Shown here piece by piece: positions 1 through 64,000 of a stretch of DNA of 64,000 nt. Made by a program: the position numbers and the translations under genes. Source of the stretch: Aotearoamyces nothofagi (lineage: Eukaryota > Ascomycota > Leotiomycetes > Leotiales > Tympanidaceae); NCBI GenBank assembly GCA_015345905.1, contig JADDTR010000016.1, forward strand, positions 624,631 through 688,630. Direction: 5' to 3'. The first letter of the stretch is position 1. Each line of letters begins with the position of its first letter. Under the pieces are notes generated by a model, which did not search any database, had not been told where the DNA came from, and saw only the letters and a list, made by a program, of their open reading frames with translations.

Positions 1-219
1 CAGCTCTTCATCAAGAACGGCGACACGATGATTGCCAACATTACCGGCGTGGGGAACCTGAGAGGCCCGAGGAGCCCGGTGAGGATCTTGAGAGAGGGCT
101 GTAAATTGCTGGCTAGGTTGTCGACGTGGGGAGTCAGCGCGAGGTATGCGGCGGTGCTGACGAGGTTGGCGGATGCGATCGAGGAGGGCGGGGCGGAAGT
201 GCGTCGAGTGGAGATGTGA
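1..219 (+). CDS. 3' end of an unrecognised protein-coding gene
   Basis: An open frame enters from the left edge in frame 1 and stops at 217-219 (TGA). The visible 72 residues are rich in Arg, Ala and Gly and end in an amphipathic helix-like stretch (ARYAAVLTRLADAIEEGG). The composition is typical coding sequence for this region, and the frame stays open from the first base. No family motif is visible and I do not recognise the protein. It lies upstream of the GH127 gene on the opposite strand, so the two genes converge. It could be any cytosolic or nuclear protein. Confidence 0.5.
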   Translation, partial: QLFIKNGDTMIANITGVGNLRGPRSPVRILREGCKLLARLSTWGVSARYAAVLTRLADAIEEGGAEVRRVEM

Positions 220-993
220 CGGTCTTTTGCTGTATATGTATATATCTGTATATACCACTCTTCAGATGGATTCGTATAATTTACTCTATATGTATCCGTC
301 CGCCACTACCACCACACCTCCCTCCTTCCCTCCCTTCTCCCCGTCCCCACAAAAGACTAGAAATCCTCGACTCCAAATCCCACACCCGCCTCGCTACCCC
401 ACCGGGTCGACTCCACACCCTCGCATCGCATCGCATCCCATCCCATCCCGACGCACCGATCCCCCCCCCCCCCCTTCTCTCTCTCTCCCGCCCGCAAGTG
501 CCGCCTGTCGCCGCCGCCGCCGCCGCGGGGGAACGGCTGCTGTCGGTCGGCTGACCCAGACGAAGAGACGGCGATGTGGAGACTGGCGAGATCCTTGCTC
601 GCTATACTGTACAGTACAGTATTCCCCTGCCCCGCCCACCGGATAACGACGATCCCCGGCCTCGCTGGATTTATATCATCCACTTCGCCCCCCCCACCCC
701 CCCTGTGTATACTCCCCTCGGTACGGAACGGTACAATACGGTACATATCCCCCCGGTGCTTGCGGATGCGGATGCGGATGCGCCGAGACTGGAGAGAGCT
801 ATACAGGGCATGAAAGATCTCTTGCGTCGGCGGGAGTGCGGGATGGGGAGCGGGGGCTGGGGATGATGATGTCCTGTACCTGTACTATAATGCCGTCTAT
901 GTACACCATGACCCATCTTCGATAATGCATCTTAACTCTAAGCTCGAGCAGAGAAATACAGAAAAAAAAAAAAGCTATGTTGTTCTCGTCCCA
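220..993. other. Convergent intergenic region, no gene seen
   Basis: This gap separates the partial gene on the left from the 3' end of the GH127 gene. It holds pyrimidine-rich tracts, a run of about twelve C near 460-475, a short CCG run near 511-525 and a (GCGGAT)n hexamer repeat near 763-783. Several short open frames exist on both strands but they are low-complexity products of these repeats. Nothing in them looks like a protein. Confidence 0.5.
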
Positions 994-3370
994 TCACGGC
1001 CTTCGCCCAGCCCGCACCCCAACCCGCATGTGTCCGCTGCCGCCCCTGTTGGCGCGGTAATAGTACGGTATGAAAACCAGCTCCGCAATCTCGCTCCTCC
1101 CATCGCCCGCTGCGTCTTCCACAGTCTGGTACGGAAGCGCTGCGGAGGCTGGGCGGTGGAGGGTTGCTGGATCGAGGGTATAGGCGGCGTTGGAGGCCGT
1201 GATGGACACGTATGATTCGCGGGTGCTGGCATCGGTGGTCGGGGAGCAGGTGAGGCGGGCGGAGGGGAGGATGCGCAGGGACTGTGGGGAGGGGGTGGGT
1301 CAGATGCGTGCGTGCGGGGGGCTGGGAGGGATGGGATGGGTATTTACTTTGAAATGGTCGCAAACCCAGGGGTTATCGACGTCTTCGAGACAGTATATGA
1401 GAGGCCCCCTGGCTACGGCGACGATGTCTTGGTTGGCGTAGGGATGCGGTGCTATGAGGCGGCCTTTGAAGGGGATGACGAGTTTGAAATGGCGGTTCTC
1501 CTGTAGGTATTGCGGAGTGAGGATCAGATACCCCTTATGCACGACCGCATCTGGCGGTTTCGGTAGTACCTATTCTGTAAATCAGCAGGATCCTCATCAT
1601 CGTCTGCATGATTTCAGATATGACGAATGAGTAAGACGACGCACCTCCCAGGCATCAGCCCATGCCGGAATCCTCAACCTCACAGTCACGGCAACACCCG
1701 CCGTATTTCGCAGCTCGAAACCCACGCTCCCATCCCAGGGCCACTCCGTCTCCTGCTTCAGCTCCACGACCGCATCGGCGACCGCGATCCTCAAAGTCGC
1801 CGAATTATACAGGTGCACATTCACGGCGACGCTCTTTCCGTCCGGCGACGGATTGGATGTCCAGAGACAGCCTCCGAGATAGCCCAGCAGGCGCGTGACG
1901 TTCGGCGGACAGCAGGCGCATGTGAACCATTCCTTGCGCTGCGAGAGATCGTGGGAGCTGGAGGCGAGCTGGTTTACGTAGGTGAAGCTCTTGCCGTCGA
2001 GAGACATGCCGGTGAGGACGGCATTGTAGAGGCAGAGCTCGAGGACATCGGCGTATTTGCTGTCGAGGTCGACCTGTTGAGTATGGATGGTTAGTTTGCT
2101 GTTTCTAGATCACAACGTAACTTGATGATGAAAAATCATGTGGATCCTGTGTGATGCCTCGTCTTACCTGCAAGAGCCTCTCTGCAAGCATCACAACTCC
2201 AATCCCCGCACACGTCTCGCCATAGCAACCTCCCTCGTCCGTCCCCTGTGGCAAGAAATACTCAATTCCAAACCCCTCCCACTGTTTGATCGCTCCAATC
2301 CCGCCAGTCAGATACATTTTCTTCCCCACCATATTCCCCCACAACCTCTGCAATGCCGTCCAATACAGCTTCTCGCTCTCTCTCCCATTAATCCTCACCA
2401 AGTCCGCCACAGCAGTGAGCAAATACATTGCCCGCACCGAGTGTCCTTCAATTGTTTCCTGCTCCACGATGGGCTTGTGCGCTTGCTGGTACCAATAGCT
2501 GCGTTTCTGCGGATAGTAAGATGGGATTTCGTGAGGACGATCACCGCGCTTGGAGGCTTCGTCGTCGTAGTAGTGCACCCCGTCGACACCGGTTGGGTTG
2601 CCACGCTCGGAGAGGAAATAGCTAGAGAGGTTTAGGATAGGGAGGGAGTGTGTACGGTCGTAGAGGCGGAGGAGAGCCAGCTCGATTTCAGGGTGGCCGG
2701 GATAGCCGTGTTTCTGGCCGGGGAGAGGACCAAACGTTTGTGAGAGGAGGGATACATAGCGCAAGATGGGGGTGAGGAGGAGATCGTTTTTGTAGGTAGT
2801 GTTGTGAGCGAGGGCGGCTTCAATTAAGTGGCCAGCGTTGTATCTTATTGTGTTAGTTATGAGATTTAATTATATAATGTAGTACAGTGTAATATGGTTG
2901 ATTAATGGCTTAATTGATGCGAGTAATAGAAAGGCAATGAGAAAAAGAACAGAGAAGACATACAACTCGTGCAAATCTCTAAGATTCGTAAACCTCTTCC
3001 CTGGCTCAACAACGGTGAAATGAATATTCAAATATCCGTCCTCCTGCTGCGCGCTACGAATCATATCCACCAACTCTCGAACCGCAAGATCAATAACCTC
3101 ATTCTCGCTATCCTGCAGAAAGTAGCAGGCGCCTTCAATCCATTTTGCGACATCGGAATCCCAGAATAAGTGATTGGGGACGGGCCAGACGTCGGGAGGG
3201 TCGTTGTAGACGGGATTCCACTGGAGACGAAAGGCGTCATAGCGGCCGGTTGATTTGAGGACGTTCAATTGGTACAGGAGGGTGATTGAGGAGACAATCT
3301 GACGCTTTTGGGAGAGGAAAGAGGTGGGTTCGAAAGTGGTGTTCTGGAAGGTTGTTTGGGGATATGCCAT
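994..3370 (-). CDS. GH127 beta-L-arabinofuranosidase (DUF1680 family)
   Basis: Predicted to remove terminal beta-L-arabinofuranose from arabinosides such as those on hydroxyproline-rich plant glycoproteins. Five exons on the minus strand: 3370-2964, 2843-2168, 2073-1645, 1569-1348 and 1281-994. All introns are GT-AG and the model gives 673 residues, near the family's usual 640-680. Family hallmarks are visible: the DGYLNIHF and HELYNAGHL motifs across the first splice, MYLTGGIG, the YGETCA glutamate site, and a CACCPPN cysteine cluster in exon 3. In characterised GH127 enzymes a zinc-bound cysteine of this kind is the nucleophile. There is no signal peptide, so the enzyme is probably intracellular and acts on imported oligosaccharides. 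It is divergent from the sugar transporter at 4083, which supports a joint catabolic role. The substrate is inferred from the family. Confidence 0.9.
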
Positions 3371-4082
3371 TGCTGCTATATCTGAAAAGGGGGCAGACTG
3401 TAGAGAGAATCTAGAAGACCAGAAAAGAGATAAAAGGAGGAGGAAAAAGAGGAGAGGGAAGAGGAAGACGATGAGGAAGAGGAGGAGGAGGAGGAGAAAA
3501 GCAGAAAGGTTTATTCATCCAAAGAATAAATTTGGGGCTGTTGGAGCTGTCTCCAAATAAGACCGAGCCCAACCCCCGGCAGCTACAGATCCATCTAGAT
3601 ACGACAAGTCCACCTCGGGATATAACAGTGGGCAACAGAGCCGGCGTTGGAGATCCATGCGCTGTACGTGCATGGGCAGGACTGGAGGATTCCTGGGTGT
3701 TTGGACGTGGATGTGGATGTGGATGTGGATGTGGATGTGGATTCCTGTCTTGTTGTTGTCGCCGGGAGGGAAAAACTCGAGATGCGGCCAGAATACACCC
3801 GCACCCCACCGGAGAAACCGCCCACCGGAACCCGCACTCGCCTCCACGACTTCCCATCCAACATCCAACATCCAAGCGGGGAATCTCGCAGGGGCTTTTG
3901 GTCCTGTCTGTCGCCAACGGGCAGCCAAACCCGGGAGGATGTAGAGAAATATATACATATATATATATATATATATATCCAAATCATGCCGCTCTCTCCT
4001 CGCCCTCATCCCGTCCCCCCCCTATCTCCCCTCTATCCATCTGCAGAGCGCCGCTGTCGCTGCCAAGTGAGCCGACGACAGC
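3371..4082. promoter_or_regulatory. Shared divergent promoter of GH127 and the sugar transporter
   Basis: This 712-bp interval lies between the start codons of two genes read away from each other, so it must hold both promoters. On the GH127 side there is a long GA-rich purine tract (3420-3505). In the middle is a GGATGT hexamer repeat (about 3708-3742). On the transporter side there is a (TA)n tract (3953-3978), about 105 bp before the transporter start. Co-regulation is an inference from the layout. I see no convincing binding site for a named regulator. Confidence 0.6.
3708..3742 (+). repeat. GGATGT hexamer microsatellite
   Basis: About six tandem copies of a GTGGAT hexamer inside the divergent promoter. 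Such tracts vary in length between strains and can change promoter spacing. Confidence 0.8.
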
Positions 4083-6068
4083 ATGGGCTTCCTCGAGACC
4101 TTCCTCCCGCCGAACGACCGCTATGCGGCGCTGATGCTGTATGGCATGGTCTTTGCGACGTGCTTCAATGGCTACGACGCGGGCATCATGACGGTGATTC
4201 TGGCCGATAAACAGTTCATAGATTATTACAATGTCGACGCGAACCGGAGCGGTGTTATCGCGACCATTACTTGGGCCACGACAGGTAGGTTTCTGTAGTG
4301 CTCGAGTCTTCTGGGTTCGGGCTTGCTTGGGTTTGGGGATGGCTTCTCTCTGACTTGCATAGGTTTTGCTCAGCTCTGTGTTGGTGGTGCGCTTGCTGGC
4401 TGGGTCGGACGGCTGTGGGCGTTGAGGATTTCCATCTCGACTATGATTGTGGGAGTGTATGTCGTCTCTGCTCTGCAAGAAGAATTGATGCTGGCGGCCC
4501 GGGCTGATGCTCTCGTGTAGGATTATCCAAGTGGTCCCGAACTCTTACGGCGTCTTGATACTCGGGCGTCTCATTGCGTAAGTCCCGTGATCCTCCCTGT
4601 ACCCTTATTCATGCCGTACTAACCAGCTCCCAGCGGTCTGGGATTTGGCTGCGTCTACATCGCCACAAACCTCTACGTGGCAGAGTGTGCCCCTACCAAG
4701 CTCCGCGGCAGCTTCGTCGGGACCGTCTCGCAATTCGGCTACCAGCTCGGCACCCTCATCGCCTTCTGGGCGGGCTACGGCATGTCCTACCACAGCAGCC
4801 CCTATAACATCGCCTGGCGCGTCTCCAACGTCATCCAGATCCCCATCGGCGTCTTCTTCATCATCCTGTCCTTCTGGTACCCGGAATCCCCGCGCTGGCT
4901 GCTCGAGAAGCACCCCGACAACGCAGACCTCTGCCTCCGCACCCTCGCCAAGATCCGCTCCGGCACCCCCGAGGACGACCATGTGCGCCTCGAGTTCCAC
5001 GAGCTGGTGTCGTCGCGAGAGTTCCGGAAACGCTACGACACGGGCTACGTCGGCCTCTTCAAGAGCAAGGCGATGCGCAAGCGGCTCTGCTACGGCTTCT
5101 ATGCCATGGCCCTCCAGCAAGTGGGCGGCATCGCCGCCCTCACCATGTACGCAGCACTGATCTACGAATCCCTGGGCTGGAACGCCGGGCACCAGGCCCT
5201 CGCAATCAACGGGATCCAATCCGTGCTACAGCTGCTCATCGTGCTCGTAAACACCTTCACAGTCGATCGGTTCGGGCGGCGCTCGCTCCTGATAGCCGGC
5301 TTCAGCATCCAGGCTCTCGCCCTTCTGATCCTCTCATCATTAACGACCGCGTACCCGACGAACAGCAACCGGGCCGCGGCCGTTGTTGAGGTCGCCATGC
5401 TGTTCATCGTGGGCCTGACTTATTGCTGGTCGAATGGGCCCATCACGCCTGCCATTGCGTCGGAGATCTTCCCGCAGCACGTTCGCGACAAGGCGTTTGG
5501 CATCTCTCTCCTGGGCGAGACGGTCTGCTTGCTGGCTCTGACGCAGCCTTGGCCGCGCTTCAACGACGAGGTTGGCCAGAAGAGCTACTGGCTTCTTTTT
5601 TCTCTGAATGTTGCCGCTCTTGTAAGTCCCGAGCTGTTTTTTCTGCCCACGAAAAGTCCCTCTTACATAACCCCATCCCTAAACCAAATCTCCTCCTACC
5701 TCGAACCAAAGCTCTCTCCCTCTTCCTCTTCTCCCTCTCGCCTTCTCCCCCCCCCTTTCCAGCAACCGCACTAACCCGCCACCCCCCAGATCTCCGTCAT
5801 CCTCATCCTCCCCGAGACAAAGGGCGTGTCGCTCGAGCGCATGGAGAAGATCTTCGGCGAGCTCGACTTTGTCGAGGCGGGCGAGCGCGAGACGGCCGCC
5901 GAAAAACTCGAGGCGACCGTGTACAGCGCCGAGGAGAAGCGCGGCGAGGAGCGGAGGGGCCTGCGCGCCGAGGAGAAACACGGCCTGCACGCCACCGCCG
6001 GCGAGGTACAGGTACCGAGGACAGCGACGCCGGACGCGCACGGGGCGGAGCACATCGAGGGCGTCTGA
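4083..6068 (+). CDS. MFS sugar (hexose/pentose) transporter
   Basis: Plasma-membrane sugar:H+ symporter of the major facilitator superfamily. Five exons: 4083-4284, 4363-4456, 4521-4577, 4634-5621 and 5790-6068, giving 539 residues, the usual size for the family. Sugar-porter signatures are clear: GRLIAGLGFG before TM4, PESPRWLLEK after TM6, DRFGRRSLL between TM8 and TM9, and PETKGVSLE after TM12. The segment QQVGGIAALTMYA corresponds to the sugar-binding part of TM7. A long charged tail rich in Glu and Lys follows TM12. The start is the first ATG in frame, directly before a cytosolic segment and TM1 (LMLYGMVFATCFNGYDAG). It is divergent from a GH127 gene, so arabinose or arabino-oligosaccharides are attractive substrates. 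That is inference, because specificity cannot be read from the sequence. Confidence 0.92.
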
Positions 6069-6922
6069 CGGCGCGCACGGAAAGGCTGTCGGTTCTACTG
6101 TGCTGCTGACGGTTTGCATTTCGTGGGGTCTCTTCCTTGCTCTCCTCCGCTATATCCAAACCTCATTAATCAACCTCACCTCACCTAACCTCACCGAACC
6201 TGACCTTGCCAGCCCTGATTAACGAGCTGGGCGAGTCGTCGTGAGGGTTTGGCTTCGACAATGCGTTATGTATGAGGGGATGGATCAGATAATATCAGAT
6301 AATATATAAGAAAATATGAGAAATCCCCATCCTATTCATCAAACGACAGCAATCTCCATCATATCTAGATTACCTCATGCATATATATATCTATATATAT
6401 ATGCATATATATATACATATCCCCAATATATGCATATATATATACATATCCCCAATCCCCTCAGCGGCTGAGGCTCAGCCGAAGTCTTCTGCACAACAGC
6501 AGCTCTTCTGGCGGGACGTATAATATGATATGATTTATCCAGCGATAGAAGGTGAGTCAGACGTAGATAGTGTCTAGGGGGGAGGTGGAGAGGGATGAGC
6601 GAGAGGATAAGGACGAGTAAGACGACGAGAAAATCCCTCTTATGCTATTTCTCTTCTCTTCTATGACTTGCGTCTTCCGTCTTCCGTCTGGTGATTCGGT
6701 GATTCGGTGATTCGGGGAATTAGGGGTTTCGTGTCCTGGAATCGTTCATGTCATCACATTAAACACATCTTCATATCAACACGTTGCACACATTGCCACA
6801 CACACACACACGCACATTGCACACATCTACACGTCCTTATCTTGAGTGGGGTTTAAATGGAGATGAATCATCTATTCCAGAACTAAACTAGAGCGCTATT
6901 TACCGCCACTGCATGCAGCTCT
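6069..6922. other. Convergent intergenic region with AT-rich tandem repeat
   Basis: This gap lies between the 3' ends of the transporter and the GH3 gene. It contains CTCACCTAACC-like repeats near 6175-6200, a 29-bp tandem duplication (6399-6456), a short GGTGATTCG triplication near 6690-6713 and a (CA)n tract near 6790-6815. No coding sequence is seen. The 3' UTRs of both neighbours must lie here. Confidence 0.6.
6399..6456 (+). repeat. 29-bp perfect tandem duplication
   Basis: Two adjacent identical 29-bp units (6399-6427 and 6428-6456). Each begins ATATGCATATAT and ends CATATCCCCAAT. They sit inside a longer TA-rich stretch. Confidence 0.9.
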
Positions 6923-9648
6923 TTACAGACCCGACCACCACGACGTCTTCTCGACGTCAAACGACGCCTCGAGGAACTTGGCATCGCTGCTGTCGCCGAC
7001 GAGCACCTTGTACGTGCCCTGCTCGCTCTTCCACTCGTCGCGCAGCTCGTCCCAGAAGCTGGTGGCCGTGTTCTTGTCCAGCGTGACCTGCACGACCTTG
7101 GACTGTGCGGGCTCGAGGGTGACCTTCTTGAAGCCCTTGAGCTCCTTGACGGCGCGCGCCACCGTGGCTGGGCCGGCGGCGACGTAGACCTGGACCGTTT
7201 CCGTGCCCTGGAGCTTGCCCGTGTTGGTGACGGTTACCGAGACGACCACTGAGGATTTGGTTTGAGAGAGGGAGAGCTTGGAGAAGGAGAAGTTGGTGTA
7301 GGAGAGGCCGTGGCCGAATGCGAAGAGGGGGGCGGTGGATACTTTGTCGTACCAGCGGTAGCCGACGTAGATGTCTTCGCCGTAGAGGGTACGGCCAGCC
7401 TCGGACCGGTAGTTGACAAATGCCGGGTTGTCTTGGACGCGGCGAGGGAAAGTGAGTGGAAGTTTTCCGGACTGAGGTTGTATTAGTTTATTATCTTAAG
7501 AAAATGAAGAAAGAGAAGTGAATAATAAAGGAAAGGGGCAAATAAGGGAAAATCAGCAGGATCAGGATACTTACAGGATTAACATCACCGTAAAGGACAT
7601 CAGCAATTCCATTACCGGTCTCATTTCCACCATACCAAGCTTGTACAATAGCCCTAGCATCGTCTGCCCATGGCATCGTAACTGGAGTACCACTCTGGAC
7701 GACAACTACAGTGTTCGGGTTCGCTTTAATGACAGCAGCGATTAGAGCGTCACTGTTCGGTGGGAGATCCATATTGTCCCGATCATTTCCTTCGGTTTCC
7801 CAGTCAAGATTCAACCCTGCAAAAATAACAACCTGGTCAACTTCCGAGGCCAGCTTGGCTGCTTCGTCGATCGCGTCTTGTGGGTCGATGCGTCGTGCAG
7901 CGCCGACTCTGAGACCGCCTGGACCGAATGACACAACGCCGGTACGCTTGAGGGTGCTTGTGAAGGCATTGCCCCATTGGACGACGACCTTGTATGCCTT
8001 GCCTGCTTTGAGGGTCTTGGAGCCAATCTTTTCTGCTGTTCCGGAACCGAAGAAACAAGCGCCGGGAACCTGGTCGACGGTATTGTCGACTACGAGTTCG
8101 CCATCGATGTATAGACGTCCGGTACCGCTGACAGCGAGGCCGAAATCATATAGGCCACTGGCATCGGGGGTATAGGTGCCTTCAATATCAGCATACCAAG
8201 TTCCGGCGAGTTTGTCGTTTGTATAGTCGATGAAAAAGAGATTGGAGTCGGTGAGGTTGAGTTCGTCAAGTTTGGTTCGGACAGAAGCTTCAGGAGGCTC
8301 GTTGTAGACTTTAAGAGTAAAACCTTGCTTTCCGTCGTCCTTTTTGAGCCACTGCCCTAGAAGCGGGAGGTTCTTGTGGGCGTAGGCTCCTTGGGCAAAG
8401 AGGACGTCGGATTTAGCCTTTGCTACAACTCCTTCAAATGGGCTGATGGTATAGTAAGGCGCTAGTGAAGCACTTCCACCACCACAGTAGGTGGTGATCT
8501 TGGCGTTGGGGCCAATGACTGCAATCTTCTTGGTCTTGCTGAATGGAAGGACGTCTTGCTCGTTCTTGAGCAGGACTAGAGATTGTGCAGCAACCTTCCG
8601 TAGCAAGAGACGGTCTTCCGGGCGATCTAACGTTTTCTCTTCGGCTCCTTCGGGAATACCGGCCTTCTGGGCCAAATTGATAGTCTTGAGAACGTTCCGC
8701 ACGCGGTCGTCGAGAACCCGCTCTTGGACCTTGTTGGATGACACGGCGTGGGCCAGTGCATCACCACGCCATCTACTAGGACCTGGCATTTCAAGATCAA
8801 GGCCTGCACTGATGGACTCGGACGTGCTGTAAACACCAAACCTGAGTGGGGTCAGCAATGCGAATGCTTTGAAGGAGCAAGACGACTTACCAATCGCTCA
8901 TCACAAGACCCTCGTACCCCCATTCCTTCCGGAGGATATCGTTGATAAGCTGCTTATTTTCAGAAACATGTGTACCATTGACCTTGTTGTATGCAGTCAT
9001 CAGGGCACCAGGCTGCGACAGCTTAATGGCGACCTGGAAGGGGAGTAGATATATCTCTCGGAGAGCACGCTGGGTTACTATGGAGTTGACAGCCATGCGT
9101 TCATGCTCCTGGTCGTTACAGACAAAATGCTTCAGTGTAGCAATGACGTTCCCATCCTTGATACCCTTGCAGTAAGAGCCGGCAAGGACACCCGAGAGAA
9201 GGGGATCCTCCGAGTATGATTCGAATCCACGTCCGCCAAGCGGCGACCTGGCAATGTTGATGGTGGGACCGAGGATCACGTGAGCGGCCTTTGCTTTGGC
9301 CTCTTCTGCCAGAAGATGGCCGACCTCGAGGAGGAGGTCAGCGTCAAATGTTGCACCGAGGCCAGTCCCGCACGGCAGACACGCTGCGGGGATGCCATTG
9401 AAGAAACGTGTGCCGCGGACGCCGTTGGGCCCGTCTGACACGCGCAGGGAAGGTATTCCAAGACGTGGTATCGGGACCGTATGCCAGAAATCCTTTCCTA
9501 TCGGCCTTTAGCAGCTATCTAGCATATAACATACAACACACAGCACGCAGCCTGTCCTCGGAGCGGGTCTATCTATACCTGATGTGAGCGCTGCCTTCTC
9601 GCCCAGGGTGAGCTGTGCGAGCACCTCTTCTACATTGAGTGCCGCCAT
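6923..9648 (-). CDS. GH3 beta-glucosidase with PA14 insert
   Basis: Hydrolyses terminal beta-D-glucosides, for example cellobiose. Four exons on the minus strand: 9648-9579, 9497-8891, 8841-7575 and 7471-6923, giving 830 residues, the common size for the PA14-containing GH3 group. Order of domains: TIM-barrel with the [10 protein letters not shown] substrate site; the nucleophile Asp in MSDW at about residue 225, split across intron 2; an alpha/beta sandwich interrupted by a PA14 domain (around residues 390-540, [13 protein letters not shown]...[11 protein letters not shown]); then a C-terminal fibronectin-III-like domain. There is no signal peptide (the N-terminus is [20 protein letters not shown]), so it is predicted to be intracellular. 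The start is the only ATG that opens this conserved helix. It could act on imported glucosides alongside the neighbouring transporter. Confidence 0.93.
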
Positions 9649-10708
9649 GTCTGCTCAACACTAACAGAATATATGGATATCGTATACAGGAGTGTTAAGG
9701 GGTGTGAGGGGAGATATGGATACGGGGTCGCAGGAGGAGGCGAGGGCCCCATCTCTATATAAGGAGATAAAGGATAAAGGGAGCAGCGACGTTGCGTGTT
9801 CACGAGGAGGCGGGCACTCTAGCCGGGGAGAATCCGAACTGTGGAGAGCCGCGTGACGGCAGCGCCTCGGAGCCAATGGGGGCGAGTGTGGAGTGCAGGA
9901 CAGGCGAGGCCCAGCAGGCCCAAACAGGCCGAAACAGGCCCAAACAGGGCAGAACAGGGCAGAACAGGGCATTTGGGCGCCTGGAGGGCGACAGTCGAGG
10001 ACCAGACGGCCAAAAGGGATTTGGACGCATTTTTGCCCGTGAGCAGCCGATGCAGATCGGCTCACGATACGACGAGCAGTCGGCCGCCGATGTTTACCCA
10101 GCCCGGGGCCCGCCTGTTGCGCGGCCGAGGCGCCGCGCTATTGGTCCGGCTCGCGGTGCTTCCGCGAGCCCCTCGTCGTGCCGCCGCCGCCCGATGTTGT
10201 CCCGTGGTTCTGCCGGCGTCACATGCACGCGATGCGCCCGCGAAGCTTATCCGGCTCCGAAGTTCCGCCGGAAGTGGGGGATTGCGCACCGACCGCGATG
10301 TATCACGTGATGTGATTACCAACTGTTTATACCGGGCACGTGATGTGGCACGTGCTACGTCACGGGTCGACGATGGCCCGCTGTGGACGCGAGGGAAGCA
10401 GTTGATCAGATTGCTTAGCTTTTGATAGATAGTAGGGTGGGATGGGGATGCTGCTTCTGACTCTGGCGGATCATCAAGCCCTTTCCTCATCTTCTCAGCA
10501 TCATTCTTCATGCCTGTTTCGTACTCAGAATCGTCAAACACCCGAAGTTTATTATAACCACAAATATCTAATATATATCCCCAACATACGTCTGACATCC
10601 ACCTTCCCATAGCACATCGCTCCCACCCGGCTTCCACCATACCCACTATATTTCAAATATATCCTCAGCATCCATCCAACCTACAGCGCCGCAATCTCTC
10701 CACCACAC
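9649..10708. promoter_or_regulatory. GC-rich promoter region with TATA box, tandem repeat and CACGTG sites
   Basis: This region lies between the GH3 start and the 3' end of the M24 peptidase gene, so it serves mainly as the GH3 promoter. A TATA-like box (TATATA at about 9756-9761) lies ~110 bp upstream of the GH3 start. A 10-11-bp tandem repeat of the type ACAGGCCCAA/ACAGGGCAGA spans about 9915-9970. Three CACGTG E-boxes lie at 10304-10309, 10337-10342 and 10349-10354. Short open frames here are low complexity and I reject them as genes. Confidence 0.6.
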
Positions 10709-12371
10709 TCACGGATCCCACGGCCCTACCGCCCTCCTCCCAGTCAACAGCTCGGGCTCTCCCTGCGCCCTCACCAAAAACACATCCTCGTGCCTGACAC
10801 CAAACCGATCCACCAGATAGATCCCCGGTTCCGACGTAAATGTCATGCCAGCTCTCAGTGTCGCATTCACATTGCCCTTGTTCATATATGGGCTCTCGTG
10901 CGCCTTGATTCCGATGCCGTGGCCCACGCGGTGCGTAAACGCGTCGCCATAGCCGGCATCCTCGATCACTTTTCTGGCAGCGATGTCCACGCTGGCGGCC
11001 GAGTTTCCTTGGTGGAGGGCGTGTGTTGATGCGGTTTGGGCCGCGAGGACGATGTCCCAGACGCTGAGCTTCTCTTGCAGTAGCACAGAGAGGGAGTGCA
11101 TCTCCGAGGGAGAAGGTCTGGGGAAGAACGGAGGGAAGAAGGAGCGGCAGATGTCGGAGGAATAGCCATATAAATGAGCGCTGGTTTCTCGTCAGTCCTA
11201 GCTCGGCCGTGTTATAGAATATAAGAGAAAGTAGATATATAGCTTACCCAACGTCAATCAAAACCATGGTCTCCTTCTCCAGAACCTTGACTCCATCTGT
11301 CCCACCGTGCGGATTCGACGCATTCTCATCTACAGAAAAGGTCAGCCTTGCTATAACCCACTCGTCACGCCAAAGCCAGCAATAGATATTTAACGACATA
11401 CCAAAGAGCACAATGTCAAAAAACGGCTCCAGCCCAACAGCCCGCAGTGTATTATCCAACACCTCTGCAACCTCGTTCTCCGTCAGGCCCGGATACATAC
11501 ACTTCCTCATCTCCCTGACCGCCTCGACGGTGCCCGTATTAACAGCCCTGAGAATCTCCACTTCGCGCGGCGACTTGGTCTGCTTGACCTTCTCGACCTC
11601 GCCACCCAAGCCCACAACCTCGAAGCCATTTTGCCCAAGGCCTCTCTGGATGAAGTCCCGCATCTCTTCATCGACCATGACTTTTGGTGCGCTAGCCATC
11701 GTCACCGTGCGCCCATCCCCAATCGCGTCTGTGCCCCACCAATCCCGCAACGTCGTGTAAGGATTCCAATGCTCTTCCCACGGCACGACATCCAGCGTTT
11801 CCAAGAACGGCATGCCCAGCAACCTCGCTCTCTCGACCTCAAAGCTCGGTGCGAGGAAGCTCGTCACGGCCTCGATCTCCCCGGTCGTGCTGTTAAGAAA
11901 CGGTTTGACGATCATGAGGAAGGGGCGCTCTTCCGGCTCCCAGACTTCCCAGTCTTTCTGGCTGATGTTGGCGTAGTACTGGAATGTATACCCGGGTTCA
12001 ATGATAAAGGCGTCCACACCTGAGGCGTGCAGTGCGTGAGCAAGACGGTTTCGCCGGGTGACGAATTCGGAGATGGGCAGGGGCGGCGGGGCCTTGGGGG
12101 TGTAGGAATTCAGGAGGTTGTTGATGGAGCACTTTTGAAATTCGGCAATTGTGTGAGGTCGGGCTGGGACGGATTGGGTGGTGGTGATGAATTTGTATAA
12201 CTAGAGAGTTAGAGGGTTTGTTATGGTGTGTTTGAGGAGCCTTACCAGGAGGTATGCTATAATTGTGAATAATATAGCGGCTGTTACCAGGCGTTTTATC
12301 TTGGAACAGAGACCTGATGCAGCTGGACGAAGTCCCGTCACAAGGGGTTGCGATTCCAACTTCTCGTCCAT
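10709..12371 (-). CDS. Membrane-anchored M24 family Xaa-Pro aminopeptidase
   Basis: Metallopeptidase that releases N-terminal residues preceding proline. Four exons on the minus strand: 12371-12246, 12200-11402, 11329-11248 and 11180-10709, giving 492 residues. The N-terminus has no cleavable signal but a single hydrophobic segment (about residues 28-46, LVTAAILFTIIAYLLLYKF) after a basic cytosolic stretch, so it looks like a type II membrane protein. An aminopeptidase-P N-terminal domain follows. The pita-bread domain carries all five expected metal ligands: Asp in LIDVG, Asp in SSDICRSF, His in THRVGHGIG, Glu in FTSEPGIY and Glu in RHEDVF. The segment DENASNPHGG is the substrate-side loop. 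It could equally be called a Xaa-Pro dipeptidase-like protein; the family fold is certain and the exact specificity is not. Confidence 0.9.
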
Positions 12372-14115
12372 CTTGATGCTTGTTTTCGGTAGCTATGCTG
12401 CAGCCAGAAGATACAATAGGTATTGCTTACGACTCAACCAGCTCCAGAGATGAAATAGCCGCGGGAAATGTCCAAGTCCGTCTTATCTTGGCGGTGTAAG
12501 AATACGCATTGCTGAGAATCAATGCATAGTTCAGAGGACGGCATTCGCTTATCCATCGGCCATGCTGAGCAACGGGTGTCCGCAATTCAGCAGATCATCG
12601 GCCAACGACTTGGGCGAAAGGGCGTCGTGATGCTTGCACGAGCCGAGGAAGTGAAGGCCGCTGCTAAGATAACAGAGATAGCCATATCGTTATCGGCGCT
12701 GCTGGCACACGTGACAGCTATGAGAAGTCAGGTCACATGACTCCAGGTTTCTGCGTGAGAAGATACCGAGATCCTCCATTCTAGATTCCACAGCACAAGC
12801 TCTCAGACGTCACAATAATTCTGGCTCGATCACCATCGCCAAACAAATCCGAACGCACCCCAGGTATACGGTCGAGTCTAGTGGGCGAGCTGCTGTGGCC
12901 GTGGTTGTTGAGTGTAGGATCAAAACTTACAATCCACTGCTCTAGCATCATATATTAATCAGCCTATAATGTACAAAACTCCTATGTTCGTCCAAGTATT
13001 TATCTGGATGATATCAAACATATAGATACTTGAGATATTTTGCTATAATAGCCTAAGTATTATACAACGAAATAGAAAAGTTACACGGTACTAATTGCAA
13101 GAGGATATAGAAATCTTTTTGAGTAATTCAGAAGATGTAGTAAATCTCAAGTAGCTCTTTAGACCTGTATAGTTGAAAATAGATATTTTAACAAGCAAGT
13201 CTCCTATTGCTAAGAACAAGAAAACAGAAGATATTCTTAGACTAAGAACTTTTGAAGCTGTTAGTATATATAATACAACAACAGTTGAATTGAATCTCTC
13301 CGCCTCCAAGGAGACAACTTAAACTCAACTATCAATCTCCACGATCCAAAAATATACAGCCAGTCATGATAGCAGGTAAATGGGTATATTACGACTGAAG
13401 AGCTATTGATACTACCCAAGCAGGTATCAGTAAAATTGTATCTTGACAGCGATTCCTAGACCTAGTTAATTATGGTTTGCTGCCATCCCTTTCCCGCCGT
13501 CAACATCCCTTCTCGCCGTCATCCACCTCGTCGTCGCCATCTCCTTTCCCCACCTCCCGATCCTCCATATCCATATCCCAGCCCACCAGAATCCAAGCCA
13601 ACAAGCTCCGCTTTATATCATAGTCGCACACACAGAATGCATAGCATTGACAATTGCCTCGACGTCTACGTGCGATATTGGTATCGAGATCTATATAAAT
13701 ACGAGGATCTTCGACAGGATTCGGGTATTCAGCCGTACACGCCTTTATGGATTATCATGACGCCATACTTTGATCTGCGTCAGGGTCTTGGGAGGCTTCA
13801 TACCCAGTACAGAGATAAGGAAAAGATTTTGTATAGCACCTAATGATCACGGCAACAGGGTGGTAATTGTCCATTAAGCTGGTGGATCGAGGAGCTGAAA
13901 TATTTTGAAAATATTGGTGAAATGATAGATTCCTTGATTACTGCTTGAAGAGATATTTCGCCATCTCCCATTCGCATTATCCGTACATGGATATTATACC
14001 CCGCATGATGTCACCAACAATTAACCATAACGCAACAGCATGCTTCTCCACCAGAACAGCAAATATATTACATCCTTGCCACCTCCCCTCCTTCCATCCT
14101 CCCATCCCATCCACC
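12372..14115. other. Intergenic region with an AT-rich stretch
   Basis: This 1.7-kb gap lies between the M24 gene and the aldo-keto reductase, which are transcribed away from each other. A CACGTG site lies at 12708-12713. From about 12950 to 13320 the composition shifts to AT-rich with many short reading frames, perhaps a decayed repeat, but no family can be named. A 123-residue frame at 13472-13843 has a proline/histidine-rich start and no recognisable motif, so I do not call it. Confidence 0.45.
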
Positions 14116-15439
14116 ATGAAGCTCCTACCAATATCCTCACTCTTGCTCTCATGCGCCATCACTTCATCCTGCCAGGAGCAAGCTCCCATCGAGGCCCAGC
14201 AAGAAGTCTCAACGATCGACGAGATGCCAGCACTCGGTTTCGGGACGTGGAATTTGAGCCCGGAAAACGCGTCGGATGTGGTGGCTTTGGCGATCGAGAC
14301 GGGGTATCGACATATTGATGCGGCGAAGGCGTATTATAATCAGAAGGAGGTGGGAGATGGGATCAGGAGGGGCTTGGAGAGGGCTGGGTTGAAGAGGAGT
14401 GATGTTTGGGTTACGAGCAAACTCTGGAATGGCGAGTGAGTTGGAGATTATTTGATTTTAGCTGTGTTTCTTTCCGTTGGTGGTGTGGGTTGAGTAGAGA
14501 TTGGACCGTTTTGATTTTTTATCATGACATGGCTGGGAATGGCACCGAAGTCCTGTGATATGTAGAGGTTTTTGGACTTTTATTTTGTTACCGAACCTCT
14601 TACGCAATATCAATGTGGCATTGCAATTTTTCTTCTAGTCCAGCAACAGTTTATGTCCTAGTCAAAAGTTTCCCATCCATTACTGACCATTATCTAGCCA
14701 CGGGCCCGATCTAGCAGGAGAAGCTCTGAACCAGACCCTCTCAGAGCTCAACCTCGACTACCTCGATCTTTACCTGATCCACTGGCCGGTGAAATCCTCC
14801 AACGGTGAAACCGAGATCGAGTATCTGGAGACCTGGAAAGCTCTAACAGCCCTCCCAAAATCTCAAGTCCGCCACATTGGAATCGCCAACTTCTCCCCAA
14901 GCCAACTCACCAATCTCCTCCTGCATTTCCCCGAAAATAGGCCCTACAACCACCAGTTCGAACTCCACCCCTATCTCCCGCAAGACCTATGGATCGCCGC
15001 GCACAAAGCCGCCGGCATCCGCGTCACAGCTTACAGTCCCTTCGGAAACACCAATCCCACCTACACGCGCAACGGCGGCCCGGGCACCAAAGTCCCGCAG
15101 CTACTCGAGCACCCTGCAATAGTCGGAATTGCTGAGAAACGCAATGCCACTCCGGCCCAGGTGGCGCTTTCTTGGGGCCTGCGGCGCGGCACGGCTGTGA
15201 TCCCAAAGACGGCGCATGGAGACAGGGTAAAGGAGAATTTCGAGACGGAGGAGAGGATTGTGCTGGATGAGGACGCGGCGACGCTGGCGAGGCTGTTGCC
15301 GGTCAAGAGGTTTAATAATCCTAGCAAGCAGTGGGGTCTGCAGTTGTTCAACGGCTTACAGGATGCGGATAAGACGGCTTGGGAGAAGATTTTAGGGCTG
15401 AGGGAGATGGCCAAATCTTATATCCAGCTGCTGCTTTGA
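14116..15439 (+). CDS. Aldo-keto reductase with N-terminal signal peptide
   Basis: NAD(P)H-dependent carbonyl reductase of the AKR superfamily, fold (beta/alpha)8. Two exons, 14116-14435 and 14698-15439, joined over an unusually long 262-bp intron, give 353 residues. The canonical tetrad of AKR1 enzymes (Asp50, Tyr55, Lys84, His117) is found at Asp68, Tyr73, Lys102 and His135, all with the same offset of 18. The extra N-terminus is MKLLPISSLLLSCAITSSC, a signal-peptide-like hydrophobic stretch, which is odd for a normally cytosolic family. The downstream part shows GIANFSPSQL, HPYLPQ and the cofactor-binding VIPKTAHGDRVKEN. The start is the only ATG that gives the hydrophobic leader. Natural substrate unknown; small aldehydes or sugars are possible. 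Confidence 0.9.
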
Positions 15440-16350
15440 ACTAGAATTATTCGGACAGTGAAGCATGGATGGGTAGTTGGATTATGGAAAGCAGGCCGGT
15501 TTTTGGGCTCGGGCAAACTAATAGATTTACAGAAGGAGATTTTCTCTTAACTCATCTTCTTTATAAATGGGGATATAGCTCTTTGCAAGATTTAGGATGG
15601 ACCCCTTAGTATGAACGTTTGAGAACATGGTAGAACTCGATTCTTTAGCAGGATCTAATGCATATTGCTTTATAAGATTGTCAAATATATTTGTTTAAGC
15701 TATTTAGCTCGGTATAAGGATAAATTCGATTATATCGGGAAGCTGAAATTTGTAAGTTGATATTTATTTTAAAAATAAAACCAGTCGTATTTATTTAGGC
15801 TCGATCAGGTAATGTTGTATTGCAATTATTATGTGTTTAGGCTGTACGAGATATTGTGCTTAGCTGTGCTTAGTGCTGACTACTGACTGTTGTGCTGATC
15901 ATTGTGCTGATGCTTAAAAGATATAAAATATACTATCTACGTTATATATTCGACAACCTAGACCAAAAAGCACTTTGGTTGGTTGAACATAGTAACGAAG
16001 ACATTTATCATCAAGGACTCGAGCCACCTTGATCCACTTACTATTCACACAATCAAGTCACGTGAAAGACGTCACGCATTCAATCAGAAAACGGTATTAT
16101 ATTACTATACACTACGGTTGCAAAGGCCGCGGTGACCATCATATTTTTAAGACGCCCCGCTCCTTACCATGCACCCAATATTCTCCATCGTACGAGATCG
16201 CAGCTGTTAATCTTAGACCAAGCTAGCCCTCAAAATAGTTTACAAGACAGCTACCCATATGCGCTTCAGCATGGTGCCAGGAATAGGCATAGCCAACTCG
16301 AGGTCCGTATGAAACACCCATCGTTCCCCAAAGCCCAATAAAGCCATCCA
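15440..16350. other. Convergent intergenic region, AT-rich
   Basis: This gap is between the 3' ends of the aldo-keto reductase and the ubiquitin protease. From about 15530 to 15960 it is AT-rich, with short repeated TGTGCT(TA)G/GTGCTGA words near 15858-15912. A CACGTG followed by GACGTCAC lies at 16059-16076. No coding sequence is supported. Confidence 0.5.
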
Positions 16351-19136
16351 TCAAGCTTCGATCTTTTGATAGAACAAAAGGTAAGCAACCTTATTATCCT
16401 TAATCGAAAACTTGTCGTTCTTCGATTTTGTCGTCGATGCTCCATTGACAATACTAGACCATTTCTTTCCAGCCCCATTAGTTGTCGACGTTGAACCATT
16501 AACCTGCTTCCACTCATCTTCGCCCTCATTATCCTGGTCATCATCCATCTTCATTTGAGCAAAGATATTGCTTGAAGCTACGCTGTCGTTTTTGTGCGCT
16601 TCCAGTGCAGCAGCAAGCACCTTTGGATCTTCCTCGCTTCCACCCTCTGCCACGTCCTCACTCTTCACACGGTTAATAACAGTATCATCAAGCCTAATCC
16701 ACTCACGTCCATCTTGGCGTCTAACGTCAACGGTGTAATGCCCACCACTAGCGTTCTTGCCATGATGGTATACCACAGCAATCAACTTGTAGCGAGGCAG
16801 ACCACCATGATTGAGGATGCTTCCTTGTTTTTGTCGTGAAAAGACTTCTTTTGGGATCTCAAGCTCTAGTGGATAGCCCACCTTCTTCCAGATTTTCTGA
16901 GTGCCTCCGGTGTTATCGTATTGGAAGCGCTTAAGGTGAAGTATCAGCACTGACGGGAGAGTCTCTATGAGGACCTGTTTTGTTGCAGTAACACCCGGCC
17001 CCCTAGGCGATTTGAAGTCTCCATGCAATGTTTCAGGTCGAGTGAGCCCTTTCAAGGCGTCCACAATGTTGTTTACATTTGGAGATCCAATGTCGAGCTG
17101 CAAAGGCTGGTAGGGTTCCATTGTAACAGAATTCTTTAATCCGGGCACTCGCAATTCTGATCTTAAAGTACCGCCAAAGATTTTGGTGACTGGGGATTCC
17201 AATATAATAGTGCCTGACGAACGAGTGACTGCTGCGCGCTGCTTTGGTCCAACTTCAAGCCAACCATTCGTAGTATCAGCTGAAGGCGAACTAACAAGGC
17301 TAGCGACATCGCTTGTAGGTGAGGATGGAATGTTTGAAGGAGTCTCCATGGCAGACGCTGCATTTGAGCTAGCTACCGTTTGCATAACCTGAACGCACTC
17401 ATCATGAAGGCCCTCAAGAAGGAAACCAAGGAATTCCTCTGCATCTTGTTGGTGTCCGCGCTATTCCCAGTTAGTGGTCACACGGGATGAAATAGAAAGG
17501 ACAAGGTATGGGCTTACTCTCATTGTAGAAAACCGAGGTAGCCTACGGATCACTTCATAGACAAAATCAGGTGTAAATGCTTCGCCATACTTTTCTAGCT
17601 CGTTTTCTTTCAATCTCATTCTCAGCTGGTCCACAGAGGCTGCAGAGTCAATGGTCGGGAATTCACGCATGAACATAATCCTGTTGTAGAGATGAGTGGT
17701 GAGTCTTGATATAGGTGGAGGAAGCTTACATGGCATCAATCAACGGAGTATCGCTTTGGAAACTATGCGTGGCACGTTTTCCTACCTGGTCCAGAAATTC
17801 ATAAAAAGGCACGCAAAAAACCAAAACTTGTAATACCTGTAGATTATTAGTTAATGGATTCAGGCAGTGTCACTTAAAATACTTACAGAATTCATATAGC
17901 ACATATTGCCGGTGTTTACGAGCCCTCTAGGCTCTAAGAATGCAAGCTTAGTATCCCGTGCACTTGGATTAAAAGATCGTAGAGCATCAGACAACGACTC
18001 GTTATTTGTCTTGGTGAAGGGACTTAGATGTGCTGTTGGTGTTACATTTGGTTGTGATCCATTTGCTGGATTGATATTTGCCGGTGCAGTTCCTTTGAAT
18101 AGATTTGCCCAAAGCTTAGGGCCACTGGGAGCTGATGGTACTGGTGTCGATTCTTCGAGTTCCACTTTTGCGTCCGTGGTTAAGTCACTTAAGATATCAG
18201 ACCCGCCGGAAAGTTCTTCTGCTGCCGCTTCCTTCGACACCTTTCCATCTGCTGCAACAACACCGGAAGAAGTCCGGGAAGAACTTTTTGGAATGACCGG
18301 TACAATGGGAACTGCTGCCTGTCTAGTGGAGGTTTTTGCAGGTACGGGTATGGCCGTGCTTGCTGTCGGAGTTGATACTTCTGGTTGAGATGCTGGGGTT
18401 GTGGGCGTAGTCGAGGCAGCTTCTTCAGAAGGTGGCTGAGTGGTTGAAGGAGTGTCCGGACGGTTCGCTGTTTGGGTGTTCTTTTCTGTTGGCACTGTAG
18501 ACGCTTCATAGTGTTGAGTAGGTTGAATGGCTGGAAGCTCTACTGCCTCTGCAGTTGGTCGCGTCGTCTTTCTCTTCCTTCGACTCTTTATGGATTTTGT
18601 CGGCCACGGAAGGTCTGGTCGTGACAACCAAGGCAACTGGCTAAGTTAGCAGAGAACCCTAGTGACCAGGCACGCGAGGGACTTACTGGAGGCTGAAAGG
18701 AAGATGATGGCGGTGTCTTATTTTCGGGTTGAACGATGCTAATGTGGGAAGTAGATGGGGTTGATGGGGTGAACGGTCTCGGTATCGTATACGATGAGTG
18801 TGTTGAAGACGGTGTCTGTGGTGGTGGAGGCTGATAGGGCGTCGTGACTATCGCAGGAGATTGTTGTGCCCGAGAATATGGAGACACAACAGGGGCAGAG
18901 GTATGCGCATATTGTTGAAATTGGGGAGGTGGAGACCGTCCGTAGGGAGGGTATGGAGGATACTGGTTCGGAATTCCACTATGTTGATATGGCGGAGGAA
19001 CCTGGGGGTAATAGTTGTTATAGTAGCCATTGTACATCGTCGTCGTAGGCTGGTACTGCTGTTGATTGTAGGGGCGCCGCCTATTCATATCATGATGCAT
19101 GCCCTGCCCTGCCGGCAGATGATGACCGTTCATCAT
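16351..19136 (-). CDS. Ubiquitin carboxyl-terminal hydrolase, Ubp3/USP10 type
   Basis: Cysteine protease that removes ubiquitin from proteins. Yeast Ubp3, with its partner Bre5, acts in vesicle traffic and ribophagy. Exons on the minus strand: 19136-18687, 18636-17887, 17836-17730, 17680-17518 and 17460-16351, giving 859 residues. Residues 1-380 are disordered, rich in Pro, Tyr and Gln and then Ser/Thr. The catalytic core starts with NTGNMCYMNS (Cys396, cut by intron 2 just after the motif), followed by QQDAEEFLG, and ends with the His box SGGHYTVDV (His731) and WIRLDDTVI. The start is uncertain: the frame remains open upstream of the chosen ATG, through a stretch containing TKPSRKSSRFGNVSHAG. 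A plausible acceptor at about 19191 suggests one more 5' exon. Confidence 0.9.
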
Positions 19137-19969
19137 ACCGGCGTGAGAGACGTTTCCAAACCGACTCGACTTGCGAGACGGCTTGGTTGTACCTAGATAG
19201 CCCTCAAGCTTTTAGGCGTCGCGACAGCAGCGGCACACTATCCTCAGACCATTGGTGATCAGGATTGATACGCGGCCGATATATATGTCCCGATGGCTGT
19301 ATCGGCTGTCTGAGTTGACGTGGGCGTTGTCGCGGGGTTGCAGATGATCTTCTTGTGGGTTTGATATTTATTTTCTGAATGCCATGGAAGTCAATGGGCG
19401 CGATTTCGGTCACCGTAGTAAGCAATTCTAGCTGTTTGCTGCATGCAGAACTGACTTCCTATTCACATTTAGAAATATACACTGAGGACAATGGGACGCT
19501 CTCATATCTGTGACATTGAATGCTAGAGCCTGCTAATTGGAACTTGCTCCCAGAATAAGGGCTTCCATAAGTAAAATAAATATTCAGCTGTCGCAAACCG
19601 AACGCACGTAAATTGACCCCGAGGCGACTAGCGCGATCTCACTCCGTGTCGCCGCTTCATCCTTATGACGGCCGCCGATTACCCCTCCGCCGTGACTCTT
19701 AGCAGCTGCCAGGGCCCTTGAGGCTCTAGATATCAATACATGGTTTTTCTATTGCCTCCTCTCCGACCATATAGCATAATTCTCTCAACCATACCTGAAT
19801 CCAGAGTACGGGCGCACATCAGGAGGCAAGCAAGCGTTGGCACAAACTGACGCCACCCTCCGAGCAAGTCTCTGCCAACGGGCATCTGTGATTTCGGTGC
19901 TGCGCAGTTGGCAGTCCACTTTATAAGCTCTGTCTCTTCCATATCTGATCTCAAGCCATCGTTCAAGCG
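19137..19969. promoter_or_regulatory. Bidirectional promoter between Ubp3-like and RNF10-like genes
   Basis: An 833-bp interval between two divergent start codons. The 60-280 bp nearest the Ubp3-like gene probably also contain one more coding exon of that gene, because the frame stays open from 19136 to about 19191 and can be spliced to a Pro/Arg/Gln-rich frame at about 19280-19425. I see no ATG in frame there, so I did not extend the model. Confidence 0.5.
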
Positions 19970-22250
19970 ATGGCCATGACTTCTGCACAACCAAGCGCGT
20001 TACTCGGTGGAAAGACCATCACTTCTTCCTCCCACTCATCACCCGTCCAGCAACAGCAACTACAGGTCACATCTCCTGGCTTTGAAGCAAATACGAGACG
20101 TTCAGGGGGGCATTCCTCTCCTATCATCGCTTCCGCACGGAACAATCAGAGTTCAAGGAAGCAGCATAAGAACCAAAGACGACCGAGGCTTGTAGATGAG
20201 GATGCTATGGCGGAATCTGTAAGTAGCACTTGAATTACCAAAGTATATTTATTCATTCGAATAGGGCGCTATTAGGAATGCCAATAGTCGCAGGGGTCAA
20301 ACATCGATTACACACTTGATGAACTTTACACTACCTCCCCGTCCCCAATATACCCCATTGAGCCGTGGGCCACGCCGTAATCCGACATATGGTCACGGGG
20401 CAGGGCATCACGCGTCTGATAAAGCCAGGTCAGTAATATACACCACCTCCTGAATTAAACCTAATTTTTCTAGGTACATACATGCAAATTACAGATTCAT
20501 TGTGAATCCGAACGGTGACTACCATGTACAATCGATTGACGCCGACGTACACCTCGAATGGAATAACGTATTGCAAATTCTTGCCTCTGCAGAGTCTCAG
20601 ACATCCTCATGTCCGATCTGTCTTTCACACCCAGTGGCTCCACGAATGGCAAAATGTGGCCACATATTTTGTTTACCCTGCCTAATTCGTTATATGCATT
20701 CGACGGATGACGAGAATGCCATACCAGAGAAGAAGGCTAGGTGGAAGAAGTGCCCTATATGCTGGGACTCTATATATATTTCAGACACAAGACCAGTGAG
20801 GTGGTACACAGGTCAAGAGGGTCCACCGCCACGGGAGGGTGATGACGTGGTACTGAGATTGGTCATGCGGCAGCCAGGAAGTACTCTAGCATTGCCACGG
20901 GACGGCGCAGATGCTCTAGGCAAGGGGGAGGATATACCGTGGTTTTTTGCGGCAGAAGTTACCGATTATGCGCGGGTTATGAAAGGGAGCGAGGATTATA
21001 TGGTCTCGCAATTCGACACTGAAATACAAGATCTACAACGTCAAGAGAAGGAAGATGAGTTGATGTTTGGAGAAGAGACGGAATGGACTACAAAGGCTGT
21101 CAATGCAGTGATTGATGCTAAGGAAAAGATGAAAGGAATCGGTAACCCGCCATCCTTACCAAAACAGCCAACAGAAAAGAAGCCGAAACGTCAGCCTATC
21201 CAGTTCAATGAAACAAATGAAGACGTTCCAGAAATGTACTTTATTCAACATGCTTTAACATCCGGACAGAGCATTTCTGACAGTCTGCCACCTCTACCGA
21301 TCGAAATAGAGCCTACCGAGCCAGCTACAGCTCCATCATATCACAAAGATGCTGTATCAATGGCAGATCATCATGGCTCAGATAATAATACACACGAATC
21401 GCGAACAGCACCACAGACCACTAGCGGAGAAGGGCACCCTCCCGATGCACCATACTTCTTCTATCAGGCCTTACTCCATTATTATCTGGCTCCCTTAGAC
21501 ATACGTATTCTCAAAGCAGCATTTGGAAGTTTTGCTTCGTTCCCATCTACATTACTCCCACGCGTTGAGCGTGTGTCCACAGGTCATACTGTTGATGATG
21601 ATCTCCGGAAGCGGACAAAATATCTTGCTCACCTCCCATATGGTTGTGAGGTAGGCTTCTTGGAATGTGACTGGACGGATGTTGTTGTCCCTGAAGTTCT
21701 AGAGAAGTTCACGGTAGAGATTGAGAGACGACGGAAAAAGAATAAGGACAAAGATATTAGAGAAGAGAAGGACAGAGTTCGTGCTGAGAGAGAGGAAGAG
21801 GATAAACGGTGGGCGGCTGCTCGTCGGAAACGGCCCAGCATCCATGAAGAGGGGTTTTCAGGAGATGACCTTCACCGACCGTCTTTCGATGGTTCTGCTG
21901 CTTCACCGCCTTGGACATCTCGCCAAGGCTCTTCTTTCGCAACTCTTGCGTCACCATCCACTAGTCCTTCGGCGCCAAGAACAGTATGGGGCACCACATT
22001 GATTCCTCCTACCACACCAGAGCTAGCAGCCCAGCAGCACGCTGAGCAAAACGGCGATGATGGCTGGCTCCAGGATTGGGAGAAGGAGCTTCTTGTCGAG
22101 AATGAGTTGATTGCTCAAGTACAAGCGGCCTCTTTGAACGGCGAAAGCAGCTCCTCTGCTTCAGCCGCTCCAACGGTCGCTTTAGGCAAGAAGAAGAAGA
22201 AGGGCAAGAAGATTACATTAATGAGCACGACTGCGAGAAGAGCGGCTTAA
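19970..22250 (+). CDS. RNF10-like RING finger protein
   Basis: Putative E3 ubiquitin ligase of the RNF10 family; mammalian RNF10 and yeast Mag2 act in ribosome quality control. Exons 19970-20218, 20265-20428 and 20474-22250 give 729 residues. Exon 2 encodes a conserved HLMNFTLPPRPQY segment, and exon 3 begins with YIHANYRFIVNPNGDY, both typical of the family. The RING is at about residues 170-225: C-x2-C (CPICL), CGHIFCLPC, then a long insertion and a final CPIC. After it come a charged coiled region, a conserved block (PYFFYQALLHYYLAPLDIRILKAAFG) and a highly basic helix near residue 590. The C-terminus is a Lys-rich patch (GKKKKKGKK). The start is the first ATG after the divergent promoter. 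Function assigned by family. Confidence 0.9.
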
Positions 22251-23001
22251 TATGCGTTACAATGGTTCGGTGTCGGGCGTCAGAGGCAGCATGTATAAAT
22301 AGAATTGACATAGTGTTTAATCGCATTTCAGCGATACAACCCACTAGCCGCTTACTTTGAGCATAAGAGCACGTTGCTTAATAAATGATAGATTATGCAA
22401 TCCAGGGCAATTTCCAGGAGACTATAAACGTAGTTAGAGCAGGTGATGCTTGGACCTCCCTAACTCAAAGACCGAGGAACCGTCTTTTGCCGACGGAACT
22501 CAAAGAAATACGAGATATTCAGAATCACCGGAACAATAATATAGCAGCGGACCTCATATTTCGTGCAGGACCCATGCTCGGGACGGAATGCATGGCATGG
22601 ATGATGACGGGTAGGAAATACCCCGTCTTCTGTTCGCGGCGGATGTATTTTTCCGTATTTTGCAGTTCCGGATATGATTGGCGCGCATCTTGGTGAACCC
22701 TCGGCCCTGAAATCGTCATCCATCCGTCTCCACCTCCACATCTCCGCCTCCAATCCCCGGATATCCTCACATGATTGTATACGAAGAACAGAGTGTTGGC
22801 CTCGGTATGCCAGGATCGATTGAGAGATACATGGCAGAATGTGGGGTAAACTCGTTCCCCTCCGCTGGACGAGTATATAAATAAGGTGGGTGTATGATAT
22901 TCCTCATTTTAAACTCAAGGCTGTCTAGAATTGTTACAAGTACTCACTACTTTTAAATTCCTGTACAACTCCCCAGTTTGCAGGACTTCCTCTATGCAGC
23001 C
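22251..23001. promoter_or_regulatory. Intergenic region with the GH93 promoter
   Basis: This stretch holds the 3' UTR of the RNF10-like gene and the promoter of the GH93 gene. A clear TATA box (TATATAAATA, 22874-22883) lies about 120 bp before the GH93 start. A short frame at 22385-22696 has no recognisable features and I do not call it. Confidence 0.6.
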
Positions 23002-24141
23002 ATGAGGTTTAACTTGCTTCCTTTGCTGGCACTTGCCCCTGCGACCTTTGCCGCACCACATCCTCATCCTCAATCAGCACACCTAGTACCTTTCAGCACG
23101 TTCTCGCATGTTACTATCTTCCACCCTCCGGCCGATTACAGGACTCCAAAAGTCTTATATGCACGGAGCGTCTTGCTCGAGGGCGGTGTCCTCCTAGCCA
23201 CTTGGGAGAACTATAGTCCTGAGCCTCCGCCAGTCTACTTTCCCATCTTTCGAAGCGCCGACGGTGGTGAGACCTGGACGCATATCTCAAATGTAACCGA
23301 CCAAGTTTATGGATGGGGCAATAGATATCAACCTTTCCTTTATGAGCTTCCTGTAGCCATCGGTGAATATCCCGCGGGTACTGTTCTCCTTGCTGGAAAC
23401 TCCATTCCTACGGATCTGAGTGAGACACATATCGTTATATATGCCAGCTTCGATAAGGGATATACTTGGAGTTTTGTCTCCGAGGTTGCTGCAGGTGGAG
23501 CAGCAGTTCCAGATAACGGTATTCCAGCGATCTGGGAGCCCTTTCTTCTATATTACAACGGTGAATTAATCACTTTTTACTCCGATCAGCGAGATTCACT
23601 ATACGGACAAAAGCTCGTGCATCAGACCTCTTCGGACCTGAAAACCTGGGATGCACTTGTCGATGATGTTACGTGGCCCGTATATACTGCTCGTCCAGGA
23701 ATGACAACAGTATCTCTCCTACCCAACGGAAAGTGGCTCTTGTCATACGAATATGGCCATTACATAACAAGCACAACCTACTCATTCCCAGTCCATTACC
23801 GGCTCAGCGATAGTCCGTTGACCTTCAACACCGCTCCAGACTACGCACTCGTTGCCAATAACACCGGCACCATCCCTACCGGTTCACCTTACAACGTCTG
23901 GTCGTCAGCAGGCGGCGCACACGGCACGATCGCCGTCAGCTCGGGAGGCCTCTCGACGATTTTCGTCAACAAAAACCTTGGCGCGGTTGATGAATGGGAT
24001 GAGGTTGCTACCCCAGAATCGACATCATATACGAGACATTTGAGAGTGTTGGATAATCCTGAGCACTTGCTGATTTTGGGTGGCGGGCTTTTAGGCTCTA
24101 GCACGAACAATGTAACTGTGAGTGTGGTTGACCTGCCGTAA
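23002..24141 (+). CDS. Secreted GH93 exo-1,5-alpha-L-arabinanase
   Basis: Releases arabinobiose from the non-reducing end of linear 1,5-alpha-L-arabinan, a pectin side chain. It is a single exon encoding 379 residues, the usual length. The start at 23002 gives a signal peptide (MRFNLLPLLALAPATFAAP); an upstream in-frame non-ATG extension is ignored. The six-bladed propeller is recognisable along the whole length from memory of the Arb93A/Abnx group: LLATWENYSPEPP, RYQPFLYELP, LLAGNSIPTDLS, IPAIWEPFLL and RPGMTTVSLLPNGKW. The glutamates in WENYS and WEPFLL lie in active-site loops of the family. It adds a secreted arabinan-degrading step to the arabinoside functions at 1-9.6 kb of this window. 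It is not in an operon, and it has its own TATA-box promoter. Confidence 0.9.
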   Translation: MRFNLLPLLALAPATFAAPHPHPQSAHLVPFSTFSHVTIFHPPADYRTPKVLYARSVLLEGGVLLATWENYSPEPPPVYFPIFRSADGGETWTHISNVTDQVYGWGNRYQPFLYELPVAIGEYPAGTVLLAGNSIPTDLSETHIVIYASFDKGYTWSFVSEVAAGGAAVPDNGIPAIWEPFLLYYNGELITFYSDQRDSLYGQKLVHQTSSDLKTWDALVDDVTWPVYTARPGMTTVSLLPNGKWLLSYEYGHYITSTTYSFPVHYRLSDSPLTFNTAPDYALVANNTGTIPTGSPYNVWSSAGGAHGTIAVSSGGLSTIFVNKNLGAVDEWDEVATPESTSYTRHLRVLDNPEHLLILGGGLLGSSTNNVTVSVVDLP

Positions 24142-25089
24142 GCTACTCAAGTATAAAACAGCATCTAGTTAAATTAAATTGTTGTCTGATAGTTTTTCTA
24201 CGAATAAAGCTGCTTGAAAGTCGCCTGTTGGTAGTTGTAGAAAATATACATGACAACATTAACATGATCTTTAATATTTCTTTGATGTTGACTATATCTA
24301 GAACGAAACGTTTGTTTCCATTCATACGAGTAATAATAAAGCTTCAGAGCCTGTTCGAGTCATGTGGCAAGTCAAATCGGTTCTGTCTGTCCGATCAATT
24401 ATGTCTGCATCTATACCACTAACTGACAAGTTCTTTGTTCTTCATCATTCCAGGATAACCCGACTCAAACAACGGGTGGCTGAATCAAAGCCAAATGATC
24501 GCCGAGGCCGAACTTACTGCTCAACGCCACCCGTCAGAGATCCCATATCAGCCGGATGTTCCTCCACTCCTGGAATCAGTGGAAATGATCTCCGTTCAGC
24601 TTATTCGGATATTCTGTGATATTTATATCCACAGCCGGTGCTCGACGTACTACAGTCTGCAGCATACTGTTTCAACTAGAATAGTAACGGGAGATCTGAG
24701 ACATGTAAGGTAAACGGTGGCTATACTTCGACGAATCTGTTTGATCCTTCATGCTCGAAGTAGGTAGGCTATAATTTCTGTATAGCATCCTGTTTTCTTC
24801 AAGACATCTTCAGTGCTCATCCGTGCAATGGCTATTCTTACGATGGCAGGTCAGTGTACACTGTATACTCGCTGTCATGATCTTGCGACAGAATCTTCAG
24901 CTATGTCTTGCACGGGATGGGGTACGAGTAGGCTTCGTTCAGCGTACATATCATGATATTCGACTAATATCAAGTACCTCCTGCACCGTCGCCAGATTTT
25001 TAGTGGTTTATTGTAGCAGGACAGTCATTTATTTTCGAGGTGCCTCCTATATCTCTCGTCCTCTGACGTCCACTTGATAACGGCCCAAG
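24142..25089. other. Intergenic region, nothing recognised
   Basis: 948 bp between GH93 and the adhesin-like gene, both on the plus strand. Moderately AT-rich, with only short open frames and no recognisable repeats or RNA genes. Confidence 0.5.
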
Positions 25090-28000
25090 ATGAAATTTCC
25101 AACATTTGTACTTTTAGCTGGACTTGTATTGGCTACATTTGCTGAAGATGTCCTCTTCGTCGACATGTTTGAGTACGACGAGTACACAGAGGCCATAACA
25201 GCATTAGGTCTCACCGCAAAGGTTGTCACAGAAGATGAATGGCGAGCAATGACTACAGCAGATTTTGCTGCCTTCAAAGCCATTATTATCGCAGATCCAG
25301 AGTGCAGCTATGACATTTCAGACCTGCAGTTCCTTGACGATACCAAAGCCGTCTGGTCACCAGCTATCCAAGGCAACATTGTGCTTATTGGCAAGTTCTC
25401 TTCATGAATGGATGCTACATAAATCCTGACAATCATCACCAGGCACCGATCCCAGTGGCCACTACGATTCAGAACCAGGTGCCCAAGTTCTCATCGACAA
25501 CACCATTCAATTCGCCATCGCTGGTGTCTCTTCAACTGGTGCTCCCCTCACTGGACTCTACCTTTCCCTCTCTTGCTACTACACCGCTATCAAGACCGCA
25601 ACCCTCTCGATCCTCTCCGAGTTCGGCAATTTCGCTATCCAGGGCAACCTCAACTGCTACGACGACATCCACATCGTCGCCTCCTCTCCAGCAATTCCAA
25701 CGCTCAGCGATGCCGACTTGTCTGATTGGGATTGCAGCGTCCACGAGGTTTTCTCGAGCTTCCCATCATCTGGAATAAACGGCTTCCAAGCACTGGCTAT
25801 TGCCAGGAATTTTGTCACCACTGGCACTCAGACATATGGTGATGGTAGTGTTGGCGTCCCGTATATCCTTACTCGTGGCGCGACTCCGGTCGGTTGCGGT
25901 GATGGCATATGGAATCCTGCTCTCGGTGAGGAATGTGATGATGGGAATACCATTTCTGGTGATGGCTGTTCCGTGAGCTGTAAATGCGAATCTGGTACGC
26001 CGGTTGGTGATGGAACGTGTAGCGGAGGAGCAGGTACCTTGCCGGCGTTGTTGTCAGCATCAGAATCATCAACGGCATCAGCATCGGCAACACTATCATC
26101 GACTTTATCATCATCGACTTTATCATCATCAACTTTATCATCATCATTACCACTCTCGTCTTCATATCCATCATATTTATTATCTGCCATCTCCGTGCCC
26201 TCCAATTCGTCGTCAACATCGACTTCAACCACTCCTACCATTTCCCAATCACCTATCTCCATCTCCTCAAAAATATCTACAACGCCCGTACCTTCAGACG
26301 TATCCGGATCTTCTGCTCCATGTAATAATTCCACCTTCTCGTCTTCCCCTACGAGCGCGAATGCTGCAATAACTTCTGCAACGGGACCGAGCTCAAGCTT
26401 TTCCGGAAGCTCTGGATCGCCAAATTCGCCAGTTTTATCTATATCCACTGTCTTATCAAGTCCATCGATGAGCTCTGTTTCCTTAGGCGCATTGGGATCT
26501 TCCGTGCCATATAGTAGCTCGACCTCCTCGTCTCCTCCTACGAGTACGAACATTATAATAAGCTCTACAACAGGATTTAGTTTCAACTTTTCCAGCACTT
26601 CTGAATCGTCCACCTTTTTGGATATATCTACAACCTCTATCTCATCCGATGTATTTGGATCTTCTATACCATACAATAACTCGAGCTTCTCATCTCTCCC
26701 TACGAGCGCGGATGTTGTAAGCTCTGAAACGCAATTGAGTTCAAGCTTTGCTAATATTTCCGGATCGCCAACCTCATCAAGCATATCTACGACCGCTGTC
26801 TCTTCAGGTCTATCTGCAACCTCTGTCTCAATAGATCCATTCAGATCTTCCGTGCCACATATCAACTTTGCCTTCTTGTATGCCTCTTCAAGTACGAATG
26901 CTATAAGCTCTACAATAGGACTTGGTTCTAGCTTTTCCAGCATTTCCGGATCGGCGACGATTTCAGATCTATTTACAACCTCTGTCTCTTCAGATGTATC
27001 CAGATCTCCTATACCATACCGTAACTCAACCTTCTCAACCCCTCCTATAAATCCAAACGTTGTAAGCGCTACAATGGGATCCAGTTCAAGTTCTAGCATT
27101 GCTGGATCAGAAGCCTCTTCAGGTCTATCTACAACTTCTGTCTTATCAGGCCTACCCACGACTCCTATATTATCAAGTTTATCAACAACGTCCGTCCCCT
27201 CAAGTATATTCGGGTCACCAATGCCATTTTCTAACTCGACCCTCTTGTCTCCCTCCTCCAGTGCAAGCTTTTTGATAAATTCTGTCACGGAGTTGAATCT
27301 GATACTTTCTGGAATTTCCGGACCGCCTGCAACCTCTGTCTCTTCGAGTGTATCTACAGCCTCTATTAGCTCTGGTAACTCCAAATCTCCCATAGCAATT
27401 TCTAACTCATCCTTCTCATCTCCGTTCACGAGTACGGACGTTGTCATAAGCTCTGCCAAAAAGTTGGATTTAGTCTTTTCTAGAGTTCCTGGGTCGCCTA
27501 TCTCTTCAGATCCATCCATATCTTCGGCCTCCTCAGATGTATCCGGATCACTCGTACCGTATGGTAACTCGACTTTCTCGTCTCTCCCCGCGGGAACGAG
27601 CATTGTAATAAGCGCTACCACGGAGTCGAGTATAGCCATCAGGTACCCTCTGCACTACAATTCTCAGACCAAAGCCTTCTCTAACCATTATCAGCACTTT
27701 GAATACGCCTTCCTATGTAACGCCCACATTGGCCAATGATCCCAAGGTCATCGGGGTAGAAATCATCATCTATATCACAGTCATCAAGTCCTATACCACA
27801 AACGGGCTAACAACAAGTTCGTCTCCCATCCTCCTTCCCTTTATATCCTCTCCATCTCCAGCACCGAAACTAACACCCATCAAGTCACAAACTTTGTAAC
27901 CACCACCTACTCGACAACCACCAAACCCATCCGTGACATCCAAATCCCCGGCTTCCCATGCTACATCTGCGCTCTCTCAAGCGCCGGCATCGACTATCTC

Positions 28001-28626
28001 ACTAGTGATTTCATCACTGTCACAACTGTAGGCGTCTCATTAACTTCCTTCCTCCCATCCCCAACCGAATAACCAACTAACCAACCCTGCATCAGACAAC
28101 ATGCCTAAATCCTACGGTTCACCCGAGCTACACACCCGCTCACCCCACAATCCAAGCCTGCAGCACCTGTCTCCCAATACCACTCAGCACGTGCCCAATC
28201 TACACACCTCTAGCCACCAGTAGCGAGCTCACCAATTCCGCTACTATGCATACGGCACCATCGCATGTGCTGCACCAGAGTGACCTAGCCGTCTCGAATG
28301 CCGCTATTCTCGGGATGCCGTCTGGGAATGCCGTTACGATGACGGAGGGACAGAATACGGCCGCTGTAGCCAGTTCAGGTGTTGCTTCTGGAGAGAGAGA
28401 TGGGGGAAGCGGAAGTAGAAATACAGATACCAATCCCAATCCCAATTTCAATCCCAGTACCACCACCACCGCAACCCCCATCTCCCACACACCCAAACAC
28501 CCTCCCAACCCATCAACCACACTACGATTTACCGGCGCCGCAGTAACACCAACACTTAACGGAAGAGCTATAGCGAAACTGTGCGCGCTAGCGGGATTGA
28601 TGATGAGTGCTGCTATGCTGCTCTGA
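25090..28626 (+). CDS. Large Ser/Thr-rich GPI-anchored adhesin-like cell-wall protein
   Basis: Five exons (25090-25390, 25443-27642, 27695-27816, 27885-28027, 28096-28626) give 1098 residues. Order: signal peptide (MKFPTFVLLAGLVLATFAED); a globular domain to about residue 235; a Cys-rich motif (CGDGIWN...EECDDGNTISGDGCS...CKCE) like the DUF4215 repeats of surface proteins; a Ser/Thr stalk with about eight degenerate ~60-residue repeats, each marked by a PY-NST core such as VPYGNSTFSS; a short conserved block (YSTTTKPIRDIQIPGFPCYICALSS); and a hydrophobic tail (KLCALAGLMMSAAMLL) fitting a GPI signal. Intron 1 has a GC donor (GCAAGT). The last three introns were placed because they keep the frame open to the GPI tail; without them the protein would stop at 27739. 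The role, probably wall structure or adhesion, is inferred from architecture. Confidence 0.82.
25391..25442 (+). other. GC-AG intron
   Basis: A 52-bp intron with donor GCAAGT and acceptor ATCACCAG. A branch-like CTGAC lies in between. Splicing it restores ILIGTDPSGHYDSE-type continuity, whereas reading through gives a stop within a few codons. Confidence 0.8.
26060..27620 (+). repeat. Degenerate ~180-bp repeat array encoding the Ser-rich stalk
   Basis: About eight copies of a unit near 180 bp. Each contains a PY.NSTFSS-type core, followed by a Ser/Thr stretch and a FSSISGS-like segment. Copies differ a great deal, so the array is old or under relaxed constraint. A short perfect TCATCATCGACTTTA repeat lies at its 5' end (about 26097-26150). 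Confidence 0.7.
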
Positions 28627-29065
28627 GAGCGCAGTCACGGACTACGAGAAATGGACTGGGTATTTTGGGAGCTGCTCGTTTCCGCAGCAGGATGTGATGA
28701 TTTCAATTCTTAGCACGTGTGGTGGAACTCCGGTGTTATGCTACGCTTGGAAATCTCGGTAGGGGTGGTGCAGGTTATGTAGATGGATATACGCTCGATA
28801 ATCCTAGCGACAATCCTGTATGGGGTGGAAGGAATTTCAGCGTGCATAATGGAACTCTGAAAAGGCACGATTGACATGATTCATTTCATAAAAGAGTCCG
28901 TTCCTCCTTTTCTTTTCGCCAATGTATGCAAGTTTGGTATCTACATGCCCGCTTCAGTCTATCAAGCAGTCCACAAAATGTCGGTACCACCCATCCTATT
29001 ATGTTCAGCAGCACATGGTCTCTGAACAATCATACGTAGAAACGCCCAAAACTCCACAGCTAAAA
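28627..29065. other. Convergent intergenic region
   Basis: 439 bp between the 3' ends of the adhesin-like gene and MRE11. It holds the 3' UTRs of both; no other feature is seen. Confidence 0.5.
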
Positions 29066-31300
29066 TCATCGTCGTCTTGTGGCCTGCATAGGCTCAAATG
29101 CATCATCATCATCTGATATCTCATCATCACTAAGCTCCTTCGCCTGCGATTTTCTCTGCGTAGGCTGTGAGAAATTCTGCTGTGTCTGTCGTCCTGTCAT
29201 GCGACTAGCAGCTCCTCTCTTCGGTTGCGTCTTAGACGGCTCCGGTTCCTCATCAAGCATAACCACATCATCGTCCTCGTCGTCGCTAGGGGGTGCAGTG
29301 GCCTTCTTTCGGCCTCGTGCTGGCGCTTTTTTGGCGGGTGCTTTTGCCGGCGCTCTTCTGGCCGGCGCACGTTTCGCAGGAGCTTTTTTGGGTGGTAATG
29401 AAATGGATTCTTCGTCATCACTAAGCACAATCCTGCCACGACGTTGTGGTGCTGGTGTTTCGTCCTCGCCGGCATCACTCATTTCGTAAGCACCGGGTTG
29501 ATCTTCCCATTCACCGTTAAGATCCGAGTCCCAGTTGACCGGGGGTGGCTTTAGTTTGCCTTGTTTCTTCCTCCTCTTTATCAAGCCTGCCTTGAACATT
29601 TCCTCAACCTTCACCCGATACCGTTCCATGGCACTGTCTAAGTCTTCGTCATCGCCATCGAGCTCAAGCATCTGCTTCACTTGAAGAGCCAAACTATCAT
29701 TGACGAATAGCTCCATAGCATGTTTATCATCCTTGTCTACAAATTGGGTCACTGCATCGCCAAAAGGAGCTTGTGGGAGGATCTTGAGTGACTGCGCATC
29801 TAGGAATTCGCGAACAAGCCTTTCTACTTTGACATTATCGATAGCCATAGAAGCTAGAATAGACTCTTCGGGCATTTCTCCCACATCCGTCTTAATCCCT
29901 ATACATCAATTAGCACTTAGAGGGTCGGCTATCAATGCTAGGCAAACTTACTTGAAGCGCCGGATTTCTTCCTGAAGAATTGTACAACATCATTGACATT
30001 TGCAACCTTGCCAACGAATCGGTTTGAGAATCGTTGTGGGTTCTCACAGTCAAACTTACCTCCGTCTGGTGCAGAATACTCAACCCTCAACCGAACCAGT
30101 GGTAGTGGTACCTCGATCTCTTCGTCCTCACCATCATCTTGAACTGCCAGCCATTCAGACGTTGCCTCTTTTATTAGCCCCTCAACGACTTCCATTAATT
30201 TTCGAGTAAGCTCTTGCTTGTTTTCCTTCTTCTTCTCAAGGCCCCTGAAGCGCGGTTCAATTGCTAAAACGATTTCTCTCTGTATGAACGGCCGCGCGGT
30301 CTTGATTCGGTGCTTCTCTACTTTGAAGTCCTTCCCTGTCACGTTGAGTATGGCAACGTGTTTTGGGACTGCCTCTCCAGGTACGAGTGATGTGGCGACC
30401 GAAGATCCAGGTTGCATGACATGAAACATAGTTTCTGGATTGTATCGTGGGTCAATAATACACTCGTGTTCATGTCCCCAAACGACAAGATCAAGGAACT
30501 CGGGTAAGAAATTCTCAGGCAGATATCCAGTCTCGTTATGCGCATGATGGTTCTGGTGGACAGCCATCAGGTTGAACCAGTCATTTTTCTGTACTCCAGG
30601 CCTGAAGAACTTGACTTTACCATCCCTGAACGTTCGGAACAGCCGCTCGTCTCGCACGTTGCTCATTCCGTACAAGGCAAGCTTTGTCTGTCCCTTTTGT
30701 AAGAGAACAGGCTTCACAGCTATATTGTCCGACTCTGGTGTCCTTCCAAAATAGTTGAGTAGGCCTGATACCTGTAGAAGGTCGAGAGAGCAATAATGTC
30801 CATCGCCAGAAGGGTCGTCGTGGTTGCCATGGATAGAGAAAACAGGTATAGCAACGTTGATATCAGGATCCTCATAATTTACGTGATTGAACGCACCATC
30901 GAAGATGTCGCTGGCATCGCTGAGCATTTCCAGTTCGCAAGGCTTATCTCCTAAGCAATTCATTCGTAATGATCTCATGACCTGGTACATAGCTTTCCGA
31001 GAAGGTTTGTTGTCATGGAACAGGTCCCCAGCTAGAAGAACCATATCAACCTAGAAATCTTAGCTATATCCATGTGTCAATGAAGGAGTATACGAACGTC
31101 TTGGGACTTTGCCAGACACATAACCTCATGGAAGCTCTTCCAGCTATCATCTTTGCGGATGGGATCTCTCTCCTCGAACCCAACATGACTATCCGTCGCT
31201 ACCAGTATTCGGATCGTATCAGCAGCTATGAAATGGTCAGCCTCCAGGTTCACAGACCCAATACCTACAGAGCAGAACGCATACCAGTAAATGCCGGCAT
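29066..31300 (-). CDS. mre11: Double-strand break repair nuclease MRE11
   Basis: Mn-dependent nuclease of the MRE11-RAD50-NBS1/Xrs2 complex, acting in the nucleus on DNA ends, meiotic breaks and telomeres. Four exons on the minus strand: 31300-31285 (only 16 coding bases), 31225-31098, 31050-29952 and 29898-29066, giving 691 residues. All phosphoesterase motifs are present: DSHVGF (Asp17, His19), [24 protein letters not shown] and GHEHE. The capping domain follows ([21 protein letters not shown]). The C-terminal third is acidic/basic and disordered, with a Lys-Pro-Ala array ([20 protein letters not shown]) likely to bind DNA, then acidic Ser patches. The tiny first exon was found because the motif-I frame lacks an ATG; splicing MPAFT onto it restores the family's N-terminus. 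Confidence 0.95.
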
Positions 31301-31591
31301 CGCGATGTCCTCTTACGGCTCCCTCCAGCACCTCCTACTATTCCAGAGACCTGCAAACCTCATAAACAGGTTCCCTTTGCCCTATTTCAGATCCAAGCCA
31401 GGAGGCGATCAAGAAATATATTTGAGGAAGAAAGTGCTGAAATTTCCTAGAAAGCTTCCAGACCTGTTTGCTGCCTATCAATCTGGGGAGACGCGATTGT
31501 GCCTTAGCGCGTTGGATCCCTGCAGCCACTTCCGAAAAGCCTTGGAAGCTTTGCGACGACAACTGTATCTCCAACCACAAGTGCGATCACA
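31301..31591. promoter_or_regulatory. Compact bidirectional promoter of MRE11 and uS19m
   Basis: Only 291 bp separate the two divergent start codons, so both transcripts must start in this interval. No strong TATA box is seen. Confidence 0.6.
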
Positions 31592-32032
31592 ATGCAGATA
31601 ACGAGAGCGCTCCTAGCGCGGTCAGTCTGGAAAGGTATGTTTGCTTTGCGATGTCCCCATTGACCTTTGCTAATAGCCCTACAGGTCCACACATCGTCCC
31701 GTAAGAACTCCCCGGTATCAGACGGCCAGGACTCCCCCTCTGACATTGCCATCACAGTCTACCTATAGTGCGAGCAGCCGCAGGACAAAAGACACCGCCT
31801 ATCAAGACGCAAGCCCGAGCGGCGACCATACTGCCCAACTTTGTGGGATTGAAGTTCCAGGTGCACAATGGCAAGATATACAATGATGTGACCATCACCG
31901 AGGATATGGTTGGACACAAGCTCGGAGAGTTTTCGCCGTATGTGAGGACCCTTATGGGATTGCACCAAGCATGCTAACGAATCAATAGGACGAGAAAGCG
32001 CTTTACATATAAGTTGAGCAAGAATAAATAGA
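31592..32032 (+). CDS. Mitochondrial small ribosomal subunit protein uS19m
   Basis: Protein of the head of the mitochondrial 37S ribosomal subunit, contacting 16S-like rRNA near the A site. Four exons (31592-31634, 31685-31700, 31758-31937, 31990-32032) give 93 residues, close to yeast Rsm19 at 91. Exon 2 is only 16 bases long. The protein reads SVWKGPHIVP at the N-terminus, then [19 protein letters not shown], the hallmark [31 protein letters not shown], and a basic tail. All introns are GT-AG and the splice joints restore family motifs exactly. It shares a bidirectional promoter with MRE11. Confidence 0.93.
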
Positions 32033-32658
32033 TGAGATATCAAGGATAGGCGTTTTGTGATTGGAGCGGAGCATTGTATGACAGCGTTGTGTATAATTAC
32101 AGCCAGATTTCGAATAAATCAAAGTTTCGTCATTATCCATAGCGTTACTTCTTCCTGTTGCGCTTTGTTGCATGCAAACATATGCCACTTTGACAGAAAC
32201 CTCTCGTTGATCCGGGATGACGAGACACGCCCACTTCTACCAACTCCTCTTGCAAGCACCCGCAGAAGTTCAATCTAGATCACAATTTCTACAACTAGCG
32301 AGGTTATAATGCAGGCTTTCCTTTTGCGGCGGCTCACGCAGTGCCAGTAGCAAACACAGCGAACATGACGACTCCATATCCCATCTATATCAAAGGTCGT
32401 TCAGATGAATGCACAACATATGAACAATATCAGTGCATACATATTTCTACAAGGATTATTGGCCTGTAAAGCATCCATTCACAGTTCTCTGTATAAATGC
32501 CATTTAACCGTGTATCTGTATACGACCCATCCGAAGACCCTGACCCATCCGTACAAACGCCATCATGTATCATCCAGAACTCCGTTCGTAATGCTAATTC
32601 GGTCTCTCCATCACCTACCGAGTTGTATGATGCGATATTTGATTGCCATTCATGAAGC
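32033..32658. other. Convergent intergenic region
   Basis: 626 bp between the uS19m and TAF10 3' ends. Short open frames only; nothing is recognised. Confidence 0.5.
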
Positions 32659-33309
32659 TCAGCGATAGAACTCGCCTCGCTTGACATTAACGCCATATTC
32701 GCCAACCGCCATTCCCAGATCCTCCATAGTCAGAACAGTCCGATTCTGACTCCCACCCTGTCCACCACCTCCATAGCCAGGTCTTTGGATACCCAATGTT
32801 CCTCCTCTACCCTGTCCGCCCTGCTCCTTGTTCCCAGCTTGATTAACAGGCTGGCCAGGGACCGGGAATCCAGCAGCAGCTCCGAGATTACCCATAGGGT
32901 TATTTGAGTTATTGTTTGAGGCTCGAATGCGCGAGTATTGATATGCATCAGCAGCGATATCTGCGATGAACTTCTGGGTTGCCAACGCTAGAAGGCGGGC
33001 CAGACGCGCATCTGTGGTTGGTGGAGGGGGAAGACCGGCTTTGGTGAGGTAGTAGTTGGTGACCGCGTCGGGAATCTAGCATAGATTAGCACGATTGAAA
33101 GAGAAGATCAACTATATGACGCGAGAGGGAGTAGAGCTTACTATGGGCGCATAGTCGTCCATCTTGGAGAGGAACTCCTTGAGGGAGGCATCCTTGCGAC
33201 TCGGCAGCTTTGGCTCTGGCGCTGGAGCGACCGGATTGACATCTTCCTCTGTTTGTGTGACAGGAGGTACGAGCGAGTTTGAAGGCTCGGGGGATTCATT
33301 GCTGGCCAT
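32659..33309 (-). CDS. taf10: TFIID/SAGA subunit TAF10
   Basis: Histone-fold subunit shared by TFIID and SAGA, acting in RNA polymerase II transcription. Two exons on the minus strand, 33309-33142 and 33075-32659, give 194 residues. The N-terminus is Pro/Glu-rich and disordered. The histone fold starts with [28 protein letters not shown], a TAF10 signature that is formed across the splice site, and continues with [26 protein letters not shown] Gly/Asn/Gln-rich insert precedes the final helix ([25 protein letters not shown]), as in other filamentous fungi. The start is the first ATG of the open frame. Confidence 0.95.
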
Positions 33310-33443
33310 GATGGGGATTTTGTAGATGAAGGGTTGATGGAGATGGTCACTTTGACTTAACGTTACAGCAATTGTTCTGAGCTAGTGGTTGCTATCGATT
33401 GCCGGAGTCGCCGCAATCAGCAGAACAAACAGCGGTCGGGTAC

Positions 33444-33583
33444 TGTGAAGCCCCCCAGGAAATTTCTATGCCTTAGGCACATGTATTATTAGTCAATTGT
33501 TAGTAAGCGAGTGGCTATAAAACCACTCGCGAGAGGCGAGCTTTATATATCATCTTGCTACCTCTGAATATACTCTCTTCTTA
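33444..33583 (+). repeat. Left LTR (about 140 bp)
   Basis: Direct repeat of 39550-39686. It contains a perfect 8-bp inverted repeat (GCGAGTGG at 33507-33514 and CCACTCGC at 33523-33530) with CTATAAAA in the loop, probably the LTR promoter's TATA box. It starts 134 bp upstream of the TAF10 start codon and so lies in that gene's upstream region. Confidence 0.8.
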
Positions 33584-35510
33584 TAGTAATCTATATAAAG
33601 AGAAGTATTCCAGCAATTGATCACTTCTATTCTCTTGAGTTTCTTGATTCTTAACTCTTTTTATTCTAATAAACTAATTTGATTTACTATTTTTATTACT
33701 ATATATACTATAATTGATTTCTTAACTATATAGAAACTATATATCTATAAATTATTATTAGATATTTAAAAAACTATTAATAAATAGTTCTCTATATTAG
33801 ATATAATCTTTAGAAATATAGTAGATATCTTTAAACAATTAAAAAGAGCTAAAATACTATATTATATTTAATAAGATATTATAGTAATATTAATAAAGAA
33901 TATTAAAATAATAGATTTTATCAAATATATTATAGATATAATACTATATATTAAGCTAGTAATAATTAAACTAGACTATTATACTAAATATAAAATAGAC
34001 TTTATAGTAATTATTTTCTCTAAAATAAAGAAAATAGATATTATTATAAAGAGAACTAATAAATAAAAAATACTAGATATTTTAATATAAAGAGATTATA
34101 GTTGTTTTTTCTCTATAGATATAGTTAATAGTTATTAGATAATTCTATTATAGTTAAAGAACAAATATAAAATAGAATTTAAAATACTATATAGTTAATA
34201 CTTTTATTATAGAATAAATTAAAAGTTAAAAAGATTACTATATATATATAGTATATTCTTAGATCTAATATTTAGATCGATATTAAAGATTAATAAATAT
34301 AAATCTATTTTAACTTTTATTAACAACTATAAGAATATTATATTTACTTTATTTATAGATAACTATTTAGAATCAATATTAAACTTTAATACTTTATTTA
34401 AATTTCTTTATTTTAAATACTTTTTATAAGTAGTATTTAGATCTATTAAACTCTAATTGATAAAGTTTAAATTATTCTATAATTTAATTAAAATTATAGA
34501 GTTTATAACTACTAAAAGAATATTCTATCTATTATAGTAATACTAAGATTAAATATATAATTAACTAGTTTTAACTACTTTCTAAAAAGAAGATAAGTTT
34601 CTATATTTAACTTTCTTTTTATAGATATTTATTCTAAAGATAAATATCTATAATAATATTATAACTAGAGTTAATTATAATCTATAGTACTATCTAATAT
34701 ATAATATAAATAAATAAAATATAGAGATAATTCTCTTTTAATTAATTGATTAGTTAATAGAGATAGAAGAGATAGATAAGTTTAAATCAAGTATCTAAAT
34801 AATTATATTTATATTATTTAAACTTATAGATATTGAAATCTAGTTGATAATAGTCTCTATATAATAAAGATCTATATTAACTACTAAGCTTTATTTATAA
34901 TTTTAATCAATAGAATATATATATATATAATAAGATTATATATTTGATAAATTGTCTTATTAAATATAATATTGAAATCTATTATTGACTAAATACTATA
35001 AATATAATATAAATAGTTAATAAACTTTTACAATTATCTAGATTTCTAATAAACAATATTATAAAGATTGATATTAAACAAATAATAATATTGATAATTC
35101 TAGACTTTAATAATAGAAATCTTTATATTTAAGAGAAGATTATCTATCTAGATAAAATAGTAATATTCTTATTAATCTAGTCTATATTCTCTTTATAGTA
35201 TATAATACTAAAATCTATCAACTTATTTAAAGGCTTATATAAAGACAACTATTAAAATAAAGAGTCTTTGATAAATATAATCTAGAACAACAGACAACTT
35301 TTAAATATCTTAGATTTAATATTCAAAGTATATTAAAACTGATCTAAGTAGATTATCTTTAATATTATAGATACTATAAATATTAAATTAAATAATAAGA
35401 GAAAAAGAAGAAAGAGAAAGAATAAGACAATAAATAGAAGAAGAGATACTTTAGTTAAGAAACTCTATAAATTAGAGGAATTTGATAGTATTAATATAGC
35501 TCTGATCATT
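33584..35510. mobile_element. Left AT-saturated interior block of the LTR fossil
   Basis: Almost pure A+T with stops in all frames and very few CG, CA or TG dinucleotides, the usual result of RIP on a repeated sequence. No coding part can be recognised. Confidence 0.7.
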
Positions 35511-37250
35511 TGTAAACATAGTCGATATACTATATACAGATCTAAGGACTATGTTTTGTAGCCGCTATCTATAGCAGAGATAGTAAGTAAAGCGATTGCT
35601 TGCTTGAAATATACAACTGGTGCTAATACAGATCTAGAAAACTGCCTATCCTCTCCCGAAGAATATATTACCGGAAGACATTAAGAAGCGCTTTTCTGAA
35701 TATATCGGAGAAAGAAAATTGCCTCGGAAGAATAATAAACAGTAAGCAGGACTACCTGCAAATGTGGGAAGGTCACCGTAAAGGCAAAGTCCTTGACTTT
35801 ACAACTTAACCCAATCGTTCCAAAGTAGAGATGATGGGGCGTCGACTTGGAGACGGCAGCCTTGCAGCGGTTGGGACTATATTAAAGTCACTTATATAAT
35901 ACATTGATGTTATCTCGCCTGTACCACCTCTCGTTTCCATATTTTATACGCCGTGAGACTCCCTTCAGATGTAAGTCAAGCATAATTCGAGAATTTGGAT
36001 TGGTTGATAACTCTGTCCAGCTTCAAACTCTTGGTGGATATATCGGACGCTCTTCATTTAACGAACCACCGTGTTAGAGAGACTTGCGCTCTTTAATCTA
36101 ATTGCAATCAGAACCACTAGCACTCCCAACGACAATCCAAAATATTCGAGTAACGATCGACGGGTAGAATGATGGTTTAAAGGCTCGGATTCTGCAAAGA
36201 TGATCATTAGCGCTTGGATAAAGGAGAAACTGTACTGCAAAAAGATATTTCGAACCTAAATCAACTTTGATTTCCTCAGCACTGTCGTACTGATCTTGCC
36301 AACACTTCTCGACCACAATATGTAAGTTTCCAGCGAGACCGGTTATACCTGGAAACTCTCGTTTCCGGAAGAGTTGACGGACCTCATGGTCACTCTTCTC
36401 AGCATATAGTCGATGTCCAACACTGATCTTGTACAAAACAGTACCGAGCGCAAATATATCGTCTTTCTCAGTTGGATCCCAAAATCGATCTGCTGGCAAA
36501 ATCGGTCTTGAGTATCGAGTCCCAGGAGCGGCAATAGGTTTTGAACTGTCAAGGACTGATCCACAAAAGTCTGCTAATGTAATTGAACCATTATCTTGGA
36601 CGAGAAAGTTGTGAATGCTAATGTCGCAGTGGAGAACTCCCTTCGAATGAATGTATCTTACGGCCTCGACGGCTTGAATCGGCCACCTAAATATTCTCTA
36701 GTTAACACACATCCGATCAAGATAAGTCGCTATTTGGACTACTTACTGTTTCCTTTCAATAGAAAACTTGTCCAGCTCCAGATTATCTGCTAGGGTTCCT
36801 GCATGCAGGTATTGTAGTACTAGACCTTTGCCAACTATTGACTCTCCCTCTCCATAACATTGCAGAATAAAAGGGTGGATACCGAGTCGCTCATAGATCT
36901 GCTTTTCAATAGCAGAGGCTTCTCCAGGTTCGTCGTATTTCTTGAGAGCTATCTCGGTATCGACTACCCAAAAAACTTGCGCGAAGAGACCACAGCCGGC
37001 AAGTTTAATCTGATCTTTTCTTGCCTGAGCAAGGATTTGTTGAGGGGAAGACATTAGTACTGTATATAGACGACGAGGTAACGGCCGCTACGCTAAAATC
37101 CTACAGGTCGGCCCTGCGCAGGCTCCGGGGCCCTTGGATTTTGCCGTGACCTCAGCTTCGAGGTCAGGAGTGGCAGGCGGGAATAAGGGGAATAAGGGTG
37201 ATTTGCATCCCGTTATAACCAATCGCTTAAGTTCAGCTAAGTGATCCACA
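35511..37250. other. Normal-composition segment between the two RIP blocks
   Basis: GC content returns to ordinary values. The first ~550 bp hold no recognisable gene. The kinase gene fills 36058-37054. The right end has a hairpin-like TGACCTC...GAGGTCA inverted repeat near 37147-37166 and a GGGAATAAGGGGAATAAGGG motif near 37179-37198; a similar motif on the other strand lies near 57843-57860. I see no terminal repeats that would make this segment a separate transposon. Confidence 0.5.
36058..37054 (-). CDS. Small protein kinase with C-terminal transmembrane segment
   Basis: Probable Ser/Thr protein kinase. Three exons on the minus strand, 37054-36747, 36686-36256 and 36191-36058, give 290 residues, short for a kinase plus a tail. 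Motifs: glycine loop GCGLFAQVF (20-28), ATP-binding Lys in EIALKKY (38/39), catalytic loop HCDISIHNFLV with Asp124 and Asn129, metal-binding Asp142 in ADFCGS where the usual DFG is altered to DFC, and a PGTRYSRP activation segment. The catalytic residues are all present, so it may be active. After the kinase lobe the last exon encodes a hydrophobic segment (LSLGVLVVLIAIRL, about 266-279) that would anchor it to a membrane. Similar small kinases with HCDI..HNFL are, as I recall, multiplied in some filamentous fungi. It lies between the two halves of an LTR fossil but shows no RIP damage. Confidence 0.82.
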
Positions 37251-37254
37251 AATG

Positions 37255-39480
37255 CAATAGTATATTATAGATAATTAAATAGATCTTTCTACTTCTAGAG
37301 CCTTGAGACTCTTGATTTTTTTTAATATCTACTATATAACTTTCAATATCTAAGATTCTAAATAGTCTAATAGTTATTAAATCTAAGATCTTCTAATCTA
37401 ACTATATTTATAACAAAGATTCTAATCTCAAATTCTATTCTCAGTATTTTCTCTTTATAAATAAGAAGTATAACTTATTATTTATTTTAATAAAGTCTTA
37501 TTTCTTTACAAATTAAACATTAGTCAATCTATAATATTGATCTAAAAGAAAGTTTCTATTTAATAAAATTGTTATATATAGAATCAATATAAAGAAACTC
37601 TATCTTTTTAGAGTTATTATAGTCAAGCTTATTAATAATATCTTAGTTTATAGCTAGATTCTTCTAGATAATTACTTTAGATTTTATATTATAATATTAT
37701 TAGTTATTATAAAGAATATAGTCTCTATAAACAAAGATTGACTTCTAGATTATATATATTTTAGCTTTGAAGTTTAAAGATACTTTTGATATTTTAGTAA
37801 TTATTTACTATACTATTATCAATCTTTGTAAAAAAGAATATTTATTTAATTGCTAATAGAGATAGATTATAAAATCTTCTAAAAAGAATTTCTAATCAGA
37901 TTATATAAGGTTTTAATATATAAAATAAGTAGAAAAGATTATACTATCTTATATTTTTAATATATTCTAGAAAAAAGCTAGCAATTTATTATATAGACTA
38001 ATATAGTATTTAATATAGTTTTATTTTATAGATAGAGAGAAGATATAGATAAATCTCTATATAGAAGAAACTAGATTACTAGAAGAGAGTATATTATAGT
38101 TAGTAAAGATTAATAAAGTACTATATATTCTAGTTTATATAAAATTAGATAGAAGAGAGATAAGAAAGCTTTATATAAATCAGAGTTTCTAGATACTAGT
38201 TTATACTATATTTGAAAGATTTAGACTGTAGTTAATATTTAAGTTAGAGCTTTACTTTAATTGATTAATAAACAATTTTAATATTGAATTCTTTATAGTT
38301 TGAAATATATATAGAAGAGTATTTATCTATATCTTAAAAAAGATTATAGTAATAGTAAGATTATCTAGTATCTAAATAAAAATATAAAGAAGTAGTAGAT
38401 CTTTTGTTTTTATATATATATAAATAACAACTTTATAAAATATCTTTATCTAAGCTCTATATTAAATCTATTATTATACTTGAAGTTTTCTATTATATTT
38501 GAAATCTTTAAATCTTGTCTAAAGTCTTCTATCTACTTTTGAAATCTTCAAACCTTATTTGAAGTCTTTCTATTACAATTATAGCTCTCTATTAACTTAT
38601 AACTCTTCTACTATAAAAGAGATACTAGTTTAGAATCTATCTAGAGAGTTAAATCTAGATCTATAATTATATAAGAATTGTTTAATTAGAATCAAGTAAG
38701 AGAGCTGATTTTAGACTCTTTAAATATTCTAAAATTGTCTTCTCTTATATAAGCTTTAAGAAGGTTTTTATTATATATTATAAAAGAGCAACTATATAGA
38801 AATAATAGTTTATTAGATAGAGAAGTAGTAGTATTAGATACTAGAGTTGTTATAATTATTAATTTATAACAAATATCTACTTTAATAAACAATATTAACT
38901 GAGAATTTTTATCTTATCTCTATATCTAGTTTAGACAGTTATAAGTTAATTAATATTTATAATAGTATTTATAATACTCTTCTAAGCTAGATATTTTAAT
39001 TTATTGAACTAAACTATAGATTATAAAATCTTTGATTACTTTACTAAAATTCTATTAATTAGCTTTATATAGAGCTCTAAAGTCTTTTAGATTTTACTAT
39101 AATATTATAATTATATAATACTATAGATATAAATAAATATTAGCTTTATATATAAGGTTTAGTTTTATAATATATTTTAGATACTAAAGATAAGACTTTA
39201 CTTTTATATAATAATAACAATAATAATAGCCTTTTCTACTATCTTTATTAATTTTAATATATATCTATAGTTATAGCTATTGATCTTATAGTCTATTAAG
39301 TATATTTAATAGTAACTTTATACTTAGTAATTTGCTATTTAATATTGAATAGTAGAAGATTAGAAGAATAGTTACAGTTGTATAAAATAGTTTAATTAGT
39401 ATATATAGAGGAGTTTTATAAGATCTGTTATAGATAAAAGATAGAGCTATTATAGAAGAGCTTATATTATTATATTATAG
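37255..39480. mobile_element. Right AT-saturated interior block of the LTR fossil
   Basis: Same composition as the left block: near-pure A+T with many stops in every frame and no recognisable coding part. Composition begins to recover about 50-70 bp before the right LTR. Confidence 0.7.
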
Positions 39481-39549
39481 GTTTATAAGTATATATCACT
39501 AGTGGATATACTATTACAGGTCCGACCTGTTTTTTATAAGGAGGGTGAC

Positions 39550-39686
39550 TGTAAAGCCCAGGAAATTTCTATACCTCAGACACATGTATTATTAGTCAAT
39601 TGTTAGTAAGCGAGTGGCTATAAAACCACTCGCAAGGGGCGAGCTTTATACATCATCTTGCCACCTCCGAATATACTCTCTTCTCA
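39550..39686 (+). repeat. Right LTR (about 137 bp)
   Basis: Direct repeat of 33444-33583 with the same hairpin (39610-39617 with 39626-39633) enclosing CTATAAAA. A purine-rich stretch (ATAAGGAGGGTGA) lies just before it and fits a polypurine tract. It is followed by GTAC, matching the four bases before the left LTR. Confidence 0.8.
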
Positions 39687-39951
39687 GTACCTACCGGCAT
39701 ATTGGAACCCAAGGCAAGCTTCTCACAAATGTCCCATCTACAGCAGAGCGAGGTGTATTAAATCGGATGTCTAGCAATGTCATCTACGGACATGTTCACA
39801 TTCTTTATTAGATCTTCCATAAGAACAGTACAGAGAGACATCCTTAATTTACAATACAAACTTACACAAGTACCCGAACGATCAAGACAGCCAAGAATAA
39901 ACAGAAAAGCCTCCTAAATAACCCTACAAATCTCTCAGCCAGCTTTCAATC

Positions 39952-40698
39952 TCAATACCACGTTCTTCCTGTGTTGCCGTAGAGAGGAACTCGAGGAAGA
40001 CGCTCTGCTCCTAGTCTTCGTCTCAATATATCCCTCTCCACCTCAGCTTCCCTTTGCTTATACTCATCAATCTCAAGTCTCAGAACCTTCTTGTCCTCTC
40101 TCAACATCTTGATTTCGTCCTTCAGTGGGAGTGTCTCATCACGGGCAACCTTGAGATCTCTGGCGGCTACCGTGATGTCCGCATTCTTCTTCCGAAGTTC
40201 GTCGTTCTTCGCGGCTATGACATCGTCCTTGCCGTCCAGCTTAGCATGGAGCTTGTCATTCCTCTCGCGGAGTCTCTGGTTTGATTCCTTCATCTCCTCA
40301 TAATCTGCCTTCCAGGCCTTTTTTTGCGTATCAATATCTTGGAGCCTCTGGTTTGATTCCTTTATTTCGTCGTATCCTACCTTCCAAGCCTTTCTTTGCG
40401 TATCACTGTCTTGGAGCCTCCTTTGGAGAGCTTCATTCTCCTGTTTGGCTGCGGCTATCCATCGAGATTGCATCTCACACTTGTCTTGGAGTTGTCGGAA
40501 GGCTTCTTCGTCGATGGCATCGGCGATGACTGTATCGCTGCTTCTGCCCGATGAGCTATCGTGGGAATGCCTATGTGATTGCTTCGAGCTCTTCTCCGTG
40601 TGGGGTGATTTTGACTTATTCGATCTCGAGACGACTAGCTGAGGTTGGCCGTCTCTATTCCACTCCACCCTCGACCCTTTAGGAACGAAAATGGACAT
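39952..40698 (-). CDS. Unrecognised coiled-coil protein with internal 24-residue duplication
   Basis: A single-exon 248-residue open frame. I do not recognise a family. Residues 1-60 are basic and Ser/His-rich (SSKQSHRHSHDSSSGRSSD). Residues 65-225 are a long, highly charged coiled coil. Within it, residues 95-118 and 119-142 are two tandem 24-residue repeats (LQDSDTQRKAWK... and LQDIDTQKKAWK...) that differ at a few sites, so a 72-bp segment was duplicated. The C-terminus is RLPRVPLYGNTGRTWY. It lies about 260 bp from the right end of the LTR fossil, in a gene-poor region, and has the same layout as the protein at 43727-44317. It is uninterrupted and has normal codon use, so it is probably a real gene, perhaps lineage-specific. 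Confidence 0.65.
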   Translation of the reverse strand: MSIFVPKGSRVEWNRDGQPQLVVSRSNKSKSPHTEKSSKQSHRHSHDSSSGRSSDTVIADAIDEEAFRQLQDKCEMQSRWIAAAKQENEALQRRLQDSDTQRKAWKVGYDEIKESNQRLQDIDTQKKAWKADYEEMKESNQRLRERNDKLHAKLDGKDDVIAAKNDELRKKNADITVAARDLKVARDETLPLKDEIKMLREDKKVLRLEIDEYKQREAEVERDILRRRLGAERLPRVPLYGNTGRTWY

Positions 40699-43600
40699 TG
40701 TTGCTGGTGTTGGCTGTATAGGTAGTGATATGGTGAGTACAGGTGGTGCCCGCGGTGTTCCGTGATGGCAGTGATCCTGATGCAGAGGCTGTTGGGATAG
40801 CAGCTTAGAGGTCAGGGAGTTTATGCTTGGTTATAAGCACGAACTATCTGGGGGGCCATCATGTCTAGATAGGCATCATTCATCCAAGCCGAGGTCAGCA
40901 GGGACCACACCCATACATCGCGGTCCCCACAAAGGCACACCAGAAAGGCACACCGAGCACAGCCCAGCTTCCTGTCCGACCACGCGGGCCGGACTAATCT
41001 AAAAAGCATAAAGAGGTCTTTGTAATAGTATGATCCGTCAGCTATGATGTATTTCAGAAATGCCCCGCCATATCCTGCAAAGTCCACCAGTGAAATCTGT
41101 CTACAATAATTGGACTGCCTTGGTTACCTTGCTGTCCAATGCATAGCCTTCTACTATACCTCTATCCAATGCGTCAGACTCAATGCCCGCAAAGATGGCA
41201 CGGCTGCTCTCCTTGGACGTGGCTCGTTCGTAAGCACTCCAGGCTATAGGAGCAAGGGCATTCTGTCGGCGTTGTCATGCTGGGACGTCTGCCTGCAAAT
41301 GGGGGCTTGCTTGCGGTATATGTGGAGCTCAGCCTCGCTGCCTTACAGCTTCACTGCCCCACTGCCTCACTGCCTCACCACCATCTCAACAGGGTCGCGC
41401 ACACGCATCCCTCCCTCCACATCTCCAAGCCCGCTACCCCAATATCAAAGAACTGTACAGAACATTTTCCATCTCCTTCCAAAATAATCTCAATTAGAGA
41501 GACATCGGTGGTGTCAGCTTTCATGATGTGCATCAGAGTAGTAGCAGGATGTCTCAGCATGCTACCGGACATTCCATCGCTCAAATAATCTATGTAACTA
41601 TCAATTCGCTCCCTCCCCTCCTCTGTCTCTTCCCTTCCATTCCTTTCCTGAATCCCCTCGTCTCCAGAGTTCTGCCATGTATCCTTGCAGCCTCTGTGCA
41701 GAATCTACAGACGAGGGTGTACAGGGTTACATCACGCGAATTTGGCCTGAACTGTCCGACATCCCATCCTTCCTATCCCATCCGCGCCTCCTCAGGACGT
41801 CGGATTCGCAGTGGAATCTCTGTTTCCAAAACGCATGGTCCTGTATTCTCTTTATTTCTTTCGTCATTATCTGACGACGGGAATTCGGTTGACGCGAGTA
41901 AAGTCGACGACGACGGCAGTACCCCAATCGGCAGCGACAGAATAACCGGCAGCAAGGCAGCCCTAAGTGACAAAACAATGCTCCTATATATCCTAGTAGT
42001 TCGGTATAACATGTTGCTTCCAACGTATACATTTGAGATATAATTATATCACCAAAAACATATCTACTATATCCCATCCTGTCTTTAAATACTCCGAAGT
42101 CTGATAGTAATCTCTCATCCTACCTACACTTCCACAGCTTCCAGATCGATTCAATCGGTTCAATTGTAGACTGCTCATTAATATAATTACTCCTCCCCAG
42201 CCCACCTCGACCAGAACAGAATAAGATATACGGAACTCATTCGGTGGTCATGGCCCGACCATTACTGCACAGCGGCAGCTTGACACGAATCCAACATTCC
42301 AACAGCGACGGGAGTCCGACGATTGATGAACGACGATAAGACAGAAATCAACCGCGACAGATGCGACGGCGACAAGACATCAAGCGACCACGACAGATAC
42401 AACGACAGCAACACGATACTCCACAAACAAGTAAGATCCAGTACTCGTTCCCTCCCGCCTGCGATGAAGTATCCAGTGTATATATTCATTTTCCTTGTCT
42501 CCCGATAGCCGGAGATGCATCGCTTATTCCATGCCTCCATCTATGACCTGTCCAAGAAACAAGAATCAGCGCATTCCGAGATTTTGTTTAAATACTCCGA
42601 ACCTATGCCGGTATTGCTTTGCACTCTATATCACCATCTCGCGGTCTGGTTTTATGGATTGGTTGAGGAGAGGTCGCGGCGGGTTCTTTTTCGCCCCAGT
42701 AGCCCCCAACTCACTCTACACTTCGGATAGGGAAGTGTCGCGCGCAATGCGAGCTGAAAAGTTCGGGGAGCGAGAGGGCCTGGTCGGTCATCTGATAGAT
42801 TAATTCTGTAGCCACCTAGCGGAAGGATTCTGTTGAGGGATGGATGCCGGGGGGGGTTCGTCGTGGTGGTTGATGTCGTTCAGCCTTGTTGCCTAGAGGC
42901 CCTGGGATATGTCGTGGGGTGGGCACATACTCGCTCTAGGTAAGGGATCTGAGGACAGCTAAGTATATTGATTGAAAAGAAAAAAACCTCTTGTCAGCTA
43001 TCAACGACAGGTTCCAAAATATATCTGCCCAGTTATGCCTCTATGCCCCAGTGGTATCTTTCAACCTCCGACTAAATATTACTCCAAAATCAGACCTAAA
43101 ATGAGAATACAACCCTCCTCGCCATTACCTCTGCCTCATTGTAACTAGGAAAAGTAGGATGAACTCTATAGCCTTTGTCATATACTCTGCCACCGCACGC
43201 TGACCTGGTATAATAACTGCACCTTATACAACTAGACAACCAATGATTCCAAGTAACAAACTCCATCATAAGTGGCTGTAGGATTCCTTAGTTCCGTGCC
43301 GTTATCTCGCCATAGGTGTCTTGAAAGCGAAGGGCCAAAGCATACCGGAAAGCCTTAGGTGGCAATGTGAAACCACAACCAAGCTAAGCACATAAAAAAT
43401 CTAGATCATAATGGCTGACGTTAACGCTTCTCCGGTTTAGGCTACGTCTTCTTGATGTGAGCGTTAGCATGTATGCAGGTTGGCTCGTGTAGATCAGAGG
43501 CTCTCACCATAAACGAAAAGCTGAGAATTTAGAGCCACTTACTTAGCCGCTGCTGAATAACCATAGATCCAAATTAGAACTCCTTCAATGTGTGTTTCGA

Positions 43601-43726
43601 TGGTGTCTCTGTCTGCTGAAGTATAATGAAAGCATCTCTGTCCGTATCGATCTTGCTGGGGAAATTATGGTGAAGTTCGCCCCGTTTAACGGTATCTCAA
43701 GAAGGAGTGAGTAGAATGCCTCCACA
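40699..43726. other. 3-kb gene-poor region
   Basis: Many short open frames of 60-170 residues occur here on both strands, for example 41528-42043 and 42495-42803. None has recognisable motifs, coherent splicing or convincing codon use. The composition is ordinary, without RIP. I call no gene here. Confidence 0.5.
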
Positions 43727-44317
43727 TTATCTCTCAGCAACAATACCATACCTCCTCAACCACTCTTCTAAATCCCTAATTCGCCTCTCCTTGCTCGCAT
43801 TCACAACTCTCCACCTCTCAACTTCTCCCATCAACACCGCGACCTCTTCCCGGGAGACTTGTTCCCTCCGATCGTATTGGCCTTTCATCTCCCGTATCTC
43901 CCTATCCTTATTTCTTGTAACTCGTGCCCTCGAATTCCTCTCCCTCTCTAGCTGCTGCTCCAGATCTCTAACTGCCACATTCGTTGCGTTGAGCTGTTCC
44001 CTCAGCCGTTGGCTTCCCTGCTGGCGGTTCTGATTCATATGCCAGTCTCTTTCTACTCGCAATTCTCGCACTTGACGGCTGAAAACTTCGTTATCGTGCA
44101 TGAGCCTTTGATTTTCGTTGTAAAGTATCTGATTCTCTTGCAGTATCCGTGAGTCTTCCGGTCGGCGGTTAGGGGATCGTCCCCTGCGGTGATGACTTTC
44201 CGGTGACGAGGATCTCGAAGATGAGTAGGAGCGGTTTCGATGACGAGTCTCGATGAAGATCTCATGGCGGTGATTTCGTCTACGTACGAATATAGGACGG
44301 CCGCGCATTCGAGGCAT
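43727..44317 (-). CDS. Unrecognised Arg-rich coiled-coil protein
   Basis: A single-exon 196-residue frame. Residues 1-60 are Arg/His/Ser-rich (RRRNHRHEIFIETRHRNRSYSSS, RS-like), and residues 60-190 form a charged coiled coil (DSRILQENQILYNENQRLMHDNE, then repeated Arg/Glu heptads), ending in EEWLRRYGIVAER. No enzymatic motif is seen. The order of parts, a basic Ser-rich head and then a long coiled coil, is the same as in the protein at 39952-40698, although the sequences are not obviously alike. It may be a member of a fast-evolving fungal family. The start is the first ATG in the frame; a second Met is three codons later. Confidence 0.6.
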   Translation of the reverse strand: MPRMRGRPIFVRRRNHRHEIFIETRHRNRSYSSSRSSSPESHHRRGRSPNRRPEDSRILQENQILYNENQRLMHDNEVFSRQVRELRVERDWHMNQNRQQGSQRLREQLNATNVAVRDLEQQLERERNSRARVTRNKDREIREMKGQYDRREQVSREEVAVLMGEVERWRVVNASKERRIRDLEEWLRRYGIVAER

Positions 44318-45963
44318 GATGCAAATTTCAGCAGTTTTGAAGGACCTTGAAAGTATAGAGCATCCAACTGCTATGTTTCCGGTGGGTGGTGGAATAGCCT
44401 CGCAGTAGACTTTAGGTCAAGACAAATCCAATGAAGAAGCTGTAGGGTATAAAGATGTTGACACTAGACGTGTAATGGGTACGCCAGACCAAGTAGAGAC
44501 TCCAAAGTGGATATAAAAATGTACACAACTGGAGCACAAGCTGCGAGGCTAGCTGTGGATGAAATATCGACGAAAGTTATAGCAAATTAGATGCGTAATA
44601 TGCTCTGTATATGCATCAGGTACGGGAGCCATGATGCATGCTACCCACCCCCATGCTATCCTATAGTCTGGGGCGTATAGCAGAGTTACTGCCTAGCAGG
44701 TGATGTGCTAGGAAGCCGGTTCGGCAAGATAGAAAGAGATAGAAACCCGAGCAGGACATATGCCAGGCCCATGTCCATTCGACCCAGCCTGACAAAGTAC
44801 TGTGGCTGTATTCCTGTGTAGCAGTGCAACAGTTACGTGAGTCCGCTCAACTACTCCCGGTGATATGAAAGAAGATATCACTTGCACAGTAAATGGAAGC
44901 TTATTCTAAGCCACCCGTGACAGATGTTGAGGAACGCATGATCTAGGCATGATCCGTAGGGCAAGCACCGAGAGTATGGTATAGTCGGGCATAAGAAGAC
45001 GGCAATAAGGAGAATATCGTCATATTTTGATCGATCCTATACACCTACGCGTAGGTAAACACGGCTTGCTTAACCATCAAGCCTTCGCGCCCGAGGCTGA
45101 GTTGCTATCTCTATCCGACTTACAAGGAAAATGTCCACACACGTCGCCCAGGTATGGAGATTCCAAAAGCAAATGCAAGGTTTGGGTCTTTTCGCAAAGA
45201 GACAATGTGAAGGGGCCATTATCCCATGCCTAAAACATAGCCCTCTGGTCCAGCTGGGCATGGATACGCATAAACATCCAGTCTACGAAGAGGTAGCCTT
45301 GTATCCCACAGGGCCAACCCGCCGCAGGCCAGCATCATCTTCGCCAATCCTACGGACCTCAGTAACTTGCCACCAAGGCTGCTTAATCTCAGGTAGCGTA
45401 GGATGCGTTGAAAATTCGAGCCTCAATCGAGGTATGTGTCGGTGATGACGCTGATGATGCTGAAGATGCTGAAGGTGATTAAATTTGCAGTGGCTGGTGC
45501 TGACATCAGATCGATCTTCCGTTGATCCCCCTCAGCCTCGTTTGTGGCTTTAACGCCACAGTGAACAGCCACGACCGAAGGAGATTATGGAAGGCAGTGT
45601 ACGAAGGTGATGGGACGCTTCTCCAAGTGTCAAATTGTAGAAGGAGCAATATAGAAAGGCTCTCCTAGAGCGTTTCCTAAAGGTTGATATTCGCCAAATA
45701 CGTAGTTACCTGAGTTCTACATTATTATCTCTCTCTACGGATATCCTTTCCACATACTACTACCCTCGTATTTATAGTTTATTAAGCACAGCAACCTAAA
45801 ATGATCATTGTCTATAATACTTAATCTACAAATTGTGGATTCCCAAATCGTCCAATTTCAGTGTAGGTCACGTGTAGTGAATCACGTGAAATGTCATGCA
45901 AAGTTAAATAAAAAATGCCATCACCCTTGACTTAACATCAACAATCTGCTCTCGCATAGCTAC
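44318..45963. other. Intergenic region upstream of TYW2
   Basis: 1.6 kb with no supported gene. Two CACGTG sites at 45869-45874 and 45883-45888 lie 75-95 bp before the TYW2 start and may be part of its promoter. A GATGCTGAAGATGCTGAAG repeat is near 45455-45475. Confidence 0.5.
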
Positions 45964-47475
45964 ATGGCGTTCCAGGTGTGGCTAAAATGCTTGAAACGAG
46001 ACGTCAAGGCCGTAAAGACGTCATTAGAAGGAAATAAGCTGTTGAGTAGAGAGGAGAAAATTCGGGAAAGCGATGTGGACGGTGCGTCTCCATAGCTGTA
46101 GCAGGGTTCTCATAACTGACAGTAAATAGGGTATATGCTGATTCCTACTGTATCTCTCCAGAGTCTTGAGGCCGGTGGTCAACAGTCAAAAGAGGACCTC
46201 CTGGCAAAAATTTGTCTCTCTCAACAATTCGCAGGCGAAATTGATGTCGTGTATCTGCCCTTGAGCGGTTCGGCAGAAACGAGGACCAACGGCGTAAAAG
46301 AATCTATTCATCGGTGGCTAAACGAGCTGCCTATAGAGCTGCTTGAACTGATAAATGTTTCGATTGGCGACCTGGAAGATCAAGCCCCAAAACGCTGGTC
46401 AATCTACCGGCCCATGCTGCTCCTACCAGCTGGCAGTTTCCAATCCCTGGCGTGGGTGTCTTTGCTACAGCATGCAAAGAAGCTCCAACGGGATGAACTA
46501 TTCAAGACCATTCTAGATGCCGTATCAAAAAAGGACGGTGGACAGGCTCTCACGCATCTAGCCATCAACTGCGGTATTCCGCTTAACAAAGACTCAGCAA
46601 CATCCAAGGATGAGAATATCTTGCGTAGTCCGTCAGGCCTGATAATTCTCTATGGAGATTTTGGACCGGCATTTGCTGGTTCTGTGCCTGCCGAGAAGGA
46701 TTTTGAAGACGCTTTTTGGGTAAGTACAAAGCAGAATGGGATATACCAAACGTGGGCTCCACGGTATACTATGTTCTCACGGGGGAATGTCAAAGAGAAA
46801 GCAAGGGTTAAATCGTTCCATGATGCTGATATTGAGACGAGTTCGATGAGGAAAGAGGCAGGATCTTGGCTCGGGAATGCTGCTGCGGTAGATTTATACG
46901 CCGGGATTGGGTACTTCGCATTCAGCTATGCGGATATGGGGATGGCATGGGTGTTATGTTGGGAGATCAATCCCTGGTCCGTAGAAGGTCTTAGGCGTGG
47001 AGCCTTGAAAAATGGATGGAAGGTTAGAGTTATCAAAGGGGAAGAGCTAGAGAAGCCGCTGATGGAAGTGCTTGGTGAAGATAATGGAATTTTAGTGTTC
47101 GAAGAAGGCAACGAGAATGCTGCTGTGAAGGTTGAACAATGGAGACTGAGACAGAGAGGGCATGGACAGGCCGTGCTGGGAGAGGTCCTGCACGTTAACT
47201 GTGGGTTCTTGCCTACCAGCGACCTGAGTTGGCACAGTGCTTGGGAAATTGTCTCGAGACGGAGAAGTGGATGGTTGCATCTGCATGAGAATGTGGGTGT
47301 CCATGATATTCAAACGAGAAAGAAGGAAATCGAGGACAAGTTCCGAGCGTGGGCTAAAGAGGAAGGTTCACCACCTGTGGAGGTCGAACATGTCGAGCTC
47401 GTAAAGACCTTTGCGCCTGGTGTATGGCATTGTGTGTTTGATGTATATGTTGGACCTCGCTCGATGAATCTATAG
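45964..47475 (+). CDS. tRNA wybutosine-synthesising protein 2 (TYW2/TRM12)
   Basis: Transfers the alpha-amino-alpha-carboxypropyl group of S-adenosylmethionine to yW-86 at position 37 of tRNA-Phe, the second dedicated step of wybutosine synthesis. Two exons (45964-46081, 46130-47475) give 487 residues. The N-terminal part carries the conserved LLLPAGSFQSLAW-type segment, and WAPRYTMFSRGNVKEKAR precedes the SAM site. The Rossmann motif is AAVDLYAGIGYFAFSYADMG (about residue 285-305), with Glu in CWEINPWSVEGLRRG binding the SAM ribose. The end, VKTFAPGVWHCVFDVYVG, is typical. Splicing the first exon adds MAFQVWLKCLKRDVKAVKTSLE, which begins like other fungal TRM12 proteins. Confidence 0.9.
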
Positions 47476-47554
47476 CCCAAAAATGAAACTCGATTCACTC
47501 CTTTCAAACGGCAGAGGCAAAGTTTACAAATATAATGATTATAATTTGTGCATC

Positions 47555-48288
47555 TTATTGAATTCTCAAGAACTTTCGTGGTATATTCTGCTCGACAATC
47601 GTCAACTTATCCAATCCCGCAACCCGATCCGCTTCATCCTCCAGCTCGTCATGCTTTTTGAAATGTTCGATATCTTCCGGATGGATCAAATCCTCTTCTT
47701 TCGTATTCTCGTCGTGATATCTGCTTCACATTAGCACCTTGATCCAGCATCCCATTACACCTATAATATAATGACTTACTTCTCCCAATGATGGATCTCA
47801 TATTCGAACTCATCATCCCCATGATGACCGGGTCCCAACCCAAAATCCGGTAATGTCCCACCCTCTCTAATGAATACCATCCATTCATCTCTCTCCACCA
47901 AGGCATCGTTATTCTGGTCAATTAATCTTGCAACCTCACCCGCGACCTCATCTCGTTTTTCTTGTGACACGCCTTTATTCGATTCGTCCCTTAGCCCGTA
48001 GGTCTTGATGATCTCCTCCTTGTCCCAGATACCGTTTCCATCGTAATCGTGAAGCGTGAAGAATGCGCCTGCATCAAAATTGTCTATATGGTGTTCCTCT
48101 GTATGCAGGTGTCAGTTGCGTTGAGACAATCTCGGCAGGTAATAATGCATACCTGCCATGTGTCGCAGTACCCAAGACGCATCAGGGTCAACTTCTGGGG
48201 GAGGTTCATGTGCGCCACCATGCGCCGATACAAAGCCAGCAAGGGCAATGGGTACTGCGCAATATCGCAATACCTTCATGATTGTCAT
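47555..48288 (-). CDS. EF-hand protein of the secretory pathway (SSP120-like)
   Basis: Calcium-binding protein with a signal peptide, resembling the yeast Ssp120/nucleobindin-like group. Three exons on the minus strand, 48288-48153, 48098-47780 and 47720-47555, give 206 residues. The leader is MTIMKVLRYCAVPIALAGFVSAHGG (a start at Met4 is also possible). Two EF-hand loops are clear: DYDGNGIWDKEE with all ligands, and DQNNDALVERDE with a less regular loop. A His-rich acidic linker (GPGHHGDDEFEYEIHHWEKYHDEN) and a charged helix follow (DLIHPEDIEHFKKHDEL). The protein ends RKFLRIQ without an ER-retention tetrapeptide. It converges with TYW2 (79 bp apart) and is divergent from ORC6 (134 bp apart). 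Confidence 0.85.
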
Positions 48289-48422
48289 GATTTATGCTTC
48301 CTTCAAATAGAGAGGATTTAGTAGATGTTCTGAAAGGACGTACATTTATCTTTTAGATCTAGATCCCAGGGCTCTCGCTTGAAGCTAGATCCCGACGTCA
48401 GGGACAGGGATTAGCTATCACC

Positions 48423-49679
48423 ATGAATTTAGAGCTTCAGCGCGACGCGACTACAAGGCTGAGAGCATCAGAAAACCACATCGCCATGAACAGATCAGTT
48501 GAGCAAGCTCTCACGAGTTTAATACCACGTTATAATGGAGAATTACCACCAGAACTTATCGAGCTGGCCAGTTCTTTGCTCGCGCAGTCAAGAAACAAAG
48601 CCAGCAATCTCAAGGCTGAAGAAGAGATAGGACGGACATATGCGTGTGCCAATCTAGCTTGCGAGAGGTCAGCCAGCCCCTTCACTTACCAGCAGACATA
48701 TCACTAAGTAGGAATATAAAGACTAAAGCAGTCTCTCAATCTTCCTCCAATCGAGCCTCGTCCTCCATGTCCACCTCGTATCTACAGCAAACTCTATAGC
48801 TACCTCGACAGTGCCCTCGTCGTGCGCAAACGAGGTCGACCTCGAAAATCAGATTCTGCAGCCTTTCCACTATCAAAAGCTCTACCAAGCCGAGCTACAC
48901 CTACGAAAGAACGCTCTCTTGCACCCTTCAAGGCATCGCCGAGTAAGCTTACTAGCTCGCGGAAACAAGGTCTGCATTTTACAGATTCTACGAAAGAGAT
49001 TGCACCATGGATTCACCCAATAATAAGGGGATTATGCAAAGAGTTGGAGGCACCTGCTGCGGCGCCACATATTTTGGCTGGGGTCACGAGTATTTTGACC
49101 CTGCCTAGTCCGATTAGGAGCGAGGATGGAGCACAGGATAACAGAAACAAGATCCCGGCGCTGATTGCCGCGGTTTACTTCTTTGTGAATACGAAATTAC
49201 TCGGCCGAGAGACAAGTGGCAAGGAATATATTATGCAAAGAAAGGTTGTGCTAGACTCCTTAGATACTCTAAGAGACGATCCAATGCTCGGGGAGCGGTT
49301 ACGTCTTAAGGAAAAGGGTGCAGACTGGGAGGGGTGGGAAGATATTGCAGCAAAGGATGTGGATACGTGGTTGATGGAGATCCCGACAAGAGGTTGGCTA
49401 CAGCTGGACTGGTTTCAAAATATTGTTGAGGGCGATGGGGTGCAGGCCAAAGTCCGGACTGTGACTGTGGATGACGATGTCGAAGAGACGTCGGAATTTG
49501 ACCAGGCCGAAGAGACGGGTATCTTACAGGCCGGGCTAGGGACAATGCTTCAGGACAGAGTAGATTACTTGAGCGATAAGAGAAGGTCAGATTTCAAAAT
49601 CTGGAAGGAAGGCATACTAGCCCGCCTGGACGAGATCGACGCGGAGATGCAAGAGGATATGGACACATCGGAAGGATAG
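48423..49679 (+). CDS. orc6: Origin recognition complex subunit 6 (ORC6)
   Basis: Subunit of the origin recognition complex, which helps load MCM at replication origins. Two exons (48423-48667, 48722-49679) give 400 residues. The N-terminal cyclin-box-like helices include NRSVEQALTSLIPRYNGELPPELIELASSLLAQSR. The splice restores CERLKQSLNLPPIEPRPPCPPRIYSKLYSYL, a conserved ORC6 stretch, followed by a basic AT-hook-like motif (KRGRPRKSD). After a disordered basic region comes a helical C-terminal domain (IIRGLCKELEAPAAAPHILAGVTSIL) and an acidic end. The assignment rests on memory of fungal ORC6 sequences; no enzyme motif exists in this family. Confidence 0.82.
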
Positions 49680-50999
49680 ATGTGCCACGTTTCAGCAGTA
49701 AACAGATCGAGAAGGGATGGATGATAGTGGATTGCATCGAGCTTTTACCAAAAGCTAATGACTAAGCCAGGGGGTTTTCTCCGCGATCGAAGACATTAAG
49801 CATAATCGTGCCTATCAATTCAGGAGGTCCTTCTTGCCACGGAGTGTGGACGGAGTGGAGTCACGGGAGTTTAAGCAGCATACTAACTTATCGTTGGGAA
49901 TGCAGGGAAAGGGCCCTCGACCCTCAAGCGCATGCTCGCTACAGTGCACGCGTCGGTTAGACATTCCACACATAACGTGCCCTCGAAGCCGAATTGTGAA
50001 TGGTTGTTGGCCGCAAACAGCGAGAGTTTATAGGAAGTGCTATCAACATGCGAAGTACGGATGGCGGCGGGGATGGCGATACATGGCGGTGGGTGGCACG
50101 ATGCTATCGGGGATATATGTCGGGAGAGGCTAAGTGGCTGAAGCCCGGCGGTCCTGCTAGACGGTTTGGAGCCTCCATTCCCAGAAGAATTGGCCGAGTT
50201 GGGATTTGTGTCTAAAGACGCGCGAGGCAAGAGCCCCGAAGGTTAATTTCACGTTACTTATCCGTACACACCCCTATGGGCGTAAGGACTAAGCGACACA
50301 CCCCAGCACACTACACACACACCTTAATATTCTCGCACTTCAATCTCACTACACGGCCACCAGCCGCTACGATGTCTCATTCCTAAACGGAAACACGTGT
50401 TGGATTCTTTTGGCTGTGTCGAGATGGCCTTCCTTGTCGTCTTCCGCCGCTGCTACGTGCCGGCTAATCTGCACCTCATTCCGCCCGGCTCAGCTTCCTG
50501 ATCTGTATCCGCTCGTTGATATTATCTTGCTGTTCGCAGACATTATTATACCAGGGCATGTTCTCCGGCCAACGTGGTTTGTATGCATACAGTATAGCAG
50601 CCTTTCTCATCGGAACGTTCTCTGCGATTGCGCCTCTGCGTCATTCCATCTCGATCTTCTAGTTTCGTGTATGTGCTCCCTCTGTGGATCGAGCATCAGT
50701 GACGAAGAATGGCCTTGAATACTTTCATTGTACGTTTTCGGCATCCTTGGCCGCTGTAGCCACTACCACGGCATCTCCAAGTCCTTCGTCTCAAGAGATC
50801 TTTCGGGTCTAGGAACTCCCGAAAGTGGCAATAGATCTTTTGTACTTTTGCTAGTTGTTCTTTCTGTAAATATCTTCATATGTATTATGCTCATCCGTCG
50901 TGAGCCTCATGTTATCGCATCGTTTTAGTCGCACTCCTATAAGCACCAACGAGGCCGAATACAACAACTCTGAGGTGGACTTCGATACCGGCCATCATT
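49680..50999. other. Intergenic region upstream of GH128
   Basis: 1.3 kb with no supported gene. Short frames at 49834-50133 and 50410-50718 lack recognisable features. It contains the ORC6 3' UTR and the GH128 promoter. Confidence 0.45.
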
Positions 51000-52137
51000 A
51001 TGCGGCAATCCTTAATCTTCGCAGTGGCCTTGACGCTCTTGCCGTATTCCTTCGCTGCAAATAGCAGCTCCTTACAAACAACCTCACCTAAACGAGGTCT
51101 TGTATACGTACCGTCGTCAATATACCCGGACGACGATTATATTTGGGTCAAGAATACGTCAGACCTAACCTGGTACTACAACTACGTGGGTTATCCTACC
51201 CTGAAATATGAAAATTACACCGACTTTGAATTCATTCCCATGCTCTGGGGCGCTCCCACGTCGACATCCGACACCACCTTCCTCAAAAACGTCACTGCCC
51301 AAGTCTCCGGCGGCGCGAATATAACCTATGTAATGTCCTTCAACGAGCCCGATGGCACCACAGCCACCGGAGGTTCGAACGTATCTCCCTCACTAGCAGC
51401 AAGGACATGGCAGAGAGAGCTCGAGCCATTACGGGATCTGGGTATATCTTTGGGTGCACCAGCCGTGACTGGATCAGACACTGGATTGACCTGGCTGTCA
51501 GAATTCTTTACCTACTGCGACGGGAACTGCACAGCGGATTTCTTGCCAATCCATTGGTATGGCTCTTTCGATGGCCTCGCCAGTCATATCGGAGAGGTTG
51601 AGGCGGCATATCCGGATTTGAAGATCTGGGTTACTGAGTTTGCCCTTACTTATGCTACGTTGCAAGATACGCAGACATTTTTTAATACGAGTTTGGAATA
51701 TTTCGATAGGCTTGCGTAGGTCTCCCATCCTAGTCCATTTTCCCGTATCCACATCCAAATCAATAGTAGCATATTCATGAGAGAACAACAACACAAAATC
51801 AAGACAGAAGACTAACTTTTTCAATAGGAATATAACTCACTACTCTTACTTTGGCGCCTTCCGCTCCGATGTATCAAACGTTGGATACAACGCCACCTTT
51901 CTCACGCAAGACGGCCTCCTAACAGACATTGGCTCCTGGTATCTCGGCGGCAACGCAACAGGAAATATCCCCCTCGGCTCCTCATCAACAACCAAATCGA
52001 ACGCGACAGCCACGGTAACTGTGAGCGCGGTTAACACTTGGTTCATCCCGACCAGCGCTGCTACCCCCGTACCGAACCTCAAAGAGGCCGCTATGGGCAT
52101 CGGAATTGCGGCGCTGGGATTTGCTGCGCTTATATAG
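51000..52137 (+). CDS. GPI-anchored GH128 beta-1,3-glucanase-like protein
   Basis: Predicted endo-beta-1,3-glucanase of the Asl1-like GH128 family, probably remodelling the fungal wall. Two exons (51000-51715, 51828-52137) give 341 residues. Parts: signal peptide (MRQSLIFAVALTLLPYSFAA); a TIM-barrel with YNYVGYPT and FIPMLWGAP; the acid/base glutamate in MSFNEPDG (Glu116); HWYGS; the nucleophile in VTEFAL (Glu213); and ITHYSYFGAFR, formed across the splice. Several N-glycosylation sequons are present. The end is a Ser/Thr linker followed by GIGIAALGFAALI, a hydrophobic tail fitting a GPI signal, so the protein should sit at the plasma membrane or wall. It lies next to two other wall-related genes. 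Confidence 0.88.
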
Positions 52138-53094
52138 CTATAGATTGTGAGAAGCGGGTGCATTTTAGGTGTTCGGGGCGTCTAGACGGGTATATATATG
52201 CATACATCTTGGGATTCTGAGATTTATAGAGACATACAGGTGTATCACCGTGTATATATATATATATATATATATATTAGAATAAATAATGAATGAACGG
52301 CCTTTTTCACAACTACATAATTTTCTCCATCCCTTTCCTCCTCTCCTCTCCTTGTCGAGGTTCGAGAATCAAACTGGCTGGCCCGTTACCTACCCACAGG
52401 ACTCGCAAAAAGAGATCCTGACATCCCATTAATTCACACAATAGAAAAGCACCCCGCGAAATAATACACCACTGATTACACACAGATTTCGCACTTGTTG
52501 AATTGTTGCTTCTGCGCTGCTCGTCCCGTTAGATCCGTTGAGACGTCATTCTTTATTGGCGTGCTGGTTTCGTATATTAGGGTGGTGGCGGGGCGTTAGG
52601 GCTCCGGGTGGCGCTGGAGGGCGCTGAATGATGCGTTGGTAGAAGCCTCGTCCGCTAAATGCGCCGAGCGAGATCGCTAGGAGATTGGGACAGTGTACCA
52701 TTATCACCCACTTATGATCGTACGCACAGAGCGGATCGACGGTATGTGTGTGTATAGGAGAGATAACTTTCTGCAATATTTACGTTAAGGTAGACGTCTC
52801 TCTGATTCAGTATCAAATATATTCTGATGTAATGGTTACTATGTAAAGTCAGGCGAAAATCAGAGAACATTGAAGATTGGTTGGATTATATGTATAATGT
52901 GTATGATTATGTGATGCAATTCTTGCACTCTTTTATATCTATCTATGCATTAGTCTATATGTAAGTATCGTATAAAATGTACATGATGGTATAAGATAAC
53001 AATGTAACAATGATCAATCTGCCTGCGCGCGACAGAACGACAATTTGAACGGCCGGCCAGCCAGCCCCAATGCCATCGGGTCAGATACAAGTGT
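52138..53094. other. Convergent intergenic region with (TA)n tract
   Basis: 957 bp between the 3' ends of GH128 and the dynamin-GT2 gene. A perfect TA dinucleotide run occupies about 52251-52276. A short minus-strand frame at 52546-52776 has no recognisable features. Confidence 0.5.
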
Positions 53095-56000
53095 TTACCA
53101 AGTAAACATCATCAATGCCGGGTTTAGTAATACAGGTAAAAAGAAATGGCTTGCAACAATCGTCACCAACGGCCAAATCGCTGTGAAGAAGTCGATTCTC
53201 CAAAACACGGGGAAGACCGTAGCGCCACAGATCATGAGTGCCGTGCAACTGAGGCAAAACAAAAGGGTATACTTGAATCTGGTGAATATACGTGGCAATT
53301 CGATGAAGAACGTGGTGTCTTCGCTCTCTTTAGATGTTGCACCCCAAGACATTTCAATCGACAGCATGTGGCAGACTAAGGCCTCGGATACGTGCAGACT
53401 GATGCCGCCGAGGAAAACAACGAGCAGGACGATCCATTTGAAATTCTCGAGAAGTGAGCCGAAAAACCCACGGCCTTCGGCACGGTACCGCAATACGGCA
53501 AGTGCGACGTTACCCATGGCTGTGAAAACGACGATGATGGCGAAGTAGACCTCGAAAGAATTGACGTAGAAATGATCCAGATAGCCATTCAACCATCCTA
53601 TAATGAAATAATTCAACAAAGTGGAAACCCAAGCAAAGCCGATGGCATAATATGTACCAATATATGCTTGGATAGTTATTTTGCTGCCAATCGGCATGCT
53701 AGACATCCAAAAGGTCTTGATCAAAGGTGTAAATGGTCCGCGCTTGAGCCAGTATTTCATCGGATGGAAGATCATCTCGTTACAGCCATACGCATATTTC
53801 TCCCACCGTGCAAGCTCGTCGTACACTGTCAATGAAACACCTTCTTTGAAGCCGTCGTTGGCGTATGCAGCGAGACGGACGACATATCCGTTAGTTTGCA
53901 AGCGGAGGGCCATATCGAAATCCTCGGACACATGTGCCTCAGACCAGAAACATTCGTAACCGTTCTCTTCATCGTAAAAGCCAATTTCTTGGAGAGCTGA
54001 CCAGCGCAGGAAGGCATTGTGTCCAACAAAGGCAGATACATCCCCTGCGGCAACGGCAAAGCGAATAGCAGTGTATACGAGGTTAGTGAAGAAGGTGATA
54101 CCGTTTTCGAAGTAAGATGTTGTCACGTTCATAACACCGCAGGAGAATTGAAGAATAGCCACACGTGGGCATTGATTCATTTCGCTGACAGGATCGATCA
54201 GACAGTCTTCAGGGACACGAGTGTCCGAGTCAATGAGGAGGACATAATCGCCGATTCGAATGTTGCCAACCGCCCAAGTACGGCCGCCATCTTCTTCAAT
54301 AATAGCATCGAGACAATCCCGGTAGCAGGCATCCTCTTCTTCAGCAGTCCAACTTGGATGGCGGTCAATTGTCAAGAGTTTCTCCTCGACTCTGTTAGAG
54401 ATAGCCATGGCATAATTCATGTTTGATGCCTTCTTAAATTTTCCCTTTCTAAGGAAGAGCCTTTCGCCTTTTTCTTCCTCTGGATTTAAGTTTTCGGCCG
54501 GCCTAGCGACCCAGCCAATATTGTGCCTAATGTAAAATTCTTGCCTTTGTTCAGCATCTTTAGCTGAAAGGAGCTGCATGCCGTCGTCGTTAACGAATAT
54601 GTTTGCAGTCCCTCCTTGCTCTTCATACGTATTTATGGCAGCCTTAATCGACAGAACTGTAGGTTCAATAACTGTATGAAGTCCTTCTTTGTAAATTGGA
54701 CATTGGATAGTGACATGAGGAAGGGGACCATGTTCGCGCTTCAAGCGAGTTGGCGGAAGTGCTGAATAGAATTTGGAATTCATCTTCATTTGACCAACTG
54801 GACCAAACATTTGTGTGAGATTTCCTACCAGTGCTTGTGCGAAGAACTATATCATGTAAGCCTTATACTTTTTATGTCCTATGATAGCATTACTTACCAT
54901 AGTAATGTATATTTGAAACGGAACAACGATAATTAAGGCTAGACGCGCATAATTCCCGGTGATTTTGACTTCTTCAGCTAACTGTCGCGCACCCAGTCCC
55001 ATGAGGGTGAGAACCAACGCAACAGTAAAGGCCACCATAACCGCACTAAGAAGCATAATTGGTCGCTTTTGAATGTCGCCCATTTCAAGATCATCATTAT
55101 CGGTGACGATAGTATGAGGAACAGCCAAACTACCTTGAATCCCACTGCTTTTTCCTTTCTCTGAATCTTTTTCCGAACTTTTCTCCGAGCCTTTCTCCGA
55201 ACCTCTCTCCGAGTTAGGTTGATTGTTTTTCTCGTCGTAATGAATGGGCTCGTTTAGAGTATTCTCTAATTCCTCTACCTCCCCTGCTTCCTTTATTGCC
55301 CCTGTCGGATTATGGATTTTTTGATCTCGACTAATCGTATCCTTTTTCGTACGACCAACAACAAGCTCTTGAAGAAAGTCTCTTAATGAGTTTATTCCAA
55401 CGAATTGTTCTTCCAATTCATTCCAAGGTGGATTGGAGAAAAAGATACGCTCGTTTATATCTCGTTGTGTATGCGTAACTGCATCTATCGCCTCTTTCGT
55501 TGATCGGTTTCTAATCAGGCACCAGCCGTGAGGGAGGTATTCTACTTCGTTTCTAGCCAGTTTCATAATCTAGATAGAATCAGTTTAAGAACTCGCCATA
55601 AACTGAAGTTGCTTACTTCATCTACATCGCCAACTTCAACAGCATCACACTTAGTAATCACTCCTATGGTTCGTACTCCTAAAGGATCAGCCTTTTTCGC
55701 AATTTGAAATGCCTCTAGGTTACTGGATCTATTCGTCGCATCTATCACGGCCCTATTGAATATAAGTATGCTACAAATTTAGTCGCAAAGAGTACGTACA
55801 GTATGATATTATTAGGGTCATCAACAAAACTGGAAATAACGTCTTCAATCATAGATATGTCCTCCTTAGTCTGGTATATGGTCGGGTCTGACCGTGTTAG
55901 AAATGGTATACTAGCAAGTAGGGTGACTTACTACGACAGAATCCTGGGAGATCCACGACGCAAAGCGGTTGATATTCCGGGCCTGATATTTCGATTTTCA

Positions 56001-56743
56001 GGATGCTATCAGAAAAACGCCTGTAGGAGCCGGATTGAAGAATCCCCATTCGTTTGGTGGCCTAAGCTATCAGCATTTGGTATTCCACAGTACAGAAGTT
56101 GACTTACACCAGCTAAAATATTTGCAAAATTCTCGCCATCGAACGTGTCCTTGCTAAGGAAAGTCGTGGATGAAATAAGAATTGGTCCCGATGCGAGCTC
56201 CACAGTTTGAAGAAGTCCGGGGACAATGAAAGCCTTGACACATGGGAACTCGTCTGGAGCATTACGAAGAATAACTTGGGTTGCAAAGCGAGTGCAGAGT
56301 TGGTGGGAGACAGGAAATGCCAATCCTGACAAGCCCTCAAGCAAAGAAGACTTGCCGCTTGTCCGATTACCAACAACTACAATCTGTCGACACAAGTCTA
56401 GTTAGCTCATTTGGATACATTGTAATAAAGTTGCGTGCTGGTAAGTACTGACCTTAGGACCACAGCTCATCTCGTTGGCAGATAATTCGTACAGTCTCTC
56501 GATGAGCCCGATGACTCCATCATTGCTAACTTCTTCTCCTGCATCTGAGATTGACATGATGCTAGCTTCCTTACTCTTTTGAAGAGACCGCATGCTATAC
56601 GGGGTCGACGGTACACTATTCGACCGTGACGTGTTACTTGTCGAGTCTGGTATCATTATTTCCGCCATGCCGGGGCGCGCCATCAAACTGGCCCTCCTGT
56701 CGGCCAGTGAATTCCTAATTGCACTATTCGTCCTTAACGCCAT
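53095..56743 (-). CDS. Dynamin-type GTPase domain fused to a GT2 polysaccharide synthase
   Basis: Seven exons on the minus strand (56743-56453, 56383-56108, 56061-55932, 55887-55800, 55752-55617, 55569-54898, 54846-53095) give 1114 residues. Residues 90-377 are a dynamin GTPase domain with every G motif: GNRTSGKSS (102-110), Thr128, DLPG (226-229), TKCD (295-298) and RNRS (327-330). The middle, PH and GED regions of dynamins are absent. A charged linker with a degenerate SEKGSEK repeat (about 425-447) leads to GT2. The GT2 half has two helices near 477-530, catalytic DSD (737-739), SEDFD (838-842) and RWEKYAYG (878-885), then several C-terminal helices. GT2 proteins of this kind are needed for growth on surfaces in Zymoseptoria and Fusarium; product unknown. 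One exon crosses the junction. Two genes would need the GT2 part to start at Met470. Confidence 0.85.
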
Positions 56744-57601
56744 GGTGCTATGTCACCGAAATACAATATATTGATCTCATAAGGAAATGTTGAAATATAG
56801 CAACTGTGATGCTGGCGAAATATATAGTGTTTGATGCATTACTGAGGTTAGAAAGCTGGTATTCCAATGAAAGCCGATGAAGTGACAGCATTGAGACAGA
56901 GTTCTCTCTACCGTAGGCCTAGAACGGAGGACTCTCTAAGTTCTAACATGCAGAGGCGGGGCTATACTAGAAAGCAGATTAAGATTCACATGATCCTGCG
57001 ATTGTATCATTGTACGAAATCAGACAGCCTATTGAACTAGTTAATGGCCGTCATCAACGGGTGGCCTGTCAGTATTTGCGCCTTTTCCCGCATATGGCAA
57101 ATATCACGATTCGCAGATATTAGACGTATAAACCTACCCGGTCTGCTCGGCCGCAAAGGGTAGCATAGCAACCATCGCTACCGCCACCCGCGTAGGTATG
57201 CGGGAAGACAGTAAGGTGTGAATATAGTGCCGGTCAAAACGTAGCTACCACGGAGACGAACGGGATGGCATCAAGGGAGTCTGCTAAGCCGGCTGAGGCT
57301 GCCTTACTTTTGAAGGCTTCGGTTCTGCTCGCCGTCGCCGTCCCCGTCCCCGTCCCGGACACAGCTTCCTGAAGCACGCGGGCTGTACAGAAGAGGGCCA
57401 TATTCAGGATGAGGAAAGCCATCGGTGTGGCGTCTCCTTCGTAACAGCTGAATGGACGGACAATGGTCTAGATGCGGATCTTCCAGCATTTCGAGCATTC
57501 CAGTGGGCTATCGGTAGGTGACAGACATCTCGGAAGTCGTGGCTGATAGTGGAGCGGCGAAGTAACGGGAAATAGTAGCCCACTGTAGAAAACGAATAAG
57601 C

Positions 57602-57668
57602 AATGATTCAACGGATCAATGGGTCAATGGGTCAATGGGTTAATGGGTCAATGGGTCAATGGATCGAT
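57602..57668 (+). repeat. 9-bp minisatellite (TCAATGGGT), about seven copies
   Basis: Tandem copies of TCAATGGGT with slight variation at both ends. Confidence 0.85.
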
Positions 57669-58040
57669 GGATCATGGAATTGACAAGGGACTCTGTAGTC
57701 CTCGGTAGCCCGGCGCGTTCTCTCCGCAAGGGGGTGTGCGCATAGCTCTCGCTATCTCTCGCTGTAAACAAAGCAGCTAGACAAGCGCACGCACGGGGTG
57801 CCGCTAGCACCGGCCGCACTTCCTACGGTACCGTAGTGCCCTACCTTATTCCCTTATTCCCCCGTCCAGTCCGCCTCCACGGCCGCAAACAGCCAGATGA
57901 TGCCACTGACGGCTTGCGCGATCTCAAAAACCACCGCGGAGGAACAGCCGTCACGTCACAGCTGTCGAAATGCCACTCCTTAGGGTCTGCAGGCGCCGCC
58001 AACGGTGTGACCGAAGGCATGGCTGGTAACTGTGCTTAAA

Positions 58041-58092
58041 CGCCCTGGCAGACGCCCTGGCAGACGCCCTGGCAGACGCCCTGGCAGACGCC
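58041..58092 (+). repeat. 12-bp minisatellite (CGCCCTGGCAGA), four full copies plus part
   Basis: Four perfect tandem copies of a 12-bp unit and a diverged fifth (CGCCATGACAG). The unit length is a multiple of three, so the array stays open in one frame, but no surrounding gene is evident. Confidence 0.9.
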
Positions 58093-58855
58093 ATGACAGT
58101 CCATAGATTGAATGGCAGGCGAACTACCTTCCAGTATCCCCACTCTGCAGTTGTTTCCTGCTCTCTCGAAAGCTTTGGAGCGGCAATGGTCTCGCGTCAA
58201 ACGGCGCCTACACTCATATTCTTTACCGTCAACACCACCGCCACTATCATCATCACCATGGTGTACGTAGCGGTATGTACTGCTGTGAGTACTACAGTCC
58301 GCAAACAGACCAGTTTCCTATTCTGTATTATGTTTCCTAGTTCGCAATCATGGCCTGACTGGGCCTCTTCTGTCTTCTGTCTTGGTGGTGTGGGAACTCT
58401 AAATTTCATAGGGTGTCTCTAGTAGCCTTTTCCATGTTGATGTGGAATGGGCTTGTGTGGGCGATAGTGTCGATGGCACTTTCGATTGCCTATACGACAA
58501 TCAAATACTGGAACGTCACTGCTAGGTCCATCCTCGAGCACGACTGGTAGTGCCTATCGATGATCAAATCTGCTTGCATATCTTGTCTTGTGCCTGGCTC
58601 GGAACTTATCGTCATGTAAGTAATATCAATTGGTGCGCCTCACACCAGGTTGTGCTGTGCAGCTCGGAGCACAATATCCATTATCTTGGTCGCTGCATCT
58701 TTATATCGAGTACTCTAATTCATCGCGGTATTTCGGAAACAGGCACAATATCGCCATTGGCGGATGCTTGCACCCTCCTTTTCATAAAGCTGCAGTAGGG
58801 TTCAAGCAACTTTCTCGGAACCTGATATGTATCTCGGCATTCGCAAATTCCCGTT

Positions 58856-61052
58856 ATGACAGAGCCACTCCATACTCAAGGCGCCAACATGGCCGTTAAC
58901 TCGGGATCTTCAGCATCATCAATATCGGCTAGCAAAGAGGCTGAAGATCTCCTACGTGAAACCGAGCAAAATACCGAAGCCAACGAAACTACCGAACCCA
59001 TCGACATAGCACAAACTACAGCCCTGCCGTCTTCAGAACTATCAACAAGAAATAATTCAACAGATGCTGTACAAGGAAGATCCATCCCCGGAACCATAGA
59101 GCATGCCGAACGCGCGGTTCCAGAAGTACATTTTGAGCAATCAACCCGATCTCCATCACAACCAGACAGCCCGTTCGAATTCGCAGAGCCTGGGAGAGAA
59201 CCGTCTTTCACAGCTGCATACGGTGTGCAATTCTCCAATCCCTTCGAACCCCGTAGCACTTCTCTTCAGAGTTCAATAGAAGGGTCAAGACAACAATCGC
59301 GACAAGGTTCAGGGCAGGGCTCGGGGAGAGGTTCATGGCCGGGTTCAAGGCAAGGCTCGCTACATGGCTCGATACAAGGCTCACGGCATGGCTCGCTGTA
59401 TGGCTCGCGGCAAGGCTCGCGGCAAGGCTCACGGCAAGGCTCACGGCAAGGCTCGCGGCAAGGCTCGCGGCAAGGCTCAGTACAGGGTCTTCACGGGCTC
59501 TACATGCCGTTTGAAACTTCCCAGCACCTTAGATCATCTCTCAGGAGTCATTCTCATGCTGGAGTACGCACTCCAGAACCTGGTGTTCAAGGGGCGAGGA
59601 GTAACTCCTATGCTGGTCCTTCCACTCCAAGGAAAGGCTCCGGCTTAAGAAACTTCTATGAAGCATCAATACTTCCTCTGGAAAGCTCCAAATTTAGTTC
59701 AAGGACAGGATCTACTTTAGGTTTGCCGGAAAAAGTCGTCGATGAAAAGGACCCGACAACATATATATCAGAATATAAGGAGAACCCGAAAACAAAGTGG
59801 GGGCAGCAGCCTTATTTTCGCTCTCGTCGGATTAAGAAAGGAACAGCCGAGCGACCTGAATTGAAAGAGAATGATCCAAGAGAGAAATGGGTGACGATAA
59901 TACCAATCATTGGCTTTCTCGTGGGATTGGGAATTGTCGGTCTTCTAACCTGGGTTGGTCTTCGCTCAGTTACAAACCATAAATACTGTTCTGTGCTTTA
60001 TGACGACTTCTCGCACGGTTTTAACCCGCATATTTGGACACAGGAAGTTCAGTGCGGAGGATTCGGGTTAGTTATCCCCAAATTCTTGCTCGTTTGTAAT
60101 ATAACAAACACTAACATGACCTAGTAATGGCGAGTTCGAGCAAACAACCGGCGACAACTCCAATGTCTTCGTGCGTGACGGTCAGCTAATCATCAAGCCA
60201 ACCCTCCAGAATGCCACATTTCTGACCGAAGATTCCGTCACAAATCTTACCCTCGACGGCACCTGTACCTCGACGGAAGTCTCCGAGTGCCAGTTTACTA
60301 CTAACGTCACTGCCGACCTTATCCAAGCCCCCGTGCTCTCTGGCCGCATCAATACAAAAAACAGCATTGGTATCCGCTACGGCAAAGTCGAAGTTACAGC
60401 TAAAATTGCCGCTGGTGATTGGCTATTCTCTGGCATCTGGATGTTGCCGAACAATAATGCCTACGGCGTCTGGCCTAAATCTGGCGAGATCGATATCGCA
60501 CGTGGACGAGGAAACGACTACAGGTATCCCGGTGGCGGCAACAACGTCATCTCTAGCTCGCTGCACTGGGGCCCTGATAGCGACAATGATGGCTGGTGGC
60601 GCACAGATGCCAACGTGACGGCCTTACATACGACGTACGCGGACAAGTTCCACACCTTCAGTCTAGAGTGGAGCGAGAAGTATCTGTTCACATACATCGA
60701 TTCGCGTCTTATGCAAGCGATGTATACATCTTTCAACCAGCCACAGTGGGACCGGGGAAACTTTCCTGCAACGGATGCTAATGGGAATCAGCTTGTCAAC
60801 CCGTGGACTAATGGCACTGATGCAGCACCGTTTGATCAGACATTTTACCTGATTCTTAATCTGGCTGTTGGTTCCACTACTGGATCATTTAGCGACGGGT
60901 TGAGTAATAAGCCGTGGGTTGATACGAGTACGTCCGCGAGGTATGCATTTTGGCAGGCAAAGGATGACTGGTATCCAACCTGGCAAGATAACAATGATGG
61001 TGAGATGGTCGTGCAGAGAGTGAGGATGTGGAGGCAGTGTGACGGTGAGTAG
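58856..61052 (+). CDS. GH16 type II membrane protein with GSRQ repeats
   Basis: Two exons (58856-60066, 60125-61052) give 712 residues. Residues 1-345 are a cytosolic, disordered region with a GSRQ repeat array (about 143-210). One transmembrane segment follows (346-368, WVTIIPIIGFLVGLGIVGLL), and then an extracellular GH16 lectin/laminarinase-like fold. GH16 landmarks: RYGKVEVTAKIAAGDWLFSGIWMLP, then SGEIDIARGRGN (523-534), then SSLHWGP and FHTFSLEW. GH16 enzymes normally have E-x-D-x-(x)-E. Here Glu525 and Asp527 are present but the expected second Glu is replaced (Ala529-Arg530), so hydrolysis may be lost. Similar ER/Golgi or plasma-membrane GH16 proteins (Kre6/Skn1 style) serve beta-glucan assembly. 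A second Met at 58889 is an alternative start. The end (CDGE) lies at a possible GGTGAGT donor, so a further small exon is possible. Confidence 0.87.
59278..59486 (+). repeat. 12-bp coding repeat array (GGCTCGCGGCAA)
   Basis: About seventeen imperfect copies of a 12-bp unit encoding Gly-Ser-Arg-Gln. The copies near 59400-59480 are nearly identical, so they are young and probably variable in length between strains. The array lies in the cytosolic tail of the GH16 membrane protein. Confidence 0.85.
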
Positions 61053-63698
61053 TGCGTTAGAGCGGGCAATGGATTCAATGCATTTCTGGAGTTTATATAC
61101 ACTAAGTTTGACTTGGAATGATGAGACGGAAAATTGTATCGTATGCATACTACCTTTTAGGAGAACAAACTCTGCAATGGGTCTGAATAAATCCAGCCAT
61201 GTCGCACTGTGTTGGGATGAGAGTCCCTAGTTTAAGCGCAAGCTATTAAAGGAGTAAGATAATCATTCACGGGTTATAATTGAACGAAACCCTATCACTA
61301 GTGCCTAACAGAAGAGTTCGAGTCATCTTTTGTTGCTCATGCGGTGAAAAGCTGTAGTTTAGCATGATGCTGTTGCCGAAACATATAGGGGCTCGCTATT
61401 TATCAATGTTTATAATGTCACCCGGGGAGGCAGAAGTTGCATCACTTCTCCAAAATCCAGTGGTCTGTTGAAAATTATCATCTCACTACATACGTATCCC
61501 TTGTTGAGTTTGATGTGGTCGGTTCTCTTTAGTAGTGGCCTCGTATGTTAGCTATTCGGGGCACTCGAGGACCTGGCTATTACTGCAAGGAGGGTTCGCA
61601 GATCTGCCGCAAATTCCAGCCACTTGGCAGAGGATACTGTATCTGTGCAAATTTGGTCCTAGGCGGTATTGACGTTATTTCTGCCGCAGAGACGATGGCG
61701 AAGGCGTGATACTGATTGAATGGATTGTGCAACCTTGCTGCTGAACTATCCAACCTGTTTGTGTGGACGCAAAGATCTCTATGGAAGTACAATGAAGTCT
61801 AGTCCGTCTCAAAGGAAGCCAATATCGCGGAGTGGCTGCTGTACGTGCATGGTAAGCATAAAACCCAGTAACCGCCGTAACGCTCATCGTTTGCTGGCAC
61901 TTTCAATCGAGATCGACAGGAATGAAGCGGAGCCGGCGGCACATATGGAGTTAACAAGTTCGCGACGTGGTTGACAGCGTGCTAAGTTGCCGGGAAGGAA
62001 TTCATCTTTCCGGGATTGCAAGCCCGAACTAGAAACATGCAGATGACTTGAATTACTCCTGTTGTGTAACAACCCTGTTTTCTCTCCAAGTATGCAGATT
62101 CAAAATCTAGACTGACACGTATGTTGCGTGCTTTACAGTAGATTGTTGTAAGCGTGCTCATGCCGCGTGTACTTAATAAAATGAGTGAGTTGTCCGTAGT
62201 GCTGTAAGGGAGTGCTGCAGTGCTGAAGATTCTTTCTACAGAGCAAGCATGTGCGGGGTGGCATCCACCGGGGGACATCGAAAGCGAGCATTAGCAACGT
62301 ACCGAAGTACAAAGAATTCGTTACTCACTAGTATGCGGCTCTCTTCTTATCAGGGACCACAACTTAGAAGGCACTCACCGGATGTGTCTCCCTATCCGTA
62401 GAAGTAGCCTTTGCCGCCACCGCAGACCTCGTAGGCCCCGAAGATCCCTTAGACATCGTAGACATTGTTGGGGCAGTGGAACCTACCAGTATGACGATTA
62501 AAGGAGGCCAGTTTAGTAAGAAGAAGCGTGCTCCCGAATCTCGATCATATCAAGTGTTCACAGTCGCTAGGACTCGGATTCAGGCTCAAGCTACCCTACC
62601 GCGGGCCGGTCCATCGTGACAAAATCGCTAGCCCAGTCCAATCTTCACCTCGATAGCGGCACGAATGTAGCAATGCAGGAGACCGCAACTGCAAGCCACC
62701 CATCATGGTCTTAGCAACATAGTATTGGTTCCGGTGTAGCTGAGGCTTCTATTTGCCTATGATATCGTGTTGCGCACTGGAATTTGGACTCGGGATAACA
62801 GCAGACCGGCATGTGTCGACACTGTAGTGATTGTCGAGGCGGCCAAGGTCTCTAGCAGACATCGCAGCAAGCTTCATCTAATGATGGGTACGTAGACAAG
62901 AGAGCGTCGAAGTCAGAATGAAGCAAAGTACATTATGCTTCGTATTCCGTAATAGCAGAGAAACCGGCGATCATTGGCAATGCGGGCACGGCTGCCTTGA
63001 AGAAAGATAGCCGATCGAAGCCCGCATACCTTTGTTGTGAAGGATCGAACCCAAGTAGTATATTTTCACTCTCAAGACACCCTTAAGGTCACAATAGAAC
63101 GTAGTATATTCTGTGGACAATAAATCAGGCCCTGTGCTTGAGATACCCTATGAATATCTTTGGATGATCTTACATGGCCCCTGAAGTTCGAGTATTCTGG
63201 ATGCACTTCCAAATATTGAACGTTGGAATAGGCATACCACTAGATACATATATGGTACCTGTGGGGTGTCTTTGATAGTGTGAAGTTCATCGTTAGAAGT
63301 GTAACTTCTAATACATTGAAAACTATCACATCTCATTTCCAGGGATCAAGACTCATTTGTCGTCTTTTCCCTCATCACAGCGAGATATGGGAGGTAGTCT
63401 GAACGCGTGGCTTAGAGGCGGCTCGAGTCCGAAGTCCTGACTCCGCAGTACACACTGCCATTCTGGATTCAGAACAGGAACCTGCTCTTGGGTAGTTATA
63501 AGCTGCTCGCTGCATGCTGCTTCCCTTTTTTTCCTTTCAAGTTCAGATTTCCTACTCTGTCAGGGAGACATTCACCCTCGCAAACCAAATTAAACACTGT
63601 CCGACATCATTTTACTTCTCAATATTTCGACACAGCCTGCCAGAAGAATCATTGGACAAACCTTCTAACTATCAGCTGATAGTCGTCCATAGGACAAG
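61053..63698. other. 2.6-kb region without recognisable genes
   Basis: Ordinary base composition with only short unrecognised open frames on both strands (for example 61720-61974 and 61982-62278). I checked T-loop-like words (near 63041 and 63420) for tRNA genes and found no supporting stems. No repeats stand out. Confidence 0.5.
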
Positions 63699-64000
63699 AT
63701 GAGTGGAGCCGGCGGTTATCATCATTACCGGTGCAAGTGCTACGCAACTCACGGCTGCCAAAATTTTGTTTACGTAAGTGGAACGGCTTGTTCTGACTGC
63801 ATGGTAAGTTCCTATATAATCGAGTAGTCATTATCCGATTTTGTTGGATCTGATGGTGTTGAGTGGCAGGGTAAAGGTCGCGTGCCTCTGTCTACGATAG
63901 CTTTGGCGTCGCACCTCTCAAACAGTATCAGTGAAATACAGATCGTATTTTTTGACACTGGTACACTCCAGCAAGACACTGTGGAGGTCATTGCTAGCGA
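63699..64000 (+). CDS. 5' part of an unrecognised Cys-rich protein gene (runs off the edge)
   Basis: An ATG at 63699 opens a 35-codon first exon (63699-63803) that ends at a strong donor (GTAAGT). A 66-bp intron with acceptor GTGGCAG leads to exon 2 at 63870, which stays open to the end of the window. The first exon encodes a compact Cys/Tyr/His pattern: RCKCYATHGCQNFVYV, followed by CSDCM, that is five cysteines in a C-x-C...C...C-x2-C arrangement that could bind zinc. Exon 2 continues KGRVPLSTIALASHLSNSIS. No signal peptide is present. I do not recognise the family. The exon was found by splicing logic and not from a long reading frame, so the model is tentative. Confidence 0.5.

Follow-up and report, generated by a model that had tools for sequence, protein, structure and literature searches.

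The window analysed here, a 64,000-nt stretch of contig JADDTR010000016.1 from Aotearoamyces nothofagi, carries a gene of seven exons in which a dynamin-type G domain and a GT2 polysaccharide synthase are read in a single frame. Rebuilt from the sequence, this fusion gene encodes a protein of 1114 aa and 124.7 kDa (Table 1). A glycoside hydrolase gene lies on either side of it, one with a PF11790 (Glyco_hydro_cc) domain, which we take to be family GH128, and one with a GH16 domain, whose 5′ end is ~2.1 kb from that of the fusion gene. The window genes with Pfam matches include those for a GH127 protein, a sugar transporter, a GH3 protein, an aldo-keto reductase, a ubiquitin hydrolase, Mre11, and a kinase. 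These Pfam-matched neighbours look like ordinary chromosomal genes and no Starship captain family was found by Pfam in the 16 further open frames scanned across the window, so a Starship setting is not favoured.

Table 1. Coordinates of the fusion gene, its parts, and its two hydrolase neighbours (window positions).
Feature	Position	Strand	Evidence
Complete fusion-gene coding sequence including the stop codon	53095..56743	-	Splice enumeration, translation
Exon 1: Met1, Ser-rich N-terminal tail, stretch ahead of the G domain (aa 1-97)	56453..56743	-	
Exon 2: first part of the G domain, P-loop GNRTSGKSS (56371-56345), CTR	56108..56383	-	Pfam, structure match, motifs
Exon 3: G domain with DLPG	55932..56061	-	Pfam, motifs
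Exon 4: G domain	55800..55887	-	Pfam
Exon 5: G domain with TKCD	55617..55752	-	Pfam, motifs
Exon 6: end of the G domain (~aa 378), linker, first hydrophobic helix, start of the second	54898..55569	-	
Lys/Glu/Ser linker, aa 379-477, 99 residues	55060..55356	-	
12-bp tandem repeat within the linker, 4.9 copies, in frame, SEKG-like units	55154..55212	-	
Exon 7: catalytic domain of the GT2 enzyme, then the hydrophobic helices of the C terminus (aa 532-1114)	53095..54846	-	Pfam, hydropathy
PF13632 match (aa 732-945): DSD 54231-54223, SED 53928-53920, ELARW 53817-53803	53605..54246	-	Pfam
PF11790 hydrolase, convergent, downstream, two open frames, presumably intron-joined	50943..52137	+	Pfam
GH16 (PF00722) neighbour, divergent, upstream, two open frames, presumably one spliced gene	58826..61052	+	Pfam

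The translation of the GH16 neighbour contains a hydrophobic stretch and a long tail of Gly/Ser/Arg/Gln repeats. This tail, which precedes the domain (58826-60124, plus strand), includes a long run of GSRQGS repeats and gives no Pfam match at E ≤0.1. The GH16 domain itself (60120-61052, plus strand) weakly resembles an endo-1,3-1,4-beta-glycanase model (E 1.3e-7, 30.9 bits with a cut-off of 700). GH16 enzymes have the consensus ExDxxE, in which the second Glu is the acid/base; at this place the domain reads SGEIDIARGRGN, with Arg apparently standing for the second Glu, and the protein may differ in its catalysis or act in binding instead. Between the GH16 gene and the fusion gene we observe an 8-bp tandem repeat, TCAATGGG, in 8.4 copies (57608-57674). 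Elsewhere in the window, a 769-residue Ser/Thr-rich open frame (25430-27739, plus strand) matches DUF4215 at 22.7 bits, below the cut-off of 27, and the 608-residue open frame antisense to it (25828-27654, minus strand) probably results from repetitive codons. At 46126-47475 on the plus strand, an open frame matches TRM5/TYW2 methyltransferases weakly (23.4 bits, cut-off 28) and possibly encodes the tRNA wybutosine enzyme TYW2.

Gene model and the exon that bridges both halves

We enumerated GT/GC..AG combinations in the six intron slots and found that 78 of them preserve an open frame longer than 900 codons. The model used here has the best consensus donors (GTCAGT, GTAAGT, GTAAGT, GTACGT, GTAAGC, and GTAAGT), with introns of 44-69 nt and phases of 0, 0, 1, 2, 0, and 0 after exons 1-6; its frame opens at a Met1 in the context ACCATGG and closes with the stop at 53095. 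Among the combinations listed, the alternatives differ by splice sites, mostly weaker ones, and give ~1090-1117 residues with both halves still in frame. According to the original prediction, one spliced frame of 1114 codons with all exon phases in agreement holds the motifs GNRTSGKSS, DLPG, TKCD, and RNRS and then DSD, SED, and RW. The rebuilt model arrives at the same length, its seven exons bear out the agreement of the phases, and all of these motifs were found in its frame.

Exon 6 is a single unbroken frame that runs from the end of the G domain through the Lys/Glu/Ser linker to the first membrane helices. Since this exon alone bridges both halves, the junction is independent of the splice guess. 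When exon 6 (672 nt) was shuffled by single bases 20000 times, no shuffle stayed open, and the other two same-strand frames of the exon contain 14 and 13 stops; the open frame of exon 6 is not due to chance. For the linker, 22 of 20000 single-base shuffles stay open. Using a codon table trained on the remainder of the fusion gene and eight other open frames in the window, we found that the linker (aa 380-477) scores +0.148 with no stops in the proposed frame, the sole positive score of the six frames, the other five scoring -0.10 to -0.26 with 3-8 stops each. The period of the tandem repeat within the linker, 12 bp, keeps the reading frame. Frame, shuffles, and codon score thus confirm the earlier claim that exon 6 is uninterrupted across the junction.

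The same exon bears on whether there is one protein or two. Two transcription or translation units could share exon 6, one for a stalk-less dynamin fragment and one for a GT2 protein that starts at Met470, in which case the fusion would be an artefact of conceptual splicing. The codon for Met470 (55083, context GAAATGG) has G at -3 and +4 and is placed 8 residues before the first hydrophobic helix, as this explanation would have it. Against it, no stop occurs from the G domain to the first helices, the codon use of the linker is coding-like, and Met1 has its own start context; we consider two units quite improbable. The open frame is real and intact and its architecture is unusual; its function we infer.

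The dynamin part

The Dynamin_N domain (PF00350) is found at aa 98-296 with an E-value of 1.1e-22 (81.2 bits with a cut-off of 27), and GNRTSGKSS (102-110), DLPG (226-229), TKCD (295-298), and RNRS (327-330) lie in order along it and beyond. The fusion protein keeps the G1, G2, G3, G4, and G5-like motifs; PF00350 above its cut-off together with the G1, G3, and G4 motifs identifies a G domain of the dynamin superfamily. Searching solved structures with residues 1-446 gave 43 distinct sequences at E ≤0.01, the best of which are Mx1 (8.7e-27) and dynamin-1 (2.5e-21), followed by Vps1 constructs (1.1e-19 and 1.4e-19); Drp1, Mgm1, and OPA1 match more weakly. CTR in exon 2 aligns with the switch I Thr of Mx1.

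Beyond the G domain the likeness to dynamins ends. Dynamin_M (PF01031) matches the full protein over profile positions 2-72 of 287 only, at 24.5 bits and under the cut-off of 28.5, and the exon 6 frame alone (54847-55569) matches the start of this profile with residues 2-71 at 27.0 bits (E 3.1e-6), slightly below the same cut-off. We take positions 2-72 of PF01031 to be the end of the G domain and not stalk. No stalk (the rest of Dynamin_M), lipid-binding domain, or GED was seen in the fusion protein by Pfam at E ≤0.1. The alignments to Mx1 constructs stop at residue 379 and those to dynamin-1 reach ~410, and the helix that follows the G domain may be partly or wholly retained. The "complete dynamin GTPase domain" first reported here therefore holds for the G domain, with at most the next helix, and does not extend to a stalk or GED. 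Because the stalk and GED are missing, we class the fusion as a mechanoenzyme domain joined to a GT2 synthase and not as a dynamin. The suggestion that it senses membrane curvature in the manner of a dynamin did not fare well: with PF01031 covered only over 2-72 of 287 positions and structure matches ending at ~379-410, dynamin-style collar formation or curvature sensing is unlikely, and we rejected both as the main reading since Pfam finds the stalk missing.

Two explanations turn on this truncation. The G domain could be a functionless remnant left when a rearrangement set a broken Mx-like dynamin gene before a GT2 gene. The end of dynamin homology after the G domain and the low-complexity, repeat-expanded linker would fit such an origin, but the G motifs and the splice sites are intact and the first 378 codons stay open, features that decay would tend to break, and a remnant is in our judgement very improbable. 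Alternatively, polymers of Mx-like or Vps1-like dynamins at vesicle necks could draw in the protein through its G domain, and the synthase would then follow endocytic or secretory membranes in sorting or retrieval. Mx1, dynamin-1, and Vps1 constructs are indeed among the closest solved relatives; however, dynamin copolymerisation uses the stalk, which Pfam finds absent here, making this route highly improbable.

The P-loop departs from that of the nearest relative, reading GNRTSGKSS here versus GDQSSGKSS in Mx1, with Gln and Ser changed to Arg and Thr. The replaced residues correspond to Q40 and S41 of dynamin-1, which help to position the water that attacks GTP as well as a monovalent ion. 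The new Arg is reminiscent of the arginine finger in atlastins and GBPs, which occupies another position. With Gln and Ser replaced, hydrolysis is not a given, and the GTPase may be slow or dead. This raises the reading that the fusion is real and that its G domain binds GTP but hydrolyses little or none of it, serving as a regulator or sensor that turns the synthase on or off in cis without clustering. Departure from Mx1 at these two residues favours it, as does retention of the GKSS core and TKCD, with which GTP binding is plausible. Retention extends, however, to the switch I Thr (CTR) and DLPG, which is beyond the needs of binding alone, and we hold such a switch to be unlikely.

The GT2 part and its membrane topology

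Glyco_trans_2_3 (PF13632) is found at aa 732-945 with an E-value of 3.9e-50 (170.9 bits with a cut-off of 27), with DSD at 737-739, SED at 838-840, and ELARW at 875-879; the half also carries CPIYKE, NDDG, and GHN. The domain and its DxD, (S/T)ED, and xxRW motifs are those of a processive GT2 polysaccharide synthase, in which the canonical QxxRW is replaced by ExxRW (ELARW). Glu in place of Gln is a true departure, although members of the MdoH-like branch may not usually carry this Gln. The best NCBIfam matches of exon 7 are models of the bacterial glucan glucosyltransferase MdoH (OpgH), yet a distant relative only (NF003958, E 6e-9, 34.6 bits with a cut-off of 419), and PgaC_IcaA is weaker for the GT2 half (0.0013). 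By sequence likeness, the GT2 half is of the PF13632 type and distantly MdoH-like; the mixed-linkage glucan synthase Tft1/CelA was also considered as a relative. A single-sequence phmmer search with residues 440-1114 gave no solved-structure match at E ≤0.1, exon 7 had no PHROGs match at E ≤0.01, and an AlphaFold2 model of exon 7 built without an alignment has a mean pLDDT of 36.6.

A 19-residue hydropathy scan, which is crude and no trained predictor, marks hydrophobic stretches at ~478-496, 520-538, and several between 932 and 1109, and thus on both sides of the catalytic domain; a further stretch that it marks within the G domain, at 149-167, is probably false. Two N-terminal crossings and a cytoplasmic catalytic domain would place the G domain in the cytosol. 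The AlphaFold model of BcCps1 is described as having its catalytic domain in the cytoplasm, with one membrane helix at the N terminus and two at the C terminus (PMC9500679). Only one N-terminal crossing in the fusion protein would put the G domain away from cytosolic GTP.

Known relatives and a possible role for G-domain pairing

The nearest analogues in design are the class V/VII chitin synthases, in which a mechanoenzyme domain that hydrolyses nucleotides likewise stands N-terminal to a membrane synthase (PMC12653383). They differ in their parts: a myosin head (PF00063) with PF03142 there, a dynamin G domain with PF13632 here. Neither PF00063 nor PF03142 is among the Pfam matches of the fusion protein at E ≤0.1, so it is not a myosin-chitin synthase. 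With the Mx/dynamin superfamily the fusion protein shares GKSS, DLPG, TKCD, and RNRS, its best solved match being Mx1, but it is without a stalk or GED, has an altered P-loop, and is joined to a membrane enzyme. To our knowledge, the polymer made by fungal PF13632-type GT2 proteins is undefined.

ZtGT2, FgGT2, MoGt2, and Cps1 appear similar to the GT2 half in that they are membrane GT2 proteins with DxD and xxRW. The spacing from DxD to (Q/E)xxRW is 138 here versus 145 in MoGt2 (D156 and Q301; PMC6731526). MoGt2 is a 483-aa protein with QxxRW (PMC6731526), whereas the GT2 half here counts 637 aa from its first helix, has ExxRW, and has a G domain ahead of it. In MoGt2, DxD mutants are reported to behave like the deletion and a QxxRW mutant to be partly functional (PMC6731526). 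Two further papers describe subgroups of these proteins, King et al. a second ZtGT2 paralogue group in Leotiomyceta (PMC5653360) and a Botrytis study two GT2 subfamilies named Cps1 and Cps2 (PMC9500679). Passages on Gaeumannomyces report PHI-base matches to FgGT2 and to the dynamin Modnm3 in Starship cargo, with 50% or more of the Starship elements carrying a GT2 orthogroup; those passages do not state that the GT2 and Modnm3-like matches are one protein (PMC12134995).

The original prediction knew of no described protein with this architecture, and the literature likewise yielded no paper on a dynamin-GT2 fusion among the matches listed (full-text searches of open-licence papers, the matches judged by title and the opening of the abstract). 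The architecture may well be present already in annotated fungal proteomes. Exact short peptide patterns gave 1, 4, 1, and 13 pattern matches in viral contigs and 20 and 61 in genome contigs, with no confirmed relatives in either; the collections scanned are viral, bacterial, and archaeal, and these blanks carry no information on fungi.

The product would be one membrane protein in which a flexible, charged linker ties an N-terminal G domain to a pair of hydrophobic helices, followed by the GT2 domain and a C-terminal helix bundle. We infer that the gene is expressed, that the G domain is cytosolic, and that the polymer is exported through the helices. A dynamin without stalk and GED is left with GTP binding and the GTP-dependent, face-to-face pairing of two G domains. 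On its own, a G domain that lacks both regions should be unable to assemble into dynamin helices. GTP-loaded G domains could instead pair, linking neighbouring synthases to each other or a synthase to a full-length dynamin, and GTP hydrolysis would release the paired domains. GTP could thereby control the clustering of the enzyme and its retention at secretory vesicles or growth sites, by analogy with the myosin head, which clusters or positions class V/VII chitin synthases. The polymer would most likely be a beta-glucan-type wall polysaccharide or exopolysaccharide; the distant MdoH similarity and the GH16 and PF11790 neighbours hint weakly at this, and a beta-glucan-related product weakly fits the hydrolase neighbours.

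We put forward tentatively, at somewhat short of even confidence, that the G domains pair in a GTP-dependent manner and in this way cluster or position the synthase. In its favour are the consensus splice sites, both Pfam domains, the confinement of the Dynamin_M match to positions 2-72 of 287, the bridge formed by exon 6, and the coding-like linker, together with the G motifs, the Mx1, dynamin-1, and Vps1 relatives, the DSD, SED, and ELARW motifs, and the hydrophobic stretches. The Arg and Thr in the P-loop, the helix count of BcCps1, which makes us slightly less confident, the crudeness of the hydropathy scan, and a possible start at Met470 count against it. A bolder version is doubtful, namely that this is a second, independent mechanoenzyme-coupled wall synthase, in which a stalk-less G domain with an Arg-bearing P-loop pairs to gather GT2 synthases and so makes polymer output depend on the GTP state at the hyphal tip.

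Should the fusion be expressed, a dynamin-type GTPase and a polysaccharide synthase reside in one chain, and GTP control of wall synthesis would be open to point mutations in each half. The hydrolase neighbours offer a first guess at the polymer of PF13632-type fungal GT2 proteins. An expressed fusion would stand in parallel to the myosin-chitin synthases and would suggest that filamentous fungi harnessed mechanoenzymes more than once to place their wall synthases.
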